Origin: Olsenella sp. An285
GTDB lineage: Bacteria > Actinomycetota > Coriobacteriia > Coriobacteriales > Atopobiaceae
Direction of reading: 5' to 3'
DNA: 64,000 nt
Assembly (NCBI RefSeq): GCF_002159625.1
Contig: NZ_NFIZ01000001.1
Coordinates: forward strand, 186,001 to 250,000
A program made the translations under genes and the position numbers. The notes under the pieces are model-generated. The model was given only the letters and a program-made list of their open reading frames with translations, was not told the DNA's origin and searched no databases. Within the stretch, counting starts at the first letter, position 1, and each line of letters opens with the position of its first letter. This document shows, in pieces, positions 1-64,000 of the stretch.

Positions 1-1982
1 TCGTAGCGCGGGGGCAGCGGCACGATGGCGTGGGACTCGGGCGTCTCGCCGAGCGCGGCCGCAAGCTCCGCCGGGCCGTCGAAGGCGTGCTCCCAACTGA
101 AGAAGAGCTCGGGCGAGAAGCCCATGTGCTCGCAGATCTTCTCGCAGCCAGCTGGCACGGCGGGGTGCATGAGCAGCGCCGTCGCGCGGAGCGCCACGAA
201 GGCGTCGGCGAGGGCCTGCTCGTAGGCGGCGTCGTCGCCCTTTGCCGCCTTGGAGGCCTCGTCCCAGCGCTTGTTGGCGGCGCGGCAGAACTCCTCGGCC
301 ACGGCAAGGGCGCCGTGGGCGTCGAACTCGTAGGCGCGGCGCTCGAAGGCGAGCACGGCCTCGCGCGCGGCGTGCACGGCGTCGGCCGCGGGCGCCGCGG
401 CGGGCAGGTGCGCGTCGCAGACGTTTGCCGCGCCGTAGAAGCAGCTGCGGGCGAGGCGGTTGAAGATGTTGGTCAGGAAGGCGCTCTCCTTGAGGGCGGG
501 GTCCACCACACGCGGGTCGTCGCGCACGAGCACGTCCTCGCCGGTCTTCTTGTCCTTGTGGGAGACCGAGGTGTCGAAGGCCTTGGGGTTGAAGGAGACG
601 GCCTTCTGGTCCAGGCCGAGCGAGAGCCAGTGGGCGCGCAGCTGCTCGGGGGTGTAGGCGTCCAGGAGCTCGGCGGCCATGGGGGGCACGATCTTGCCGG
701 AGCTCGAGGCCTTCTTGTTCATGAAGAGGATGTGGTAGTTGGCCACGGGCACGTCCTGCGTGAGGCCCCAGCCGAGCGCCTCCCAGAGGGCCGGCTGTGC
801 CACGCAGTAGAAGTAGATGTTGTCCTGGCCGATGAACTGGTAGACGCGAGCGTCCTCGGAGCACCACCAGTCGTGCCAGTCGCGGCTGGAGTAGCGGCCC
901 TCCGGTGCCAGCGAGAGCGCGGTCTGCGTGAACGAGATGGGCGCCCAGAGGCTCTCCGGCCACACCCACACGGTGAGCCCGGAGCTGCCCTCGAGCTCGG
1001 GCGCGGGCACGCCCCACTCGATGTTGCCGGTGATGCGCAGCGGCAGCAGGCACTTGCCCGTGCGGAAGCGGACGCCCGCGGCGTCGAGGACCTCGCGCGC
1101 CTCGTCGCGCGCCTCCCATCCGGAGAAGGTGAGCGAGAAGGACTGCTGGCCCTTCTCGGCCTCCGTGAGCACGTGCCCGGGGAGCCTGTCAGCCACTGCG
1201 TCGTAGGCCTCGCGGAACTTGGTCTGGACGTAGATCACGGGGTCGACGAGGCTCTCGCGCACGGTCTTGGTCACGACGGCGCGGACCTGCGGGTCGAGGT
1301 CCCACTCGTCCATCAGACGCTCGAGCTCCTCGCGGAAGGCGGGGAGGTCGAAGTACCAGTTGTCCACGGGACGGAGCTCGGGCGTGGTGCCGGTGAGCTG
1401 CGAGACGGGGGCGATGAGCTCCTCGGGGTCGAACTGGTGGCCGAGGTCGCACTCGTCCGCATAGGCCTTCTCGGACTTGCAGCCGCGGACGGGGCAGCGG
1501 CCCTGAACCTGGCGGCCGTTCAAGAAGGTCCCCGCCTCCACGTCAAAGAACTGGCGCGTGGTGCGGCGGTGGAGGTAGCCGCGCTCGTGCAGGCGGCGGA
1601 TGAGCTCGTCCGTGAGGCGGGCGTGCACGTCGCGCGCGGGCTCGAGGCCGGAGCCGGCGAAGAGGTCGAGCGAGATGCCGTAGGCGTCGAGCGCCGCCTT
1701 CTGGGCGTCGTGGTTCACGCGCACGTAGTCCTCGATCGTGCCGGCGTAGCCCTCGTTCTCCACCTTCTTGCGGAAGCCCTCGGCGATGGGGGAGCCGTAG
1801 CAGTCCGTGCCGGAGACGAAGAGCACGTTCTCGGGCCCGATGCGGTCGCGCAGGAAGCGCGCGAAGAAGTCCGCGGGGACGAAGACGCCGCCGATGTGGC
1901 CGAAGTGCAGGTTCTTGTTGCCGTACGGCATGCCGCCGGTGATGACGGCGCGGCGGGGGAAGCTCGGTCGGGTTTCGGGCAT
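1..1982 (-). CDS. MetRS-like class I tRNA ligase (C-terminus off the left edge)
   Basis: This is a class I aminoacyl-tRNA synthetase fold of the methionyl type, about 660 codons visible; the last residues lie beyond the window. The HIGH-type motif is HFGH near residue 26, a zinc-finger-like cysteine set (CPVRGC then CDLGH) lies near residues 160-180, and the KMSKS-equivalent loop is KKASSSGK near residue 422. The usual MetRS sequence GTDEHG is GTDCYG here. From memory, these signatures match a MetRS-related family in Clostridia and Coriobacteria often annotated only as class I tRNA ligase, so a second canonical metG may exist elsewhere in the genome. The ATG at 1982 is preceded by AAGGAG at a normal distance and faces the DUF3267 gene across a 69-bp gap. 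MetRS-like is firm; true methionyl-tRNA synthesis is not. Confidence 0.8.
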   Translation of the reverse strand, partial: MPETRPSFPRRAVITGGMPYGNKNLHFGHIGGVFVPADFFARFLRDRIGPENVLFVSGTDCYGSPIAEGFRKKVENEGYAGTIEDYVRVNHDAQKAALDAYGISLDLFAGSGLEPARDVHARLTDELIRRLHERGYLHRRTTRQFFDVEAGTFLNGRQVQGRCPVRGCKSEKAYADECDLGHQFDPEELIAPVSQLTGTTPELRPVDNWYFDLPAFREELERLMDEWDLDPQVRAVVTKTVRESLVDPVIYVQTKFREAYDAVADRLPGHVLTEAEKGQQSFSLTFSGWEARDEAREVLDAAGVRFRTGKCLLPLRITGNIEWGVPAPELEGSSGLTVWVWPESLWAPISFTQTALSLAPEGRYSSRDWHDWWCSEDARVYQFIGQDNIYFYCVAQPALWEALGWGLTQDVPVANYHILFMNKKASSSGKIVPPMAAELLDAYTPEQLRAHWLSLGLDQKAVSFNPKAFDTSVSHKDKKTGEDVLVRDDPRVVDPALKESAFLTNIFNRLARSCFYGAANVCDAHLPAAAPAADAVHAAREAVLAFERRAYEFDAHGALAVAEEFCRAANKRWDEASKAAKGDDAAYEQALADAFVALRATALLMHPAVPAGCEKICEHMGFSPELFFSWEHAFDGPAELAAALGETPESHAIVPLPPRY

Positions 1983-2051
1983 GTGCGCTCCTTATGGGAC
2001 GGGTTCAGCCTTTCCATTTTGGCACTTCTTCCCATGGGGTACCATGAGCAC

Positions 2052-2594
2052 ATGCAAAAGATAGCCTCTCTGGACATTCTGGGTGACGAGGACCTGCAGC
2101 GGCGGGTCGTGCGGGTCTCGCTGGTAGCGGCGGGTGCCACGGCGTTCGCCGCCGCCGTCGCCGGCGTGGCGACGGGCGCGCGAGAGGTCTCCTCCGCCCT
2201 CTGGTGGGCGGCGCTGGCCCTGGGCTGCTTCGTGCCGCTGCCCGTCCACGAGCTCGTGCACGGCGCGGCCTTCAAGCTGCTCTGCCCGGGTTGCCGCGTG
2301 TCCTTTGGCTTCCAGGACGCCTTCCTCTACACCAAGACCGACGGCGCGGTGGCGTCGCGCGGCCGCATGGTGGCCGTGCTTCTGGCGCCGGCGGTGCTGG
2401 TGACGGCGGGCGTCGCGGCCGCGGCGCTCGCGATGGGGTGCCCGCTGCTCGCGGTTCTTCTTGCCGGGTTCCACCTCTCCGGCTGCGCCGGCGACGCGCT
2501 CATGGCCTGGGCTGCGCTCTCCGAGCCCCGCTGCACCCACGTCCGTGACACGGACGTGGGAATCGACCTGCTCTCGAGGGAGGTGGCGCCATGA
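2052..2594 (+). CDS. DUF3267-type membrane zincin (putative metalloprotease)
   Basis: A 180-residue membrane protein. The HELVH motif at residues 66-70 fits the HExxH zinc-binding signature of the DUF3267 / putative zincin peptidase family and lies at the end of a hydrophobic segment, as in membrane-embedded metalloproteases. Three to four hydrophobic stretches are visible (about residues 20-40, 48-64, 110-150). The ATG at 2052 is chosen; an in-frame ATG at 2034 would add six residues but has no ribosome binding site. The gene overlaps queH by four bases (ATGA), so the two are probably translated together. The substrate is unknown; known relatives are uncharacterised. Confidence 0.7.
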   Translation: MQKIASLDILGDEDLQRRVVRVSLVAAGATAFAAAVAGVATGAREVSSALWWAALALGCFVPLPVHELVHGAAFKLLCPGCRVSFGFQDAFLYTKTDGAVASRGRMVAVLLAPAVLVTAGVAAAALAMGCPLLAVLLAGFHLSGCAGDALMAWAALSEPRCTHVRDTDVGIDLLSREVAP

Positions 2595-3187
2595 CGCCGC
2601 TCTTGCTGCACGCGTGCTGCGGGCCGTGCTCGCTCGAGCCGGTGCGCCTTCTGCGCGAGGAGGGCTTCGAGCCCACCATCCTCTGGACCAACCCGAACAT
2701 CCAGCCGCTTGCCGAGCACGCCCTGCGCCTGTACACCCTGCTGGCCTGGGCCTCGGACGTCGCCCACGTGGACGTGATCGTTGCCGGCGACGACCGCGCG
2801 GCCTGGGAGCGCGCCTGCGCCCCGGCCGGCTTCGACCGCGAGCGGCGCTGCCGAGCCTGCTACGCGCTGCGCCTGGAGGAGGCGTGCCGCGTCGCCCGCG
2901 AGCGGGGCTTCGAGCACGTCTCGACCACGCTCGCGGTCTCGCCGTACCAGCTCTTCGACGCCTGCGGCGAGATCCTCCGCGCCGCCGCGGCGCGCCACGG
3001 CCTCACGCCCGTGTGGCGCGACTTCCGCCCGTTCTACCCCGAGGCCACGCGCGAGTCCCGCGAGCTGGGCATGTACCGCCAGAACTACTGCGGCTGCCGC
3101 TTCTCCGCGGCGGAGGCAGCCATCGAGCGCCACGAGGCGCGTGACGCCCGCAAGGCCGCCAGGGCCGCAGCGCGCAAGGGCGCGTAG
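2591..3187 (+). CDS. queH: Epoxyqueuosine reductase QueH
   Basis: QueH (formerly DUF208) reduces epoxyqueuosine to queuosine in tRNA, the last step of the pathway, and replaces QueG in many anaerobes. The 198-residue product shows the family cysteines: CCGPC at residues 9-13, RRCRAC ending at Cys90, and NYCGC near residue 165. These match the iron-sulfur and metal ligands of the family. It overlaps the preceding gene by an ATGA junction. queA starts 1.4 kb downstream and tgt 4.7 kb downstream on the same strand, so three queuosine steps lie within 6.5 kb, though not in one operon. Confidence 0.92.
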   Translation: MTPLLLHACCGPCSLEPVRLLREEGFEPTILWTNPNIQPLAEHALRLYTLLAWASDVAHVDVIVAGDDRAAWERACAPAGFDRERRCRACYALRLEEACRVARERGFEHVSTTLAVSPYQLFDACGEILRAAAARHGLTPVWRDFRPFYPEATRESRELGMYRQNYCGCRFSAAEAAIERHEARDARKAARAAARKGA

Positions 3188-3225
3188 GCGCGGCCGTTCG
3201 GATGGCGCGGATTCTTACCTGACGT

Positions 3226-3467
3226 CGTGAGAGGTGCGGCATCTCGACGGTTCTTCTCGCCAGACCGTCGTCTTCTCGCACCTCAACGTGAGGGGTGCGG
3301 CGGCGCGACACTTTCGTGGCTCAAAGCGTCGCGGATTCGCACGCCAACGAAAGTGGTGCGGCCGCGCGACGCTTTCGGCCCTGAGACCGTCGCTCTCCCG
3401 CACTTCAACGTGAGAGGTGCGGCCGCGCGACGCTTCCGACGCCCAAAGCGTCCCCCGCCCGCACCTC
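3226..3467 (+). repeat. Four tandem 61-bp units, each a nested hairpin
   Basis: This fills most of the 395-bp gap between queH and corA. Units run 3226-3286, 3287-3347, 3348-3408 and 3409-3467 (61, 61, 61 and 59 bp). Each begins near CGTGAGAGGTGCGG and ends near CCGCACCTCAA. Each folds on itself twice: an outer arm GAGGTGCG / CGCACCTC, and an inner arm such as CGACGGT / ACCGTCG (unit 1) or GACGCTT / AAGCGTC (unit 4). Units 1 and 4 pair well; units 2 and 3 carry mismatches. Unit 1 contains GTTCTTCTCGCC, the motif found widely in this window. No ORF is supported. Confidence 0.85.
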
Positions 3468-3582
3468 GCTCCGCCTGTCTGTAAGGATTTGGCAAGGGCG
3501 CCCGCCCGTCCTTCTCGCCCGCCGGCCCGTGGGCTACCGTGGTGGGGCCCGCAACCCCAAGAGGCAAGAAGGACGGTGTGAA

Positions 3583-4554
3583 ATGATCGAGTGCCTGCTT
3601 ACGAGCGCGAGCGGAACCATGGAGAGGGTGGAGGCCCCGTGTCCGGGGTGCTGGGTCAACGTCGTCGCGCCCACGGACGACGAGCGGGCATGGCTCGAGG
3701 GCGAGCTCGGCGTGCTCCCCGAGTTCGTGCGCTCGGCGCTCGACGAGGAGGAGACCTCCCGCGTGGACTTTGACGAGGACGAGCGCCAGATCTTCGTCAT
3801 CGTGGACTACCCGGTGGTCGACGAGGACGGCACCGTGCGCGCCTCGCTCCCACTCCAGTACGACACCATGCCCCTCACCATGGTCTTCCTCCCCGAGAAG
3901 AGCCTCTTCGTGACCATCAGCATCCGCGAGAACGAGGTGGTCGCGGACCTGAGGGGCGGCCGGGTCCGCGGCGTGGACACCCGCTACCGCACGCGCTTCC
4001 TGCTGCAGGCGCTGCTGCACATCAGCCAGCTCTACCTCGTCTACCTGCGCCGCATCGACCGCATCTCCTCCAGCACCGAGGCGCGGCTGCACGCCTCCGT
4101 ACGCAACGAGGAGCTCATCCAAATGCTCAACCTCGAGAAGTCGCTCGTGTACTTCTCCACCTCGCTCAAGGCCGACGAGGTGACGCTCAACAAGATCGCC
4201 CAGGGCCGCATCATCCCGCTCTACGAGGACGACCAGGACCTCCTCGAGGACGTGCTCGTCGAGGTGCACCAGGCCATCGAGATGGCCAACATCTACGCGG
4301 GCACCCTCTCCGGCACCATGGACGCCTTCGCGAGCATCATCTCCAACAACCTCAACATCGTGATGAAGGTGCTCTCCGTGATCACCATCGTCATGGCCAT
4401 CCCCAACATCGTCTTCGGCTTCTACGGTATGAACGTCGAGCTTCCCTTTGACGGCGTGCCCCTGCTGGACAACTGGGCGTTCCCGCTGCTCCTTGCCGCG
4501 GCGGGCTGCCTCGTTGCCGCATGGATCTTCAAGCGCAAGGGCATGTGGCACTAG
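3583..4554 (+). CDS. corA: CorA-family divalent cation transporter
   Basis: A CorA-type magnesium/cobalt channel of 323 residues. It has a long cytoplasmic N-terminal region rich in acidic and helical sequence, then two C-terminal membrane helices. The family signature GMN (in FYGMNVELP) is at about residue 283, just after the first helix, and the protein ends in a short basic tail (KRKGMWH). ATG 3583 follows AAGGA at 3568-3572; an upstream in-frame start at 3529 lacks a site. It stands alone after the 61-bp repeat array. The transported ion cannot be read from sequence. Confidence 0.9.
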   Translation: MIECLLTSASGTMERVEAPCPGCWVNVVAPTDDERAWLEGELGVLPEFVRSALDEEETSRVDFDEDERQIFVIVDYPVVDEDGTVRASLPLQYDTMPLTMVFLPEKSLFVTISIRENEVVADLRGGRVRGVDTRYRTRFLLQALLHISQLYLVYLRRIDRISSSTEARLHASVRNEELIQMLNLEKSLVYFSTSLKADEVTLNKIAQGRIIPLYEDDQDLLEDVLVEVHQAIEMANIYAGTLSGTMDAFASIISNNLNIVMKVLSVITIVMAIPNIVFGFYGMNVELPFDGVPLLDNWAFPLLLAAAGCLVAAWIFKRKGMWH

Positions 4555-4618
4555 CAAGAGGAACGCGCGGGGCGCGAGTGCTATCGTAGAGCGCTGGAAA
4601 ACCGCCGAAAGGACACCC

Positions 4619-5785
4619 ATGCGCACCGACGACTTTGACTACCCGCTGCCCGACGAGCTCATCGCCCAGGCCCCCGCGGAGCCGCGCGACTCGTGCCGCC
4701 TCCTGGTGCTGCACCGCGAGGACGGCTCCGTCGAGCACCGTCGCTTCACGGACGTGCTCGACTACCTCGAGCCCGGCGACCTGCTCGTGGCCAACCGCAC
4801 GCGCGTCATGCCGGCGCGCCTCGTGGGGCGCAAGCGCGGGACGGGCGGCGTCTGCGAGACGCTCCTCCTCAAGCGCCGCGAGGACGTCGACGCGCTCGGC
4901 GGCGTCTGGGAGTGCCTGGTCAACCCCGGCAAGCGCCTGCGCCAGCCGGGTACCGTCATCGAGTACCGCGCGGGAGGGCTGCACGCCCCGGAGTCCGCGC
5001 CGGTGGTGCTCACGGGCGAGATCGTGGACTTCGTCGAGGGCAGCAAGGGCGGCCGCCTCGTGCGCTTCTCGCCGGCGGGCGAGAAGGACGACGGCTCGCC
5101 GCGCACCCTGGACGAGGCCATCCACGCCGCAGGCCACGTGCCGCTGCCGCCCTACATCACCCAGTACGAGGGCGACCCCGAGAAGTACCAGACCGTCTAC
5201 GCCATGAGCGAGGAGCACTCGGCGGCGGCCCCCACGGCGGGGCTCCACTTCACGCCGGAGCTCATCGAGCGCATCCGCGAGAAGGGCGTGGGCTGGGCGA
5301 CGGTTGAGCTCGAGGTGGGCATCGACACGTTCCGTCTGGTCACCGAGGACGACCCCACCCAGCACGTGATGCACACCGAGCGCTACCACGTGCCCCAGGA
5401 GGTCGTGGACGCCGTCCACGCCACCAAGGCGGCGGGCCACCGCGTGATCGCGGTGGGGACGACGTCCGTGCGCTCGCTCGAGAGCGCCTGGGAGGAGAGC
5501 GCCACGCCGAGCGAGCCGCCCGTGGCCGCGCGCCGCTTCGAGGGTGCCGCCGGCCGCGGCGACATCGTGGCGCGCGAGAATGCCGCTACGAACCTCTACC
5601 TCATGCCCGGATCCGACTTCCACGTGGTGGACGCGATGATCACGAACTTCCACGTGCCGCGCTCGACGCTCATGATGCTCGTCTCCGCCTTTGCCACGCG
5701 CGACCAGATCATGGACGCCTACCACGCCGCGATCGAGGAGCGCTACCGCTTCCTCTCCTTCGGCGACGCCATGCTCATCGAGTAG
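4619..5785 (+). CDS. queA: tRNA preQ1(34) S-adenosylmethionine ribosyltransferase-isomerase QueA
   Basis: QueA transfers and isomerises the ribosyl group of SAM onto preQ1 in tRNA, giving epoxyqueuosine, the substrate of QueH. The 388-residue protein is full length. It carries AAPTAGLHFT, VGTTSVRSLES and the C-terminal FLSFGDAMLI typical of the family. ATG 4619 follows AAAGGA. A TATCGT -10-like box lies near 4588. Oddity: relative to textbook QueA, a short extra segment (FSPAGEKDDG) interrupts the middle of the protein, and its DNA (5065-5089) is an inverted pair of the CTTCTCGCC / GGCGAGAAG motif seen between genes throughout the window. Confidence 0.93.
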   Translation: MRTDDFDYPLPDELIAQAPAEPRDSCRLLVLHREDGSVEHRRFTDVLDYLEPGDLLVANRTRVMPARLVGRKRGTGGVCETLLLKRREDVDALGGVWECLVNPGKRLRQPGTVIEYRAGGLHAPESAPVVLTGEIVDFVEGSKGGRLVRFSPAGEKDDGSPRTLDEAIHAAGHVPLPPYITQYEGDPEKYQTVYAMSEEHSAAAPTAGLHFTPELIERIREKGVGWATVELEVGIDTFRLVTEDDPTQHVMHTERYHVPQEVVDAVHATKAAGHRVIAVGTTSVRSLESAWEESATPSEPPVAARRFEGAAGRGDIVARENAATNLYLMPGSDFHVVDAMITNFHVPRSTLMMLVSAFATRDQIMDAYHAAIEERYRFLSFGDAMLIE

Positions 5786-5808
5786 TCGCACGGGGTCCTG
5801 ACAGGGGG

Positions 5809-5890
5809 ACGGGGCTCTGACAAGGGGGGCAGGGTTGTTTGTCAGGTAAGAACCTGACAAACAACCCTGCCCCCCTTGTCAGAGCCCCGT
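5809..5890 (+). repeat. Perfect 39-bp hairpin with AAGA loop (REP-like)
   Basis: The arms 5809-5847 and 5852-5890 are exact reverse complements around a 4-nt loop. The hairpin contains CTGACAAGGGGGGCAGGG, related to the GGGACAG palindromes elsewhere in the window. It lies between the convergent ends of queA and the coiled-coil gene. There is no T-run on either side, so a repeat element is more likely than an ordinary intrinsic terminator, although it could stop transcription both ways. Confidence 0.9.
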
Positions 5891-5902
5891 GCGAACGCTT
5901 GT

Positions 5903-7180
5903 CTAGCGCGTGAGGATGAGCACCACGATGGCGATGACGGCAATGAGCGCCACCGCGATGATCGCACCAAAGACCACGCGGTCGCGGCGGGTGCGCTCCC
6001 TGAGGCTCTTCTCGCCGGCGGCGAGCTTCTCGACCGTTCCCCGCTGCTCGTCGAGCGCGGACCTCTGCTCCTCGATGCTCGCGCGCAGGCGCTCCGTCTC
6101 CTCCGGGGTGGCGTGGATGGACTCCGCCTCGTCCACGAGGGCCTGGGCTGCGTCGTGGCGCTCGGCGGCGTCGTCGTAGGCGGCCTTGGCCTCGTCGGTC
6201 TGGTCGCGCAGCGCGGAGATCTCGTCCTCGATCTCCTTCTCCTCGGCGCGCGCCTTCTCGAGCAGCTCGTCGTATTCCTTCTTGTGGGTGTCGTGCTCCT
6301 TGCGGGCGGCCTCGGCCTCGCGCTGGGCCTCCTCGAGCGACTTGCTCTGCGTCCAGAGGTGCGTCTGCGCGGCGTCGACGCTCTCCTGCGTCTCCCGCGT
6401 GGCGGCGGCGACCTCCGCCTTGGCGGACTCCACGTGCGCGAGCTCGGTCACGATCTCGCTCTGGAGCTGCGAGACGGCGCTCGGGGCGGCCTTGCCCTCC
6501 TGGGCGCGGCGCAGCTCGTCCTGGGCCTTCCTGAGGCGGGCCTGCGAGCTGTCGAGCGCCCTGTTGGCGGCGGCGACGCTCTGCTCGCGCCGCTCGGTCG
6601 CGGACTTCACCTGGCCCTCTGCGGTCTTGACCGCGCGCTTTGCCTCTGAGACCACGCGGTTCGCCTCGTCGAGGCGCTCCTTCGAGGACTCCGCGATTCT
6701 CTTGTAGGGCCTGAGCTCGCGCTCGTTGTCGGCCTTCAGGCGCTCGAGCGCGTCCTCGCGGCGCTTGGCCTCGCTCTCGAGGCGCTCGACCTCGTCCTGG
6801 TGCGCGGAGAGCTCCTCCGAGGTCTTCTCGACGATGGCGCCCTGCTCGGAGACGATGCCCTCGTAGCCGGCCTCCACCTCCTCGCGGTGGGCAAGCGCGG
6901 CCTCGTCCTCCTGGAGCGCCTGCTCCATCTCGCGCAGCTGCGAGCGGGCGGAGGAGTGGCGCCTGGAGGCGGCGCGGACGTCGCGCACCGCGGAGAGCCC
7001 GCTCATGAACGAGGACGCGGCGGCGCTGGCTGCCCTGCGGCTCGCCTCGAGCGCCCTGCGCCCGGCCTCGGAGCCCGCAGCCTCGGGGCTCGTGCCCTCG
7101 CCAGCGTCCCGGCTGTCGCTCGCGCTCGAATTCGCGCCGTCCGCCGATGGTCCGCCCAGCTCCCTCGGATCGTCAGACAT
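5903..7180 (-). CDS. Coiled-coil protein with C-terminal membrane anchor, function unknown
   Basis: The 425-residue protein is almost entirely charged heptad-type helix (Glu/Arg/Ala/Lys rich) from about residue 60 to 385. A single membrane helix follows (VVFGAIIAVALIAVIAIVVL), ending in LTR. The first 50 residues are Ser/Gly/Asp rich and probably disordered. ATG 7180 has AGGAGG directly upstream. No enzymatic motif is visible. The topology suggests a tail-anchored scaffold on the inner face of the membrane; the small protein at 33232 has a similar layout. It is convergent with queA across a perfect hairpin. The function is unrecognised. Confidence 0.7.
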   Translation of the reverse strand: MSDDPRELGGPSADGANSSASDSRDAGEGTSPEAAGSEAGRRALEASRRAASAAASSFMSGLSAVRDVRAASRRHSSARSQLREMEQALQEDEAALAHREEVEAGYEGIVSEQGAIVEKTSEELSAHQDEVERLESEAKRREDALERLKADNERELRPYKRIAESSKERLDEANRVVSEAKRAVKTAEGQVKSATERREQSVAAANRALDSSQARLRKAQDELRRAQEGKAAPSAVSQLQSEIVTELAHVESAKAEVAAATRETQESVDAAQTHLWTQSKSLEEAQREAEAARKEHDTHKKEYDELLEKARAEEKEIEDEISALRDQTDEAKAAYDDAAERHDAAQALVDEAESIHATPEETERLRASIEEQRSALDEQRGTVEKLAAGEKSLRERTRRDRVVFGAIIAVALIAVIAIVVLILTR

Positions 7181-7431
7181 TGCGCCCTCCTCTCGGACGA
7201 GCCACGCGCCCGTCTTGCTCTTCGTGCAGGTGGTCGCCGGTGTGCGACCCCGTACATTATATCGTGCCCACGTCGCCCTCGCTGCTCCCGCGAAATCCGC
7301 TCAGCCCCCGTTTTGCATCCTTGGCGAGAACGACCATGCCAAGATGCCCTTCGTTTGTTAGGATATGTTTTGTTTTCGGGGGATCAGATATTCCCCGTAC
7401 CGTAGGGAAATCTGGAAAGGGAGTCCGCAAC

Positions 7432-7704
7432 ATGGTTTCTAAGCAGACGAGCATCATCAACGCCACCGGCCTTCACGCGCGTCCCGCGTCCGTCTTCGTG
7501 ACCGAGGCCAAGAAGTATCAGTGCAACGTCACCATCAAGAACGTCGACAAGGACTCCGCTCCTGTCAACGCCAAGTCCATCATGATGATCCTTGCCGCCG
7601 GCCTCGGCACCGGCACCAAGGTCGAGGTTGCCTGCGACGGCGCTGACGAGCAGGAGGCCCTGGACGCCCTCATCGCCCTCATCGACTCCGGCTTCGGCGA
7701 GTAG
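7432..7704 (+). CDS. ptsH: Phosphocarrier protein HPr
   Basis: HPr carries phosphate from PEP via enzyme I to sugar-specific PTS components. The 90-residue protein has the active-site sequence GLHARPAS with His15 in the canonical place, and NAKSIMMI with Ser49 at the position of the regulatory Ser46 in Firmicutes. ATG 7432 follows a GGAAAGGGAG ribosome binding site. The leader holds a short GGGG...CCCC hairpin at about 7378-7398. A strong terminator follows. It is not in an operon with ptsI, which lies 54 kb away at 61696. Confidence 0.93.
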   Translation: MVSKQTSIINATGLHARPASVFVTEAKKYQCNVTIKNVDKDSAPVNAKSIMMILAAGLGTGTKVEVACDGADEQEALDALIALIDSGFGE

Positions 7705-7738
7705 TCAAGAGGCGAGAAGAGCATCTTCTGGATGTGGT

Positions 7739-7772
7739 GGCCCGGCGCCCGCGCGGCGTCGGGCCTTCTTTG
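7739..7772 (+). terminator. Intrinsic terminator of ptsH
   Basis: The arms 7739-7749 and 7755-7765 (GGCCCGGCGCC / GGCGTCGGGCC) pair with one wobble around a 5-nt loop and run into TTCTTTGT. It is placed directly after HPr. Confidence 0.8.
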
Positions 7773-7803
7773 TGTACGATGGGATGCCTTGCTTTCGACT
7801 ATG

Positions 7804-7872
7804 GTCGGCTGGCGAGAAGGACCTTGGGGACTGTCCGAGCGCAGGACCTCGTGGTCCTTCTCGCCAGCCGAC
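7804..7872 (+). repeat. Inverted pair of the GGCGAGAAGGAC motif upstream of tgt
   Basis: The arms 7804-7823 and 7853-7872 are 20-bp reverse complements, each containing GGCGAGAAGGACC or its complement, with a 29-bp spacer. The structure sits just 5' of tgt and could be a hairpin in its leader. It is the clearest example of the motif used as an inverted pair. Confidence 0.85.
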
Positions 7873-7891
7873 TCCCACGAGCGGAGACAAC

Positions 7892-9031
7892 ATGGACCAG
7901 AGCCTGTTCACCTATGACGTCATAGCCGAGGATCCCGGCACCCACGCCCGCGCCGGCGTGCTCCACACCCCGCACGGCGACGTCCCCACGCCCATCTTCA
8001 TGCCGGTGGGGACCAAGGCCACGGTCAAGGGGATCATGCCGTCCACCCTGCGCGAGCTCGGCACCAAGATCCTCCTTGCCAACACCTACCACCTCTCCAT
8101 GCGCCCCGGGGCCGACCTCGTGGCGGAGATGGGCGGCCTCCACGACTTCATGCGCTGGGACGGCCCCATCCTCACCGACTCCGGCGGATTCCAGGTTTTC
8201 AGCCATGAGGAGTTCTTCCGTCTTTCCAGGGACGGGGTTCGCTTTCGCGCCATCGACTACGACGGAAAGTGGATCACCTGGACGCCCGAGGAGAACATGG
8301 CCATCGCCCAGAAGCTCGGGGCGGACATCGTGATGCAGCTGGACCAGTGCGTGGGCTATCCCGCGCCCCGGAAGAAGGTCGAGCGCTCCGTGGAGCTCTC
8401 GAGCTATTGGGCAGAGCGCTGCTATGCGGCCCATACCCGCCCCGACCAGGCGCTCTTTGGCATCGTCCAGGGCGGGATGCACCTTGACCTGCGCCTGAGG
8501 TCGCTGCGTCACCTCGAGGAGATCGGCGACTTCCCGGGCTACGGCATCGGCGGCTACTCGGTGGGGGAGGACCACGAGACCATGTTCGAGACCCTCGAGC
8601 CGCTGGTCTCGGAGCACATGCCCCGGAACAAGCCCCGCTACCTCATGGGGGTGGGCAACCCCACCACGCTGGTGCGCGCCGTCGGCTGCGGCGTGGACAT
8701 GTTCGACTGCGTCCTTCCCACGCGCACGGCGCGCACGGGGTCGGCCTTCTCCAGCGAGGGGCGCCTCAACTTCCGCCACGCCCGCTTCGCCCACGACCCG
8801 CGCCCCATAGACGAGGCCTGCACCTGCCCCGCCTGCCAGGCCGGCTTCTCGCGCTCCTACCTGCACCACCTCGTTCGCCAGAAGGAGATGCTCGCCGGCA
8901 TCCTCATCTCCCAGCACAACATTCACTTCCTGCTGGACCTCATGCGCCGCGCCCGCGAGGCCGTCGTCGCCGGGACATACGGCGCCTTCGTCGAGGAGTG
9001 GATGGCCTCTCCCGCCGCGCGCGACTGGTAG
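7892..9031 (+). CDS. tgt: tRNA-guanine(34) transglycosylase
   Basis: Tgt swaps guanine-34 for preQ1 in tRNAs with GUN anticodons, the step before QueA. The protein has 379 residues. DSGGFQVFS near residue 95 holds the general-base Asp, and FDCVLPTR near residue 270 the nucleophile Asp. The zinc site is CTCPAC near residue 309 followed by YLHHL. ATG 7892 follows a GGAG box. With queH and queA it gives three queuosine-pathway steps on one strand. The next gene (SecD-like) follows after 88 bp, an order reminiscent of tgt-yajC-secD clusters, but yajC is missing. Confidence 0.95.
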   Translation: MDQSLFTYDVIAEDPGTHARAGVLHTPHGDVPTPIFMPVGTKATVKGIMPSTLRELGTKILLANTYHLSMRPGADLVAEMGGLHDFMRWDGPILTDSGGFQVFSHEEFFRLSRDGVRFRAIDYDGKWITWTPEENMAIAQKLGADIVMQLDQCVGYPAPRKKVERSVELSSYWAERCYAAHTRPDQALFGIVQGGMHLDLRLRSLRHLEEIGDFPGYGIGGYSVGEDHETMFETLEPLVSEHMPRNKPRYLMGVGNPTTLVRAVGCGVDMFDCVLPTRTARTGSAFSSEGRLNFRHARFAHDPRPIDEACTCPACQAGFSRSYLHHLVRQKEMLAGILISQHNIHFLLDLMRRAREAVVAGTYGAFVEEWMASPAARDW

Positions 9032-9063
9032 CGCCGGCGCCGCGTGCCCTCTTCGCGTTGCGC

Positions 9064-9069
9064 TATCAT
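9064..9069 (+). promoter_or_regulatory. Candidate -10 box (TATCAT) for the SecD-like gene
   Basis: TATCAT lies in the short gap after tgt, about 50 bp before the chosen start. GCTATCAT recurs upstream of the WecA-type gene at 30923. No convincing -35 is visible, so this is suggestive only. Confidence 0.35.
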
Positions 9070-9119
9070 TGACCGGATTGACAACGGGGCCCATGGCCCG
9101 AGCAACCGAAGAGGCACAG

Positions 9120-10565
9120 ATGGCAGACAAGAAGAACCAGGCCCGCGCGGGCGAGGCCGAGAAGGACGAGAAGACCACCGGCGTGAGCCGCTGGAAGCAG
9201 GAGGAGGGCGGCGGCAAGAAGCGCCGTCGCATCCGCTCGAGGAAGGGCCTGCCCAAGGGCGCGGGGACCCAGATCTTCGCGCTCGTGGTGGCGCTCGCCC
9301 TCGTGGCGTGCGCGGTCGCCGCGGCGTGGCCGCCCGCCGAGCGCCTGGGCTGGGGCACGGACTTCGCCGGCGGCGCCTCCTACACCTACGTGGCGGACTC
9401 CGACGCCGACCTCGCCTCCGCGGCCGGCATCGTCCGCTCGCGCCTCGAGCGCATGGGCGCGACCGGCGCATCCGTCACCGCCGAGGACGGCACGCTCACC
9501 GTGAAGCTCCCCGCCGCGCATGACGACGCCAGCGCGGTGGAGGAGGCCACCGGGGTCGGGACCCTCGAGCTCGTGCGCCTTGACGCCGTCTCGGACGCCG
9601 ACGCCATCGCCCGCATCCAGAGCGGCTCCACGGACGTGACGCTCGAGGAGGGCACCTACGAGCCCTTCATCCAGAGCTCCCAGATAACGTCCGCCGCCGC
9701 CGTCCTCACGTCCTCCACGAGCGCGAGCTACGGCCTCACGCTCTCCTTCGACTCCGAGGGCGCGGCCGCCTTCGAGGAGGTCACCGCCGAGCTCGCGCCC
9801 GTCTACGGGCAGATCCTCATCGTCGCCGACGGCACCGTCGTCGCCGCCCCGCAGGTGAGCCAGGCCATCTCCGGCGGTCAGGTGAGCGTCTCCGCCGGCC
9901 TCACGCAGCAGGAGGCAACCGGCATCGCCGCGGCGGTCGAGACGGGCGAGCTGCCCTGTGCGCTCACCCAGCAGGCCTCCGAGTCCGTTGCCCCCGTCGT
10001 GGGCACCTCGCAGTTCCTCCAGGCCGTCATCGTGGCCGGTGTGGTGGTGCTCGCCCTGCTCGTGGCCCTTCTCGTCTGGATGCGCCTGCTCGGCCTCGTG
10101 GCCTGGGCGGGCCTCGTGGCGCTGTGCTTCTTCGAGGTGGGCGGCCTTGCACTCCTCTCCGGCGAGGGGATCTTCGTCCCCTCCGTCACCGCGTACCTCG
10201 CCGCCGCCGTGGCGGTCCTCGTGGTCTTTGCCGCGAGCCTGTACTACCTGGCCGGCGTGCGCTCCCGCATGCGCGCGGGCACCAACGCCCGTGACGCCGT
10301 GCGCGTCACGCTGCGCGCCCAGTCGCGCGAGCTCGCCGTCGTGGCGGCGGTGCTCGCCGTGGGCGGGACGCTCCTCTACTTCTTCTACTCCTTCGGTGGC
10401 TACCCCACGTTCTCCTCGGGCCTGTGCCTGCCGGTGGCCGTGGTCTCCGGCGCGCTCTCCGTCCTTCTGGTGACGGTCCCGCTGGTGCGCCTGGCGGCCC
10501 TCGGTCCCATGCGCTCCCACCCCGGTGCCTGGGGCGTCTCTCGCAGAGACGCGGACGAGCGGTAG
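9120..10565 (+). CDS. Divergent SecD-like membrane protein
   Basis: The 481-residue protein has a basic N-terminus, a first membrane helix at about residues 45-70, and a periplasmic-type domain of about 220 residues starting GTDFAGGASYTY (compare GxDxxGG in SecD/SecF). A C-terminal block of five or six helices follows. SecD/F resemblance is clear in GQILIVADGTVVAAPQ and in the layout. The export helix that normally reads like GMAVDANVLIFERIREE is instead AVAVLVVFAASLYYLAGVRS, so the conserved Asp and Asn are absent. No secF or yajC is next to it. ATG 9120 follows AAGAGG; an upstream ATG at 9093 is possible. The N-terminus holds AEKDEK, encoded by the CGAGAAG motif. recJ starts on the next base after its stop. 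Confidence 0.7.
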   Translation: MADKKNQARAGEAEKDEKTTGVSRWKQEEGGGKKRRRIRSRKGLPKGAGTQIFALVVALALVACAVAAAWPPAERLGWGTDFAGGASYTYVADSDADLASAAGIVRSRLERMGATGASVTAEDGTLTVKLPAAHDDASAVEEATGVGTLELVRLDAVSDADAIARIQSGSTDVTLEEGTYEPFIQSSQITSAAAVLTSSTSASYGLTLSFDSEGAAAFEEVTAELAPVYGQILIVADGTVVAAPQVSQAISGGQVSVSAGLTQQEATGIAAAVETGELPCALTQQASESVAPVVGTSQFLQAVIVAGVVVLALLVALLVWMRLLGLVAWAGLVALCFFEVGGLALLSGEGIFVPSVTAYLAAAVAVLVVFAASLYYLAGVRSRMRAGTNARDAVRVTLRAQSRELAVVAAVLAVGGTLLYFFYSFGGYPTFSSGLCLPVAVVSGALSVLLVTVPLVRLAALGPMRSHPGAWGVSRRDADER

Positions 10566-13500
10566 ATGCCCGGCCTTTCCGACAGCCGCCGCTGGAGCGT
10601 CCTCGCGGCGGACCCGGAGGCGGAGCGCTCCCTCGCGGCCGAGCTCAAGATCTCGCCCCTCGTGGCCCACGTCCTCGCGGCCCGCGGGCTCAGGGAGCCG
10701 CGCGAGGCCCGGGAGTTCCTCTCGCCCTCTCTCGCGCGCGACTGGGCCGACCCGCTCTGCATCCCCGGCATGGGGGAGGTCGCCGACCGTCTTGAGCGCG
10801 CCCTCGACCGGGGCGAGAAGATCGCGGTGTTCGGCGACTTCGACGTCGACGGCATGACCTCGACCTGCCTGCTCACGCTCGGCCTGCGCCGCCTGGGCGG
10901 CAGCGTGTTCCCGTTCATCCCGCACCGCTTTGGCGAGGGGTACGGCCTCTCGCGCGAGGCGCTCGCCCGCGTGCGCGAGGCGTGCGACCCGGACCTGGTG
11001 GTGACCGTCGACAACGGCATCGCGGCGGCAAGGGAGGTCGAGTGGCTCGTGGCCGAGGGCGTCGACGTGGTGGTGACCGACCATCACGAGCCCGCCGACC
11101 TCGTGCCCGAGGGCGTGCCCGTGACCGACCCCAAGCTCTCCGACACCTGTCCCTCTCGCGACCTCGCGGGGGCCGGCGTGGCCCTCAAGCTCGTGTGCGA
11201 GCTCGGGCGGCGCCGCGGCGAGCCCGACCTCTGGCTCGAGTTCCGCGACGTGGCCGCCCTGGGGACGCTCTCGGACATGATGCGCCTCTCGGGTGAGAAC
11301 CGCGCTCTCGTCTCCGAGGGCATCGAGCTCATGCGCCGCGGCGCTCGCCCCGGCCTCTCGGCGCTCGCCGCCACGGCCGGGCTCGACATCGCCGAGGCCA
11401 CGGCGGACAGCCTGCCCTTCTCCATCATCCCGCGCCTCAACGCGGCGGGCCGCATGGGCTCCACGGACGCGGCGCTCGACCTCCTCCTCACGGACGACCC
11501 CGCCGAGGCGGTCACGCTTGCCGGGCGGCTCGAGGCCGTGAACTCGGAGCGGCGCGAGACCGAGGCCGCCCTCGCGGAGGCCGCCCTCGCGGAGGTCGAG
11601 CGCACCTACCGCGGCGGGCGTGCCGTCGTCGTGGGCGGCAGGGGCTGGCACGAGGGCGTGAAGGGCATCGTCGCCTCACGCCTCGTGAGCCGCTACCACG
11701 TCCCCTCGATCGTCTTCACCATCAACGAGGAGGGAATCGCCCGCGGCTCCGGCCGCTCGGTGGGCTCCGTCGACCTCTTCCATGCCGTCGAGCAGTGCTC
11801 GGACGTCCTCGTGCGCTTTGGCGGGCACGCCGGCGCGGTGGGCATCACCTGCGAGGCGGCGCGCCTGGACGAGTTCCGAGAGCGCCTCGAGCGGGCGCTC
11901 GACGAGCTTCCCGCTGAGCAGTTCGAGGACACCGGCGAGGTCACGGCCGTCGTCTCCCTCTCCGAGCTCACGGTGGAGAGCATAGACGCCCTCGAGAGCC
12001 TCCAGCCCTTCGGCCAGGGGAACAAGAAGCCCCTCTTTGCCGTCACGGGCGTGAGCATGCGCAGCCGAGCTCGCGTGGGCGCCGACGGCTCGCACCTGCG
12101 CTTCCTGGCAACCGATGGCGCGAATTCCGTCGCCGCTATCATGTTCCGCGCGCCGGACCCGGAGCGCGCCGCCTCCTGGGAGGGCGTGGTCGACCTCGTC
12201 TTCGAGGCAGTCAACGAAACCTGGCAGGGGAGGATCAAGCCAAAGCTCATGGTGAAGGACATCCTCTTCCGTGACGTTGCCGGTCTGGGGGACCCCTCCC
12301 TCGCAGACGAGCTCCTCGCCCAGGCGGAGGATGAGATGATGCCCCGCCCGGGTGCCGTGCGCCCCGATGCCCGCCCGTCTTGCCCCGAGGGCGCGTCCGA
12401 GCTCCGCGCCGAGCTCTCCTGCCTCTCTAAGGAGGAGCTGACGGACGCCCTGCGTCGAGCCCTCATAGGTGACGCCGCGCTGCTGCCGGCGCAGGCGGCA
12501 GCCCTCGACCGCCTCTCCGCGGGCCGCTCCTGCCTCGCCGTCATGGCAACCGGGCGCGGAAAGTCGCTCGTCTTCCATCTGCACGCCGCCCGCGAGGCCC
12601 TGCGATCCGGCCGCGCGAGCGTCTTCGTGTACCCGCTCCGCGCCCTCGTGGCGGACCAGGCCTTCCACCTTTCGCAGGACCTCGCGCCCCTGGGGGTGTC
12701 CGTCGAGGTGCTCACCGGCGAGACTCCCGGCCCCGAGCGCGAGCGGGTCCTCTTGGGCCTCGCCGACGGGACGGTGGACGTCGTCCTCACGACGCCCGAG
12801 TTCCTCTCCATCCACCGCGCGCGCTTCGCCGAGTCCCGGCGCGTGGGCTTCCTCGTGGTTGACGAGGCCCATCACGCCGGCGCCTCCAAGCCCGGGGACA
12901 GGGACGCCTACCTCGAGCTTCCCGCCATCCGCCACGACCTTGGCGAGCCCGTGTGCCTTGCGGTGACGGCCACCGCGGCGCGCGAGGTGGCCGCGCGCGT
13001 CTGCGATCTTCTCGCCATATCTCCCGATGACGTGGTCGTGGACGAGGCCGTGCGCGGCAACCTCGTCATCGACGACCTCCGCGAGCTGCGCGACCGCGAC
13101 TCCGCCCTGGCCTCCATCGTCGCCCTCGGCGAGAAGAGCGTGGTCTACGTCACGTCGCGCGACCAGGCCGTCTCGCTCGTGCGCATGCTGCGCCACCGCG
13201 TGCCCGAGCTCGCCGCTCGCGTGGCCTTCTACCACGCCGGCCTCGGGCGTGACGTCCGCGCTCGCGTGGAGCGCGCCTTCCGGGGCGACGACCTCTCCTG
13301 CATCGTCTCCACGAGCGCCTTCGGCGAGGGGGTCAACCTGCCGGGGATCCGCCACGTGGTGCTCTTTGGGCTCCCGCTGGGGCAGGTCGAGTTCAACCAG
13401 ATGAGCGGTCGCGCGGGCCGCGACGGGGCGCCGGCCACGGTGCACGTGCTCTTTGGGTCGCGCGACGTCTCCCTCGACCAGACGCTCCTCAGCGCCGCCG

Positions 13501-13931
13501 CGCCCCCGCGCGAGCGGCTCGTGACGCTCTACCGCTCGCTCCTCTCGCTCTCGAGGTCGCTTGGGGAGTTCCCCCTCGACGACGCCCTCATCGCCCGCGA
13601 GGCGCTCTCCCTCGACCCGCGAGCCCCGATCTCCGCCGGCGAGGTGGAGACCGGCGTCACGGTCTTCTCCGAGCTCGGCTTCTGCGCCGTCTCCGGCTGG
13701 GGGGAGGACCGCGTGGTGAGGATGGCGCCGGCCCCCTCCCACATGGAGCTCGCCCGCTCGGTCTGCTACGCGGAGGGCCTGCGGGCGCGCGCCGCCTTCG
13801 AGGAGTTCAGCGCCTGGGCCCTTGGTTCGGCCGCCGACGAGCTTCTCGCGCGCGTCAACCGTCCCATCACCCCGGACTTCGGTATTATTTTCGGGGAAGG
13901 GAAGGAGAGTCCCCATGCCCAGCAACGATAG
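10566..13931 (+). CDS. recJ: RecJ exonuclease fused to a RecQ-like helicase
   Basis: The 1121-residue protein has two enzymes in one chain. The N-terminal half is RecJ, a 5'-3' single-strand DNA exonuclease: FGDFDVDGMTS near residue 96, VTDHHE near 175, NAAGRMGS near 292, GGHAGAVGI near 420, then an OB-type region to about 590. The C-terminal half is a superfamily 2 helicase: Walker A MATGRGKS near 660, DEAHH near 765, AVTATAA near 800 and QMSGRAGRDG near 945, as in RecQ. No RecQ C-terminal zinc/winged-helix or HRDC domain is evident. It begins immediately after the SecD-like stop and overlaps rel by 17 bp. The fusion suggests coupled unwinding and 5'-end resection; normal RecJ is about 560-580 residues. 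Confidence 0.92.
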   Translation: MPGLSDSRRWSVLAADPEAERSLAAELKISPLVAHVLAARGLREPREAREFLSPSLARDWADPLCIPGMGEVADRLERALDRGEKIAVFGDFDVDGMTSTCLLTLGLRRLGGSVFPFIPHRFGEGYGLSREALARVREACDPDLVVTVDNGIAAAREVEWLVAEGVDVVVTDHHEPADLVPEGVPVTDPKLSDTCPSRDLAGAGVALKLVCELGRRRGEPDLWLEFRDVAALGTLSDMMRLSGENRALVSEGIELMRRGARPGLSALAATAGLDIAEATADSLPFSIIPRLNAAGRMGSTDAALDLLLTDDPAEAVTLAGRLEAVNSERRETEAALAEAALAEVERTYRGGRAVVVGGRGWHEGVKGIVASRLVSRYHVPSIVFTINEEGIARGSGRSVGSVDLFHAVEQCSDVLVRFGGHAGAVGITCEAARLDEFRERLERALDELPAEQFEDTGEVTAVVSLSELTVESIDALESLQPFGQGNKKPLFAVTGVSMRSRARVGADGSHLRFLATDGANSVAAIMFRAPDPERAASWEGVVDLVFEAVNETWQGRIKPKLMVKDILFRDVAGLGDPSLADELLAQAEDEMMPRPGAVRPDARPSCPEGASELRAELSCLSKEELTDALRRALIGDAALLPAQAAALDRLSAGRSCLAVMATGRGKSLVFHLHAAREALRSGRASVFVYPLRALVADQAFHLSQDLAPLGVSVEVLTGETPGPERERVLLGLADGTVDVVLTTPEFLSIHRARFAESRRVGFLVVDEAHHAGASKPGDRDAYLELPAIRHDLGEPVCLAVTATAAREVAARVCDLLAISPDDVVVDEAVRGNLVIDDLRELRDRDSALASIVALGEKSVVYVTSRDQAVSLVRMLRHRVPELAARVAFYHAGLGRDVRARVERAFRGDDLSCIVSTSAFGEGVNLPGIRHVVLFGLPLGQVEFNQMSGRAGRDGAPATVHVLFGSRDVSLDQTLLSAAAPPRERLVTLYRSLLSLSRSLGEFPLDDALIAREALSLDPRAPISAGEVETGVTVFSELGFCAVSGWGEDRVVRMAPAPSHMELARSVCYAEGLRARAAFEEFSAWALGSAADELLARVNRPITPDFGIIFGEGKESPHAQQR

Positions 13932-16320
13932 GCCGCCCGCCTCGGCGCCCGTCCCGGCGAGCTCCGCGCCCGCCGCCCCCGCCCCGGTGGCCTCCAAGCC
14001 GCAGCCCAAGCCGGTCCCCGGCGCTGCCAACTTCCGCCTCCTCCAGTCCGCGTGTGAGGCCTACCTCGACACCGAGGGGTGCGAGAAGGTCGAGCGCGCG
14101 TACCGCTTTGCCGCGGACTATCACCGCGACCAGCGCCGCCGCTCCGGCGAGCCCTACATCAACCATCCCGTCGAGGTCGCGCTCATCCTCGCGCACGACC
14201 TGCGCATGGACGAGGACACCATCTGCGCGGCGCTGCTGCACGACACGGTGGAGGACACGCCCGCAACGCTCGACGAGCTCAAGGAGCTCTTCGGCGAGAC
14301 GGTCACCGACCTCGTGGACGGCGTGACCAAGCTCACCTCCATCCAGGTCTCCTCGATGGACGCCAAGCAGGCGTGGAACCTGCGCAAGATGTTCCTGGCC
14401 ATGAGCCGCGACATCCGCGTGGTCATCATCAAGCTCGCGGACCGCCTGCACAACATGCGGACGCTGGCGGCCCTCCCGCCCGATCGCCGCCAGTTCAAGG
14501 CGCGCGAGACCATGGACGTCTATGCGCCGCTCGCGGACCGCCTGGGCATCTCGTCGGTCAAGTGGGAGCTCGAGGACCTCGCCTTCTTCTGGCTCGAGCC
14601 GGACGAGTACCAGCGCGTCGCGCGCATGGTCCAGGACTCCCGCGCCCAGCGCGAGGACGACACCGAGGCGGCCATCAAGACGCTCGACGACGAGCTCAAG
14701 GCCGCCGGGCTCAAGAACTACCAGATCACGGGTCGCCCCAAGCACCTCTGGAGCATCTACCAGAAGATGACCCGCAAGGGCCGCGAGTTCTCCGACATCT
14801 ACGACCTCATCGCCCTGCGCGTGATCACGCAGACGGTGGGGGACTGCTACTCGGCCCTGGGCGCCGTCCACTCGCTGTGGAACCCGATGCCCGGCCGCTT
14901 CAAGGACTACATCGCCACGCCCAAGGCCAACCTCTACCAGAGCCTGCACACCACCGTCGTGGGCCCGGACGGCAAGCCCATCGAGATCCAGATCCGCACC
15001 GCGGAGATGCACGAGGCCTCCGAGTACGGCATCGCCGCCCACTGGCTCTACAAGAAGGAGGGCAACTCCCGCGGCCGCATGAGCGCCGAGGACCGCGCCA
15101 TCGACTCCACCATCAACTGGATCCGCAAGACCCTCGACTGGGCCACCGAGGACGACATCGACGACCCGCACGAGTTCCTCGACAACCTGCGCGTGGACCT
15201 CTTCGAGCACGAGATCTTCGTCTTCACGCCCAAGGGCGAGGTCATGAGCCTGCGCCGCGACTCCACGCCGCTCGACTTTGCCTACGCCGTCCACACCGAG
15301 GTGGGCAACCACTGCGTGGGCGCCAAGGTCAACGGCTCGGTGGTGCCGCTCTCCTACAAGCTCAGCATGGGCGACCGCGTGGAGATCCTCACCAACAAGA
15401 ACGCCAAGCCGTCGCGCGACTGGATGGGCATCGTGGTGATGCCGTCCACGCGAGCCAAGATCCGCAAGTTCTTCTCGACCCAGAACAGGAACGACGACGC
15501 CGAGGCCGGGCGCACCGAGCTCGCCCACGAGCTGCGCAAGCGCGGCTACGGCATCTCCACCAAGCGCACGGTCAAGGCCATCGCGCGCGTGTGCGAGCAC
15601 TTCGAGCTCCGCACCCCGGACGACCTCTTTGCCTGCATCCACACCGGCAAGGTCTCCGTCAAGCAGGCGGCCAACCGCATCGAGGAGATCCTCGAGGAGG
15701 GATCGCCCGAGCAGATCGCCGCCGCGGCGGCCGAGGCGGAGAGGCGCGCCGAGCACGAGCGCGCCATGGCCACCGGCACGCCGGTCATGAAGTCCTACGC
15801 GCTCACGCAGGCCGCGCGCGGCAAGCGCAAGCGCAGCAACTGCGGCGTCGTCGTGAAGGGCGACCCCGATCTCCTGGTGCACCTGGCCCACTGCTGCAAC
15901 CCCGTGGCGGGCGACGAGATCGTGGGCTTCATCACGCGCGGCCGCGGCGTCTCCGTGCACCGCTCCAACTGCCCCAACGTGACGGACCTCATGAGGAACC
16001 CCGACCGCATGATCGAGGTCGCCTGGGACACCTCGGGTGCCACCGAGTTTCGCGTGGAGATCGTCGTGGAGGCAACGGACCGCATGGGCCTCCTCAAGGA
16101 CATCACCGTCGCCATCGGGGACGCGGGGGCCAACATCCTCTCCGCCGCAACCCAGACGAGCGCCCAGGGCGTCGCGCGCCTGCGCTTCCTCGTGGCCATC
16201 TCGGACGCGAGCCTGCTCGACGTGCTGCTCTCCGCCGTGAGCCGCGTGCCCTCGGTCTACGACGCGCGCCGCATCATGCCCGGCGAGGGCGCCAACCAGA
16301 TGAAGCAGCGCGTGCGGTAG
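13915..16320 (+). CDS. rel: Bifunctional (p)ppGpp synthetase/hydrolase (RelA/SpoT)
   Basis: A long Rsh enzyme of 801 residues that makes and degrades the stringent-response alarmones. Order: a Pro/Ala-rich N-terminal tail (1-45), the HD hydrolase domain with HDTVED near residue 109, and the synthetase domain with GRFKDYIATPK near residue 328 and EIQIRT near 360. The RFKD form is typical of bifunctional enzymes. TGS (about 435-500), a Cys-containing conserved region (AHCCNPVAGDEI) and a C-terminal ACT domain (about 720-795) follow. ATG 13915 has GGAAGGAG upstream and lies inside the 3' end of recJ, so translation may be coupled. Confidence 0.95.
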   Translation: MPSNDRPPASAPVPASSAPAAPAPVASKPQPKPVPGAANFRLLQSACEAYLDTEGCEKVERAYRFAADYHRDQRRRSGEPYINHPVEVALILAHDLRMDEDTICAALLHDTVEDTPATLDELKELFGETVTDLVDGVTKLTSIQVSSMDAKQAWNLRKMFLAMSRDIRVVIIKLADRLHNMRTLAALPPDRRQFKARETMDVYAPLADRLGISSVKWELEDLAFFWLEPDEYQRVARMVQDSRAQREDDTEAAIKTLDDELKAAGLKNYQITGRPKHLWSIYQKMTRKGREFSDIYDLIALRVITQTVGDCYSALGAVHSLWNPMPGRFKDYIATPKANLYQSLHTTVVGPDGKPIEIQIRTAEMHEASEYGIAAHWLYKKEGNSRGRMSAEDRAIDSTINWIRKTLDWATEDDIDDPHEFLDNLRVDLFEHEIFVFTPKGEVMSLRRDSTPLDFAYAVHTEVGNHCVGAKVNGSVVPLSYKLSMGDRVEILTNKNAKPSRDWMGIVVMPSTRAKIRKFFSTQNRNDDAEAGRTELAHELRKRGYGISTKRTVKAIARVCEHFELRTPDDLFACIHTGKVSVKQAANRIEEILEEGSPEQIAAAAAEAERRAEHERAMATGTPVMKSYALTQAARGKRKRSNCGVVVKGDPDLLVHLAHCCNPVAGDEIVGFITRGRGVSVHRSNCPNVTDLMRNPDRMIEVAWDTSGATEFRVEIVVEATDRMGLLKDITVAIGDAGANILSAATQTSAQGVARLRFLVAISDASLLDVLLSAVSRVPSVYDARRIMPGEGANQMKQRVR

Positions 16321-16369
16321 CGGCGGGCGAAGGCGCCCGCCGCCGCGCAGCCTTTCGCCAAACGTTGCA

Positions 16370-16399
16370 GGTAGTGGTTACTACCACGTCTAGTACACT
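16370..16399 (+). promoter_or_regulatory. Palindrome GGTAGTGGTTACTACC abutting a TACACT -10 box
   Basis: A 16-bp palindrome at 16370-16385 covers where the -35 would sit for the TACACT box at 16394-16399, in an unusually AT-rich leader before the MBL-hydrolase gene. This looks like a repressor operator, but the regulator is unknown. Confidence 0.45.
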
Positions 16400-16483
16400 A
16401 ATTGGTTAGGTTAGAAGGTCATTTTATTTTTTACGGTCACACTACCTGTGACGTTGCCGGACTCCAAGAGGAACGAGGAGCGC

Positions 16484-17122
16484 ATGACCGAGAAGGACCG
16501 AGACGAGCTGCGGCAGTTCGTGGTGACGCCGCTCCAGACCAACTGCTACGCCTACGTGAGCGCCGGCGAGTGCCTCGTCGTCGACCCGGGCGGCTCCGGC
16601 GCGGCCGTGGCCGAGCACCTCTCCGACGTGCGCGTGACCTGCGTCGCGGCCACGCACGGCCACGGAGACCACGTGGGCGGGGTCGCCGCGCTCTGTCGCG
16701 CCACGGGGGTGCCCTTCGCGCTCCACGCTGCCGACGGCGAGCTCGCGCGCCACGCGGGCGAGATGAGCGAGGTGGGCCGCAGCTACGACGAGAACGCTCC
16801 CGCCGCAGACCGCACGCTCGCAGAGGGCGACGTCATCTCCGTTGGCACGGCCACCTTCACCGTGATGGAGACTCCCGGCCACACGCCGGGCGGCATCGTC
16901 CTTCTGGGCGGTGGCACCGCCGAGGGCCTGGCCTTCGTGGGGGACACGCTCTTTCCCGGGAGCCATGGGCGCACGGACCTCAGGGGCGGCGACGAGCGCC
17001 AGATCCTGGCGTCCCTGCGGCGCATGGCCGCCGAGATTCCGCCCGAGACCATGCTGCTGTGCGGCCACGGACCCGAGACGTCCATGGCGGTCGAGCTGGC
17101 AAGAAACCCGTTCCTGCGCTAG
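16484..17122 (+). CDS. MBL-fold metallohydrolase (glyoxalase II-like)
   Basis: The 212-residue metallo-beta-lactamase-fold protein is of the short glyoxalase-II/YcbL type. The metal motif is THGHGDH near residue 60, with further ligands in ETPGHTPGG, FVGDTLF and LLCGHGPET. Likely activity is hydrolysis of a thioester or related substrate in the cytoplasm; the exact substrate cannot be told from the sequence. ATG 16484 is chosen because GAGGAG precedes it; an in-frame GTG at 16448 lacks a site. It follows rel by 160 bp but has its own AT-rich promoter region with a palindrome. Confidence 0.85.
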   Translation: MTEKDRDELRQFVVTPLQTNCYAYVSAGECLVVDPGGSGAAVAEHLSDVRVTCVAATHGHGDHVGGVAALCRATGVPFALHAADGELARHAGEMSEVGRSYDENAPAADRTLAEGDVISVGTATFTVMETPGHTPGGIVLLGGGTAEGLAFVGDTLFPGSHGRTDLRGGDERQILASLRRMAAEIPPETMLLCGHGPETSMAVELARNPFLR

Positions 17123-17221
17123 GACGGTTCGGGCGGCGCGTTCTTCTCGGCTCTGCCGTCCTTCTCGACGGGCCGCTGAGCCTCTTGATGGGCCGGCACT
17201 TCTCGTCGTTTCACGAGGGGG

Positions 17222-17245
17222 TGCCCGCACTCATGAGTGCGGGCA
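17222..17245. repeat. Perfect 24-bp palindrome centred on CATG
   Basis: TGCCCGCACTCA and its exact complement meet with no spacer. Nearby are a related GTGCGGGCAC (from about 17252) and further GGGCAC copies. The 289-bp gap between the MBL gene and tRNA-Leu also holds three CTTCTCG motif copies (17143, 17161, 17200). No gene is seen in this gap. The palindrome could be a regulator site or a hairpin. Confidence 0.6.
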
Positions 17246-17411
17246 TCAGGTGCGGGCACATTTGGGCTCTGGGCACATCGAGTGCGCTCCGCCTCTTGAG
17301 ATGTGCGCGCAGGTGCCCTCATTGGGTGCTGTGAAGGCCGCACTCAACACAGTGCCTCCCGGACGGTGCGAGCCGTGGGTCAGCGAGTCGTGATGATGGG
17401 TGGGGGAGTGG

Positions 17412-17496
17412 TGGTGCCCGAGGCGGGGCTCGAACCCGCACGAGTTTCCCCAACGGTTTTTGAGACCGTCGCGTCTGCCAATTCCGCCACTCGGGC
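17412..17496 (-). tRNA. tRNA-Leu (anticodon CAA)
   Basis: Read on the minus strand it starts GCCCGAGTGGCGGAATTGG and ends CTCGGGC ACCA with CCA encoded. The anticodon loop is CTCAAAA, giving CAA. A long variable arm and the GGTTCGAGCC T-loop fit a class II leucine tRNA of 85 nt. Confidence 0.95.
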
Positions 17497-17561
17497 AAGG
17501 GGCGCGTTTGCCTATGCGAGAAGAACTATAGCAGACGCCGCGTTTTTCTCGCCAGCGGGGT

Positions 17562-17567
17562 ATATAG
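17562..17567 (+). promoter_or_regulatory. Candidate -10 box (TATAGT) for ferritin
   Basis: TATAGT is preceded by GGGGTA and lies 45 bp before the ferritin start. The region just upstream carries a TTTTTCTCGCC form of the common motif. Confidence 0.5.
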
Positions 17568-17611
17568 TGAGCGTGTTCGAACTGCAGCCGATCGAAAAAG
17601 GGAGAAACGCC

Positions 17612-18130
17612 ATGGCACTCTCGAGCGAGGTCACCGCCGTCCTCAACGACCAGATCAACAAGGAGATGTACTCCAGCTACCTCTACCTCACCTTTGCGGA
17701 CTACTATGACGACCGCGGTCTCAAGGGCTTCGCCAACTGGTACGAGATCCAGGCTAAGGAGGAGATGGACCACGCGCTGGCCATCCGCCGCTACCTCCTG
17801 GACAACGACTTCCGACCCACGATGGAGGCCATCGCCAAGCCGGACAAGACCTTCGACACCGACCTCGCGCCGCTGGAGGCCGGCCTCGAGCACGAGGAGT
17901 ACGTCACGAGTCTCATCCACCACTGCTACGAGGTCGCGCACGCCCAGCACGACGTCCGCACGATGAAGTTCCTCGACTGGTTCGTGGAGGAGCAGGGCGA
18001 GGAGGAGACCAACGCCCGCGACATGATCACCAACATGAAGCTCTTTGGCTGCGACCCCAAGGGCCTCTACGACCTCGACCGCGAGTACCAGGCGCGCACG
18101 TACGTGCAGTCCGCCTCCCTCAAGCTCTAG
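17612..18130 (+). CDS. ftnA: Ferritin (FtnA type)
   Basis: A non-haem ferritin of 172 residues, the usual length. It stores iron by ferroxidase-dependent mineralisation in a 24-subunit cytoplasmic shell. Ferroxidase-type residues are visible: Glu in NKEMYSSYLY, the KEEMDHA helix (ExxH) near residue 52, Glu in GLEHEEYV, and EEQGEEE near residue 130. ATG 17612 follows AAAAAGGGAG. It is monocistronic, between tRNA-Leu and the infC operon. No Fur-type site is obvious to me. Confidence 0.93.
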   Translation: MALSSEVTAVLNDQINKEMYSSYLYLTFADYYDDRGLKGFANWYEIQAKEEMDHALAIRRYLLDNDFRPTMEAIAKPDKTFDTDLAPLEAGLEHEEYVTSLIHHCYEVAHAQHDVRTMKFLDWFVEEQGEEETNARDMITNMKLFGCDPKGLYDLDREYQARTYVQSASLKL

Positions 18131-18144
18131 GCCAGACAAAGGTG

Positions 18145-18182
18145 CCAGGGCCGTTTGCCGGGATGCCCTGACAAGCGGCCCT
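18145..18182 (+). repeat. 12-bp stem-loop after ferritin
   Basis: CAGGGCCGTTTG pairs with CAAGCGGCCCTG (one wobble) around a 14-nt loop. It lacks a T-run, so it is either a weak terminator or another palindromic repeat. Confidence 0.45.
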
Positions 18183-18257
18183 GCGCCCCTGTGGGACGCG
18201 CGACATGTGGAGAAACGCTGGCGAGAAAAACTCGTTGCCCGGGCGCATCCCGCGTGC

Positions 18258-18411
18258 TATTCTCTCCTAGTGTGCTTTTTGCGAAGTGGGATCGAACTTG
18301 GGTCCCCACCTACACGGCGCCTCAGGGCAGCTGTCTGGTCAGACAACGTAGCAGTTCTTCTCGCCCCAGGCGAGCGATGTCTCCCGGATGCTGTCTGCCG
18401 GGAGCTTTTTT
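18258..18411 (+). promoter_or_regulatory. infC operon leader: promoter and attenuator hairpin
   Basis: A -10-like TATTCT lies at 18258-18263. The roughly 180-nt leader ends in a terminator at 18381-18411: CTCCCGG / CCGGGAG with a 10-nt loop, then TTTTTT, about 38 nt before infC. GCTGTCTG occurs twice (18330 and 18390) with CAGACA between, so alternative pairing is possible. infC-rpmI-rplT operons are classically autoregulated by L20 through leader structure. The position fits that pattern, but this leader is not an obvious match to the known L20-leader sequence. Apart from a CTTCTCG copy at 18354, nothing else is seen in 18131-18448. Confidence 0.6.
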
Positions 18412-18448
18412 ATGCGGCGAGAGCCGCGCGGAGAGGAAGGTGTGAACG

Positions 18449-19024
18449 ATAGCCAGGAACGACGGTCCTCGCATTAACGAGGAGATCACTTCTCGCACGT
18501 GCCGCCTGATTGGTATCGACGGCTCGCAGATGGGTCTGTTTGGCGTGCGCGACGCCCTTCGCATCGCTCGCGACCAGGGTCTCGACCTCGTTGAGATCGC
18601 CCCCAACGCGGAGCCCCCCGTCTGCAAGATGCTCGACTACCGCAAGTTCAAGTACGAGCAGGACCGCAAGGCCAAGGCCGCGCGCAAGAACCAGGCCAAG
18701 GTCGAGGTCAAGGAGATGAAGTTCCGTCCCAAGATCGACGTGGGCGACTACGAGACCAAGAAGGGTCACGTGATGCGCTTCCTCAAGAAGGGCGCCCGCG
18801 TCAAGATCACGATCATGTTCCGCGGCCGCGAGATGGCCCACCCGGAGCAGGGTCGCATGGTGCTCGATCGCCTTGCCGAGGACCTCAAGCCCTTTGCCAC
18901 GGTCGAGCAGCAGCCTCTCATGGAGGGACGCAACATGCACATGACCATCGTCCCGATCAAGGGCGCCTTTGACGAGAAGCCCAAGGACGCGGACGAGAAC
19001 GTCACTACGGAGAAGGAGAACTAG
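18449..19024 (+). CDS. infC: Translation initiation factor IF-3 with an AUA start codon
   Basis: IF-3 binds the 30S subunit and checks start-codon/initiator-tRNA pairing. The conserved N-terminus ([14 protein letters not shown]) is in frame with an upstream TGA at 18443-18445. Only ACG and ATA codons lie between that stop and the conserved start, so the frame must open at a rare codon. ATA 18449 lies 8 nt after AGGAAGG and gives a normal N-terminus (Met-ARNDGP). IF-3 genes often use rare starts for autoregulation (AUU in Escherichia coli), which supports this reading. The 191-residue product is full length, with both domains (linker around KAKAARKNQ). The first ATG (18530) would delete 27 conserved residues. 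Confidence 0.88.
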
Positions 19025-19026
19025 AC

Positions 19027-19224
19027 ATGCCGAAGATGAAGACGCACAAGGGTACGGCAAAGCGCTTCCGCCGCACCGGCACCGGCAAGATCATGCGTGC
19101 CAAGGCGTTCAAGAGCCACATCCTCACCAAGAAGTCGCCCAAGCGCATCCGTGGCTTCCGTCAGGAGACCGTCATCGCCGACGCCGACGTGAAGACCGTC
19201 TCCCAGCGCATGGGTTCCAAGTAG
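19027..19224 (+). CDS. rpmI: 50S ribosomal protein L35
   Basis: A 65-residue, strongly basic ribosomal protein with the family start [14 protein letters not shown]. It follows infC by two bases and precedes rplT, the standard operon order. Confidence 0.97.
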
Positions 19225-19272
19225 GCGCTCCGCGCTTTCCGTTTGCAGTTTCCAACAAGGAGTTGATCAGAT

Positions 19273-19632
19273 ATGGCACGAGTCAAGCGCGCCGTCGCCG
19301 GCCGTAAGAAGCGTCAGACGCTCGTCGAGCGCACCAAGGGTTACTACGGAGTCCGCTCCCGCACCTTCCGCGGCATGAAGGAGCAGGCCCAGCACTCCGG
19401 CCAGTACGCCTACCGCGATCGTCGCAACAAGAAGCGCGACTTCCGCGCCCTGTGGATCCAGCGCATCAACGCTGCCGCCCGTATGAACGGCCTCTCCTAC
19501 AGCCAGTTCATGCACGGTCTCAAGCTCGCCGGCATCGAGCTCGACCGCAAGGTCCTCGCCGAGATCGCCTACAGCGACGAGGCCACCTTCGCCGACATCG
19601 CCGAGGTCGCCAAGAAGGCCCTCGCCGAGTAA
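19273..19632 (+). CDS. rplT: 50S ribosomal protein L20
   Basis: A 119-residue assembly protein of the large subunit ([25 protein letters not shown]). It follows rpmI by 48 bp with AAGGAG upstream. In other bacteria L20 represses this operon through the leader RNA. The operon ends in a palindromic repeat and then a strong terminator. Confidence 0.97.
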
Positions 19633-19635
19633 AGT

Positions 19636-19660
19636 TGACAAGGGGACAGTCCCTTTGTCA
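19636..19660. repeat. GGGACAGTCCC-type palindrome after rplT
   Basis: TGACAAGGGGAC-A-GTCCCTTTGTCA, one mismatch in 12-bp arms. It belongs to the same family as the palindromes at 22865, 54623 and 58082. Confidence 0.85.
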
Positions 19661-19667
19661 TGTTATG

Positions 19668-19698
19668 CGCCCCGGGTTACGACCCGGGGCGTTTTTTT
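19668..19698 (+). terminator. Terminator of the infC-rpmI-rplT operon
   Basis: A 10-bp GC stem (CGCCCCGGGT / ACCCGGGGCG) with a 4-nt loop, followed by seven T. Confidence 0.93.
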
Positions 19699-19790
19699 GT
19701 CTGTCGTGACGTTCGCATATCGCCCGCGACATGACAGCCGAGCGGGCGTTTCCTACGATGGGGCCACAGACGGACGCAAGGGAGGCGGTC

Positions 19791-21170
19791 ATGCTACGGA
19801 CGAGAAGGACGCTGGGGCTGGTGGCGCGCTTCGCCGCGTGGGCGGCGTGGCTTGCGACGATGCTCTTTGTGCCGGGTGCGCTGCGGTACGCGAGCTACCT
19901 GGAGAAGTTGACGGAGGGTTGGGCTGACCCCTTCGACTTGTGGTTCTTTGTGCCGTGGAGCGCGGCCATTCCGCTTGCCTTTGTGGCCGCCGCGCTGACG
20001 TTCTCGTTCCGGGAGCGCATTGCCGGAAGACGCAGCGCCTTCGTGATTGCGGCCGTGGCTGCGCTCGTGGCATATCTGGGGATTTCGTCCGCCTATTACC
20101 TTGGCGCCTTCGTGACGGAGTATGCACTGCGCGGCTTGCTGGTCCTTCTCGAGAAGGTGGCGCGCTACACGGCGTGGGGGCTGTGGGGGTCCGCGCTGGT
20201 GACGTGGGTGCTGCCTGCGGAAACGCTCGCTGAAAAGGTGGGCTCTCCGCTTGACGGGCGTCCCGGGGCGGAGGCGCTCACGGAGCGCGAGCGAGAGGTG
20301 GCGGAGCTTCTTGTCTCGGGGAGCACGCAGGCGCATGCGGCCGAGGCGCTTGGCATTAGCGCCTCCTCCGTGGGCACGTACCGGGCGCGCGCGTGCGAAA
20401 AGCTCGGGGTAGCCTCGCTTGACGAGCTGGTGCCGCGCGCCTATGGGGCGGCGTCCGTCCCGTCGCGGCTCGACGTGGGCGCTGCGGGCTCGCTGCCGCT
20501 CATGGCGCTCGCGCTCTGCGCGGGGATGATCCTGCACTACGTGACGGGCTATTCTCCGTACCTCAGTTTTGCGTCTCAGGTCGATCTGGTGGCGGTCCCC
20601 GTCCTCGCGCTCACGGTGCCCTGGGGCTGTCTGTTCGCCTATGCACGGCTGAGGGGCATGCGGGTGCGGCATCGCGAGGCGAGTGGCCGGCTGGTGCTGG
20701 TGCTGGTGACCCTGGTGGCGTTCGGCTTCTCTGCGGGCGGGATGGATCCGCTCTGGGTATCCCCGCCCTCCCAGGGCGCCCCTCAGACCATGGTGAGCCT
20801 GAGCCTTGTCGCGCTCGTTGGGTACGTGGCCTCGCTGGTGCTGTTCGCCCCGCACCTGCTGTGGCCGGTCGTGCGGGAGGTCACGACGCTCGACGAGGAG
20901 CGCTGCGTGCTCTACCTGCGCGGGCGTGGCGCGGGAGAGCTCCAGGCGCGCGTGCTGACCGAGATCGCGCTCGGGCGCAGCGCGCCGGAGATCTGCGAGG
21001 CGCTGCACGTTGCCCGTGGCACCGTCAACGCCTACCGCGCGCAGGGCTACGAGCTTCTGGGGGTGCACTCGAGCAAGGAGCTCGCCGATCTTCTCGCCCG
21101 TGACGTGGGGCGGGTACCGTCTGCCGGCAAAAGGGAACCGTCTGCGGAAGACTCTGCAACGAGTGCGTAA
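19791..21170 (+). CDS. Membrane-embedded regulator with two LuxR-type HTH domains
   Basis: The 459-residue protein has the order: about four membrane helices (residues 10-145), a LuxR-type HTH (LTEREREVAELLVSG near 165, then SASSVGTYRARACEKLG), a second block of about four helices (235-365), and a second HTH (LTEIALGRSAPEICEALHV, GTVNAYRAQGYELLG, about 385-440). Membrane regulators with a C-terminal LuxR HTH are common in Coriobacteriia; an additional internal HTH is unusual. ATG 19791 follows GGGAGG; an in-frame ATG at 19731 has no site. It stands alone, and its target is unknown. The 320-nt region downstream ends in a terminator. Confidence 0.75.
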   Translation: MLRTRRTLGLVARFAAWAAWLATMLFVPGALRYASYLEKLTEGWADPFDLWFFVPWSAAIPLAFVAAALTFSFRERIAGRRSAFVIAAVAALVAYLGISSAYYLGAFVTEYALRGLLVLLEKVARYTAWGLWGSALVTWVLPAETLAEKVGSPLDGRPGAEALTEREREVAELLVSGSTQAHAAEALGISASSVGTYRARACEKLGVASLDELVPRAYGAASVPSRLDVGAAGSLPLMALALCAGMILHYVTGYSPYLSFASQVDLVAVPVLALTVPWGCLFAYARLRGMRVRHREASGRLVLVLVTLVAFGFSAGGMDPLWVSPPSQGAPQTMVSLSLVALVGYVASLVLFAPHLLWPVVREVTTLDEERCVLYLRGRGAGELQARVLTEIALGRSAPEICEALHVARGTVNAYRAQGYELLGVHSSKELADLLARDVGRVPSAGKREPSAEDSATSA

Positions 21171-21251
21171 ACACCGCTTGCGCGGGAACAAAAAAAGTAA
21201 CGTTGTCAATCGTCGCTACCCACAAAGCGACCGGCAGAGGAGGCGAGTCCA

Positions 21252-21311
21252 ATGAACATTGATCTGGTAGCAGGGTTTGGACCCGCCTTCCGCGCGACCG
21301 AGACCCTGTAG
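21252..21311 (+). CDS. Possible 19-residue small ORF
   Basis: An ATG six bases after AGAGGAGGCGAG opens a 19-codon frame (MNIDLVAGFG...TETL) ending in TAG. The very strong ribosome binding site is the main support; no family is recognised. It lies inside a 320-nt stretch between the membrane regulator and a terminator, so it may be a leader peptide or a small protein on the same transcript. It could equally be chance. Confidence 0.3.
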   Translation: MNIDLVAGFGPAFRATETL

Positions 21312-21458
21312 CTTCGGGCGAGCGCACTCGCCAACGTCTCCGATTCGTTTATCGGTTTGGGTCGTTGATAGAAGCTGCGGAGCGGGTCCAGACATCGAAT
21401 CGCTGGCTGTCCGACATACAACGCAGCGACACGGGTGATTCCAAAGTACAGACGAGGC

Positions 21459-21490
21459 GGGGCGGCGCAATGGGGCGCCGCCCCTGTTTT
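21459..21490 (+). terminator. Strong terminator 290 nt after the LuxR-type gene
   Basis: GGGGCGGCGC / GCGCCGCCCC with a 6-nt loop, followed by TGTTTT. It implies a plus-strand transcript through 21171-21458, either a long 3' end of the regulator or a separate small RNA. Apart from the small ORF, I see only short hairpins there (for example GGCGAG-CGCA-CTCGCC near 21316). Confidence 0.8.
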
Positions 21491-21528
21491 GTGTGCTCGA
21501 TTGCTGGCGCTCTCTGGCACCTCCTGAA

Positions 21529-21666
21529 GGGTATGCACAGTGCGCATACCGGGTATGTACACCTCGCTTCGAGGTTCTTCTCCCAAAACCGCAGGCCAAG
21601 GGCGTGGACGAGAAGAACGGGCGAAGCGGAAAGTGCGCATACCCTAGAGGGTGGGTGCGCATACCC
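21529..21666. repeat. Cluster of five GGGTATGCGCAC-type repeats
   Basis: Copies at about 21529, 21540 (inverted), 21551, 21633 (inverted) and 21655 (inverted) share GGTATG(C/T)GCAC or its complement. The first two form a palindrome; the last two are direct repeats 22 bp apart. They lie in the gap between the LuxR-type gene's terminator and the end of ilvC, next to two CGAGAAG motifs. No ORF is supported here. The arrangement resembles iterons or operator repeats. Confidence 0.6.
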
Positions 21667-21761
21667 TCCCTCAGGATCGAAGATGCCCCAGCGCGAGAAG
21701 GGCCGGCCACAAGAGGGCCCGACACCGCAGGAAGCGGCGCCGGGCCAGCATCAAACATTTG

Positions 21762-21790
21762 TGTAAATTGGGGACTGTCCCCAATTTACA
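21762..21790. repeat. Perfect 29-nt palindrome downstream of ilvC
   Basis: TGTAAATTGGGGAC-T-GTCCCCAATTTACA; the arms are 14 bp and exact. Almost the same sequence recurs at 63402, just upstream of the RAYT gene at the right edge, which suggests that transposase family as its mobiliser. Confidence 0.9.
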
Positions 21791-21794
21791 GACG

Positions 21795-22790
21795 CTACTT
21801 CTTGATCCAGGAGAACATGGAGCGGATCTTCTCGCCGGTCTTCTCGATGGGGTGGGAGTTGATGGCCTCGCGCTGCTCGAGGAGCCACTTGTGGCCGTTG
21901 TTGCAGTCGTCGACGAACTCCTGCGCGAAGCTGCCGTCCTGGATGCGGGCCAGGATGCGCTTCATGGCCTCGCGGGACTCCGCGTTGATGACCTGCGGGC
22001 CGGCGTAGTACTCGCCGTACTCGGCGGTGTTGGAGATCGAGTAGTTCATGAAGTGGATGCCGGACTCGTACATGAGGTCGACGATCATCTTCATCTCGTG
22101 ATAGACCTCGAAGTACGCGAGCTCCTCGGGGTAGCCCGCCTCGGTCAGGGTCTCGAAGCCGGCCTTGACCAGCTCGACGAGGCCGCCGCAGAGCACGGCC
22201 TGCTCACCAAAGAGGTCCTCCTCGGTCTCCTCCTTGAAGGTGGCCTTGATGATGCCGGAGCGGGCGCCGCCGACGCCCCAGCAGTAGGAGAGCGCGATGT
22301 CCCATGCGTCGCCGGTCGCGTCCTGAGCCACGCAGGCGAGGTCGGGCACGCCGGAGCCCTCGGTGTACTGGCGACGGACGATGTGGCCCGGGCCCTTGGG
22401 GGCGCACATGATGACGTTGACGTCCTCGGGGGCCTTGATGTAGCCGTAGTGGATGTTGAAGCCGTGGGCGAAGGCGAGGGTGTCGCCGGCCTTGAGGTGG
22501 TCCTTGACGTGCTCCTCGTAGACCTTGGGCTGGATCTCGTCGGGGACGAGCATCATGATGACGTCGGCCTCCTCCGCCGCGTCGTCCATGCTCATGACCT
22601 TGAGACCGGACTCCTGCGCCGCCTGGGCGGACTTGGAGCCCTCGCGCAGGCCAACGCGGACGTCCACGCCGGAGTCCATGAGGTTGAGCGCGTGGGCGTG
22701 GCCCTGGGAGCCGTAGCCGATGATGGCGACCTTCTTGCCCAGGATGACGTTGGGGTTGACGTCGTTCTCGTAGTAGATGGTGACGGCCAT
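21795..22790 (-). CDS. ilvC: Ketol-acid reductoisomerase
   Basis: The NADPH-dependent second step of valine, leucine and isoleucine synthesis. The 331-residue class I enzyme has the nucleotide motif [13 protein letters not shown] near residue 26 and the metal-binding helices DLMYESG and [11 protein letters not shown] 22790 follows AAGGAG. It is the last gene of the minus-strand ilvD-ilvB-ilvN-ilvC set, separated from ilvN by about 105 bp that carry a palindromic repeat. Confidence 0.96.
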
Positions 22791-22864
22791 GTGCTTTTCT
22801 CCTTAGTCTTGCCGTTCGTTGCTATGCTCAACCGCCGAGAAGGACGGCGGGTGGTGCCGGGAGA

Positions 22865-22893
22865 CTTGACAAAGGGACTGTCCCCCTGTCAAG
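22865..22893. repeat. GGGACTGTCCC palindrome between ilvN and ilvC
   Basis: CTTGACAAAGGGAC-T-GTCCCCCTGTCAAG, two mismatches in 14-bp arms. It lies three bases after the ilvN stop and could separate ilvC expression from the upstream genes. A CGAGAAGGAC motif copy is 25 bp away at 22835. Confidence 0.85.
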
Positions 22894-22895
22894 GG

Positions 22896-23381
22896 CTACT
22901 GCTCGTGGGCGCCGCGGGCCATGGCGATCTTGCCCGTGCGCGTGAGCTGCTTGATGCCGTAGCTGCGGAAGAGGTCCTCCATCGCGTCGAGCTTGCTCGC
23001 GGTGCCCGTCGCCTCGATCGTGAGGGAGTTCTTGCCCACGTCGACCACCTTGGCGCGGAAGACGTTGGCGACCTCGATGACCTCGTGCCTGCGCTCGGGC
23101 GAGGCCTGGACCTTGAAGAGCACGAGCTCGCGCTCGACGGCCTCCTCGTAGGTGAGGTCGGAGATCTTGTAGACCGAGACGAGCTTGTGCAGCTGCTTGG
23201 TGATCTGCTCGAAGCCGACCTCGTCCGCCTCGACGATGATGGTCATGCGGGAGAGGTTCTCGTCCTCGGTGGGGGCGACGGTGAGCGACTCGATGTTGAA
23301 GCCGCGGCGGCTGATGAGGCCCGTGACGCGGGAGAGCACGCCCGGCTTGTTCTCAACGAGAACGGAGAGCAGGTAGTTCAT
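22896..23381 (-). CDS. ilvN: Acetolactate synthase small (regulatory) subunit
   Basis: The regulatory subunit of acetohydroxyacid synthase, with an N-terminal ACT domain (YLLSVLVENKPGVLSRV) that binds valine for feedback control and a C-terminal domain ending in EDLFRSYGIKQLTRTGKI. It has 161 residues from ATG 23381. The ilvB stop and this start share one base (TGATG), so translation is coupled; AAGGAG lies inside the end of ilvB. Confidence 0.95.
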   Translation of the reverse strand: MNYLLSVLVENKPGVLSRVTGLISRRGFNIESLTVAPTEDENLSRMTIIVEADEVGFEQITKQLHKLVSVYKISDLTYEEAVERELVLFKVQASPERRHEVIEVANVFRAKVVDVGKNSLTIEATGTASKLDAMEDLFRSYGIKQLTRTGKIAMARGAHEQ

Positions 23382-25255
23382 CACTCATCAACTCCTTCGT
23401 GGGAAGGGAGTGGGCGACCGGACTCGCCGAAGCCCTTCTCGGTCACGCGGACGCCGCCGAGGGTGACGTCGAGGGCGCCGATGATGTCATCGATCGGGGC
23501 GCCGGGAGCGACCATGGGGTAGACGGTCTGCGCGGCGGGAATCACGACGTCGAGGAGGTAGGGGCCGTCCGCGGCGAGCATGGCGTCGAGCGCGGCGTCG
23601 ACCTCTTCGGGGCGGGAGATGCGCGCCGCCTGCCAGCCGTAGGCGTCGGCGAGCTTGACGAAGTCGGGGTTGTCGGCGAGCTCGGTGAACGAGAAGCGGT
23701 CGTTGTAGAAGAGGTGCTGCCACTGGTGAACCATGCCAAGGGCGCGGTTGTCGATGATGAGCACCTTGACGTTGACGCCGTTGATCTTTGCGGTGGCCAT
23801 CTCCTGGCTGTTCATCTGGAAGGAGCCGTCGCCGGCGATGCAGACGACCTGCTCGTCCGGGCAGCCGATCTTGGCGCCGATGGCGGCGGGGAAGCCGAAG
23901 CCCATGGTGCCGAGGCCGCCGGAGGAGATGAAGGTGCGCGCGTGCTCGCGGTGGATGTTCTGGAGGGCCCACATCTGGTGCTGACCGACCTCGGTGGTGA
24001 CGATGGAGGCGTGCGGGTCGAGCTTGGCGGAGAGGGTCTCGAGAAGGACCTCGGGCGCGATCTTGTCGGGGTAGTCCGCGAAGTCGGAGGTGTAGAACGG
24101 CCAGCGCTCGCGCCACTCGAAGACCTCGTCGCGCCAGGCCTCCGCCACCGGCGTGGCGCCCATCTTCTCGAGGCGCTCGTTGACGGCGGCGAGGACCACC
24201 TTGACGTCGCCCACGATGGGCACGGCGGGGTTCACGATCTTGCCGATCTCGGCCGGGTCGATGTCGATGTGGATGATCTTGGCGTGCGGCGCGAACTCGG
24301 AGACCTTGCCGGTCACGCGGTCCGAGAAGCGCGCGCCGCAGGCGATGATGAGGTCGGACTCCGTGACGGCCATGTTGGCGTACTTGGAGCCGTGCATGCC
24401 CACGGGGCCGAGGTTGAGCGGGTTGGAGCAGGGGATGGCCGCCTTGCCCATGAGGGTGGTGACCACGGGGATCTGCATGCGCTCCGCGAGCTCCACGAGC
24501 TCGGGGCAGGCGTGGGAGGCGACGATGCCGCCGCCGGCCATGATGAGCGGGCGCTTGGCCTCGGAGATGAGCTGCGCGGCCTGCTTGACCTGCTTGGCGT
24601 TGCCCTTGTAGGTGGGGCGGTAGCTCGGGATGCTCACGGTGTCCGGGTAGTGGAAGACCATCTCGGAGCCGGAGAGGTCGCTCGGGATGTCGATGAGCAC
24701 GGGGCCCGGGCGGCCGGTGGAGGCGATGTAGAAGGCCTCGCGGAAGGTCCGCGTGAGGTCGTCGGTGGACTGGAGCAGGAAGCTGTGCTTCACGATGGGC
24801 ATGGTGATGCCAACGATGTCTGACTCCTGGAAGGCGTCCGTGCCGATGACGCCGCGCGTGACCTGGCCCGTGATGACCACGAGGGGCACCGAGTCCATGT
24901 AGGCGGTGGCGATGCCCGTGACGGTGTTGGTGGCGCCGGGGCCGGAGGTGACCAGCACCACGCCCACCTTGCCCGTGGCGCGCGCGTATCCGTCGGCCAT
25001 GTGGGTGGCGCCCTGCTCGTGGCGGGCGAGGACGTGGCGGATCTTCTTGGAGTCGTAGAGCGCGTCGTAGATCTTGATGGCCTGGCCGCCGGGGTAGCCG
25101 AAGATCGTGTCCACGCCCTCGGCCTCGAGGCTGGCGATGATCGCCTGCGCCCCGGTCATGGTCTTGCCCTCGTGCTCCGTCTTGCTGCCAGGCCCGAACG
25201 GGCGCCCCTCGATGGCGCGCTGCCGCCGGGCGATCTTCTCCTCGGTGGTGATCAT
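23381..25255 (-). CDS. ilvB: Acetolactate synthase catalytic subunit
   Basis: A thiamine-diphosphate enzyme that condenses pyruvate with pyruvate or 2-oxobutyrate. The 624-residue chain has the catalytic Glu in GYPGG...RHEQGA, the FAD/ThDP regions ([16 protein letters not shown]) and the ThDP motif [11 protein letters not shown]...[11 protein letters not shown] 25255 overlaps the ilvD stop (ATGA). The N-terminus is about 30 residues longer than usual; an internal ATG at 25161 (MTGAQAI) matches the typical family start, but the coupled ATG has the better context. Confidence 0.95.
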
Positions 25256-26916
25256 GAGAGGTACGCCCCCTTGTCTGCACTCGTGACCAGCTTTGCGTAG
25301 CGGGAGAGGACTCCCGTGGCGTACTTGGGCGCGGGCGGCTCCCACTGGGCGCGCCGCGCGGCGAGCTCGTCTGCGGGCACGCGCAGCTCGAGCGTGCCGG
25401 CCTGGATGTCGATGTCGATGACGTCGCCCTCGCGCACCAGCGCAATCGGGCCGCCGGCAGCCGCCTCAGGCGAGACGTGGCCGATGCACGGGCCCTTGGA
25501 GGCGCCGGAGAAGCGCCCGTCGGTGATGAGGGCCACCGAGCTCGCGAGCCCCATGCCGCAGATGGCGGAAGTGGGGGTGAGCATCTCGCGCATGCCGGGT
25601 CCGCCCGAGGGACCCTCGTAGCGGATGACCACGACGTCGCCCGGGTTTATCGCCCCGCCAAAGATGGCCTTGCAGGCCTCCTCCTCGGAGTCGAAGACGC
25701 GCGCGGGGCCGGAGTGCTGCCACATGCCCGGGTCCACGGCGCTCTTCTTGACCACGCCGCAGTCTGGCGCGAGGCTTCCGCGCATGACCTTGAGGCCGCC
25801 GTCGGGGGAGTAGGCGTTGTCCACGCTGCGCACGACCTCGCCGTCAACGGGCGGGCACTGCGCAACCCACTCCGCCATGGTGCCGTGGCAGGTGAGCGCG
25901 CTCATGTCGAGGTGCCCCGTGCGGCCGAGCTCGCCGAGAATGGCGGAGACGCCGCCCACGTCGTTGAGGTCCTGGATGTGGAGCGGGCCGGCCGGCGCGA
26001 TGCGCACGATGTTGGGGGTCTCGGCGCTGGCGCGGTCCCAGTCATCCATGGTGACGGGGCAGCCGGCGGCCTGCGCGATGGCCGTGAGATGGAGCATCGT
26101 GTTGGTGGAACCGCCGAAGGCCATGTCGAGCACCATGCCGTTGTGGATGGCGGCCGGGGTGAGGATCTGGCGCGCGGTGAGGTTCTTCTCGACCAGCTCC
26201 ATGACCTTCATGCCCGCCTGCTTGGCAAGGCGGATGCGCTCGGAGTAGACGGCAGGCACGGTGCCGTTGCCGGGAAGGGCGATGCCCAGGGCCTCCGCGA
26301 GGCAGCAGATGGAGTTGGCGGTGAACATGCCGGAGCAGCTGCCGCAGGTGGGGCAGGCGGTGCCCTCGAGCCAGTGGCACTCCTCCTCGGTCATGGTGCC
26401 GGCGGTGACCTGGCCCACGGCGTCGAAGAGGGAGTTGAGGTCGGTCTGGGACCCGTCGCGCCCGCGGCCGGCGAGCATGGGGCCGCCGGAGACGAGCACG
26501 GTGGGGATGTCCAGGCGCGCCGCGGCGATGAGCATGCCGGGGACGATCTTGTCGCAGCTGGGGATAAGAACCATCGCGTCGAACTGGTGACCCTGCACCG
26601 CGCACTCCACGGAGTCCGCGATGACCTCGCGGCTGGTGAGGCTGTAGTGCATGCCCTCGTGGTTCATGGCGATGCCGTCGCACACGCCGATGGTGTTCAC
26701 TTGGAGCGGCGTGCCGCCCGCCATGCGAACGCCCGCCTTGACGGCGTCGGCGATCTGCTGGAGGTGAAGGTGCCCGGGGATGACCTCGTTCTGGGCGGAA
26801 ATCACGGCCACGAGCGGCCGGTCGAGCTCCTCGTCGGTGAGGCCGTCGGCCTTGAGCAGGCTGCGGTGCGGCGCTCGCGCCAGGCCTCGCTTTATTGCGT
26901 CGCTTCTCAGTTCCAC
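25252..26916 (-). CDS. ilvD: Dihydroxy-acid dehydratase
   Basis: An iron-sulfur dehydratase, third step of branched-chain amino acid synthesis, 554 residues. Cluster and active-site motifs are visible: [27 protein letters not shown] and [20 protein letters not shown]. The start is GTG 26916 with GAGGGGGAAC just upstream; no ATG is available nearby. It is first in the minus-strand ilvDBNC operon. Confidence 0.96.
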
Positions 26917-27232
26917 GTTCCCCCTCGCTTTCCTCGTCGTTGTGAGAAATGCGAGGCCCAGAACCTCGAAGCCGTTACGGTGGCCGCCGGCGCGCGGTAC
27001 TTCTCGGCGCGTTTGCGGGGTTGTCCCGTCGCACGGCGCGGAGGTTCTCGCGAGCTGCTCGAGGGAGTGTTCGGTGCCGTTCGCCGCGGGTTCTCAGTCT
27101 GCCCGCTCCCTGTGGGACGAATGCGGCCCCTACTGGCCCTGTCATCGCATTTGCTCAGTGGTCCGTATCCTACGCGGCCCGTGTTTCCGGGGCGTAATCG
27201 CCCGCGAACGGTAGTGTTTCCCACCCAAGCGG
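26917..27232 (-). other. Leader region of the ilv operon, no recognised element
   Basis: This gap should hold the ilvD promoter. Read on the minus strand I find no T-box signature, no run of Leu/Val/Ile codons in a leader ORF and no hairpin with a T-run. Small hairpins exist (CGAGG-TTCTGG-GCCTCG near the gene), and one CTTCTCG motif copy lies at 27000. How this operon is regulated is not visible. Confidence 0.4.
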
Positions 27233-27265
27233 TGTCCCAAATAGGGACAGGATGCAATTGGGACA
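27233..27265. repeat. REP-like palindrome 5' of the RAYT pseudogene
   Basis: The outer arms TGTCCCAA / TTGGGACA enclose GGGACAGGATGCAA. The inner part matches the hairpin on the other side of the pseudogene (28098 onward, GGGACAGGACGAAA) at most positions. Confidence 0.8.
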
Positions 27266-27329
27266 TTCTGCGGCGACCCGCCCGCCCTTCAGGTGGGTAT
27301 CAGAGAAGGACCGGGGGAAGGAGGCGGAA

Positions 27330-28068
27330 ATGCGCGCCGCAAGGAGGGTTTCAGAGTCAGGCTACTATCACGTTATCCTGCGCGGGGACGGCAAGCGCAG
27401 AATCTTTGAAGACGATGATGACCGTAGGGAGTTTCTTAAGCTGCTTTCCGAGCAGGTGGTCAATCGAGGGGTGGACATAATTGCCTGGTGCTTGATGGAT
27501 AACCACGTCCACCTCGTCGTACAAGATTCCAGCAGTTGTTTAAGCATAGCCATAGGGTCTCTGGCCATGCGCTACGCCAGTGCTTCAATATGCGGACCGG
27601 GCATGTTGGGCATGTCTTCCAAGAGAGGTTTAAGAGCTCTCCCATCGAGAGCGACGCGTACCTTCTTGAGGCTTCCGCTACGTTCACAATAACCCTGAGA
27701 AGAGCGGTATCTGTCGTGCTGAGGAGTACCCATGGAGCAGCTACTCGGAATACGTCACGAGTTCATGGATTACCGATACGGAAACTGTTCTTGACATGCT
27801 TGGTGGGGTGGAAGGCTTCAAAGAGTTCTGCGCCGCCGTGCCCGCGTTAAGCTATAGGTTCTCCGGTCGTGTGAGGATTGCCGACGACGAGATGGGGGAA
27901 ATGGCGAGGTCTGTGCTCGGAGACGTCTCCGTTTACGATGTGAAGGCTCTTCCGGTGGAGGAGAGAAACGAGAGGCTTCGCGCTCTTCGCGAGTGCGGGC
28001 TCTCCGTTCGGCAAGTCGAACGGCTTACGGGAATTGGGGCCAAGACCATTACGCGGGCGACGACGTAG
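27330..28068 (+). pseudogene. REP-associated tyrosine transposase (RAYT), two frameshifts
   Basis: A Y1/HUH-family transposase related to IS200. Frame 1 opens at ATG 27330 behind GGAGG and gives ESGYYHVILRG and the metal motif NHVHLV. Near 27580 the reading continues one base off (CFNMRTGHVGHVFQERF), and near 27674 it shifts again (YVHNNPEKSGICRAEEYPW, which includes the catalytic-Tyr region). The rest reads through to the C-terminal HTH-like end (LSVRQVERLTGIGAKTI) at 28068. Each break looks like loss of a single base. The gene is therefore broken as sequenced, unless these are sequencing errors. It has its own palindromes on both sides. Confidence 0.85.
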
Positions 28069-28079
28069 CGACTCATATT

Positions 28080-28169
28080 GGCGCGGCGACCCAAGTGGGG
28101 ACAGGACGAAACTGGGACACCCGCTCGGGTGTCCCAGTTTCGTCCTGTCCCCACTTGGGTCGCCGCGCC
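28080..28169 (+). repeat. Perfect 43-bp hairpin with GCTC loop 3' of the RAYT pseudogene
   Basis: The arms 28080-28122 and 28127-28169 are exact reverse complements. It begins 12 bases after the pseudogene stop and ends seven bases before the ilvA stop. It carries CAAGTGGGGACAGGACGAAA, related to the palindrome at 27233. Confidence 0.92.
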
Positions 28170-28175
28170 CCCGTC

Positions 28176-29396
28176 TCACAGAGAGGTCTGGACGAGGGTG
28201 GGGGAGAAGCCCGCGGAGCTGAGGGCGTCCACGATCTGGTCCTTGTGGTCGGTGCCAAAGGCCTCGATCGTCACGCGCAGCTCGACGGCGGCGTTGCGGT
28301 TGGTCGAGACGAACTGGTTGTGCTCGAGCTTGATGACGTTGCCGTTCTGCTCTGCGATGACCTGCGCCACGCGCACCAGCATGCCCGGGCGGTCGGGCAG
28401 CAGAACGCTCACGGTGAAGATGCGGTCGCGCATGATGAGGCCGTGCTGGACGACCGAGCTCATCGTGATGACGTCCATGTTGCCGCCGGAGAGGATGGAG
28501 ACCACGCGCTTGTTCTCGGCGGGCAGGTGCTTGAGCGCCGCCACGGTGAGAAGGCCCGAGTTCTCCACGATCATCTTGTGGTTCTCCACCATGTCGAGGA
28601 ACGCCACCACGAGCTCGTCGTCCGGGACGGTCATGACGTCGTCAAGGTTGTCGCGCAGGTAGGGGAATACCTGGTCGCCCACCTCCAGGACGGCCGTGCC
28701 GTCCGCGATGGTGTTGGCGGAGGGCAGGCGCACCGGGTGACCGGCCTCGAGCGCGGCCGTGAGCGAGGGAGCCCCGGCCGGTTCCACGCCCACCACGCGG
28801 ATCTTGGGGTTGTGGAGCTTGGCGAAGGTCGCCACCCCGCACGCCAGGCCTCCGCCGCCGACGGGCACGAGAATGGTGTCCACGAGCGGCAGCTCCTGCA
28901 CGATCTCCATGGCGATGGTCCCCTGGCCGGTGGACACGGTCGGGTCGTTGAACGGGTGGATGAAGGTGAGGCCCTCGCGCTCCGCCAGCTCGAGGGCGTA
29001 GTCGCAGGCCTCGTCGTAGACGTCGCCGTGGAGGACGACCTCGGCGCCGTAGCCCTTGGTGCGCTCGACCTTGATGAGCGGCGTCGTCGTGGGCATGACC
29101 ACGACGGAGCGCGCGCCGGCGCGCGAGGCGGCGTAGGCCACGCCCTGCGCGTGGTTGCCCGCGCTCGCGGTGATGAGGCCGCGGGAGAGCTCCTCGGGGG
29201 AGAGGGTGGAAATCTTGTAGTAGGCGCCGCGCACCTTGTAGGCGCCGGTGCGCTGCATGTTCTCGGGCTTGAGCCACACGCGGTTGCCGCACTGGGCGGA
29301 GAACGAAGGGCTCTCCACGAGCTTGGTCTCCTGCGTGACCTCCCGGACCTTCTCGGAGGCCTCCTCAAAGGCCTCGAGCGTGAGCATCTCTGCCAT
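28176..29396 (-). CDS. ilvA: Threonine ammonia-lyase (threonine deaminase)
   Basis: A PLP enzyme converting threonine to 2-oxobutyrate, which feeds isoleucine synthesis by ilvBN/C/D nearby. It has 406 residues, with the PLP lysine in GAYKVRGA near residue 53, the phosphate-binding loop GGGGLACG and SGGNMD. A single C-terminal ACT-like domain (about 330-406, FTVSVLLPDRPGML) makes this the shorter form rather than the 500-residue biosynthetic form with a double regulatory domain. ATG 29396 is preceded by an AGGGGG-type site. Confidence 0.93.
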   Translation of the reverse strand: MAEMLTLEAFEEASEKVREVTQETKLVESPSFSAQCGNRVWLKPENMQRTGAYKVRGAYYKISTLSPEELSRGLITASAGNHAQGVAYAASRAGARSVVVMPTTTPLIKVERTKGYGAEVVLHGDVYDEACDYALELAEREGLTFIHPFNDPTVSTGQGTIAMEIVQELPLVDTILVPVGGGGLACGVATFAKLHNPKIRVVGVEPAGAPSLTAALEAGHPVRLPSANTIADGTAVLEVGDQVFPYLRDNLDDVMTVPDDELVVAFLDMVENHKMIVENSGLLTVAALKHLPAENKRVVSILSGGNMDVITMSSVVQHGLIMRDRIFTVSVLLPDRPGMLVRVAQVIAEQNGNVIKLEHNQFVSTNRNAAVELRVTIEAFGTDHKDQIVDALSSAGFSPTLVQTSL

Positions 29397-29459
29397 GCCT
29401 TACCCCCTGCGAAAGTAGACGGCGCGTTACGACGCCGTCGCCGCGGTTTTTCGTTTGCC

Positions 29460-29465
29460 TATAGT
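29460..29465 (+). promoter_or_regulatory. Candidate -10 box (TATAGT) for the ABC ATPase gene
   Basis: TATAGT lies between the divergent ilvA and ABC ATPase genes, 49 bp before the latter. A GACGGCG / CGCCGTC hairpin (29418-29440) followed by TTTTT lies just upstream. Confidence 0.5.
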
Positions 29466-29513
29466 AGTCCTGCCGAGGCACGGGGTCCTCGGCGCACGTC
29501 GAAGGGGCACCAA

Positions 29514-30335
29514 ATGGAAACCAACCAGCAGGCGCCGGGTGCCGGCGTCCCACTCTTTCAGATAAAGGACGCCAGCGTGGTCCGTGGCGGCAAGACGATC
29601 CTGCACGTGAGCGACTTCTCGCTCGCCGAGGGGGAGCACGTGGCGCTTCTCGGCCCCAACGGGGCGGGCAAGTCCACGTTCATCCAGCTCCTCACCCGCG
29701 AGGTCTTCCCCCTCTGGCGCGAGGAGCCCCCCGTGCGCTTTCGCGGGCAGGAGCGCCCCAGGCTGGCGGACATCAAGCGGACCCTGGGCATCGTGAGCTC
29801 CACGATGCACGACCAGGTGCGCGTCCACCTGCCCGTCATCGACATCGTGACGGGCGGCCTCTTTGGCACGCTGGGCCTCCCGCTGCGCGGCGAGGTTGGC
29901 GAGAAGGACCGGGCGCTCGCGACTGACGCGCTCGAGCGCCTGGGCATCGCCGAGCTCGCCCCGCGCGACGTGATGACCCTCTCAACGGGTCAGGTGCGCC
30001 GCGTTCTGGTTGCTCGCGAGCTCGTGCGCGACCCGCAGGTCCTCATCTTCGACGAGCCCTGCACCGGCCTCGACCCGGAGGGCATGTACCACGTGAGGAA
30101 GACCATGGGCACGCTCGCCGCGGAGGGGCGCTCGGTGGTGCTCGTGACGCACTACCCCGAGGACATAGTCCCCGCCATCCGGCGCGTTCTGCTCATCAAG
30201 GACGCGGAGGTGTTCGCCGACGGCCCCAAGGAGGAGCTTCTCACGAGCAAGGTCATGAGCAGTCTCTTTGACGTCCCGCTCGTGGCGGGGGAGTCCTGCG
30301 GCTGGTACTCGCTCCGCGGCTCGTACGGCGAGTAA
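29514..30335 (+). CDS. Stand-alone ABC transporter ATP-binding protein
   Basis: An ABC ATPase of 273 residues with Walker A GPNGAGKST near residue 45, signature LSTGQVRR near 155 (a variant of LSGGQ), Walker B VLIFDEPCTGLD and the H-loop THYPED. It resembles the ModF/YlmA-like single-domain ATPases. No permease or binding protein is adjacent, so the substrate cannot be assigned. ATG 29514 follows AAGGGG. VGEKDRALA near residue 122 is encoded by GGCGAGAAGGAC, another copy of the dispersed motif inside a gene. Confidence 0.85.
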   Translation: METNQQAPGAGVPLFQIKDASVVRGGKTILHVSDFSLAEGEHVALLGPNGAGKSTFIQLLTREVFPLWREEPPVRFRGQERPRLADIKRTLGIVSSTMHDQVRVHLPVIDIVTGGLFGTLGLPLRGEVGEKDRALATDALERLGIAELAPRDVMTLSTGQVRRVLVARELVRDPQVLIFDEPCTGLDPEGMYHVRKTMGTLAAEGRSVVLVTHYPEDIVPAIRRVLLIKDAEVFADGPKEELLTSKVMSSLFDVPLVAGESCGWYSLRGSYGE

Positions 30336-30340
30336 TCGGC

Positions 30341-30408
30341 TGCACGAAAGGGGACGTGCCTGAAACGTGCAAATAATTGCACGTTTCAGGCACGTCCCCT
30401 TTCGTGCA
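30341..30408 (+). repeat. Perfect 32-bp hairpin with ATAA loop
   Basis: The arms 30341-30372 and 30377-30408 are exact reverse complements (TGCACGAAAGGGGACGTGCC and onward). It lies just after the ABC ATPase stop and before the minus-strand tRNA-Ala terminator, the same design as the hairpins at 5809 and 28080. Confidence 0.92.
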
Positions 30409-30445
30409 ACAAGAAGGGCCCGGATGCCGTCAGGCATCCGGGCCC
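30408..30445 (-). terminator. Terminator of tRNA-Ala
   Basis: On the minus strand GGGCCCGGATGCC pairs with GGCATCCGGGCCC around a 4-nt loop, followed by TTCTTGTT. Confidence 0.85.
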
Positions 30446-30455
30446 TGAGTCTACC

Positions 30456-30531
30456 TGGTGGAGACGAGGGGATTCGAACCCCCGGCCTCTGCCTTGCGAA
30501 GGCAGCGCTCTCCCAGCTGAGCTACGTCCCC
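30456..30531 (-). tRNA. tRNA-Ala (anticodon CGC)
   Basis: The minus strand reads GGGGACGTAGCTCAGCTGGG, with anticodon loop TTCGCAA (CGC), T-loop GGTTCGAATCC, and ends CGTCTCC ACCA with CCA encoded; 76 nt. It is followed by a strong terminator. Confidence 0.95.
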
Positions 30532-30618
30532 AGGCGCATTGCGCGTTGGATATTGTGGCGGTTCGCGCGGGCGGTGTCAAGCGTGAATTGCGACGCCCCC
30601 ACGGGGCGCCCGCGGCAC

Positions 30619-30785
30619 GAAGACGCCCCCTGCGGTTCGATAATGAACCCACCTCTCAGAAGGTGGGTGTCCCCATCGCGCGTTCCGGCTTCCTCATCAA
30701 CGGAGGATCCCCGTACTGAACACGAGATATCGGACTCCCTCGTAACGCTTGTCGGTTCACCCAGTTTGACCGCAGGGGGACGACA
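30619..30785 (-). ncRNA. ssrS: Probable 6S RNA
   Basis: A minus-strand transcript of about 167 nt is suggested by a TATAGT promoter box (30792-30797) and by long-range pairing of its ends: CCCCCTGCGGT near the 5' end with ACCGCAGGGGG near the 3' end. Inside the 3' half is a clean hairpin ACCCACCT-TCTGAG-AGGTGGGT, like the one in the 3' side of the 6S central bubble, followed by TTCATTATCG. A long, imperfect middle stem completes the rod shape that mimics an open promoter for RNA polymerase. There is no ORF. The identification rests on shape and partial sequence recall, not on a covariance search. The rest of the gap 30532-30975 holds no gene I can see. Confidence 0.6.
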
Positions 30786-30791
30786 CCACCT

Positions 30792-30797
30792 ACTATA
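30792..30797 (-). promoter_or_regulatory. -10 box (TATAGT) of the probable 6S RNA
   Basis: On the minus strand, CTATAGT sits 7 nt before the proposed 5' end. The -35 is not clear. Confidence 0.5.
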
Positions 30798-30922
30798 GGG
30801 GAGCCATGAGGAGAAACCAGTCTTGACTTGCGTCGAGTTCTCCGCAAAAGTTGATATGTACGTGCGCTTGCACGCGTCCTTCACTCCTGCGCCTTCCCAA
30901 CGCCCCCATCCCTCGATTTCGC

Positions 30923-30928
30923 TATCAT
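30923..30928 (+). promoter_or_regulatory. Candidate -10 box (TATCAT) of the WecA-type gene
   Basis: TTCGCTATCATGTCC lies about 48 bp before the start codon; the same GCTATCAT box precedes the SecD-like gene. Confidence 0.4.
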
Positions 30929-30975
30929 GTCCTGAGCACGTGCGGCAGTAAACGTAGATGGGAAGGGAGAAGGGC

Positions 30976-32205
30976 GTGCACGACCTCGTACCGTATCTGT
31001 GCCTGTTCGTCGCGGCTCTTGCGGTCTCGCTTCTCACGACGCCCCTCGCCAGAATGATTGCCGTCCGCTGCGGTGCGGTGGACTACCCCAACGCTCGTAG
31101 GATCAACAAGAAGCCCATCCCGCGCATGGGAGGCATCGCCATCTTCCTGGGCATCGTGGCCGCCTTCGTCACGCAGTACGTGGGCACCACGTTCTTCGAC
31201 TGGCCCGTCGTCCTGGTGCCCTCGCCCAAGCTCGAGGTCAACTACTGGATGCTGGTCGTGGCGTTCCTGGTCATCTTCTTCACGGGCCTCGTCGACGACT
31301 ACCGCTCGCTCTCCCCGCGCAAGAAGCTCCTTGGCCAGATAATCGCCGCGTCCTTTGCCGTCGCGGGCGGTCTCGTGATCGGCGACATCTCCAACCCCTT
31401 CCCGCCCGGCGGCTTCATCCAGCTCGGCTGGCTCGCGTACCCGGTGACGGTGGTCTACCTCGTCGCCTACACCAACATCATCAACCTCATCGACGGCCTG
31501 GACGGCCTCGCCGGGGGAATCTCCGCCATAGCGGGCCTCACCATGTTCGTCCTCTCCGTCTGGGCGGGCAGGCTCGACGCCGCGGCGCTCTCCGTTGCCG
31601 TTGCCGGCTCCTCCCTGGGGTTCCTGCGCTACAACTTCCACCCCGCCTCGATCTTCATGGGCGACTCCGGTGCGCTCACCCTGGGCTTCGCGCTGGGCGC
31701 GGTCTCCCTGCTCTCGGTCACGCGCTTCGCGGGCCTCACCACCATCATCGTGCCGCTGGTGATCGCCGCCGTCCCCATCATCGACACCTTCTCCGCCATC
31801 GTGCGCCGCCTGCGCGGGCACACGGGCATCAGCCACGCGGACCGCGGCCACATCCACCACCGCCTCATCGACGAGGGCTACGACCAGCGCCAGGCGGTGC
31901 TGCTCATGTACGGCTGGACGTTTCTCCTGTGCATCGGGTCGCTTGTCATGACGCAGGTGGAGACGCTCCCGCGCATCCTCATCTTCTGCGTGCTGCTCCT
32001 CGCGTCCATGGCCTTCGCCTGGCACCTGCGCCTCTTCGAGCCCGTGCTCCTGCACCACTTCAACCCCAAGACCGGTGCGGACGAGCTCGTGGGGCCGGAT
32101 GACGACGCCTTCGAGGAGGAGGCGGAGAGGATGCACGAGAGCGGCCACCGCCTGCCCGAGCGGCTCCGCCCCGGCTCTCCCTCCCAAAGGAGGGGCAGGA
32201 AGTGA
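30976..32205 (+). CDS. Undecaprenyl-phosphate glycosyl-1-phosphate transferase (WecA/TagO family)
   Basis: An integral membrane enzyme that loads a sugar-1-phosphate (usually GlcNAc) on undecaprenyl phosphate, the first step of many wall polymers. The family motifs are visible: TGLVDDYRS near residue 100, NLIDGLDGLAGG near 173, FMGDSGALTLG near 227 and the HADRGHIHHR loop near 290, with about ten membrane helices. GTG 30976 is chosen because the upstream in-frame ATG (30958) lies within the GGAAGGGAG ribosome binding sequence. The stop overlaps the next gene (GTGA). The acceptor polymer is not evident here. Confidence 0.9.
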   Translation: MHDLVPYLCLFVAALAVSLLTTPLARMIAVRCGAVDYPNARRINKKPIPRMGGIAIFLGIVAAFVTQYVGTTFFDWPVVLVPSPKLEVNYWMLVVAFLVIFFTGLVDDYRSLSPRKKLLGQIIAASFAVAGGLVIGDISNPFPPGGFIQLGWLAYPVTVVYLVAYTNIINLIDGLDGLAGGISAIAGLTMFVLSVWAGRLDAAALSVAVAGSSLGFLRYNFHPASIFMGDSGALTLGFALGAVSLLSVTRFAGLTTIIVPLVIAAVPIIDTFSAIVRRLRGHTGISHADRGHIHHRLIDEGYDQRQAVLLMYGWTFLLCIGSLVMTQVETLPRILIFCVLLLASMAFAWHLRLFEPVLLHHFNPKTGADELVGPDDDAFEEEAERMHESGHRLPERLRPGSPSQRRGRK

Positions 32206-33197
32206 GCCGACCCGCGGACCTTTCGCCCTCCGCCTACGACGCCTGCGAGCTCTGCCCCAGGCGCTGCGGCGCCCGCCGCTCCGAAGGCGTCCCAGGCGCG
32301 TGCGGGATGACCTCCGAGCTGCGCGTGGCGCGCTCCGCGCTCCACTTCTGGGAGGAGCCCCCCATCTCCGGCGAGCGGGGCTCGGGCGCCGTGTTCTTCT
32401 CGGGCTGCCCGCTTCGCTGCGTCTTCTGCCAGAACCACGAGATCTCGAGCGGGGGCTTCGGCCTGCCCGTCAGCACCTCGCGCCTCGCCGAGATGATGCT
32501 CGAGCTCCAGGGCCAGGGCGCCCTCAACATCAACCTCGTCACGCCCCTGCACTACGCCCCGCACGTGCGCGACGCGGTGCTCGCCGCGCGCGAGGCCGGG
32601 CTCGGGCTCCCGATCGTCTGCAACACCTCGGGATACGAACGTGCTGACGTCGTTCGCGCGATGGGGGACGTCGTCGACGTCTGGCTCACGGACTTCAAGT
32701 ACGCGAGCGGGCGGCTCGCGGGCGAGCTCTCGGCGGCACCCGACTACCCGGAGGTGGCGGCGCGCGCGCTCGAGGCCATGCTCGCGTGCGTGCGCGCGGC
32801 TGGCGGCCGGGAGCTCGCTCCGGACGGCTCGATGAGGCGCGGCGTGATGGTGCGCCACCTCGTCCTCCCCGGGCACGCGGACGACTCCTGCGCCGTCCTC
32901 GACCGCGTGTGGGAGCTCGCGGGCGACGAGGCGGACCTCTCGGTGATGAACCAGTACACCCCCAACGAGGCGTGCCGCCGCGCCGGGGGAGACCTCTCGC
33001 ACGGCGTTTCGGACGAGGAGTACGAGATCGTGCTCTGCCACGCCGACGACCTCGGCTTCACCCGCATCTGGTGGCAGGAGGGCGGGACCGTCTCCGAGAG
33101 CTTCGTCCCCGCCTTCGATGCCACCGGGGTCCGGGGCCCGGAGCTCGGCGCCCGCCGGCCGGGCGACGGCCCCGCCTGCGGCGCACAAGGGGTATAA
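32202..33197 (+). CDS. Radical SAM protein, PflA-like
   Basis: A 331-residue radical SAM enzyme. The cluster-binding motif is CPLRCVFC (Cx3Cx2C) near residue 70, followed by QNHEIS, as in the pyruvate-formate-lyase-activating-like family of unknown specificity. An extra N-terminal cysteine set (CELCPRRCGARR) lies at about residues 16-27. The start GTG 32202 overlaps the upstream stop and has AAAGGAGGGG before it, so it is translated with the WecA-type gene. There is no glycyl radical enzyme nearby to name a target. Confidence 0.85.
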   Translation: MSRPADLSPSAYDACELCPRRCGARRSEGVPGACGMTSELRVARSALHFWEEPPISGERGSGAVFFSGCPLRCVFCQNHEISSGGFGLPVSTSRLAEMMLELQGQGALNINLVTPLHYAPHVRDAVLAAREAGLGLPIVCNTSGYERADVVRAMGDVVDVWLTDFKYASGRLAGELSAAPDYPEVAARALEAMLACVRAAGGRELAPDGSMRRGVMVRHLVLPGHADDSCAVLDRVWELAGDEADLSVMNQYTPNEACRRAGGDLSHGVSDEEYEIVLCHADDLGFTRIWWQEGGTVSESFVPAFDATGVRGPELGARRPGDGPACGAQGV

Positions 33198-33231
33198 CAG
33201 TAGGCACTGCCGCTACGACGACGGAGGAGAC

Positions 33232-33540
33232 ATGTCAGAGGACAGGCTCAGCGACGAGGAGCGCGCCGAGCTCGAGGCGCTTCGTGCCGAGAAGGCCAAG
33301 AGGGAGCGTGCCGAGAAGGACGCTCGGGAGCGCAGGGAGCTCGAGCGGCTGCGCCGCGAGCGTGCCGCGAGTGAGCAGGAGCGCGCCGCGAGGGCGCGGG
33401 ACGCCGCCGCGCTCGAGCGCGGGCGCAAGCTGATGGAGCCCGATGACGACGACCTCAAGATGGCTCCGGGACAGAAGATCGTCATTCTCGCCGTGGTGGT
33501 GGTCGCCATCGTGTGGCTCGCCGTCACGGTCCTTGGATAG
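33232..33540 (+). CDS. Small tail-anchored coiled-coil protein
   Basis: A 102-residue protein: residues 5-68 are an uninterrupted charged helix (Glu/Arg/Ala/Lys), then PDDDDLKMAPGQ, then one membrane helix (KIVILAVVVVAIVWLAVTV) at the C-terminus. ATG 33232 follows GGAGGAG. A TATAAC box at 33192 may be its promoter, and pncB starts eight bases after its stop. It resembles the larger protein at 5903 in layout. The function is not recognised. Confidence 0.7.
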   Translation: MSEDRLSDEERAELEALRAEKAKRERAEKDARERRELERLRRERAASEQERAARARDAAALERGRKLMEPDDDDLKMAPGQKIVILAVVVVAIVWLAVTVLG

Positions 33541-33548
33541 GAGGAGCC

Positions 33549-35039
33549 ATGTCGCTCACCGATCGCACCAAGCCCACCGACGTCTGCCTCAACACGGATC
33601 TCTACGAGCTCACCATGGCCCAGGGGTTCTGGGAGTCGGGCCTCGCGGACGCCCAGGCGTGCTTCAACGCCTTCTTCCGAGACTGCCCCTTTGACGGCGG
33701 CTACGCCGTCTGCTGCGGCACCGGCCAGATCGCCGACCTCGTTGAGAACTTCGTCTTCGAGGATGACGACATCGAGTTCCTCTCTGGCATCCAGGCCCCG
33801 GGCGGCGGCCCCATGTTCAAGCCCGGGTTTCTCGAGTACCTGAGGAACCACCGCCTGGACCTCACCATCCACGCCATACCCGAGGGTCAGATCGCGTTCG
33901 GGCGCGAGCCCATGGTCCGCGTGGAGGGTCCCGTCATCGACTGCCAGCTCATCGAGACGGCCCTGCTCAACCTCGTGAACTTCCAGACGCTCGTGGCAAC
34001 CAAGACCGCACGCGTGGTGCGCGCGGCGGAGGGGCACCCGGTCTCCGACTTCGGCCTGCGCCGCGCCCAGGGGCCCGACGGCGGCCTCGCGGTGGCGCGC
34101 GCCTCCTACATCGCCGGGGCGTCCTCGACCTCCAACGTGCTCGCCGGCAAGATCTACGGCATCCCGGTCTTTGGCACGCACGCGCACTCCTGGGTCATGG
34201 CGTTCCCGAGCGAGCTCGAGGCGTTCCGCGCCTTTGCCAAGTCGAGCCCCAAGAACTGCGTGCTGCTCCTGGACACCTACGACGTCCACCAGGGCATCAG
34301 GAACGCCATCACCGTGGCCAAGGAGATGGAGGAGGCAGGCGAGCGCCTCTCCGCGGTTCGCCTGGACTCCGGCGACCTCGCGCGCCTCTCCAAGGAGGCC
34401 CGCGCCGCCTTTGACGAGGCGGGCCTGCCCTACGTGAAGATCTCCGTCTCCAACGACCTCGACGAGTACACCATCCAGTCGCTCTTCGCGCAGGGGGCGC
34501 CGATCGACTCCTTTGGCGTGGGCACCAAGCTCGCCACGTGCGACCCCCAGCCCTCGCTCGGCGGCGTCTACAAGCTCTCCGCCATTCGCTGCGGCGCGGA
34601 CGAGCCCTGGACGCCCGTCATCAAGCTCTCCGAGCAGGCGTACAAGCGCACCGTCCCCGGCGTGCAGCACGTGGTCCGGTACTACGACCAGGCCGGCCGC
34701 CCCGAGGCGGACATGCTCGTGGTGGACGAGGTCGCCCGCGAGGGCGTCGCGCGCGAGATGGTGGACATCCTCGACCCCTACGTGACGCACCGCCTCACCG
34801 GCGAGCCCGTGGAGCTCCTCGTGCCCGTGGTCGAGCACGGCCGGCGCGTCGGCGAGCCGGAGGGCATAGAGGAGGCGAGGGAGCGTTGCAAGGACGCGCT
34901 CATGCGCCTCGACCCGGCGGTCGCGCGCTTCCTCAACCCGCAGACCTACCCGGTGGGTCTCGAGCTCGGCCTTGCGGAGCTCCGCAGCCGCCTCGCCCGC
35001 GAGGAGCGTGCCGAGTCCGGGCGGCCCTCGGCGGAGTAG
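33549..35039 (+). CDS. pncB: Nicotinate phosphoribosyltransferase
   Basis: Converts nicotinate and PRPP to nicotinate mononucleotide in NAD salvage. It has 496 residues. Family sequences include NTDLYELTMAQGFW at the start, FGLRRAQGPDGG, GTHAHSWVMAF (with the regulatory/phosphorylated His region), VRLDSGDL and FGVGTKLATC. ATG 33549 follows GGAGGAG. It is probably co-transcribed with the small coiled-coil gene. Confidence 0.95.
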   Translation: MSLTDRTKPTDVCLNTDLYELTMAQGFWESGLADAQACFNAFFRDCPFDGGYAVCCGTGQIADLVENFVFEDDDIEFLSGIQAPGGGPMFKPGFLEYLRNHRLDLTIHAIPEGQIAFGREPMVRVEGPVIDCQLIETALLNLVNFQTLVATKTARVVRAAEGHPVSDFGLRRAQGPDGGLAVARASYIAGASSTSNVLAGKIYGIPVFGTHAHSWVMAFPSELEAFRAFAKSSPKNCVLLLDTYDVHQGIRNAITVAKEMEEAGERLSAVRLDSGDLARLSKEARAAFDEAGLPYVKISVSNDLDEYTIQSLFAQGAPIDSFGVGTKLATCDPQPSLGGVYKLSAIRCGADEPWTPVIKLSEQAYKRTVPGVQHVVRYYDQAGRPEADMLVVDEVAREGVAREMVDILDPYVTHRLTGEPVELLVPVVEHGRRVGEPEGIEEARERCKDALMRLDPAVARFLNPQTYPVGLELGLAELRSRLAREERAESGRPSAE

Positions 35040-35230
35040 GGACGGGGCGCCTGCCCGCCCGTTCTTCTCGGAGCTTCTTCTTGCACGGCCGTGCTTCTCG
35101 CCACCTGCGGGGAGCGCGGCCGCCGCGGTGCTTGGGGGCGGTGCGTCTGACCGGCCTGACCAAATCTCCCCGTGAGTGGGCAAAGACCGCCCTGGGCGTT
35201 GGCAGCCTGCGGGGCTCCTGCCAAACTCCT

Positions 35231-35420
35231 CGACGGGTGGGCAAAATCATTGATATAAGACTCTGGCGTAATCAAGAATGTTGCCCAGTCTCCCTTGTTT
35301 TCTGGCAAGAAGGACAAGCGCCGCTTTATCCCGACACCCGCACGCGTCCCCGCAAAGTCCCATCCATCAAAGGTTTTGCCCAATCGTCAGGGGTTTTCGC
35401 CGGAGCGGGCTTTTTGCGCC
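35231..35420 (+). repeat. TTTGCCCAATCG-family element, copy 1
   Basis: A roughly 190-bp element in the 541-bp gap between pncB and argS. It contains GGTGGGCAAAATCATTGAT (35236-35254), ATCAAGAATGTTGCCCAGTC (35271-35290), CAAGAAGGACAAGCG, and ATCAAAGGTTTTGCCCAATC (35366-35385) followed by GTCAGGGGTTTTCGCC. The first two halves form an imperfect hairpin. It aligns along its whole length with the copy at 55795. A further GTGGGCAAA lies at 35176. The rest of the gap carries CTTCTCG motifs at 35064 and 35094 and the argS promoter. Confidence 0.8.
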
Positions 35421-35531
35421 CCTGAGCTCCGGCATTCCGGCGTCCGCTCGGGCGCTCGGCGCCGCGCCTGTCGAGAACGTGATGTAGCTGCGGAAGCGCG
35501 CTCCGCCGCCCGAGCCCCGCTGTGGCTCTGC

Positions 35532-35537
35532 TACACT
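35532..35537 (+). promoter_or_regulatory. Candidate -10 box (TACACT) for argS
   Basis: CTGCTACACTCTT lies 44 bp before the argS ATG, a reasonable leader length. The -35 is not obvious. Confidence 0.45.
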
Positions 35538-35580
35538 CTTTCAGCTGTAATCACAACGCATAACGAGACGGGAGAACCGC

Positions 35581-37425
35581 ATGCCCGAGAAGATCGAGGA
35601 GCTCGTACACGCCGCCATCAGCGCCGCGCAGGAGGCAGGCGAGCTGCCGCCCTTCGAGGTTTCGGACCTCGGCTTCGAGCGGCCGGCTGACACCTCGAAC
35701 GGTGACTGGAGCTCCACGGTGGCCCTGCGCTCCGCCAAGCTCGCGCACCGCGCGCCGCGCCAGATCGCCGAGGCCATCGTCGCCCACGTGGCGTCTGACC
35801 CCTCGGTCGAGCGCGTGGAGGTCGCCGGCCCCGGCTTCATCAACTTCTACCTTGCCGCCGCCTCCGCCAACGAGGTCTTCCGCACCGTTCGGGAGCAGGG
35901 GCGCGACTACGGCCGCTCCGCCGTGGGCGCCGGGACCAAGGTCCAGGTGGAGTTCGTCTCCGCGAACCCCGTGGGCCCGCTGCACATCGGCCACGGCCGC
36001 TGGGTCGCCATCGGCGACTCGCTCTGCCGCGTCCTCGAGCACGTGGGCTACGACGTCGAGCGTGAGTACTACGTCAACGACCACGGCTCGCAGATGGACG
36101 TCTTCGGTCACTCCATCTCCATGCGCTACCAGCAGCTCCTGTCCGTGATGGACGAGCGTGGGTGCGACCTCGACGCCGCGCGCGCCGCCCTTCTCGCGGA
36201 CCGCGAGGCCTTCGTCGCGGACGAGGACGACTCCGCGCCCGAGACCCATCCCCTCACCGACGCTTTCAACGAGGCGCTGGGCGGCAACGCCTACGGCGGC
36301 GACTACATCGTCGACATTGCTGCGCGCTTTGTCGAGGAGGACGGGCGCAGGTGGGCGGACGCCTCCGAGGACGAGCGCATGGCGGAGTTCCGCGAGCGCG
36401 CCTACCTCTGGATGCTCGACTCCATCCGGGGCACCTGCCACGAGGCTCGCTGCGACTTCGACGTCTGGTTCTCCGAGCGCAGCCTCTACGAGAAGGGCGA
36501 GGACGGCACCTCAGCCGTGGACCGCGCCCTCGCCGCGCTCGACGGGATGGGCCACCTCTACCGCGACGACTCCGGAGCCTTGTGGTTCCGCTCCACGACC
36601 TTCGGCGACGACAAGGACCGCGTGCTCATCAAGACCAACGGCGAGTACACCTACTTCGCATCCGACGTCGCGTACCACTGGAACAAGTTCCAGCGCGTCG
36701 ACCACGTGATCGACATCTGGGGCGCCGACCACCACGGCTACATCCAGCGCGTGCAGTCCGCCTGCGAGGCGCTGGGCTACCCCACGCAGTTCGAGGTTCT
36801 TCTCGGCCAGCTGGTGAACCTCCTGCGCGACGGCAGCCCGGTGCGCATGTCCAAGCGCAAGGGCACGATGGTCACCTTTGACGAGCTGCTCGCCGAGGTG
36901 GGCGCCGACGCCACGCGCTACACGCTCATCTCCAAGTCCTCGAACCAGATGATCGACTTCGACATCGAGCGCGTGAAGCGCCAGGACAACACCAACCCCG
37001 TCTACTACGTGCAGTACGCGCACGCGCGCATCTGCTCGATCCTGCGCCGCGGCGCGGGCGTGACGCTCGAGGAGGCCCAGGCCCTCGGCATGGACGAGGT
37101 GGCGGGACGCGCGGTGGGCGAGGACTTCGACCTCTCGCTTCTCACCGAGCCCGCCGAGGCGGCCCTCGCCAGGAAGCTCTCCGAGTTCCCGGGTCTGGTG
37201 GAGGGCTGCGCGCGCGACCGCGCCCCGTTCCGCCTCACGCACTACGCCGAGGAGCTCGCCGGCGAGTTCCACTCCTTCTACACCGTTTGCCAGGTGCTTC
37301 CCGGAACGGGTCGTCCCCTGGACGCCGGTCTCTCCCGAGCGCGCCTCGCCGCCTGCGACGCCACGCGCCGCGTGCTCGCGCTCACGCTCGAGCTCATCGG
37401 CGTCCGCGCCCCCCAGAGCATGTAG
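35581..37425 (+). CDS. argS: Arginyl-tRNA synthetase
   Basis: A class I synthetase of 614 residues. The N-terminal additional domain (1-120) is followed by the HIGH motif (NPVGPLHIGHGRW near residue 137), a central region with GADHHGY, the KMSKS-like MSKRKG near 423, and the C-terminal anticodon-binding domain with YVQYAHARICSI. The family often has a variant second motif, so MSKRKG is not alarming. ATG 35581 follows GAGACGGGAG. A stem-loop follows the gene. Confidence 0.96.
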   Translation: MPEKIEELVHAAISAAQEAGELPPFEVSDLGFERPADTSNGDWSSTVALRSAKLAHRAPRQIAEAIVAHVASDPSVERVEVAGPGFINFYLAAASANEVFRTVREQGRDYGRSAVGAGTKVQVEFVSANPVGPLHIGHGRWVAIGDSLCRVLEHVGYDVEREYYVNDHGSQMDVFGHSISMRYQQLLSVMDERGCDLDAARAALLADREAFVADEDDSAPETHPLTDAFNEALGGNAYGGDYIVDIAARFVEEDGRRWADASEDERMAEFRERAYLWMLDSIRGTCHEARCDFDVWFSERSLYEKGEDGTSAVDRALAALDGMGHLYRDDSGALWFRSTTFGDDKDRVLIKTNGEYTYFASDVAYHWNKFQRVDHVIDIWGADHHGYIQRVQSACEALGYPTQFEVLLGQLVNLLRDGSPVRMSKRKGTMVTFDELLAEVGADATRYTLISKSSNQMIDFDIERVKRQDNTNPVYYVQYAHARICSILRRGAGVTLEEAQALGMDEVAGRAVGEDFDLSLLTEPAEAALARKLSEFPGLVEGCARDRAPFRLTHYAEELAGEFHSFYTVCQVLPGTGRPLDAGLSRARLAACDATRRVLALTLELIGVRAPQSM

Positions 37426-37430
37426 CCGCG

Positions 37431-37458
37431 TGCCGGCCGTTCTCCCGAGCGGCCGGCA
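37431..37458 (+). terminator. Stem-loop after argS
   Basis: TGCCGGCCG / CGGCCGGCA with a 10-nt loop; the T-rich run (ATTTTTATTT) begins only about 16 nt later, so its efficiency is uncertain. Confidence 0.55.
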
Positions 37459-37524
37459 TGTGCCGTTATCTACGATTTTTATTTCAGTTACGTCTACGAC
37501 GTGGGACTGCGCGAGCAGATTCTG

Positions 37525-37530
37525 TATACT
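37525..37530 (+). promoter_or_regulatory. Candidate -10 box (TATACT) for the tandem-MarR gene
   Basis: TCTGTATACTTCC lies about 78 bp before the GTG start; a 77-nt leader would follow. Confidence 0.5.
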
Positions 37531-37607
37531 TCCATGCGGTAAAGCGGGCGGGCCGCCTTGGCGGGCCGCTCGGTTCGTTTTTCGAGTCAGAGACAGGGGC
37601 GGGGGCT

Positions 37608-38309
37608 GTGGACCTCAAGGAATTCATGTCCGTGCGCAGGGCGTACAACATCGTCAGGCAGTCTGTCGAGTCGGATGAGCGCCTCACCTTCGAGGAGTTC
37701 GCCATCCTCTGCCGTCTGGCGGCCTCCGACGCCCCCATGAAGACCTCCGCCATCGCCGAGTACCAGGGCGCGCTCCGCCCCACCATGACGCATCGTACCA
37801 ACCACCTCGCCTCGCTCGGCCTCATTGACCGCTCGGAGGGGACCCAGGACAGGAGAAACGTCGTCTGCGCCATCTCCGAGCCCGGTCGCGCGCGCGTCTC
37901 GGAGCTCGCCGACCTCACGCGCTCCGAGATTCCCACCGGCCGCGCCCTCTCCCGCACCTCCGCAGAGCGCATCTGCAAGTACGTCGACGCCATGGGAGCG
38001 CTCTTCTGCAAGGCGGGCGACCTCGTGCTCCTCGGCCTCCACTCGGCTGGCGAGGAGAGCCTCACCATCATGCAGATCGTGGACGCGCTGGGCCTGCTCC
38101 AGCCCACGGTCTCCATGTCCGTCTCCTCTCTCGTGGAGCTTGGGCTCGTGGAGCGCGCCCACCAGGGCGACGACGGTGCGCACACCGCGAGCGTGCGACT
38201 CACCGCCGAGGGCAGTGCCCTTGCGGTCGAGCTTGTCGAGAAGATCGAGGACATCGTGGTCCGGCGCAAGCTTCGTGGCCCCCGCAAGGCGAGCCCCAAC
38301 GTCGGGTAG
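37608..38309 (+). CDS. Regulator with two tandem MarR-type winged-helix domains
   Basis: The 233-residue protein contains two similar winged-helix units. The first is about residues 20-105 (FEEFAILCRLAASD, TSAIAEYQGALRPTMTHRTN, SLGLIDRSEGTQDRRNV). The second is about 125-225 (GDLVLLGLHSAGEESLTI, DALGLLQPTVSMSVSSL, LVELGLVERAH). MarR proteins usually have one such unit and dimerise; here one chain may act like a pseudo-dimer. GTG 37608 (giving MDLKEF) is preferred; an ATG at 37626 six bases after AAGGA is also possible. The ligand and targets are unknown. Confidence 0.75.
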   Translation: MDLKEFMSVRRAYNIVRQSVESDERLTFEEFAILCRLAASDAPMKTSAIAEYQGALRPTMTHRTNHLASLGLIDRSEGTQDRRNVVCAISEPGRARVSELADLTRSEIPTGRALSRTSAERICKYVDAMGALFCKAGDLVLLGLHSAGEESLTIMQIVDALGLLQPTVSMSVSSLVELGLVERAHQGDDGAHTASVRLTAEGSALAVELVEKIEDIVVRRKLRGPRKASPNVG

Positions 38310-38349
38310 CACCGCTCGCCGCCTGCTCCGCCTTGCGCCAAAGAGATGG

Positions 38350-38382
38350 TATAGTTAAGTTAGTTGCGCCCCCGAGGGGCGC
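38350..38382 (+). promoter_or_regulatory. rho promoter box and leader hairpin
   Basis: TATAGT at 38350-38355 is followed by a GCGCCCC / GGGGCGC hairpin (38366-38382). The leader runs about 140 nt to the rho start and contains a second palindrome, AGCGAGCAG-G-CTGCTCGCT, near 38441. rho is autoregulated in several bacteria, so these may be regulatory, but no known motif is recognised. Confidence 0.45.
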
Positions 38383-38498
38383 AGGACTCTAAATGTACCG
38401 CGCGACATACTCCGATATTCAGATACGCATCCTTCCGGACAGCGAGCAGGCTGCTCGCTGCATGTTGTTGCGTGGACAGCGCACAGAGAGGTTGATTC

Positions 38499-40451
38499 AT
38501 GTCGGACACCGAGACGCCCGAATCCGCTCCCGCATCTGGCGAGCAGAGCGCCCCCGCGGCAGCCCCCGCGCCAGAGGCGCCGGCGAAGCCTCGCCGCAAG
38601 CGCCGCACCAAGGCAGAGATGGAGGCCGCTCGCGCGGCGGAGGCCGCCGCCCGCGCCGCCGCCGAGGCGGCGGGGGAGCCCTGGCCGCCCAAGCGCCGTC
38701 GCGGCAGGCCCAAGAAGTCCGAGACCGAGGCCGTGGCCGCCGCTGAGGCAAAGGGCCCCGCGGAGGACCAGGCTCCCGACGCCCCGCAGGCGGCCCATGC
38801 CGAGCCCTCCGACCAGGAGCCGGCGCCCGAGAAGCGCCGCCGCCGCGGCCGTCCTCGCAAGGCTGCCGAGCCCGCCCCTGAGACGACGTCCCCGGACGAG
38901 CCGAAGAGGGGGGAGGCCCCCCAGCAGACGGCCGACGCCGCCCAGGCCGCTTCCGACGAGGCTCACGTCGCGCCCGCTCCCGCGGAGGAGGACAAGGGCG
39001 CCAGGGCCGAGAAGAACGATGGGCGCGAGCAGCAGGACCAGCAGGACAAGGTTTCCCGCAAGCACCGTCGCCAGGGCGACCGCCAGAACGGTGCCGCCGG
39101 CGGCCAGCAGGCCCAGGGCAAGCGCCAGAACGGCCAGGGACGGCGCCGCAACCGCCGCCAGGACGTTGCCGCCGAGCCCACGCTCTCGCGCGACGAGCTC
39201 GCCGCGATGAAGGTCGCCGAGCTGAGGGCGAAGGCGGCGGAGCTCGGTCTGGACTATGCGGGCGTCCGCAAGCAGGCGCTCGTCGACGCCGTCTACGCCG
39301 CCGCGGCCGCCGCGGAGGGCTTCCGCTCGGTCGAGGGCATCCTCGAGATCGGCAACGAGGGCTACGGCTGGATCCGCACGGGCAACTACATGGAGGGCGA
39401 CGACGACGCCTTCGTGCACCAGCAGCTCATCAGAAGCCTCGGCCTTCGTCCCGGCGACCGCGTGGCGGGCACCGTGGGCCCGGGTCGTGCCAACAGCAAG
39501 TACCCCCCGCTCCAGCGCGTCTCCTCCGTCAACGGGAGGGAGCCCGAGGGGCTCAAGGCGCGCCCTCGCTTCCGTGACCTCACGCCCGTCTTCCCCAACG
39601 AGAGGCTCGTCATGGAGTGCGGCAAGGACTCCATCACCGGGCGAGCCATCGACCTCGTCTCTCCCATCGGAAAGGGTCAGCGAGGGCTCATCGTGTCGCC
39701 TCCCAAGGCCGGCAAGACCACCGTCCTCAAGAAGATCTGCCAGTCCATCGCCGCCAACAACCCCGAGGTGCACCTCTTCTGCCTGCTCGTCGACGAGCGT
39801 CCCGAGGAGGTCACGGACATGGAGCGCTCCATCAGGGGCGAGGTCGTCGCCTCGACCTTCGACATGCCGGCGGAGAACCACACGCACGTCTCCGAGCTCG
39901 TGATCGAGCACGCCAAGCGCCTCGTCGAGATGGGGGAGGACGTCGTCGTGGTGCTCGACTCCATCACGCGCCTCGCCCGCGCCTACAACCTCGCGCAGCC
40001 GGCAAGCGGGCGCATCCTCTCCGGCGGCGTCGACTCCGCCGCGCTCTACCCGCCCAAGAAGTTCCTGGGCGCCGCGCGCAACATCGAGAACGGCGGCTCG
40101 CTCACCATCATCGCCTCCGCTCTGGTGGACACCGGCTCCAAGATGGACGAGGTCATCTTCGAGGAGTTCAAGGGCACGGGCAACATGGAGCTCAAGCTCG
40201 ATCGCGACCTCGCCGACAAGCGCATCTTCCCCGCCATCGACCCGGTCTCGTCCGGAACGCGCAACGAGGACCTGCTCATCGAGCCGGAGTACCAGCCGCT
40301 GGTCTGGGGCATCCGTCGCGTGCTCGCCAACATGAACAACGTCGAGCGCGCCGCCAACGCCCTCGTGCGCGGCCTCAAGGAGACGGACTCCAACCGCGAG
40401 TTCCTCATCAAGAGCGCCAAGAAGGCGGCCCAGACGGGCTACGTCGGGTAG
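38499..40451 (+). CDS. rho: Transcription termination factor Rho with a long basic N-terminal extension
   Basis: The RNA-dependent hexameric ATPase that terminates transcription. The core is canonical: RNA-binding GYGWIRTGNY near residue 288, Walker A SPPKAGKTT near 402, Walker B VVVLDSITRLARAYN near 483, and the secondary RNA site GGVDSAALYPPKKFLG near 508. The 650-residue chain is about 230 residues longer than Escherichia coli Rho. That extension is Ala/Arg/Glu/Gln rich and disordered-looking, with two AT-hook-like motifs, RRRGRPKK near 66 and RRRRGRPRK near 111. Actinobacterial Rho proteins are known for such inserts, which bind nucleic acid. Confidence 0.96.
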   Translation: MSDTETPESAPASGEQSAPAAAPAPEAPAKPRRKRRTKAEMEAARAAEAAARAAAEAAGEPWPPKRRRGRPKKSETEAVAAAEAKGPAEDQAPDAPQAAHAEPSDQEPAPEKRRRRGRPRKAAEPAPETTSPDEPKRGEAPQQTADAAQAASDEAHVAPAPAEEDKGARAEKNDGREQQDQQDKVSRKHRRQGDRQNGAAGGQQAQGKRQNGQGRRRNRRQDVAAEPTLSRDELAAMKVAELRAKAAELGLDYAGVRKQALVDAVYAAAAAAEGFRSVEGILEIGNEGYGWIRTGNYMEGDDDAFVHQQLIRSLGLRPGDRVAGTVGPGRANSKYPPLQRVSSVNGREPEGLKARPRFRDLTPVFPNERLVMECGKDSITGRAIDLVSPIGKGQRGLIVSPPKAGKTTVLKKICQSIAANNPEVHLFCLLVDERPEEVTDMERSIRGEVVASTFDMPAENHTHVSELVIEHAKRLVEMGEDVVVVLDSITRLARAYNLAQPASGRILSGGVDSAALYPPKKFLGAARNIENGGSLTIIASALVDTGSKMDEVIFEEFKGTGNMELKLDRDLADKRIFPAIDPVSSGTRNEDLLIEPEYQPLVWGIRRVLANMNNVERAANALVRGLKETDSNREFLIKSAKKAAQTGYVG

Positions 40452-40491
40452 GGCGCCCGGGCGCTCCCCAGACTTTGGCACTGACCTTAGA

Positions 40492-40519
40492 GGCCGGCCC
40501 CGCGCGGGGCCGGCCTTTT
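40492..40519 (+). terminator. Terminator of rho
   Basis: GGCCGGCCCC / GGGGCCGGCC with a GCGC loop, followed by TTTT; 41 nt after the rho stop. Confidence 0.88.
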
Positions 40520-40541
40520 GCCTCCAACTGCGGTCAAGACC

Positions 40542-40597
40542 TTGCGCGCCCCCGTGACAAGCAGGTATATTCGTATCTGTCCGAGCATTCGGACGGT
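40542..40597 (+). promoter_or_regulatory. Promoter and leader hairpin of the 40715 gene
   Basis: TTGCGC (40542-40547) and TATATT (40566-40571) are spaced 18 bp. Just downstream is GTCCGA-GCAT-TCGGAC (about 40579-40594). The leader to the ATG is about 140 nt and G/C-patterned (CCCCCGGGGCGGGG); a riboswitch cannot be excluded, but none is recognised. Confidence 0.5.
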
Positions 40598-40714
40598 CAA
40601 CGAACACGAAGATGAAACGCAGCACAAACCGTTGACGCACTCCCTTGCCCCCGGGGCGGGGATCATGGGTTTGAAGCTCGTCTCGTCTTCCCCTGGGGGA
40701 GGAGCGAGAACCAT

Positions 40715-41896
40715 ATGGGCGTAAGAAGACACGCCGCACTGTACGCGGGCCTCATGGGCTCGTTTGCCCTGCTTACGCCGTCCGAGGCCACGGCGCTTTC
40801 CCTGAGCGAAGTCAACTCGGCGCTCGACGCCGTGCTCGTGTCCCCCTCCGTGGCCTTTGCGGCCGGCCTTGCGAGCGGCGCCGTTGCCTCCGCCGCCTGG
40901 TGCGGCCTCGTGAGCCTCTTCGTTCGCCTGGGCAGGCGCTCCTCCTCCGTCGAGGAGCAGCTCGACGCCACGTCCGAGCGCGCCGCCCTCTCTTCCGAGG
41001 GCGAGGGCGCCCAGAAGCCCCGCGGACGCCACTTCCGCGTGGAGCCCGAGACCGTAGAGCCCGAGAAGACCACCGCTGACGCCCCCGCCGTCGCTCAGGG
41101 CGGCCCGAGCCACGCCGCCCTTGACTACGAGGACATCGCCCAGAACTACGTGGGCCGCGCCACGTTCCGCGACAAGATGGCCCGCCGCGCCCAGGGCGTC
41201 GCGGCAACCCTTCGCGAGCGCATGGACGCCGGAAAGATGGACGGCGTCCCCGTCATCGCCCGCGCGGACGGTTCCGTCGGCGACGTGGGGACCAGCTGGT
41301 GGACGGCGTCCGTCGGGGCGGGCTCGATCATCTCGGACTCCGGCTTCGCGGCGGAGGACGACGACCTCGCCATTCCGTCCGACTTCACCGACCCCTCCGC
41401 CCGTGCCATCCCGTTTGCCTCCGGGCTCGCCGCCCCGAGCATCTCCGAGCGCGTCGCGTTCGTCGACGAGGGCGTCTACCCCGAGCGCCGGACCGTGGAC
41501 GACCTCTCGGATGACGATGACTGGGCGAGCGCCCTCAGGTCGCTCGACGAGCGCCTTGTCACCGAGCTCGGCGTTTCTGAGCAGGTTTCCTTCGCGGATG
41601 CCGTGGGCGGCATCGACACGCTCGACGAGCCCGACAACCTCGAGCCCGCCACCGCCTTCATCCCCTTCAAGCCCCTCGCCGGCCACCCCGAGGTCGTGGA
41701 CGCGGAGAGCTACGTCGACCACCTCATCGAGGAGGAGTTCTCCAAGAACACCTCCAGGGCCGTTCGCAGGACTTCCAGGAGGTTCCTGCGCATGCTCGAG
41801 GGCGGCACCTCGTCTCGCCTTCTTGACAGCGCCGATGACACGGACTTCGGCTACGTGGGCAAGCACTTCGCGGTTCCCATGGCGGCGGAGGCGTGA
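40715..41896 (+). CDS. Membrane protein with acidic cytoplasmic domain, function unknown
   Basis: A 393-residue protein with a signal-like N-terminus (residues 1-27, ending SEATA), a second hydrophobic segment at about 42-70 (SPSVAFAAGLASGAVASAAW), then a long, acidic soluble part with many Asp/Glu/Ser runs (for example LSDDDDWASALRSLDE). The C-terminal 70 residues contain a basic helix (SRAVRRTSRRFLRML). No known domain is recognised. ATG 40715 has GGAGGAG upstream. It overlaps the VanZ gene by a GTGA junction, so the two are co-translated. Confidence 0.65.
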   Translation: MGVRRHAALYAGLMGSFALLTPSEATALSLSEVNSALDAVLVSPSVAFAAGLASGAVASAAWCGLVSLFVRLGRRSSSVEEQLDATSERAALSSEGEGAQKPRGRHFRVEPETVEPEKTTADAPAVAQGGPSHAALDYEDIAQNYVGRATFRDKMARRAQGVAATLRERMDAGKMDGVPVIARADGSVGDVGTSWWTASVGAGSIISDSGFAAEDDDLAIPSDFTDPSARAIPFASGLAAPSISERVAFVDEGVYPERRTVDDLSDDDDWASALRSLDERLVTELGVSEQVSFADAVGGIDTLDEPDNLEPATAFIPFKPLAGHPEVVDAESYVDHLIEEEFSKNTSRAVRRTSRRFLRMLEGGTSSRLLDSADDTDFGYVGKHFAVPMAAEA

Positions 41897-42378
41897 CGCC
41901 CGGGAGACACAGCGGACACGCGCGGCGCCCCACCATCTCGTGGGGCGCCGCTCTCGTGTGCTGGGTGGCGTTCATATGGGGCCACTCGCTCGTCCCCGGC
42001 CCGCAGTCGACCGGCGAGAGCGACGCCGTTGCCGCCCTGCTCTCCACCGTCCTTCCGTTTGTGGGTGACCTCGACCCAGACGTCGTTACCCTCGTCATCC
42101 GAAAGGGGGCGCACCTGAGCGAGTACGCCGTGCTCGGCGTCCTGCTCTGCGGGCTCGTTTTGTCCCGGCGTCGCGTGCGCCCCGTCCCCTTGGTCGTGCT
42201 CGTGGCGCTCGTCGCCCTCGTACCCTTTGTTGACGAAGGCATCCAGCTCCACGTCCCCGGGCGCTCCGGTCAGCTCTCGGACGTCCTCATCGACCTTACG
42301 GGGATGGCGCTCGGATTCGCCGCTTTCCTGTTGGGCGCGCGCCTTCGTCGGGGCGGGGGAGCGGCGGTCAGGCCCTGA
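41893..42378 (+). CDS. VanZ-family membrane protein
   Basis: A 161-residue membrane protein of the VanZ-like family. It has four hydrophobic segments, with conserved family features such as HSLVPGP near residue 31, RKGAHLSEYAVLG near 74 and PFVDEGIQLHVPGRSGQLSDVLID near 114. VanZ proteins have been linked to low-level teicoplanin resistance and envelope functions, but most are uncharacterised. GTG 41893 overlaps the preceding stop. Confidence 0.85.
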   Translation: MTPGRHSGHARRPTISWGAALVCWVAFIWGHSLVPGPQSTGESDAVAALLSTVLPFVGDLDPDVVTLVIRKGAHLSEYAVLGVLLCGLVLSRRRVRPVPLVVLVALVALVPFVDEGIQLHVPGRSGQLSDVLIDLTGMALGFAAFLLGARLRRGGGAAVRP

Positions 42379-42471
42379 CGCCCTCCGTTCGCGCTGCTTC
42401 ACCTATGTTTCAGGAGTGTTAGCAGCGTCACGGCTCGGTTAACAAATCCTCCACATCACCAATTCAAGCAC

Positions 42472-42503
42472 GCGCGGGGGCGTACGGTAGCCCCACGCTT
42501 TTT
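42472..42503 (+). terminator. Hairpin with T-run before livJ
   Basis: GCG..GGGGC pairs with GCCCC.CGC around an 8-nt loop and runs into TTTTT. It lies 94 nt after the VanZ stop and 33 nt before livJ, so it is either the VanZ terminator or an attenuator in the liv leader. Confidence 0.6.
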
Positions 42504-42535
42504 GCTTCTGAAAGAAGCGACGGGAGGAGAAAGAC

Positions 42536-43747
42536 ATGTTCGAGAACGTTTCTAGGCGCAACTTCCTGCAGGTCTCCGCGGCTGGCGTGGCCATTCTCGG
42601 CCTCGCGGGCTGCAACGGCGGCGGCTCCGAGGGCGGCTCCGAGGGTGGCGAGGGCGGCTCCGGCTCCATCAAGGTCGGCATCATGGGCCCGCACACCGGC
42701 GACAACTCGTCCTACGGCCTCGCCTGCCTGAACGGCGCCCAGCTCTACTTCAAGCAGCTCAACGCTGACGGGGGCGTCAACGGCAAGCAGATCGAGGCGA
42801 TCGTCTACGACGAGAAGGGCGACGCCACCGAGGCCGTCAACGCCTACAACCGCCTGGTCCAGGAGGACGGCGTGACCGGCATCGTGGGTGACGTCACCAC
42901 CGGCCCGACCATCGCCGTGGCACAGGCCTCCGTGGCCGACAACATGCCCTGCGTGACCCCGTCCGCCACCGCTGCCGACGTCGTCACCTACGGCTCCAAC
43001 TACTTCCGCGCCTGCGTGACCGACCCGGAGCAGGGCCGCGTCATGGCCAACTTCGCCGCGGAGCAGGGCTACAAGAGCGTCGCCACGCTCTACCTCAACG
43101 GCTCCGACTACTCCGAGGGCGTGAACGACGCCTTTGTCGAGGAGGCCGAGGCCCAGGGCATCACCATCACCGCTCAGGAGTCCTACTCCGAGGGCGACGT
43201 CGACTTCAACACCCAGCTCACCAACATCATCAACACCAACCCCGACGCCATCCTCGTCCCCAACTACTACCAGGACGACGGCATGATCGTCACCCAGGCG
43301 CGCGCCCAGGGCTATGACAAGGTCTTCCTCGGCGTCGACGGCTGGTCCGGCATCTACGGCGGCTCCGAGAACTACGCCGACGCGGCCGACCTCCACGACT
43401 GCTACTACTGCTGCGCGTTCAGCTCCTCCAACGACTCCGAGGTCGCCGCGCAGTTCATCGAGGACTACGAGGCCGAGTACGGCGAGACCCCCACGAACTT
43501 CTGCGCTCTGGGTTACGACGCGGCCATGGTGCTCGCGAACGGCCTGGCTGCTGCCGAGGAGGCCGGCTTCGGCGCGGGCTCCGAGGACTACAAGCAGGCC
43601 GTGATCGACGGCATCGCCGGCGGCACCGTCGAGGGCGTCACGGGCTCCATCTCCTACGAGGGCACCGGCGACCCGATCAAGTCCTCGCTCATCATCACCT
43701 TCGCCGAGGACGGCACCGAGGAGACCTTCGAGGTCCTCGAGGCCTAG
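42536..43747 (+). CDS. livJ: Branched-chain amino acid ABC transporter, substrate-binding lipoprotein
   Basis: A periplasmic-type binding protein of 403 residues (Leu/Ile/Val family, Peripla_BP_6). The N-terminus has a twin-arginine-type SRRNFLQVS and the lipobox LAGC (Cys about residue 24), so it is probably an exported lipoprotein held to the membrane. The mature part starts after a Gly/Ser/Glu linker and has GIMGPHTGDNSSYG, GDVTTGPTIAVAQ and YDAAMVLANGL. ATG 42536 follows GGGAGGAG. It leads the livJHMGF operon. Confidence 0.93.
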   Translation: MFENVSRRNFLQVSAAGVAILGLAGCNGGGSEGGSEGGEGGSGSIKVGIMGPHTGDNSSYGLACLNGAQLYFKQLNADGGVNGKQIEAIVYDEKGDATEAVNAYNRLVQEDGVTGIVGDVTTGPTIAVAQASVADNMPCVTPSATAADVVTYGSNYFRACVTDPEQGRVMANFAAEQGYKSVATLYLNGSDYSEGVNDAFVEEAEAQGITITAQESYSEGDVDFNTQLTNIINTNPDAILVPNYYQDDGMIVTQARAQGYDKVFLGVDGWSGIYGGSENYADAADLHDCYYCCAFSSSNDSEVAAQFIEDYEAEYGETPTNFCALGYDAAMVLANGLAAAEEAGFGAGSEDYKQAVIDGIAGGTVEGVTGSISYEGTGDPIKSSLIITFAEDGTEETFEVLEA

Positions 43748-43848
43748 TCGCTCGTCCTTCTCGTCCCATCGCGGGGCAAGGGCTCGCCTTGCCCCGCTTT
43801 TGGTAGTGCGCGACGTCGCGTCGCGCGAACCCTGAGAGGAGTCCTTCC

Positions 43849-44721
43849 TTGTTCTTCACGCAGGTTCTCAACGGCCTGCAGCTCGGCAGCATCTACGCGC
43901 TCGTGGCCCTGGGCTACACGATGGTGTACGGCATCATCTTGCTGCTCAACTTCGCCCACGGCGACATCATCATGGTGGGCGCGTACGTGTCGTGGCTGGT
44001 CATGGCCCAGCTGGGGCTTCCCCCCGTGCTCGCGATCATCCTTTCGGTCGCGGCGTGCACGCTCATGGGCGTGCTCATAGACAAGGTGGCGTACGCGCCG
44101 CTCAGAAACGCCCCGAGGCTCTCGATCCTCATCACCGCCATCGGCGTCTCGTACTTCCTCGAGAACGGCGCGCAGCTCGTCTTTGGCGCCGACGCCAAGG
44201 TGGTCCCGGCCTATACCGAGCTCACCACCGTGCAGCTCGGCGGGCTCAGCCTCTCGTTCCCGTCCATCCTCACCGTCCTGGTGACGGCCGTGGCAACCGT
44301 GGCGCTCACCGTGGTGGTCCAGAAGACCAAGCTCGGCAAGGCCATGCGCGCCGTGTCCGAGGACATGGGCGCGGCTCGCCTCATGGGCATCAACGTCAAC
44401 ACCACGATCTCCTTCACCTTTGCCGTGGGCTCCGCGCTCGCCGGCATCGGCGCCGTGCTCTACGCGATGGCCTACACCCAGGCCACGCCCACCATGGGCA
44501 TGATGCTCGGCACCAAGGCGTTCGTGGCGGCCGTCCTGGGCGGCATCGGCTCCATCCCGGGCGCCGTCGTGGGCGGACTGCTCGTGGGCTTCGCCGAGGT
44601 CTTCGTCACCGCCATCGGCCTCTCCGTGTGGAAGGACGCCGTGGTGTTCCTCCTGCTCATCATCGTCCTCGTGGTGCGTCCGACCGGCATCTTCGGCCGC
44701 ACGATGAGCGAGAAGGTCTAA
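43849..44721 (+). CDS. livH: Branched-chain amino acid ABC transporter permease LivH
   Basis: A 290-residue inner-membrane permease with about eight helices and the family sequences NGLQLGSIYALVALGYTMVYG and NFAHGDIIMVGAY; the EAA-like loop is RAVSEDMGAARLMGIN. The start is TTG 43849 after AGAGGAG. It is 101 bp after livJ and 12 bp before livM. Confidence 0.93.
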   Translation: MFFTQVLNGLQLGSIYALVALGYTMVYGIILLLNFAHGDIIMVGAYVSWLVMAQLGLPPVLAIILSVAACTLMGVLIDKVAYAPLRNAPRLSILITAIGVSYFLENGAQLVFGADAKVVPAYTELTTVQLGGLSLSFPSILTVLVTAVATVALTVVVQKTKLGKAMRAVSEDMGAARLMGINVNTTISFTFAVGSALAGIGAVLYAMAYTQATPTMGMMLGTKAFVAAVLGGIGSIPGAVVGGLLVGFAEVFVTAIGLSVWKDAVVFLLLIIVLVVRPTGIFGRTMSEKV

Positions 44722-44733
44722 GGGGGTGCAATC

Positions 44734-45874
44734 ATGGAAGAAGAGGTCATGACAGAGAAGCGCCCCATCATCTCCGCGGGCGGCGGCCCGCGCCTGGAGG
44801 GCGCGGACCGAAAGTCGCTCCCCATGCCGGCGCGCTATGCCATAAACGCCGTCGTGGTGCTCGTCCTTCTCGTCCTGGGCGAGCTCATGATCGACGGCGG
44901 CGTGGTCAACCGCTACCAGTCCACGGTGCTCGAGCAGGTGGGCATCTATATCATCCTGGCCGTCTCGCTCAACATCGCCACGGGCTACCTCGGCCAGCTG
45001 CCGCTCGGACACGCCGGCTTCATGTCGATGGGCGCCTACGGCTGCTCGATCTTCATCATCCGCATGAGCGAGGCCCTCGGCGTCGGCGCCCGTGACTTCG
45101 TCACCGGCTCTCCGCTCGCGCTCGCCCTCGTGCTCGGCGGGCTCGTGGTCGGCGGCATCTGCGCCGCCATCGCGGGCATCATCATCGGCATTCCGGCGCT
45201 GCGCCTCAAGGGAGACTACCTCGCCATCATCACGCTCGCCTTCGCGGAGATCATCCGCGTCGTGATGCTCAACATCGACGATGTGGTGGGCTTCGACCTC
45301 ACCGGCGGCGCCGCGGGCCTCACGGGCATCCCCGGCTACTCCAGCTTCCTTCTGGTCTTTGGCTGCGTCGCCGTGGTGTGCTTCCTCACGCACACGATGA
45401 TGAAGTCCCGTCACGGCCGCGCCATCCTGGCCATCCGTGACAACGAGATCGCGGCCGAGGCCTCGGGCGTCAACACCACCTACTACAAGACGCTCGCCTT
45501 CGTCGTCTCCGCGTTCTTCGCCGGCGTTGCGGGCGGCCTCTACGCCGGGTGCGTCGGCGTCCTGCAGCCCGCCGTCTTCGGCTTCATGAAGTCCATCGAG
45601 ATCCTCGTCATGGTGGTCCTCGGCGGCATGGGCTCCATGCTCGGCTCGGCGCTCTCCGCCACCGTCCTCACGATCCTGCCCGAGGCGCTGCGCGCGTTTT
45701 CCGAGTACCGCATGATCGCCTACGCCATCGTGCTCATCCTCGTGATGATCTTCCGACCACAGGGTCTTCTCGGCTCCTATGACTTCTCGCTCTCCCGCAT
45801 CATCGAGCGCGTCATGAACCGCGACTTCCCGTGGAGCAGGTCAAAGGGGACCGCCGAGGGGAAGGAGGCCGCCG

Positions 45875-45882
<8 letters not shown>
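44734..45882 (+). CDS. livM: Branched-chain amino acid ABC transporter permease LivM
   Basis: The second permease subunit, 382 residues, with an N-terminal cytoplasmic stretch of about 40 residues before the first helix. Family features are GYLGQLPLGHAGFMSMGAY, LRLKGDYLAIITLAF and IRDNEIAAEASGVN. ATG 44734 follows AAGGGGG. Its 3' end overlaps livG by eight bases. Confidence 0.93.
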
Positions 45883-46729
<847 letters not shown>

Positions 46730-47440
46730 ATGTCAGCGCTTCTCTCCGTGCGCGACCTGCACGTCTCTTACGGTGCCATCAAGGCCGTCCGTGGCATCTC
46801 GTTCGACATCAACGAGGGCGAGATCGTGACGCTCATCGGCGCCAACGGCGCGGGCAAGTCCACGACGCTCAACACTGTGGCCGGGCTCATCAGGCCCGAG
46901 TCGGGTACCGTCGAGTTTGACGGCGCCTCCGTGGTGGGCGTCCCGGCCCACAAGGTCGTCGGCCGCGGCATGGCGCTCTGCCCCGAGGGCAGGCGCGTCT
47001 TCACGCAGATGAGCGTGGCCGAGAACCTGGAGATGGGCGGCTACACCCGCTCGGACGCCGAGAACAGGGAGACGCTCGAGAAGGTCTACGCGCACTTCCC
47101 GCGCCTCAAGGAGCGTCGAGGCCAGGTGGCGGGCACGCTCTCCGGCGGCGAGCAGCAGATGCTCGCCATGGGGCGTGCCCTCATGAGCCGCCCGCGCCTG
47201 CTCATGCTCGACGAGCCCTCCATGGGTCTGGCGCCCATCCTGGTTCAGGAGATCTTCGACATCGTGAAGCAGCTCAACGAGGCCGGAACGACGATCCTTC
47301 TGGTGGAGCAGAACGCCAACATGGCGCTCTCCGTCGCCGACCGTGCCTACGTGCTCGAGATCGGAACGATCAAGAAGTCCGGCACGGGCGCCGAGCTGCT
47401 CGTGGACGATGACGTCCGAAAGGCGTACCTGGGCGGATAG
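46730..47440 (+). CDS. livF: Branched-chain amino acid ABC transporter ATPase LivF
   Basis: The partner ATPase of 236 residues: Walker A GANGAGKST near residue 37, signature LSGGEQQMLAMGRAL near 138, Walker B LLMLDEPSMGLAP. ATG 46730 follows the livG stop without a gap. It ends the operon at a strong terminator. Confidence 0.94.
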   Translation: MSALLSVRDLHVSYGAIKAVRGISFDINEGEIVTLIGANGAGKSTTLNTVAGLIRPESGTVEFDGASVVGVPAHKVVGRGMALCPEGRRVFTQMSVAENLEMGGYTRSDAENRETLEKVYAHFPRLKERRGQVAGTLSGGEQQMLAMGRALMSRPRLLMLDEPSMGLAPILVQEIFDIVKQLNEAGTTILLVEQNANMALSVADRAYVLEIGTIKKSGTGAELLVDDDVRKAYLGG

Positions 47441-47467
47441 TCGCATGCGGCAGATGCCCTCGTCGTA

Positions 47468-47503
47468 GGCGGCGGACCACCCTCCCGGGTCCGCCGCCGT
47501 TTT
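47468..47503 (+). terminator. Terminator of the livJHMGF operon
   Basis: GGCGGCGGACC / GGTCCGCCGCC with a 9-nt loop, then GTTTTGTGTG. Confidence 0.9.
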
Positions 47504-47570
47504 GTGTGTTGAGGTCGTGGCCGTTCTCCTGATGCAGGTCGTGATCCCCCGGCTGGTTCGCTGCGAATTA

Positions 47571-47785
47571 CCGGGGCGATTGGGCAATACCTTTGATGCC
47601 TGACATCCCCGCGCATCAAAGGTATTGCCCAATCGAGCTGGATATTTGGTCGAAAAGCGTGTTCTCTCCCTTTTGCCAGCGGTTTGGGCGCAGGCTGCAT
47701 CAAACCCTTTGCCCAATCGAAGGGGTTCTTTGCAGATTCGACAACGTGAGATGCGCGGCCCGGGGGCAATGCCCAATCACGCGGG
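47571..47785 (+). repeat. TTTGCCCAATCG-family element, copy 2
   Basis: A perfect 23-bp inverted repeat (47577-47599 and 47613-47635, CGATTGGGCAATACCTTTGA and onward) with a 13-nt loop. It is followed by a further half-site GCATCAAACCCTTTGCCCAA at 47697 and a shorter GGGCAATGCCCAATC at 47765. After three of the copies comes a GGG/GGGG-containing tail rich in T. It lies in the 634-bp gap between livF and the broken gene at 48075; the remainder (to 48074) holds one CTTCTCG motif at 47900 and no ORF I trust. Confidence 0.85.
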
Positions 47786-48074
47786 GAATTTAACATGGCT
47801 GTCGAGGGAACCCCAGGGGCAGCACGATGTCTCGACGCGGAACGGCATGCCCTCCAATGGATTTTGTGTGGTCGCGAGACCGCATGAGCCCGCCCGGTTC
47901 TTCTCGCCTCCAAGAAAATGCGGAAACATAGCCTCTGAGCAGGAAAAACCTTTCTTACTGCAAGCTTGCACAACACTTTCGGGATACCCCCTCGGCATGA
48001 CTTTGCGGGATTGGCTACGCTCCAAGACCTGAGGGCGTGGCTGTCGGAAGGTCGTGTGGGATGGGGGTGAGGTC

Positions 48075-49140
48075 ATGGACGAGTTGACGTTCGTGAGCTT
48101 TGCGAGCGCTCGGGGCTTCTGGCGGGGCGTCGGGCGTCTCGTTGCGGCGGCCAATCCCGCCACGGAGGACGTCCCCCCCGCTGCTCGTGAGGCTCTTGTT
48201 TCAAAAGGGCGAGGGGGTCGACCTTGGATGCATGCCCGCTAAGACCCGTGTGACGAGCATTCCCTCGCGCGTTGCCACATCTTGCGTGGAGGAGCTTGCC
48301 GCGAGTCATCCTGAGCTCGGGGAGACCGTCGACGTCTGCGTTTCCACCCAAGGCGCGCGCCATTACGTGCGCTCGTGCCGCGTTCACCTGATGACGGGGA
48401 GCTATCCCGTGGGGTCGTTCTGGCGGATTTCGGCTTCCGCGGTTGTCGTCTCTCCCGAGCTTGCGTTTCTTCAGTCCGCGCGGGACCTTGACGATGATCT
48501 GCTCGCCGCCTTTGGCTATGAGCTCTGTGGGCTCTACGCACGAGAGGGGGAGGGGCGTGACGGGTTCGTCAATTGTCCGGCGCTTACCTCGGTGGCAAGG
48601 GTTGCGGCGTATCTCGACCGTCTGGAGGAGCTGAGAAGAGCCCGGGGACAGGGGCTTCCGCCCGGACTCGCGAAGGCGCGTCGCGCGCTCGGAAGGGTGC
48701 GGGACCGAGCGGCGTCTCCCGGGGAGGCCATAACGTCGATGGTCCTTACGTCACCCCGTGTCTTGGGAGGGTTTGGGCTCCCTCCGGCGAAGCTCAACGT
48801 CTGCGTGCATCTGCGGTCGTCCACGGCCGAGCTCTTTGGCATTGACTCTTTCGTCTGCGACCTCAGCTGGGACGAGGGGCCTGTCGTGGAGTTCCAGGGA
48901 GGTCATCACAAGCTGCGATCTCGTGCCGCCTACGATCGCAGGAAGGGAAACGTGCTGGGGGCGGACAACAGAACCGTCATTCAGGTTGACGCGGCCATGC
49001 TCGGCAGGCAGGACCGCATGGAGGAGGTTGCCAAGTCAGTGGGGAGAGGGCTCGGAATCAGGTGGCGCGAGCCGAGCAAGACCATACGCACGAGACAGAT
49101 GAACCTCAGGAAGAAGCTTCTGGTGGATCTTGGGAGATGA
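48075..49140 (+). pseudogene. AbiEi/DUF559-like nuclease-fold gene broken (or switched) at a C7 tract
   Basis: Two overlapping frames read as one protein if one C is removed from the run of seven C at 48173-48179. The first frame (MDELTFVSFASARGFW to EDVPP) starts at ATG 48075 after GTGAGG; the second (PLLVRLLFQKGEGVDLG onward) runs to 49140. The joined product would be about 354 residues. The middle has VVVSPELAFLQSA and ITSMVLTSPRVLGGFGLP. The C-terminal part has CDLSWDEGPVVEFQGGHHK, resembling the PD-(D/E)xK-like core of DUF559 proteins attached to AbiEi-type antitoxins. The family is assigned from general pattern only. It stands alone between two repeat loci (47571 and 49330). It may be decayed, phase-variable or a sequencing error. 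Confidence 0.6.
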
Positions 49141-49329
49141 CGATGCGGGGCCGATGGTCCCATCTGCGTGTTCCCTGCCGCGCAATCGTGCGAACTTCGC
49201 CGATGGGGGTAACTGCTGTACGCGTATCGCTGGCGCACGGGTGGCGCCTGAAGATTGCTGCCAATAAACCGCTGTCATTGGGTAAACGGACGGAAGCGCG
49301 CTTCCCACACCATCTGGCCTGGCAAATTG

Positions 49330-49500
49330 ACCCTACGAATGGGCACTATCTTTGATGCGCATTCTTTCCATGAGCATCAGAAGACGCCCCTGGCGCGTCA
49401 TTTTGCCACTTTCATTAGGAGATTGGGCAAAACCTTTGATGCCATGGCGTGTCCGGGATCAAAGGTTTTGCCCAATCGCAAGGGTTTTGTGCGGGGGCGT
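49330..49500 (+). repeat. TTTGCCCAATCG-family element, copy 3
   Basis: A perfect 20-bp inverted repeat, GATTGGGCAAAACCTTTGAT at 49421-49440 and its complement at 49458-49477, with a 17-nt loop, followed by GCAAGGGTTTTGTGCG. A degraded half-site, GAATGGGCACTATCTTTGAT, lies at 49337. It sits in the 434-bp gap between the broken gene and thrB; no ORF is supported there. Confidence 0.85.
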
Positions 49501-49526
49501 CTGCTGGGGCGGACAAGAACGAGAGA

Positions 49527-49571
49527 GCGAGAAGAACCGCGGGGCGAGAAGAACCGCGGGGCGAGAAGGAC
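49527..49571 (+). repeat. Three tandem copies of GCGAGAAGRAC, 17-bp period
   Basis: Copies begin at 49527, 49544 and 49561 and share GCGAGAAGAACCGCGGG or a close form; the third has GGAC. They lie directly before the thrB stop. Confidence 0.9.
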
Positions 49572-49574
49572 CCG

Positions 49575-50453
49575 TCAGTGCACCTCCACGGTGGTGCCGA
49601 GCGTGTTGGCGGGGAGCACCTGGAGCCAGTAGCCCGGGCGGGCCTTCCGCAGGGCGTCGGCAACGCGGGCGGCGGTCTGGTCGCCGTCTGCCACGGCGAG
49701 CATGGTCGACCCCGAGCCGGAGATCATGTATGCGCAGGCACCCGCCTCGAGCGCCGCCTCGCGCAGCGCGTCGTAGTCCGGGATGAGCTTGGCGCGGTAG
49801 GGCTCATGGAGCCTGTCGTGGCAGGCCGCGCCAAGGAGCTCGGCGTCTCCCAGCTCGAGCGCGCGGACCACCGCGACGCAGCGGCCCATCTGCCAGACGG
49901 CGATGTCGCGGGAGACCCCGGTCGGCAGCACGCGGCGCGCCTCGGCCGTGCGGACCTCGTAGGGAGGCGCAACGGCAACAAAGCGAAGGTTGCCCGCAAC
50001 GTCCATGCGCGTGGAGGTGGTCGTCCCGCCGTCGACGAACGAGCTCACGAGACCGCCCAGCAGCGCGGGCGCCACGTTGTCCGGGTGACCCTCCATGGCC
50101 ACGGCGAGCTCGAGCGCCCGCTCGCGGTCGAACCCCTCGGAGGAGAGCGCCATGGCGGCGCCGATTCCGGCGATGACGCACGCGGAGCTGGAGCCGAGGC
50201 CACCGGAGAGGGGGATGGGGGAGAGGATTGTGATGTGGAGCGGTCGCGCCTGCGTGCCAAGGCGCGCGCAGGCGTCGAGATACGACTGCCACACGAGGTT
50301 GTCCTCCCCGCGAAAGCGCTGCTCGCAGCCCTCGACCTCCAGGCGCTCGCTCGGCGTCATGAGAAACGTGGCGGTGAGGTCGAGGGCGATGCCCAGGCAG
50401 TCGAAGCCCACGCCCACGTTGGCGCTCGTCGCGGGAACGCGGACGATCACCAT
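49575..50453 (-). CDS. thrB: Homoserine kinase
   Basis: A GHMP kinase that phosphorylates homoserine, 292 residues. Motifs: VRVPATSANVGVGFDCLG at the N-terminus, the ATP loop PLSGGLGSSSA near residue 89, and SGSGSTMLAV near 250. ATG 50453 gives the usual family N-terminus; a GTG at 50483 that overlaps the thrC stop (GTGA) would add ten residues and couple translation. It is the second gene of the minus-strand thrC-thrB pair. Confidence 0.94.
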   Translation of the reverse strand: MVIVRVPATSANVGVGFDCLGIALDLTATFLMTPSERLEVEGCEQRFRGEDNLVWQSYLDACARLGTQARPLHITILSPIPLSGGLGSSSACVIAGIGAAMALSSEGFDRERALELAVAMEGHPDNVAPALLGGLVSSFVDGGTTTSTRMDVAGNLRFVAVAPPYEVRTAEARRVLPTGVSRDIAVWQMGRCVAVVRALELGDAELLGAACHDRLHEPYRAKLIPDYDALREAALEAGACAYMISGSGSTMLAVADGDQTAARVADALRKARPGYWLQVLPANTLGTTVEVH

Positions 50454-50479
50454 GGGTCTCTCGCGCCCGTCTGCCCCGA

Positions 50480-51964
50480 TCACAGGAAGACCCTCGCGCA
50501 GGCGGACTCCACGAAGGCGCCCATGCGCTCTCGGTCGCAGACGTCGTCGTGAAGGACCTCGCCCTCGCGCAGGCTGGAGAGCTGCTCCGGGGCGACGGTG
50601 CCGGTGAGGCGCTCGAGCGCGTCCATGCACGCGAAGCCGTTCATGCCGTCGGTGGCCTCGCCGAGCGCGCCCAGCACGTCGGAGCAGAACTTGTAGGGGC
50701 TCGCCGTGGAGAGGCACACGCGCTCCGTCCCGTCAGCGGGCAGCGCGTCGAGGACGTGCTTGGCCACCGCGGTGTGCGGGTCTATGAGGACGTCGAGCTC
50801 GCGCCAGGTGTCGAGGATGGTGCGGCGCGTCTGCGCGTCGTCTGCGCGGCCGCAGGAGAACGTGGAGCGGATCTCGTCCATCACGGCGTCGGGCACGGTG
50901 TAGAAGCCCTTCTCGGCAAGCTGGGCCATGAGGGAGGAGACGAGCTCGCAGTCGCCGTCGGAGGCGTAGTAGAGGAGGCGCTCCAGGTTGGAGGACACGA
51001 GGATGTCCATCGAGGGGGAGATGGTCTTGTGGAAGTCGCGGCGACGGTCGTAGGTGCCGGTGGTGAGGAAGTCGGTGAGGACGTCGTTGGCGTTGGACGC
51101 CACCACGAGGCGCCTCACGGGCAGGCCCAGGCGCTTGGCGAAGTAGCCCGCGAGCACGTCGCCGAAGTTGCCCGTGGGCACGCAGAAGGTGACCTCCTCG
51201 CCCATGCGGACGGCATCCCTGCGCACCAGCTGGGCGTAGGCGTCGAAGTAGTAGGTGACCTGCGGGGCGAGGCGCCCCACGTTGATGGAGTTGGCGCTCG
51301 AGAGCGCAACGCCGTTGCCGGCGAGGCGCTCGGCCAGGGCCTCGTCGGAGAAGATGCGCTTGACCTCGCCCTGGCAGTCGTCAAAGGTGCCGCGCACGGC
51401 GCACACGGCCACGTTGTCGCCGGGCTGGGTCACCATCTGCAGGCGCTGGATGTCCGAGACCTTGCCGTGGGGGTAGAAGACAGCCACGCCCGTGCCCGCC
51501 ACGTTGGCAAAGCCGTCGAGTGCCGCCTTGCCGGTGTCACCGGAGGTGGCGGTCACGATCATGATCTTGCGGCCGTCGCCCCCGCGCGCGACGCTCATGA
51601 GGCGCGGCAGCATCTGCAGGGCCACGTCCTTGAAGGCGCAGGTGGGCCCGTGATAGAGCTCGAGCAGCCAGTCCGTGCCGAGCGGCGTCACCGGGCAGAC
51701 GGCGGGCGTGTCCCACTGGGGCCCGTAGGCGCCCTCGACGCACGAGGCGAGCTCCTCGGCGGCGTAGTCCGGCAGAAGCGTCCCCAGCACCAGGCGGGCC
51801 GTGTCGTGGAAGCCCTGAGCGCACACGGTCTCGAGCGAAACGGGCGTCTCGCCGAGCGCGTCGCTCACGTAGAGGCCGCCGTCGGGCGCGATGCCCGCGA
51901 GGATAGCTTGCTTGCTTGTTACGGAATCGCCTGCAGAGCGCGTGCTGTGGTAGAACGTGGTCAC
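50480..51964 (-). CDS. thrC: Threonine synthase
   Basis: A PLP enzyme making threonine from phosphohomoserine, 494 residues, of the longer class. PLP lysine: GPTCAFKDVALQ near residue 110; phosphate-binding SGDTGKAALDG near 150; also VPTGNFGDVLAGY. GTG 51964 follows AAGGAG; the upstream in-frame region is not family-like. It is divergent from hom across a 112-bp promoter region and overlaps thrB. Confidence 0.94.
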   Translation of the reverse strand: MTTFYHSTRSAGDSVTSKQAILAGIAPDGGLYVSDALGETPVSLETVCAQGFHDTARLVLGTLLPDYAAEELASCVEGAYGPQWDTPAVCPVTPLGTDWLLELYHGPTCAFKDVALQMLPRLMSVARGGDGRKIMIVTATSGDTGKAALDGFANVAGTGVAVFYPHGKVSDIQRLQMVTQPGDNVAVCAVRGTFDDCQGEVKRIFSDEALAERLAGNGVALSSANSINVGRLAPQVTYYFDAYAQLVRRDAVRMGEEVTFCVPTGNFGDVLAGYFAKRLGLPVRRLVVASNANDVLTDFLTTGTYDRRRDFHKTISPSMDILVSSNLERLLYYASDGDCELVSSLMAQLAEKGFYTVPDAVMDEIRSTFSCGRADDAQTRRTILDTWRELDVLIDPHTAVAKHVLDALPADGTERVCLSTASPYKFCSDVLGALGEATDGMNGFACMDALERLTGTVAPEQLSSLREGEVLHDDVCDRERMGAFVESACARVFL

Positions 51965-52012
51965 GGTTGCTCCTTGCGTTGGGGACCAAGGCCCGGGGCC
52001 TTTCCTGACGCA

Positions 52013-52018
52013 TGTATG
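52013..52018 (+). promoter_or_regulatory. Candidate -10 box (TATGAT) of hom
   Basis: GCATGTATGATAAGCC lies in the thrC/hom divergent region, 59 bp before hom. The region is GC-rich otherwise (CCGCGGCCGCC). Confidence 0.45.
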
Positions 52019-52076
52019 ATAAGCCGCAGGCCGCGCCCCGCGGCCGCCTGACACAGACTCGAAAGATTGGACGCAC

Positions 52077-53198
52077 ATGAAGATCGCCCTTCTCGGCTAC
52101 GGCACGGTGGGCCGCGGCGTGGACGAGATAGTCTCCGCGCGCGTGCCGCAGGTGGAGGTCTCCCACATCCTCGAGCTCCCCGATCGCCTCACGGACCCGC
52201 GCATGACGTCGAGCTATGAGGAGATCCTCGCCGACGCCTCCGTCGAGCTCGTGGTCGAGTGCATGGGTGGCGTCGAGCCCGCTCACACCTACATCATGGC
52301 CGCCCTTGCGGCTGGCAAGAACGTCGTGACCTCAAACAAGGCGGTCGTCGCCGCGCACTTCGAGGAGTTCGCGGATGCGGCGCGCGCGACGGGCGCGAGT
52401 CTCTACATCGAGGCCTCCGTCGGCGGCGGCATCCCCTGGATCGCGAGCATCGAGAAGGTGCGCAGGGTGGACGAGGTCACGTCCTTCTCGGGAATCATGA
52501 ACGGCACCACCAACTACATCGTCGACGCCATGCGGCGCGACGCGGAGGACTTCGACGACGTCCTCGCCCGCGCCCAGGAGATGGGCTACGCGGAGCGCGA
52601 CCCCTCGGCCGACGTCGACGGCATCGACGTGCTCAACAAGACCATCATCACCGCCTCCGTGGCGTTTGACGTTGCGTGCGAGAAGAACCTTCCCGCGTCG
52701 GGCATCCGCAACCTGCGCCTCTCCGACCTCGAGCTCTTTGCCGCGCACGGCCGCACCGTGAAGCTGCTCGGCAGGGGGGTCTCGCGCGACGGTCGCTACG
52801 CCGCCGCGGTGGAGCCCGTCGCGGTTGCGGCGGACTCGCTCGAGGCCGCCGTTCCCTCCAACTTCAACCTCGTCACGCTCGACGCCACCACGGTGGGCGA
52901 GCTCAGGTTCTACGGCCAGGGGGCGGGCAGCCTCCCCACCGGCAACGCCATCGTCCAGGACGTGCTCGACTGCGCGACCGGCGTGCGCAGGCCCGTCTAC
53001 GACTTCTCGCGCGGCCTCGCGTACGACCCCTCGCTCCTGCGGGCGGACTACGTGTACCGCACCTCCGCGAGCATCGGCGGCGAGGAGTACGCGCCGGGCG
53101 CCGTCCTCGTGCGCGACCTCACCGCGCAGGCCGCGCGCGCCCTTCTCGACGAGGCGCTCGTCTCCGACCCGACCACGTTCATGGCCGCGCTCTCGTAG
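52077..53198 (+). CDS. hom: Homoserine dehydrogenase
   Basis: Reduces aspartate semialdehyde to homoserine with NAD(P)H. It has 373 residues. NAD-binding GYGTVGRGV is at the N-terminus, catalytic-region SNKAVVAAH near residue 84, SVGGGIPWI near 120, GIMNGTTNYI near 140 and DVDGIDVLNK near 180. It ends without the C-terminal ACT domain seen in many Gram-positive Hom proteins (about 430 residues), so threonine feedback through that domain is not expected. ATG 52077 has a weak AAAG site. Confidence 0.94.
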   Translation: MKIALLGYGTVGRGVDEIVSARVPQVEVSHILELPDRLTDPRMTSSYEEILADASVELVVECMGGVEPAHTYIMAALAAGKNVVTSNKAVVAAHFEEFADAARATGASLYIEASVGGGIPWIASIEKVRRVDEVTSFSGIMNGTTNYIVDAMRRDAEDFDDVLARAQEMGYAERDPSADVDGIDVLNKTIITASVAFDVACEKNLPASGIRNLRLSDLELFAAHGRTVKLLGRGVSRDGRYAAAVEPVAVAADSLEAAVPSNFNLVTLDATTVGELRFYGQGAGSLPTGNAIVQDVLDCATGVRRPVYDFSRGLAYDPSLLRADYVYRTSASIGGEEYAPGAVLVRDLTAQAARALLDEALVSDPTTFMAALS

Positions 53199-53199
53199 C

Positions 53200-53258
53200 T
53201 TGACAGTTTGCCCGGGGCCAGCTGTCAAGTTGACAGTTTGCCCGGGGCCAACTGTCAA
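53200..53258 (+). repeat. Two tandem 29-bp palindromic repeats between hom and lysC
   Basis: TTGACAGTTTGCCCGGGGCC occurs at 53200 and 53230, each completed by AGCTGTCAA or AACTGTCAA. The outer arms TTGACAG / CTGTCAA pair. They resemble the TTGACA...TGTCAA ends of the other palindromes, with a different centre. Confidence 0.88.
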
Positions 53259-53289
53259 CCCGACCGTCCGAAAGGCTAGGTTTTACAGC

Positions 53290-54621
53290 ATGATCAAGAT
53301 CGCAAAGTTCGGCGGGTCGTCCGTCGCCTCCGCCGAGCAGTTCCGCAAGGTCAAGGAGATCGTCGAAGCGGATTCCGACCGCCGCTTCGTGGTGGTCTCC
53401 GCTGCCGGAAAGCGCTTCGACGGGGACAACAAGATCACCGACCTCCTGCTCCTCGTGAACGCGCACGTGCAGTACCACGTCGACTGCACGGGCCTTCTGG
53501 CCGACATCGAGCAGCGCTTCCTCGACATCGCCTCCGAGCTCGGGCTCAAGTGGCCTGTGCACGAGAAGTTCGAGATCTTCGCCAAGAACATCAAGAAGCA
53601 CTCGCCCGAGTACATCGTCGCGCGCGGCGAGTGGTTCACCGCCCACCTCATGGCCGAGTACCTGGGCATGCCGTTCGTCGACGCGGCGGACGTCATGGTC
53701 TTCCATCACAACGGCGAGGTTGACATGGAGCGCACGGCCTCGCGCCTCAAGGACGTGATGGTGCGCCAGGGCTCCTTCGTGCTGCCCGGCTTCTACGGAG
53801 CCACGGTTGACGGTCAGATCAAGCTCTTCCAGCGCGGCGGCGGCGACATCACGGGCGCCATCCTCGCCCGGTGCATCGACGCCGGCCTCTACGAGAACTG
53901 GACGGACGTCTCCGGCTTCCTCTCCGCCGACCCGCGCATCGTCGACCACCCGCGCTCCATCCGCCGCATCACCTTCGACGAGATGCGCGAGCTCTCCTAC
54001 ATGGGCGCCTCGGTCCTGCAGGAGGAGGCAATCTTCCCCGTGCGCGAGGTCAACATCCCCATCCAGATCAAGAACACCAACCGTCCCCAGGACGAGGGCA
54101 CCATCATCCGCGAGAAGGCGCGCATCGGCGAGGACGAGCACCTCATAACCGGCATCGCCGGCAAGAAGGACTTCATCTCCGTGCACGTCAAGAAGGCCCA
54201 CATGTCGGGCGAGGTGGGCTTCGTGCGCCGCGCGCTCTCCGTCTTCGAGCGGTACGGGATCTCCGTGGAGCACATCCCCACGGGCGTCGACTCGTTCTCC
54301 GTGGTGGTCAACGGCGCCGACGTGCGCGACTCGATCTACTCCATCGTGACCGACATCCGCCGCGAGCTCGAGCCGGACGACATCACCATGGTGGACAAGC
54401 TCGCCCTGCTCTCCGTGGTCGGCCGCAACATGTCCAAGCGCAGCGGCACCTCCGGCAAGATCTTCGGGGCGCTGGGCGAGGCGGGCATCAACATCCGCAT
54501 GATCACGCAGAGCTCCCAGGAGATCTCGATCATCATGGGCGTCAACAACGACGACTTCGAGCGCGCCGTCCAGGTGATCTACGACCGCTTCGTCCGCGAC
54601 GAGATGGTCACCGCCAGCTAA
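53290..54621 (+). CDS. lysC: Aspartate kinase
   Basis: First step of the aspartate pathway (Lys, Thr, Met), 443 residues. Kinase motifs: KIAKFGGSSVAS at the N-terminus, ARGEWFTA near residue 117, RGGGDITGA near 182, TDVSGFLSADPR near 200. Two ACT-type regulatory units fill the C-terminus (about 290-440, including VVGRNM and GINIRMITQSSQEISIIMG). It is flanked by palindromes on both sides, so it may be transcribed apart from hom and asd. Confidence 0.94.
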   Translation: MIKIAKFGGSSVASAEQFRKVKEIVEADSDRRFVVVSAAGKRFDGDNKITDLLLLVNAHVQYHVDCTGLLADIEQRFLDIASELGLKWPVHEKFEIFAKNIKKHSPEYIVARGEWFTAHLMAEYLGMPFVDAADVMVFHHNGEVDMERTASRLKDVMVRQGSFVLPGFYGATVDGQIKLFQRGGGDITGAILARCIDAGLYENWTDVSGFLSADPRIVDHPRSIRRITFDEMRELSYMGASVLQEEAIFPVREVNIPIQIKNTNRPQDEGTIIREKARIGEDEHLITGIAGKKDFISVHVKKAHMSGEVGFVRRALSVFERYGISVEHIPTGVDSFSVVVNGADVRDSIYSIVTDIRRELEPDDITMVDKLALLSVVGRNMSKRSGTSGKIFGALGEAGINIRMITQSSQEISIIMGVNNDDFERAVQVIYDRFVRDEMVTAS

Positions 54622-54622
54622 C

Positions 54623-54649
54623 TTGACAGGGGGACAGTCCCTTTGTCAA
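54623..54649. repeat. GGGACAGTCCC palindrome between lysC and asd
   Basis: TTGACAGGGGGAC-A-GTCCCTTTGTCAA; 13-bp arms with two mismatches, one base after the lysC stop. Confidence 0.85.
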
Positions 54650-54669
54650 CCCGACTGAGAGGAAACGCC

Positions 54670-55686
54670 ATGAGCGAGAAGAACGTTGCCATCCTCGGCG
54701 CCACGGGCGTCGTGGGCCAGCAGATGCTCCAGTGCCTCGAGGAGCGCGACTTCCCCGTGCGCGAGCTCGTCCCGCTGGCGAGCCAGCGCTCCGTCGACGC
54801 CGGGCGTACCGTGAGCTTCCGCGGCGAGGAGGTGCCCGTCCGCCTGGCCGAGCCTGCCGCCTTCGAGGGCGCCGACATCGTGCTCGGCGCCGCTGATGAC
54901 GCCACGGCCCGCGAGCTCCTCCCCGAGGCCGTCCGCCGCGGCGCCGTGTGCGTGGACAACAGCCACGCCTTCCGCTTGGAGCCGGACGTGCCGCTCGTCG
55001 TTCCCGAGGTCAACGCCGGCGACATAGCCGGGCACCACGGCATCATCGCCAACCCCAACTGCGCCACCATCATCGGCCTCGTGCCGGTGTGGCCGCTCCA
55101 CCAGGCCGCCGGTCTCACGCGCCTCATCGTCTCCACCTACCAGGCGGCGTCGGGCGCCGGCCTGCCGGGCCTCCTCGAGCTCGAGCGCGAGATCTGTTGC
55201 GTCGCCGCCGGCGAGGAGGTGGGGGAGAGCGCCCCCTTCCAGTACCAGCTCGCCGAGAACCTCATCCCGCAGATCGGCGGCTTCAACGAGGTGGGCTACA
55301 CCTCCGAGGAGATGAAGATGCAGAACGAGGGCCGCAAGATTATGCACCTGCCCGAGCTGCGCGTGAACTGCACCTGCGTGCGCGTGCCCGTGGTGCGCTC
55401 GCACTCCGAGTCCATCACCGCAGAGTTCGAGCGGCCGCTCTCCGTGGAGCGGGCGCGCGAGATCCTCGAGTCTGCGCCGGGCGTGAGGGTCGTGGACGAG
55501 CCCTCCTCCTCGCGCTACCCCATGCCGCTCGAGACCTCCGACCAGGATCTCGTGTGGGTGGGTCGCATCCGCCGCGACCTCTCCGCCCCCGACGGCGTGA
55601 GCTCGATCACCTTCTGGTGCTGCGGCGACCAGATCCGCAAGGGCGCGGCCACCAACGCCGTGCAGATCGCGGAGTACCTGGTGTAG
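54670..55686 (+). CDS. asd: Aspartate-semialdehyde dehydrogenase
   Basis: Reduces aspartyl phosphate to the semialdehyde, 338 residues. NADP-binding GATGVVGQQML is at the N-terminus, the catalytic Cys in ANPNCATI near residue 130, and TYQAASGAG near 160. The protein ends with NAVQIAEYL. ATG 54670 follows AGAGGAAA. With lysC and hom it supplies homoserine for thrB/thrC and feeds lysine synthesis. Confidence 0.94.
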   Translation: MSEKNVAILGATGVVGQQMLQCLEERDFPVRELVPLASQRSVDAGRTVSFRGEEVPVRLAEPAAFEGADIVLGAADDATARELLPEAVRRGAVCVDNSHAFRLEPDVPLVVPEVNAGDIAGHHGIIANPNCATIIGLVPVWPLHQAAGLTRLIVSTYQAASGAGLPGLLELEREICCVAAGEEVGESAPFQYQLAENLIPQIGGFNEVGYTSEEMKMQNEGRKIMHLPELRVNCTCVRVPVVRSHSESITAEFERPLSVERAREILESAPGVRVVDEPSSSRYPMPLETSDQDLVWVGRIRRDLSAPDGVSSITFWCCGDQIRKGAATNAVQIAEYLV

Positions 55687-55719
55687 CGGGGCCGCTGAGG
55701 GAAGAAGAGCGTGCGGTTG

Positions 55720-55751
55720 GCGCGGGGCCGAGGTCCTTCTCGGCCCCGCGC
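55720..55751 (+). terminator. 13-bp hairpin after asd built around the CTTCTCG motif
   Basis: GCGCGGGGCCGAG / CTCGGCCCCGCGC with loop GTCCTT, so loop and stem together read GAGGTCCTTCTCGG. The tail is TGCGCTTTGCG, weak in T. It is probably the asd terminator. Confidence 0.65.
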
Positions 55752-55794
55752 TGCGCTTTGCGTCTCGTCGCCCGCAATGGCGCTTCCGCCAAAC

Positions 55795-55970
55795 CCACCG
55801 ACGAGTGGGCAAACTGTTTGATATAAAACCCCGGCATAATCAAGAATGCTGCCCAATCGCCTCATGATTCTGGCGAGAAGAACAAGCGGGACTTTACGTC
55901 ACGTGCTGAAGACGGCAGCGCGTCCTCTCGACCATCAACTCTTTTGCCCAATCGAGGGGGATTCTGGCTG
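55795..55970 (+). repeat. TTTGCCCAATCG-family element, copy 4
   Basis: It aligns with the element at 35231 over its length. AGTGGGCAAACTGTTTGAT (55804) and ATCAAGAATGCTGCCCAATC (55839) form an imperfect hairpin, followed by GGCGAGAAGAACAAGCGGG (the dispersed motif, at the same relative place as in copy 1) and ATCAACTCTTTTGCCCAATC (55934) with GAGGGGGATTCTGG. It fills the 388-bp gap between asd and the M42 peptidase together with the asd hairpin; no ORF is supported. Confidence 0.82.
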
Positions 55971-56074
55971 GCAAGCCGTTCTGGGATCGATCTCTGGTCC
56001 TTCCGGCGTCGGCTTCCCGGAGGGCCACCTGGCGGCGTAATCAGTGAGCGCGCCTCCGGACCCCCTGCCCGATC

Positions 56075-57148
56075 CTAGAAACCCTCGAGCACCTCGGGCG
56101 TGAGGCGCTCGGCCACCGCCACGGCGATTCTCGCCGCCGCCGCGACGTCCTCCGTCCGGCAGATGGCGGTTCCTGCGTGCACGTAGCGGCAGGGCACGCC
56201 CGCGACCACGCTGGGGACGTCGAGCTGGTGCAGGACGCCGCCGTCCGTGCCGCCGCCCTCGCGCACGGAGGTCTGAGCGGGAAGGCCCGCCTTTGAGGCG
56301 ACGCCCAGAACGAAGCGCTGGTAGCGTGGGTGCGTGATCATGCAGCGGTCGAAATAGCGAAACATCGGCCCGCGCCCCAGGGCGGCCCCGACCTCGTCGG
56401 CCGGGGTGAAGGTGTCGTCGGCGGGGCAGCCCTCAAACAGGAAGGCCGCGTCCGGAGAGAAGTGCCGGGCCGCTGCGCCCACGCCTCGCTCGCCGACCTC
56501 CTCCTGGGCGGAGACCGAGGCCACGACGTCCACGGGAAGGTCGTCGTGGCCGGCGAGCTCGCGCAGGGCGAACAGCATCGCGCACACGCCTGCGCGGCAG
56601 TCGAGCGCCTTGCCAAAGGCCACGCCGCGACCGGCGTCGTACGAGAAGGCGGTGTCCGGGACGAAGGGCTCGCCCATACCCATGCCAAAGGTGCCGACGG
56701 CCTCCTCGCGCGACCTCGCGCCCACGTCCAGCACGAGGCCCGCCTTGCCGGAGGCCCGCTCGGCATCGGTCCAGAAGTGCGGGGGCTTCACGCCGATGAC
56801 GCCGCGAACCCACGTGCCGTCCGTCGCGCGCACGAGCACGCCCTGGCCGGCGAGCGCGCCGGGGGAGAAGCGCCCCAGCTCGACGAAGCTCATCGTGCCG
56901 TTGGAGAGCACGGCCTTGACCATGCCGCCAACCTCGTCGCCGTGCGCGTCCAGCATGAGAACGGGCTTCTCGCCCGTGAAGTTTCGCGGGACGACGAGCC
57001 CGTCGCGCAGCGTGTTCTCCTCCACGGAGGCCCACTCCTCGCAGAACGAGCGGACCACCGAGATCGTCTCGTCCTCGAAGCCCGAAGGGGCCTTCGCGCT
57101 GGAGAGCGCGCCGAGAAGCCCTGCGAGCTCGGTCTCGTTGATGTCCAT
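56075..57148 (-). CDS. M42-family aminopeptidase
   Basis: A cytoplasmic dinuclear-metal aminopeptidase of the M42 family (FrvX / PepA-deblocking type), 357 residues. Metal ligands appear in MLDAHGDEVGG near residue 68, ALDCRAG near 180, SAQEEVGERG near 213 and the EGCPADD and YVHAGTAICR stretches. It probably trims peptides or acylated peptides; the substrate is not evident. ATG 57148 follows GAAAGGACCTCC. Confidence 0.9.
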   Translation of the reverse strand: MDINETELAGLLGALSSAKAPSGFEDETISVVRSFCEEWASVEENTLRDGLVVPRNFTGEKPVLMLDAHGDEVGGMVKAVLSNGTMSFVELGRFSPGALAGQGVLVRATDGTWVRGVIGVKPPHFWTDAERASGKAGLVLDVGARSREEAVGTFGMGMGEPFVPDTAFSYDAGRGVAFGKALDCRAGVCAMLFALRELAGHDDLPVDVVASVSAQEEVGERGVGAAARHFSPDAAFLFEGCPADDTFTPADEVGAALGRGPMFRYFDRCMITHPRYQRFVLGVASKAGLPAQTSVREGGGTDGGVLHQLDVPSVVAGVPCRYVHAGTAICRTEDVAAAARIAVAVAERLTPEVLEGF

Positions 57149-57292
57149 GGAGGTCCTTTCGTAATGCGTGCAGCTGTCGACAGTATAGCAGCGCGTATGG
57201 GCGCGCCCTCATTTTCCGCTCCCGCCCGGTCCCTCCGCCGAGGGCGCGGGGCCTCTGGCAGAGTCGAGGGCCCCTCAGCCCCTCGCGCTCGC

Positions 57293-57298
57293 TAGAAT
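57293..57298 (+). promoter_or_regulatory. Candidate -10 box (TAGAAT) of the fic gene
   Basis: CGCTAGAATGCTAGC lies 32 bp before the ATG in the M42/fic divergent gap. Confidence 0.45.
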
Positions 57299-57329
57299 GC
57301 TAGCAATCATCGCCGACGGGAGGTGCACC

Positions 57330-58079
57330 ATGGCCAACTTGCTTAAGGAACGCTACGACGCGCTGGTCGAGAAGTGGGTGGCGCTTCCCGAGGAGCGCCG
57401 CGAGAGGCTCCTTGACGAGTTCGTCTTCGACTACGTCTACAACTCCGAGAAGATCGAGAACGACGAGCTCGCGTTTGCCACCGTGAGCCAGATCATCAAG
57501 GGGGACGCCGTCGAGAGCTACACCGGAGACGTCGAGGTGCTCGTGGAGACGCGCAACCTCAAGCTCTCCTGGGACCTGGCGCGCCGCAGGCTCGCGGAGG
57601 ACCCCCGCCTCAGCGAGGAGCTCATCCAGGAGGCGCAGGGGCTCGTGACCATGGGGACCTACAGCGAGAAGCTCCTTCTTGCGGGGGAGCGCCCTGGCAC
57701 GTTCAAGCTCGAGAACTACGTCGGCGGACCGGCGAGCATCGGCATCCCCGCCGTGGAGGTCCCGCATGCGGTGGGCGTCCTTGCGGACGACGTGAACTCG
57801 TACCTGGAGGAGGGCCGCCGCCACCTCACCATCGCCGCGTACATCCACGCCCGGCTCTTTGAGATCCACCCCTTCGCGGACGGCAACGGGCGCACCGCGC
57901 GCCTGCTCATGAACGGCGTGCTGCTTGCGATGGGGATGCCGCCCATCGTGATCCGCGCGCAGGACCACGGCGCCTACCACGCCGGGCTCGACGTCTTCCA
58001 CCTCGAGGGCGACATCAGCCCCTTCCGGCGCTTCCTCAGGAACTCGGCGCTCCTCACCTGGGAGGGGCTCCTCGACTGA
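57330..58079 (+). CDS. Fic-domain protein with N-terminal inhibitory motif
   Basis: Fic enzymes usually transfer AMP from ATP to target proteins. The 249-residue chain has the full catalytic motif HPFADGNGRTAR near residue 184 and a Fic flap region (VGGPASIGIP near 130). An inhibitory (S/T)xxxE(G/N) motif is visible at residues 39-44 (SEKIEN) in the N-terminal helix, which places it among Fic proteins that inhibit themselves in cis. No separate small antitoxin gene is adjacent. ATG 57330 follows GGGAGG. Targets are unknown. Confidence 0.88.
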   Translation: MANLLKERYDALVEKWVALPEERRERLLDEFVFDYVYNSEKIENDELAFATVSQIIKGDAVESYTGDVEVLVETRNLKLSWDLARRRLAEDPRLSEELIQEAQGLVTMGTYSEKLLLAGERPGTFKLENYVGGPASIGIPAVEVPHAVGVLADDVNSYLEEGRRHLTIAAYIHARLFEIHPFADGNGRTARLLMNGVLLAMGMPPIVIRAQDHGAYHAGLDVFHLEGDISPFRRFLRNSALLTWEGLLD

Positions 58080-58081
58080 TA

Positions 58082-58108
58082 TGACAAAGGGGACAGGGTA
58101 GTTTGTCA
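58082..58108 (+). repeat. TGACAAAGGGGACAGGG-type repeat after fic
   Basis: TGACAAA / TTTGTCA arms enclose GGGGACAGGGTAG. It is an incomplete member of the palindrome family, and the same AGGGTxGTTTGTCAGGT order appears in the hairpin at 5809. Confidence 0.75.
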
Positions 58109-58125
58109 GGTTGTCCGGTGTGAGC

Positions 58126-58356
58126 ATGGCCAATCCCTACGACTTCGACCGCGACGGGCGCTGGAGCGCGCCCGAGCGGGCCTTCACGCACTACGGCATA
58201 GGCGGGGAGTACCGTCGCGCGGACTCCGAGCGCGGCGGGTCGCCGTCCGGCGGAGGCGGATGTGGATCGTGCCTGAGCGGGTGCGGGTGTGCGGCCGTTC
58301 TTCTCGCCCTGCTCTTCCTCCTGTTCTGGATGCTCGCGAGCTGCGCGGCCTCATAG
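58126..58356 (+). CDS. Small membrane protein, function unknown
   Basis: A 76-residue protein with a hydrophilic first half (NPYDFDRDGRW, TEYRRADSER-like), a Gly/Cys-rich patch (GGGGCGSCLSGCGC near residue 45) and one C-terminal membrane helix (AAVLLALLFLLFWMLAS). ATG 58126 has a weak site. No family is recognised; coding is supported by the organised layout and by the intact frame between fic and the tRNA genes. Confidence 0.55.
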   Translation: MANPYDFDRDGRWSAPERAFTHYGIGGEYRRADSERGGSPSGGGGCGSCLSGCGCAAVLLALLFLLFWMLASCAAS

Positions 58357-58462
58357 CGCGGTGCGTCTCGTGGAGGAAATCCGAATCCGCGCAAAAAAGT
58401 CCTTGCATCGCCCCGTGCGGGCGTGCATAATAATCGAGCTGCCTGAAGAGGTTCGCGAAATG

Positions 58463-58538
58463 GTGGGTGTAGCTCAGTTGGTAGAGCGACGGACTGTGGC
58501 TCCGTAGGTCGAGGGTTCGAGACCCTTCGCCCACCCCA
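58463..58538 (+). tRNA. tRNA-His (anticodon GTG)
   Basis: Acceptor GTGGGTG / CGCCCAC, discriminator C followed by encoded CCA, and a G at 58462 for the G-1 position. The anticodon loop is CTGTGGC; T-loop GGTTCGAGACC. Confidence 0.96.
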
Positions 58539-58551
58539 TTTAATCGAATAC

Positions 58552-58627
58552 GGATCGTTAGCTCAGCTGGTAGAGCAGGGGACTCTTAATCCCAAGGTCC
58601 AGGGTTCGAACCCCTGACGATCCACCA
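58552..58627 (+). tRNA. tRNA-Lys (anticodon CTT), copy 1
   Basis: GGATCGTTAGCTCAGCTGG, anticodon loop CTCTTAA, ends ACGATCC ACCA with CCA encoded; 76 nt. Identical to the next gene. Confidence 0.96.
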
Positions 58628-58631
58628 TTTT

Positions 58632-58707
58632 GGATCGTTAGCTCAGCTGGTAGAGCAGGGGACTCTTAATCCCAAGGTCCAGGGTTCGAACCCCTGACGA
58701 TCCACCA
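58632..58707 (+). tRNA. tRNA-Lys (anticodon CTT), copy 2
   Basis: A 76-nt exact copy of the preceding tRNA-Lys, separated by TTTT. It is probably a recent tandem duplication, transcribed together with tRNA-His up to the terminator at 58718. Confidence 0.96.
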
Positions 58708-58717
58708 CGATAGCTTC

Positions 58718-58751
58718 GGCCGGGCGCCCGCGTGGTGCCCGGCCGTTTTTT
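58718..58751 (+). terminator. Terminator of the tRNA-His/Lys/Lys cluster
   Basis: GGCCGGGCGCC / GGTGCCCGGCC with a 5-nt loop, then GTTTTTT. Confidence 0.93.
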
Positions 58752-58833
58752 GCGTGGACGCTCTGTGCCCGCCGGCCGCAGCTCCGCCCCCATTCCCTGA
58801 GGCGGGCGTTGAGGTGCCGTCCGGCTCCCGTGG

Positions 58834-58839
58834 TATCCT
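58834..58839 (+). promoter_or_regulatory. Candidate -10 box (TATCCT) of the nuclease gene
   Basis: GTGGTATCCTGCG lies 30 bp before the ATG. Confidence 0.45.
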
Positions 58840-58868
58840 GCGATGACACACAGGATCAGAGGAGGACC

Positions 58869-59660
58869 ATGTCAGACAGGCGCAAGGAGACCAACCCGGC
58901 TAAGCTGCGCGGCCCCGCGGGGCTCGTCGCCTCGATCGTCGTCGTGCTGCTGGCGGTGTGCCTCTCGGGCGCGCTGCCCTCCATCACCGGCGGCTCCGGC
59001 TCGGGCGCCCCGGCCGCGTCCGCGAGCGGCGAGCTCGCGTACAGCTCCTGGAGCTTCGACGAGTACCCGGAGTACTACCGCAAGGCAGGCTCTGCGGTCG
59101 TGGACGTCGAGCTCGAGCCCGGTGAGGCGCGCTACGAGGGGCTCGACTCCCTCGGGCGCACCGGGCGCGCCGTCGCGCTGGTGACCTTCGACATGATGCG
59201 CGAGGGAAGCGACCGCGAGCGCGAGGACATCCACGGGATCCATCCCTCGGGCTGGGGGCACAACCGCGAGGTCGACATCAAGATGCCCGGCGAGAAGACC
59301 TATCACGGCGCGCTCTTCAACCGCAGCCACCTCCTGGCCAAGTCCCTCGGCGGAGACGACGCCGCGTACAACCTCATCACGGGCACCCGCCCGCAGAACG
59401 TGGGCGACAACCGCGGCCAGGACGGCGGCATGGCCTACACCGAGGGCATCGCTCGCGACTGGCTCTGGGACAACCCGGACGGCACCGTCTTCTACTCGGC
59501 CACACCCGTCTACGAGGGTGACGAGCTTCTGGCGAGGAGCGTCTTCGTGGACGTGCGCTCCTCCGACGGGGAGCTCGACCTCAGGGTGGAGGTCTTCAAC
59601 ACCGCGTACGGATTCGACATCGACTACGCCACGGGCGAGTTCGAGACCACGGGGGAGTGA
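58869..59660 (+). CDS. Secreted or membrane-anchored DNA/RNA non-specific endonuclease
   Basis: A 263-residue protein with an N-terminal membrane segment (about residues 17-37, GLVASIVVVLLAVCLSG) and a nuclease domain of the EndA/streptococcal-DNase type. The catalytic motif is NRSHLLAKSLGGDDAAYNLI near residue 150 (His153), followed by TGTRPQNVGDNRGQ, as in the beta-beta-alpha-metal nucleases. It acts outside the membrane, for nutrient DNA, defence or DNA entry. ATG 58869 follows GAGGAGG. The Nudix gene follows after seven bases. Confidence 0.88.
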   Translation: MSDRRKETNPAKLRGPAGLVASIVVVLLAVCLSGALPSITGGSGSGAPAASASGELAYSSWSFDEYPEYYRKAGSAVVDVELEPGEARYEGLDSLGRTGRAVALVTFDMMREGSDREREDIHGIHPSGWGHNREVDIKMPGEKTYHGALFNRSHLLAKSLGGDDAAYNLITGTRPQNVGDNRGQDGGMAYTEGIARDWLWDNPDGTVFYSATPVYEGDELLARSVFVDVRSSDGELDLRVEVFNTAYGFDIDYATGEFETTGE

Positions 59661-59667
59661 TGCGTCA

Positions 59668-60324
59668 ATGACAGGGAAGGGCACCGAGGGGCGCGGCGAG
59701 AAGGACGTCGAGAAGGACGCCGAGAAGAGCCGTCGCGCTGGCGAGAAGGACGACGGCCTCGAAGCCGTCAGGCGTGCGCTCGAGCCCGAGCCCCGGCTCA
59801 TGGAGGGCGTGGTGCGGACGGACCGCGAGTGGGAGGGCAAGATCTTCTCGGTCGAGCACCTGCTGGTCGAGCTCTCTGATGGCAGCCGGGACTGGCGCGA
59901 GATCGTGCGGCACCACGGCGGGGCGGGCGTCGTTGCCGTGGTGGACGGCCGGGTGTGCCTCGTGCGGCAGTACCGCGTGGCGCTGGGACAGATGACGCTC
60001 GAGATCCCCGCCGGCAAGGTGGACCCCGGCGAGCCCCGCGACGTCTGCGCCGCGCGCGAGCTCACGGAGGAGACGGGGCTCGTGGCCGAGCGGCTGGAGC
60101 TGCTGACGGAGTCCTATGGCGCGCCCGGCTTCACGAACGAGCACACCTCGGTCTACTTTGCCCGTGGCCTCACGCAGGAGGCGTCCCGGCCGGACGAGGG
60201 CGAGTTCGTGGGCGTCGTCTGGGTGGACGTGGACGACACCGTGGAGGCCATCCGCCAGGGGCTCATCCAGGACGCCAAGACCGTAGAGGGCATTCTCGCC
60301 GCGAAGGCCTACGGGATGCTCTAA
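59668..60324 (+). CDS. Nudix hydrolase (ADP-ribose pyrophosphatase type)
   Basis: A Nudix enzyme of 218 residues. The Nudix box GKVDPGEPRDVCAARELTEE (completed by TGL) is near residue 113, and the layout (IVRHHGGAGVVAVV, ESYGAPGFTNE) is that of ADP-ribose pyrophosphatases. The first 35 residues are an unusual low-complexity tail with four (G/V/A)EK(D/S) units, encoded by four copies of the CGAGAAG motif in 60 bp (59694-59755); relatives lack such a tail as far as I recall. ATG 59668 follows the nuclease stop closely. tRNA-Arg is next. Confidence 0.9.
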   Translation: MTGKGTEGRGEKDVEKDAEKSRRAGEKDDGLEAVRRALEPEPRLMEGVVRTDREWEGKIFSVEHLLVELSDGSRDWREIVRHHGGAGVVAVVDGRVCLVRQYRVALGQMTLEIPAGKVDPGEPRDVCAARELTEETGLVAERLELLTESYGAPGFTNEHTSVYFARGLTQEASRPDEGEFVGVVWVDVDDTVEAIRQGLIQDAKTVEGILAAKAYGML

Positions 60325-60347
60325 AATGTTTCCCGCGCTCGTCCATC

Positions 60348-60424
60348 GCGCCCTTAGCTCAGTTGGATAGAGCCGCGGACTTCTAATCCGAAGGTCGGGG
60401 GTTCGAATCCCTCAGGGCGCACCA
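60348..60424 (+). tRNA. tRNA-Arg (anticodon TCT)
   Basis: GCGCCCTTAGCTCAGTTGG, anticodon loop CTTCTAA, ends AGGGCGC ACCA with CCA encoded; 77 nt. Confidence 0.96.
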
Positions 60425-60434
60425 GACAGCTTGC

Positions 60435-60464
60435 GAGCCGGGTGCCGGAGACGGCGCCCGGCTC
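60435..60464 (+). terminator. Hairpin after tRNA-Arg
   Basis: GAGCCGGGTGCC / GGCGCCCGGCTC with a 6-nt loop. The tail GATTCGAG has few T, so the terminator call is tentative. Confidence 0.5.
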
Positions 60465-60585
60465 GATTCGAGCCTCTGGCCGTATGGACGCGCGCGCTCG
60501 CGTAATTCTGCGCGAGAGAACGGTTTCATGTGCTGCATACTGAACAGGTGGCTCAGGTGGCCTCGCCCGTTGGAAGGAGCGCGCG

Positions 60586-61596
60586 TTGATTTACACAATG
60601 ACGTTGAACCCCGCCCTCGACTATGTCATGCACCCCCTGACGCTCGACATGGGATTCACCAACCGTTCCTCCAACGAGGAGCTTCACTGTGGTGGTAACG
60701 GCATCAACATCGCCACCATCCTGAACGAGCTCGACACGCCCAGCATCGCGATGGGCATCGCCGCGGGCTTCACGGGCGACTACCTCCTGCGCCGTCTTCA
60801 GGAGAAGGGCATCGCGAGCAACTTCGTTTTTCTCGACCGCGGGTACACCCGCATCAACGTCAAGCTCAACGGCATCGTCATGACGATGGTCAACGGCATG
60901 GGCCCCAAGATCCCGGAGAAGAAGGTCGACGAGCTCCTTGGCCGCATGGACGTCGTCGGCGCCGGTGACACCCTCGTTCTCACGGGCTCCATCCCCAACA
61001 GCCTGCCCGAGGACATGTACATGCAGATCATGCGCCGCCTCGGCGGGCGCGGCATCCAGTTTGTCGTGGACGCCCCCGGCCAGCTCCTCATGGAGTCGCT
61101 CGAGATGCGCCCGTTCCTCATCAAGCCCAACAACCACGAGGTCGGGCGCATCTACGGCGTGAACATCGAGGAGCCCGAGGAGTGCATGCCCTACGCGCAC
61201 AAGCTCCAGGAGAAGGGCGCGCGCAACGTCATCATCTCCTGCGGCGGGCACGGCTCGCTGCTGCTTGACGAGAACGGCGCGGAGCACATCGTCCCCACCG
61301 CCAAGATCAAGCTCGTCAACGCCACGGGCGCGGGCGACTCCATGGTGGGCGGCTTCCTCTCTCAGGTCACGCGTGGCGTCGACTACGAGACGGCGCTCAT
61401 CTTTGCCTCCGCGTGCGGCACCGCCACCGCGGCGAGCAAGGGCATCGCGCGTCGCGCCACGATCGACCGCGTGGTCACCGCGCTCTACAAGAAGATGGGC
61501 CGTGCCATTCCCGGCATCATCGCCCAGGACATCCAGACGAACAAGGACCGCGCGGCCGCTGCCGCCGCGGCAGAGGAGGGCGAGAAGCAGCAGTAG
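60586..61596 (+). CDS. PfkB-family sugar kinase, probable 1-phosphofructokinase
   Basis: A ribokinase-fold kinase of 336 residues of the 1-phosphofructokinase/tagatose-6-phosphate kinase type. It starts MIYTMTLNPALDYV, typical of FruK/LacC, with GGNGINIA near residue 38, TGSIPNSLP near 140 and the catalytic NATGAGDSMVGG near 246. TTG 60586 follows GGAAGGAG. The C-terminus is an Ala/Glu-rich tail. No fructose EII genes are in the window; ptsI follows after 99 bp, which supports a PTS-linked role. Confidence 0.88.
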   Translation: MIYTMTLNPALDYVMHPLTLDMGFTNRSSNEELHCGGNGINIATILNELDTPSIAMGIAAGFTGDYLLRRLQEKGIASNFVFLDRGYTRINVKLNGIVMTMVNGMGPKIPEKKVDELLGRMDVVGAGDTLVLTGSIPNSLPEDMYMQIMRRLGGRGIQFVVDAPGQLLMESLEMRPFLIKPNNHEVGRIYGVNIEEPEECMPYAHKLQEKGARNVIISCGGHGSLLLDENGAEHIVPTAKIKLVNATGAGDSMVGGFLSQVTRGVDYETALIFASACGTATAASKGIARRATIDRVVTALYKKMGRAIPGIIAQDIQTNKDRAAAAAAAEEGEKQQ

Positions 61597-61695
61597 CTGA
61601 CCGCTCGCGCTCATATGGGGGTATCCCGTCCCCGGGTCCCGGGGGCGAGACAATGTTCAGCTTGGCCGCTTGCGGCCAGAAGGATGGGGGAGAAC

Positions 61696-63399
61696 ATGTA
61701 CGAGGGAGTTAACGCATCTGACGGCATCGGGATCGGCGTCGCGCGCGTGGCCGTTGAGCCCGACCTGAGCTTCACTCCGCACAAGCCGGATGACGCCGGC
61801 GACGAGAAGCAGCGCTACGCCGCCGCCGTCGCCAAGTTCATCGAGCAGACCAACGCCCAGATCGAGCGCATGACGCAGACCGTGGGCGAGGAGGCCGCCG
61901 CCATCATGGGCGCCCACATCGAGTTTGCCGAGGACGAGGGCATCCAGGAGATGGTCAACGGCTCCATCGAGGCCGGCATGTGCGCCGAGCAGGCCGTCTC
62001 CGAGGCCTATGACATGTACTACAACATGTTCTCCAACATGGAGGACGAGCTCTTCCGCGAGCGCGCCGCCGACGTCGCCGACGTCAAGACCGGCCTTCTC
62101 GCCGACCTGCTGGGCAAGGAGGTCGTCGACCTCTCCACGCTGCCCGAGAATTCCATCGTGGTCGTCCACGAGCTCACGCCCTCGATGACGGCGGACATCG
62201 ACAAGGACAACGTGGCTGGCATCGTCACCGAGACCGGCGGCCGCACGTCCCACTCCGCAATCATCGCCCGCGCGCTCGAGATTCCCGCCGTGCTCTCCGT
62301 CGCGGACTGCACCAAGAACGTCAAGGGCGGCGACATGGTCATCGTTGACGGTTCCCGCGGCCGCGTCCTGGTGAACCCCAACGACAACGACCTCGCCCAC
62401 TACCGTGCCAAGGCCAAGCAGTTCGCCGAGGAGAAGCAGGCGCTCGAGGCCTATCGCGGCAAGCCCACCGTCACCGGCGACGGCGACAAGGTCCTTCTCG
62501 TCGCCAACATCGGCAACCCGGATGACGCCAACGTCGCGGCCGAGCACGACTGCGAGGGCGTCGGCCTCTTCCGCTCCGAGTTCCTCTTCATGGACGCCAA
62601 GGAGCTCCCGAGCGAAGACGAGCAGTTCGCCGCGTACCAGAAGGTCGCGCTGCGCATGAAGAACCAGCCGGTCATCATCCGCACGCTCGACGTGGGCGGC
62701 GACAAGGAGATCCCGTACATGAACCTCCAGAAGGAGGAGAACCCCTTCATGGGTTACCGTGCGGTCCGCTACTGCCTCAACAACCCCGAGCAGTACAAGG
62801 TCCAGCTCACGGCCCTTCTTCGCGCCTCCGCTTTCGGCGACATCAAGATCATGGTGCCGCTGGTGACCAACATCGACGAGATTCGCCAGGTCAAGGCGCT
62901 CGTCGAGGAGTGCAAGGCCGATCTTGACGCCCGCGGCGTGGCCTACAACAAGGACATCGAGGTCGGCACCATGATCGAGACGCCCGCCGCCTCCCTCATT
63001 GCCGACGACCTTGCCGCCGAGTGCGACTTCTTCTCCATCGGCACGAACGACCTCATCGGCTACACCATGTGCGCCGACCGCGGCAACGACAGGGTGGGCT
63101 ACCTCTACGAGGTCTACCAGCCCGCCGTCCTGCGCTCGCTCAAGCGCATCATCGAGGAGGGCAACAAGGCCGGCATCATGGTGGGCATGTGCGGCGAGGC
63201 GGCGGCCGACCCGCTGCTCATCCCCGTGCTCATCTCCTTCGGCCTGAGCGAGTACTCCGTCTCCGCCCCGTCCATCCTGCGCACCCGCCGCATCATCTCC
63301 GAGTGGACCAAGGCCGAGGCCGACGCCCTCACTGAGAAGGTCATGAAGCTCAAGACCGCCACCGAGGTCAAGGCCATGCTCCAGGCCGCCGCCCGCTAG
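61696..63399 (+). CDS. ptsI: PTS enzyme I (phosphoenolpyruvate-protein phosphotransferase)
   Basis: Phosphorylates HPr from PEP. It has 567 residues. The phospho-histidine lies in TGGRTSHSAIIARAL (about His186); PEP-site motifs include GVGLFRSEFLFM near 288, TLDVGGDKE near 330, the Mg-binding IETPAASLIADDL near 430 and GTNDLIGYTMCADRGND near 450, and the active-site Cys in GMCGEAAAD near 500. ATG 61696 follows GGGGGAG. It partners the HPr at 7432. Confidence 0.96.
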   Translation: MYEGVNASDGIGIGVARVAVEPDLSFTPHKPDDAGDEKQRYAAAVAKFIEQTNAQIERMTQTVGEEAAAIMGAHIEFAEDEGIQEMVNGSIEAGMCAEQAVSEAYDMYYNMFSNMEDELFRERAADVADVKTGLLADLLGKEVVDLSTLPENSIVVVHELTPSMTADIDKDNVAGIVTETGGRTSHSAIIARALEIPAVLSVADCTKNVKGGDMVIVDGSRGRVLVNPNDNDLAHYRAKAKQFAEEKQALEAYRGKPTVTGDGDKVLLVANIGNPDDANVAAEHDCEGVGLFRSEFLFMDAKELPSEDEQFAAYQKVALRMKNQPVIIRTLDVGGDKEIPYMNLQKEENPFMGYRAVRYCLNNPEQYKVQLTALLRASAFGDIKIMVPLVTNIDEIRQVKALVEECKADLDARGVAYNKDIEVGTMIETPAASLIADDLAAECDFFSIGTNDLIGYTMCADRGNDRVGYLYEVYQPAVLRSLKRIIEEGNKAGIMVGMCGEAAADPLLIPVLISFGLSEYSVSAPSILRTRRIISEWTKAEADALTEKVMKLKTATEVKAMLQAAAR

Positions 63400-63401
63400 T
63401 C

Positions 63402-63430
63402 TGTAAATTGGGGACAGTCCCCAATTAGCA
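63402..63430. repeat. GGGACAGTCCC palindrome between ptsI and the second RAYT gene
   Basis: TGTAAATTGGGGAC-A-GTCCCCAATT, then the palindrome breaks. It is nearly identical to the copy at 21762, which has T at the centre. Confidence 0.88.
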
Positions 63431-63439
63431 CAAAACTTT

Positions 63440-63478
63440 GATGCCGCTCGCCGAACCGTCGGCGGGCGGCATCTTTAT
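63440..63478 (+). terminator. Terminator of ptsI
   Basis: GATGCCGCTCGCCGA / TCGGCGGGCGGCATC around a 4-nt loop with one mismatch, then TTTATGCTTTG. Confidence 0.85.
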
Positions 63479-63528
63479 GCTTTGTTACGCCGGGTATGTT
63501 TGCTCGCACGCCGTTGATGGGGGGAGAC

Positions 63529-64000
63529 ATGCCAAGAGGACCAAGGGAGCTGTCGGAGCAGGGATTCTATCACGTCATCATGAGGGGAGCGGGCAAGCAG
63601 GTCATCTTTGAGGACGAGGCTGATTACGAGGCGTTTCTTCGGGTGCTGCAGCGGGCGCTCGACAGGTTTTCGCTGAGTGTTCTCGCATGGTGCCTCATGA
63701 GCAATCATGTGCACCTGCTCGTTGACGACGCCAAGGGGGAGCTGAGCAAGTTCGCTCACCTGGTGTCGACTGCGTGCGCGCGTCATTTCAACGAGCGGTG
63801 GGGTCACGTTGGTCACGTGTTCGCTTCGCGCTTTACGAGCGTGGCCGTTCGTACCGACGAGCAGCTTCTCGCAACGATGAGGTACATCCACCTCAACCCA
63901 AGCAGGGCCGGGGTGTCGGAGCATCGAAACTACAGGTGGAGCAGCTACTCCGAGTATGCCGGCGTCCCCGGCCTCTGCGAGACGAGCGTGCTTCTGGACA
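63529..64000 (+). CDS. REP-associated tyrosine transposase (RAYT), cut by the right edge
   Basis: A Y1/HUH transposase, 157 residues visible and intact so far. It has GFYHVIMRGAGKQ, the metal motif NHVHLLV near residue 59, GHVGHVFASRF near 92 and the Tyr region MRYIHLNPSRAGV near 118, then RWSSYSEYAG. It differs from the RAYT at 27330 throughout, so it is a separate lineage. ATG 63529 follows GGGGAG. A family palindrome lies 99 bp upstream. Confidence 0.9.
   Translation, partial: MPRGPRELSEQGFYHVIMRGAGKQVIFEDEADYEAFLRVLQRALDRFSLSVLAWCLMSNHVHLLVDDAKGELSKFAHLVSTACARHFNERWGHVGHVFASRFTSVAVRTDEQLLATMRYIHLNPSRAGVSEHRNYRWSSYSEYAGVPGLCETSVLLD

Follow-up and report, generated by a model that had tools for sequence, protein, structure and literature searches.

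What kind of system is a broken transposase gene that has a palindrome on either side, and how would its repeats be maintained? The locus raising this question lies in a window of 64 kb (G000:C1:186001-250000, the whole stretch of DNA that was analyzed) from a genome, G000, of 2.41 Mb in 33 contigs. Between two minus-strand genes that we take to be ilvA (threonine dehydratase, 28176-29396) and ilvD (dihydroxyacid dehydratase, 25252-26916), both named from the sequence, there is one lone hairpin repeat (27229-27265), followed by the broken gene of a Y1 transposase (27330-28068) and a perfect inverted pair (28080-28169). An earlier note on this DNA described a RAYT pseudogene flanked by palindromes of its own kind, a layout that was confirmed at this locus, and labeled the whole a REPtron, which was not.

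The two flanking elements differ in kind. The upstream repeat is present in single copy on the plus strand, with its core, GGGACAGGATGCAATTGGGACA, at 27244-27265 and an 8-bp hairpin stem (TGTCCCAA/TTGGGACA), and it folds as a lone, weaker hairpin (z -2.2). Downstream of the gene lies a perfect inverted repeat of 44+44 bp, which has its arms at 28080-28123 and 28126-28169 and a predicted fold of -65 kcal/mol (z -19); each arm contains the core GGGACAGGACGAAACTGGGACA (28098-28119 on the plus strand, 28130-28151 on the minus strand). The proposal of a palindrome on each side was therefore right as to presence but not as to likeness of form, and the related core proposed for the two was indeed found in both. 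At up to three mismatches the core matched three times in the window and never in 100 dinucleotide shuffles, and the flanking-repeat score at the locus was 19.5 compared with a null maximum of 15.5. The layout is REPIN-like, with two repeat units that are inverted, hairpin-forming and dispersed; the resemblance is one of layout only, as the unit has no GTAG REP identity.

PF01797 matched the window gene with 35.7 and 35.9 bits (cut-off 23). Its plus-strand reading frame changes twice and falls into three pieces (27333-27578, 27584-27673 and 27676-28059), across which NHVH (first piece), HVFQ and YVHNNP (last piece) are all present, so that the HUH and Y motifs are intact. An alignment of 20 homologues gave the NHVH, FQ and Y[IV]HLNP motifs of subclass 2.1/RAYT group 1, with N commonly in place of L in the last motif across this homologue set. 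The predicted fold of an intact homologue was closest in the PDB to 4er8, a complex of TnpA-REP with a REP hairpin (TM 0.80 when scaled to the target length, 0.55 when scaled to the query), whereas a profile search of PDB sequences at E 0.001 gave no match. In a REPtron, the REPs carry a GT[AG]G foot on the 5' side of their hairpin. No GT[AG]G was found at the 5' foot of either hairpin here; a GTRG scan of both repeats and their edges located the motif within the downstream arms (at 28095 and the mirror position) and at one place next to the upstream repeat, where it is on the wrong side, and nowhere else. A classical REPtron, in which a RAYT is paired with GTAG-type REPs, would account for a Y1 protein flanked by inverted copies of a dispersed palindrome and for the REPIN-like pairs, but it is improbable given the missing foot and a protein whose motifs and length are those of subclass 2.1 and not of the REP-bearing subclasses, as these are set out in the available part of PMC6006769.

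Because group 1/subclass 2.1 motifs occur together with repeats lacking a GT[AG]G foot, a TIRtron fits the sequence of the locus and a REPtron does not. The TIRYT was defined as a Y1 gene whose flanking inverted repeats have no relation to GTAG REPs (Di Nocera 2013, PMC3733652, available in part), and such repeats are present at the window locus. Further points in common with that account are moderately abundant repeat families with many dimers and, in part, a GGGGWSAS-like motif. GGGGWSAS is complete only in the downstream repeat (GGGGACAG; the upstream repeat reads AGGGACAG), and genus-wide it was found forward in 29 of 71 upstream repeats and in reverse in 5 of 71; it is a majority feature of TIRtrons and not a universal one. 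The system differs from the TIRtrons in the available text of PMC3733652 in belonging to an actinobacterial gut genus, in having five gene-repeat pairs coexisting in one genome, in sites that are common across a 31-genome set, in its evidence on turnover and in a similar hairpin layout at loci titled Bacillota. Searches of open-access literature, part of it available as full text, for RAYT with REPIN and Actinobacteria, and likewise for REP-associated tyrosine transposase with Collinsella, found none.

Across the genus, PF01797 was found at 76 places in 28 of 31 genomes. A profile built from four of the genome's own proteins matched 73 of these; the other three (L054, L055 and L056) were dropped as other Y1 types. 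A flanking repeat pair scored above all 40 mononucleotide shuffles at 71 of the 73 loci, and above all 20 dinucleotide shuffles at 71 of 73, compared with 2 of 29 when the same test was applied around ilvA as an ordinary gene. The two genus loci with no repeat pair are L077 and L118, the latter ending at a contig end. Among named relatives, which include Thermophilibacter and Olsenella and suggest a genus of Atopobiaceae, we took the best 80 of at least 575 confirmed; 22 were already in the genus set, and of the remaining 58, many of them titled Bacillota, 54 passed the flanking-pair test, some narrowly (such as L206, 13.0 vs 11.5, and L228, 14.0 vs 12.0), and four had no repeat pair. Quentin (2018; PMC6006769) reported, in the part available, no REP-like sequences for subclass 2.1, considered it probably equivalent to TIRYT and asked for further analysis; unlike that REP-less subclass, 71 of 73 genus genes here have a flanking pair. 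The proteins otherwise resemble the subclass 2.1 TnpA-Y1/RAYT group 1 of the same partly available source in their NHVH, FQ and Y[IV]HxNP motifs and in their length (approximately 248 aa vs a median of 238). C-terminal helices in the homologue model (213-225, 230-237 and 241-247) may correspond to the HTH extension of that group, with Pfam HTH matches below cut-off.

In many cases the repeat resembles a hairpin in which the stem varies and an inner stretch is constant. GGGAC[AG]G points toward the gene in 53 of 71 genus upstream repeats (reverse, 7 of 71) and in 30 of 54 loci outside the genus set (reverse, 4 of 54). When four single repeats were folded alone, z was -6.2, -2.2, -1.1 and +0.9; thus the fold is not a strong one in every repeat. 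Protein and repeat distances were correlated (Mantel r 0.755), but no region of the protein stood out as a predictor of the repeat stem (partial r 0.14-0.26). The TIRYT, as a Y1/HUH single-strand DNA transposase, most likely recognizes its own hairpin repeat, with a variable outer stem and a constant GGGACAG inside, and would mobilize it.

When the 73 loci were clustered by flanking DNA, with at least one matching flank as the link, they formed groups of 19, 19, 11, 10, 5, 3 and 2 plus four singletons. Links through both flanks numbered, in the same order, 153/171, 108/171, 36/46, 36/45, 3/9, 3/3 and 0/1; the small groups, with few such links, are weakly supported. TIRYT genes in the genus mostly keep fixed chromosomal sites. 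The site group of the window gene consists of nine loci with both flanks in common, the window locus included, and a tenth (L062, in G026) with one flank, where the gene sits at the opposite side of ilvA; the flanks are therefore related to transposase loci in relatives, a point on which the earlier reading depended. An active IS200/IS605-like insertion sequence that landed here would belong to the same protein superfamily and have repeats at both ends, but it is very unlikely considering the shared flanks at nine loci, the clades that keep their sites, the purifying selection described below and the five divergent genes, instead of several near-identical copies, in the genome itself.

The first group (19 rows) forms one starred clade in the tree and includes five repeat types (TTGACA, CGTGCA, GATTC, GGTC and GAAGGGAC); the window gene's site group has three repeat types and does not form a single clade. 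On the tree, the label for the ilv site needs three changes, at least two of them forced by starred branches, which means that the ilv-site transposase was replaced at least once or that the tree is imperfect there. Several repeat types within a site group recall the orthogroups of Nunvar et al. (2013; PMC3686654); the available part of that paper describes orthologous transposase genes with different flanking repeat classes (REP orthogroups/orthoswitch) and, as here, repeats that outlast their gene.

ilvA was found in 30 of 31 genus genomes. Among 30 loci read, 25 have the ilvD start no more than 1.5 kb away from where ilvA ends, L039 being a doubtful case among these. The ilvD upstream leader (26917-27228, minus strand) is strongly conserved across the genus and contains a GAGAAGTACCGCGCGCC stretch that looks T-box-like by eye; Rfam at the gathering threshold gave no match between 26500 and 28400, this stretch included. 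In the window, GAC comes after the TGA stop of ilvA, and we read it as what is left of a former TGAGACA repeat. In 14 of 30 loci (G000, G002, G003, G006, G010, G013, G014, G015, G017, G021, G024, G027, G028 and G030), ilvA stops with the TGA of a TGAGAC or TGAGGC, which in most of them opens a repeat, and the other 16 have TAG (11) or TAA (5); the repeat element seems to supply the ilvA stop codon. At six ilvA-ilvD sites (G002, G010, G013, G024, G027 and G028), one or two small genes (approximately 132 and 126 aa) replace the transposase, and these come after a TGAGAC/TGAGGC-type repeat at the ilvA end.

We then ask what happened to the gene. Both frame changes are single-nucleotide gaps when aligned with either of two homologues, L092 and L095, in agreement with the two frameshifts proposed earlier, and the search for intact homologues recovered open frames at the same ilvA-ilvD site in G021, G017, G029 and G018 (the last, L103, approximately 25 codons shorter than the others). 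The window gene and these four form one clade (100/98). dN/dS is about 0.135-0.245 among the open clade members, evidence in the sequences of purifying selection on the clade, and 0.128-0.173 between the broken copy and the open ones. The similarity of these ranges implies either a very recent break or a mistake in the assembly, although pS in comparisons with the broken copy is so high (0.52-0.67) that a late relaxation of constraint would stay invisible. There is no sign of long decay in the window gene. Frameshifts introduced by assembly, with a gene intact in the living strain, would explain the open-like dN/dS, the intact HUH and Y motifs and the size of each gap, just one base. We consider this possible but unlikely: there are two separate gaps within one gene, by reading they lie outside long homopolymers, and a second TIRYT of the same genome (L016) also contains a stop. 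The latter (G000:C32:70112) has an in-frame TGA, which makes two of the five TIRYTs of the genome broken; besides the window gene, those split by stops or frameshifts in the genus are L016, L060, L075, L099 and L122.

If the frameshifts are real, the activity of the window TIRYT would be lost, and it is plausible that the spread of repeats from this locus has stopped. The earlier note had allowed for rescue by another enzyme. The PF01797 search found no second transposase of the window gene's clade in the genome, and the other four TIRYTs carry different repeats; trans action thus has no support here, though it may still occur. Repeats of all four of those other families were also seen in the same 64-kb window, at approximately 19635-19660, 21760-21790, 22863-22893, 54620-54647, 58080-58106 and 63401-63426 and as a perfect 32-bp inverted pair at 30341-30408, and an open TIRYT of another site group (L017), with AATTGGGGACAGTCCCCAATT repeats, begins in the last stretch of the window (63496 to its end).

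The repeat family of the window locus, here called F1, is dispersed. With the core broadened to GGGACAGGANNNWWYTGGGACA and three mismatches allowed, the genome gave 18 matches compared with 1 for a reversed-pattern control, so the core does occur elsewhere; beyond the locus, the matches comprise seven inverted pairs and one weak single. Counts at two mismatches on both strands of the 31 genomes were 17 in G000, 19 in G017, 10 in G018, 26 in G021, 7 in G029 and 7 in G016, with 0-2 in the remaining 25 and 0 for the control in all. The first five are the genomes whose ilv-site transposase forms one clade with the window gene, whereas G016, with its seven matches, has no such gene. The clade of the gene and the family of the repeat occur together (Fisher p 3.5e-5, relatedness ignored), and this could arise from shared ancestry alone. 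For five of the seven dispersed pairs, the flanking DNA is orthologous to that around F1 pairs of G016, G017 or G018, which suggests that they are old insertions common to relatives.

Taken at about 80% probability, the main reading is a TIRtron that has been passed on vertically at a fixed site between ilvA and ilvD; its gene was recently broken or misassembled, and its dispersed pairs remain. The TIRYT would have seeded inverted pairs of its own repeat in a restricted set of intergenic sites; two frameshifts would then have broken it in this strain, recently or as an assembly error, and the pairs would stay.

Orthologous intergenic regions were read for the two remaining pairs (L004 and L267) and for one shared site (L008); out of 30 loci each, complete regions numbered 22 for L004, 7 for L267 and 26 for L008. 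At these sites, orthologous regions carry different TIR families in different species. At a score of at least 19, a cut-off chosen afterwards (highest shuffled score, 15.0), 25 of 51 regions matched the repeat library (12/21, 4/6 and 9/24), leaving out G000 and one unscored long region. The 25 belong to many repeat families, and by the author's tally the repeat of the same genome's own transposase was best or within 1 point in 16. Of the scored intergenic regions of the window, 8 of 33 matched as a base rate (with rough gene calls, some in wrong frames); the excess over it is only indicative because the three sites were picked for having a pair in the own genome. The AATT form of a second repeat family was considered as proof of common descent at one site and dropped, since it is found in 10 of 31 genomes.

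Among 37 F1 loci read there are 32 pairs, and 27 of these have identical 22-base arms, vs a mean of 3.27 differences between pairs. In 12 F1 ortholog rows from 10 sites, the 384 arm columns comprise 7 symmetric changes (6 unique), 2 one-sided changes and 375 unchanged columns; 29 rows of the second family, which share genomes and sites, give 812 columns with 23 symmetric, 6 one-sided and 783 unchanged. Of the 23, 19 are on the G016 side, and outside G016 there are 2 symmetric and 5 one-sided events; support from the second family for paired change is therefore weaker. Relative to their flanks, F1 spacers are inverted in 4 of 14 rows, the same in 3 and undecided in 7, and those of the second family are inverted in 4 of 29, the same in 17 and undecided in 8. 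Arm homogenization and spacer inversion are outcomes of template switching in the available text of PMC8604942, and the patterns suggest that the palindromes probably stay intact because replication switches template from one arm to the other, in which case the transposase would be unneeded for upkeep. A real alternative is that the arm and spacer pattern is an assembly artifact at palindromes, since graphs built from short reads can join or invert palindromes that are nearly perfect. It is also conceivable, though doubtful, that the palindromes are host terminators or mRNA stabilizers and that paired changes reflect compensatory selection instead of template switching; some pairs do sit at gene ends, flush with stop codons, and compensatory changes are common in REPINs (Bertels and Rainey 2011, PMC3116915, available in part), but spacer inversion is unexpected from selection on pairing and is an outcome of template switching in the part of PMC8604942 available. 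The pairs resemble those REPINs as inverted repeat doublets with compensatory changes and differ, as far as the same source text goes, in the repeat unit and the transposase group.

For the second family, 43 loci were read and 40 pairs kept, with L396, L408 and L424 dropped as unpaired. Of the 7 G016 pairs, 6 have the stem GGGTC, compared with none of 33 pairs from nine other genomes (Fisher 1.8e-6, relatedness ignored), and the G016 transposase L088 has GGTC/GGGTC flanking repeats. Four of the six GGGTC pairs have orthologs with GATTC-type stems in G021, G022, G023, G017 or G008; three of these sites have both flanks at >80 percent identity and one has one flank at 72-75 percent. L088 belongs to the same site group as the GATTC loci but lies outside the GATTC clade (99/95), and in a single-gene tree with no support read, the ilvA genes of G016 and G021 are sisters, which places G016 within the GATTC genomes. 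Tentatively, the allele at the G016 transposase locus may have been replaced and the dispersed pairs then rewritten in place. Palindrome sites would act as long-lived slots, the resident TIRYT would insert new palindromes and convert existing ones arm by arm to its own stem, and once the allele at a fixed site was swapped for one of other stem specificity, the dispersed pairs would follow.

Several observations stand against rewriting in place. One G016 pair (L394) kept GATTC, although its flanks agree with G021 at 99 percent identity and it may have arrived recently; at L392 and L393, 3 kb apart, the elements are identical, the orthologs of L392 matching at only one flank with 72-75 percent, and the two may represent one event; and G017 and G008 keep GATTC pairs although their own repeats in the first site group are different. 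Alternatively, the GGGTC pairs may have arisen by insertion at reused sites. It may be that families of hairpins displace or overwrite each other where they have sites in common. In the available part of Nunvar et al. (2013; PMC3686654), new variants spread and old copies decay; in G016, by contrast, old sites themselves bear the new stem, and no description of a stem switch in place was found in the open-access literature searched, some of it available in part.

How RAYT-like enzymes maintain their repeats, by new insertions, gene conversion or otherwise, is the wider issue to which these data speak; Higgins and colleagues reportedly brought up gene conversion in the title of their 1988 review. 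The data also extend the tie of group 1 proteins to hairpin repeats, which in the 2018 classification still awaited confirmation. With shared transposase sites, switched stems, broken or lost genes and orthologous palindromes open to comparison at single-base level, the genus offers a natural experiment, and it is this system-level pattern that merits follow-up.
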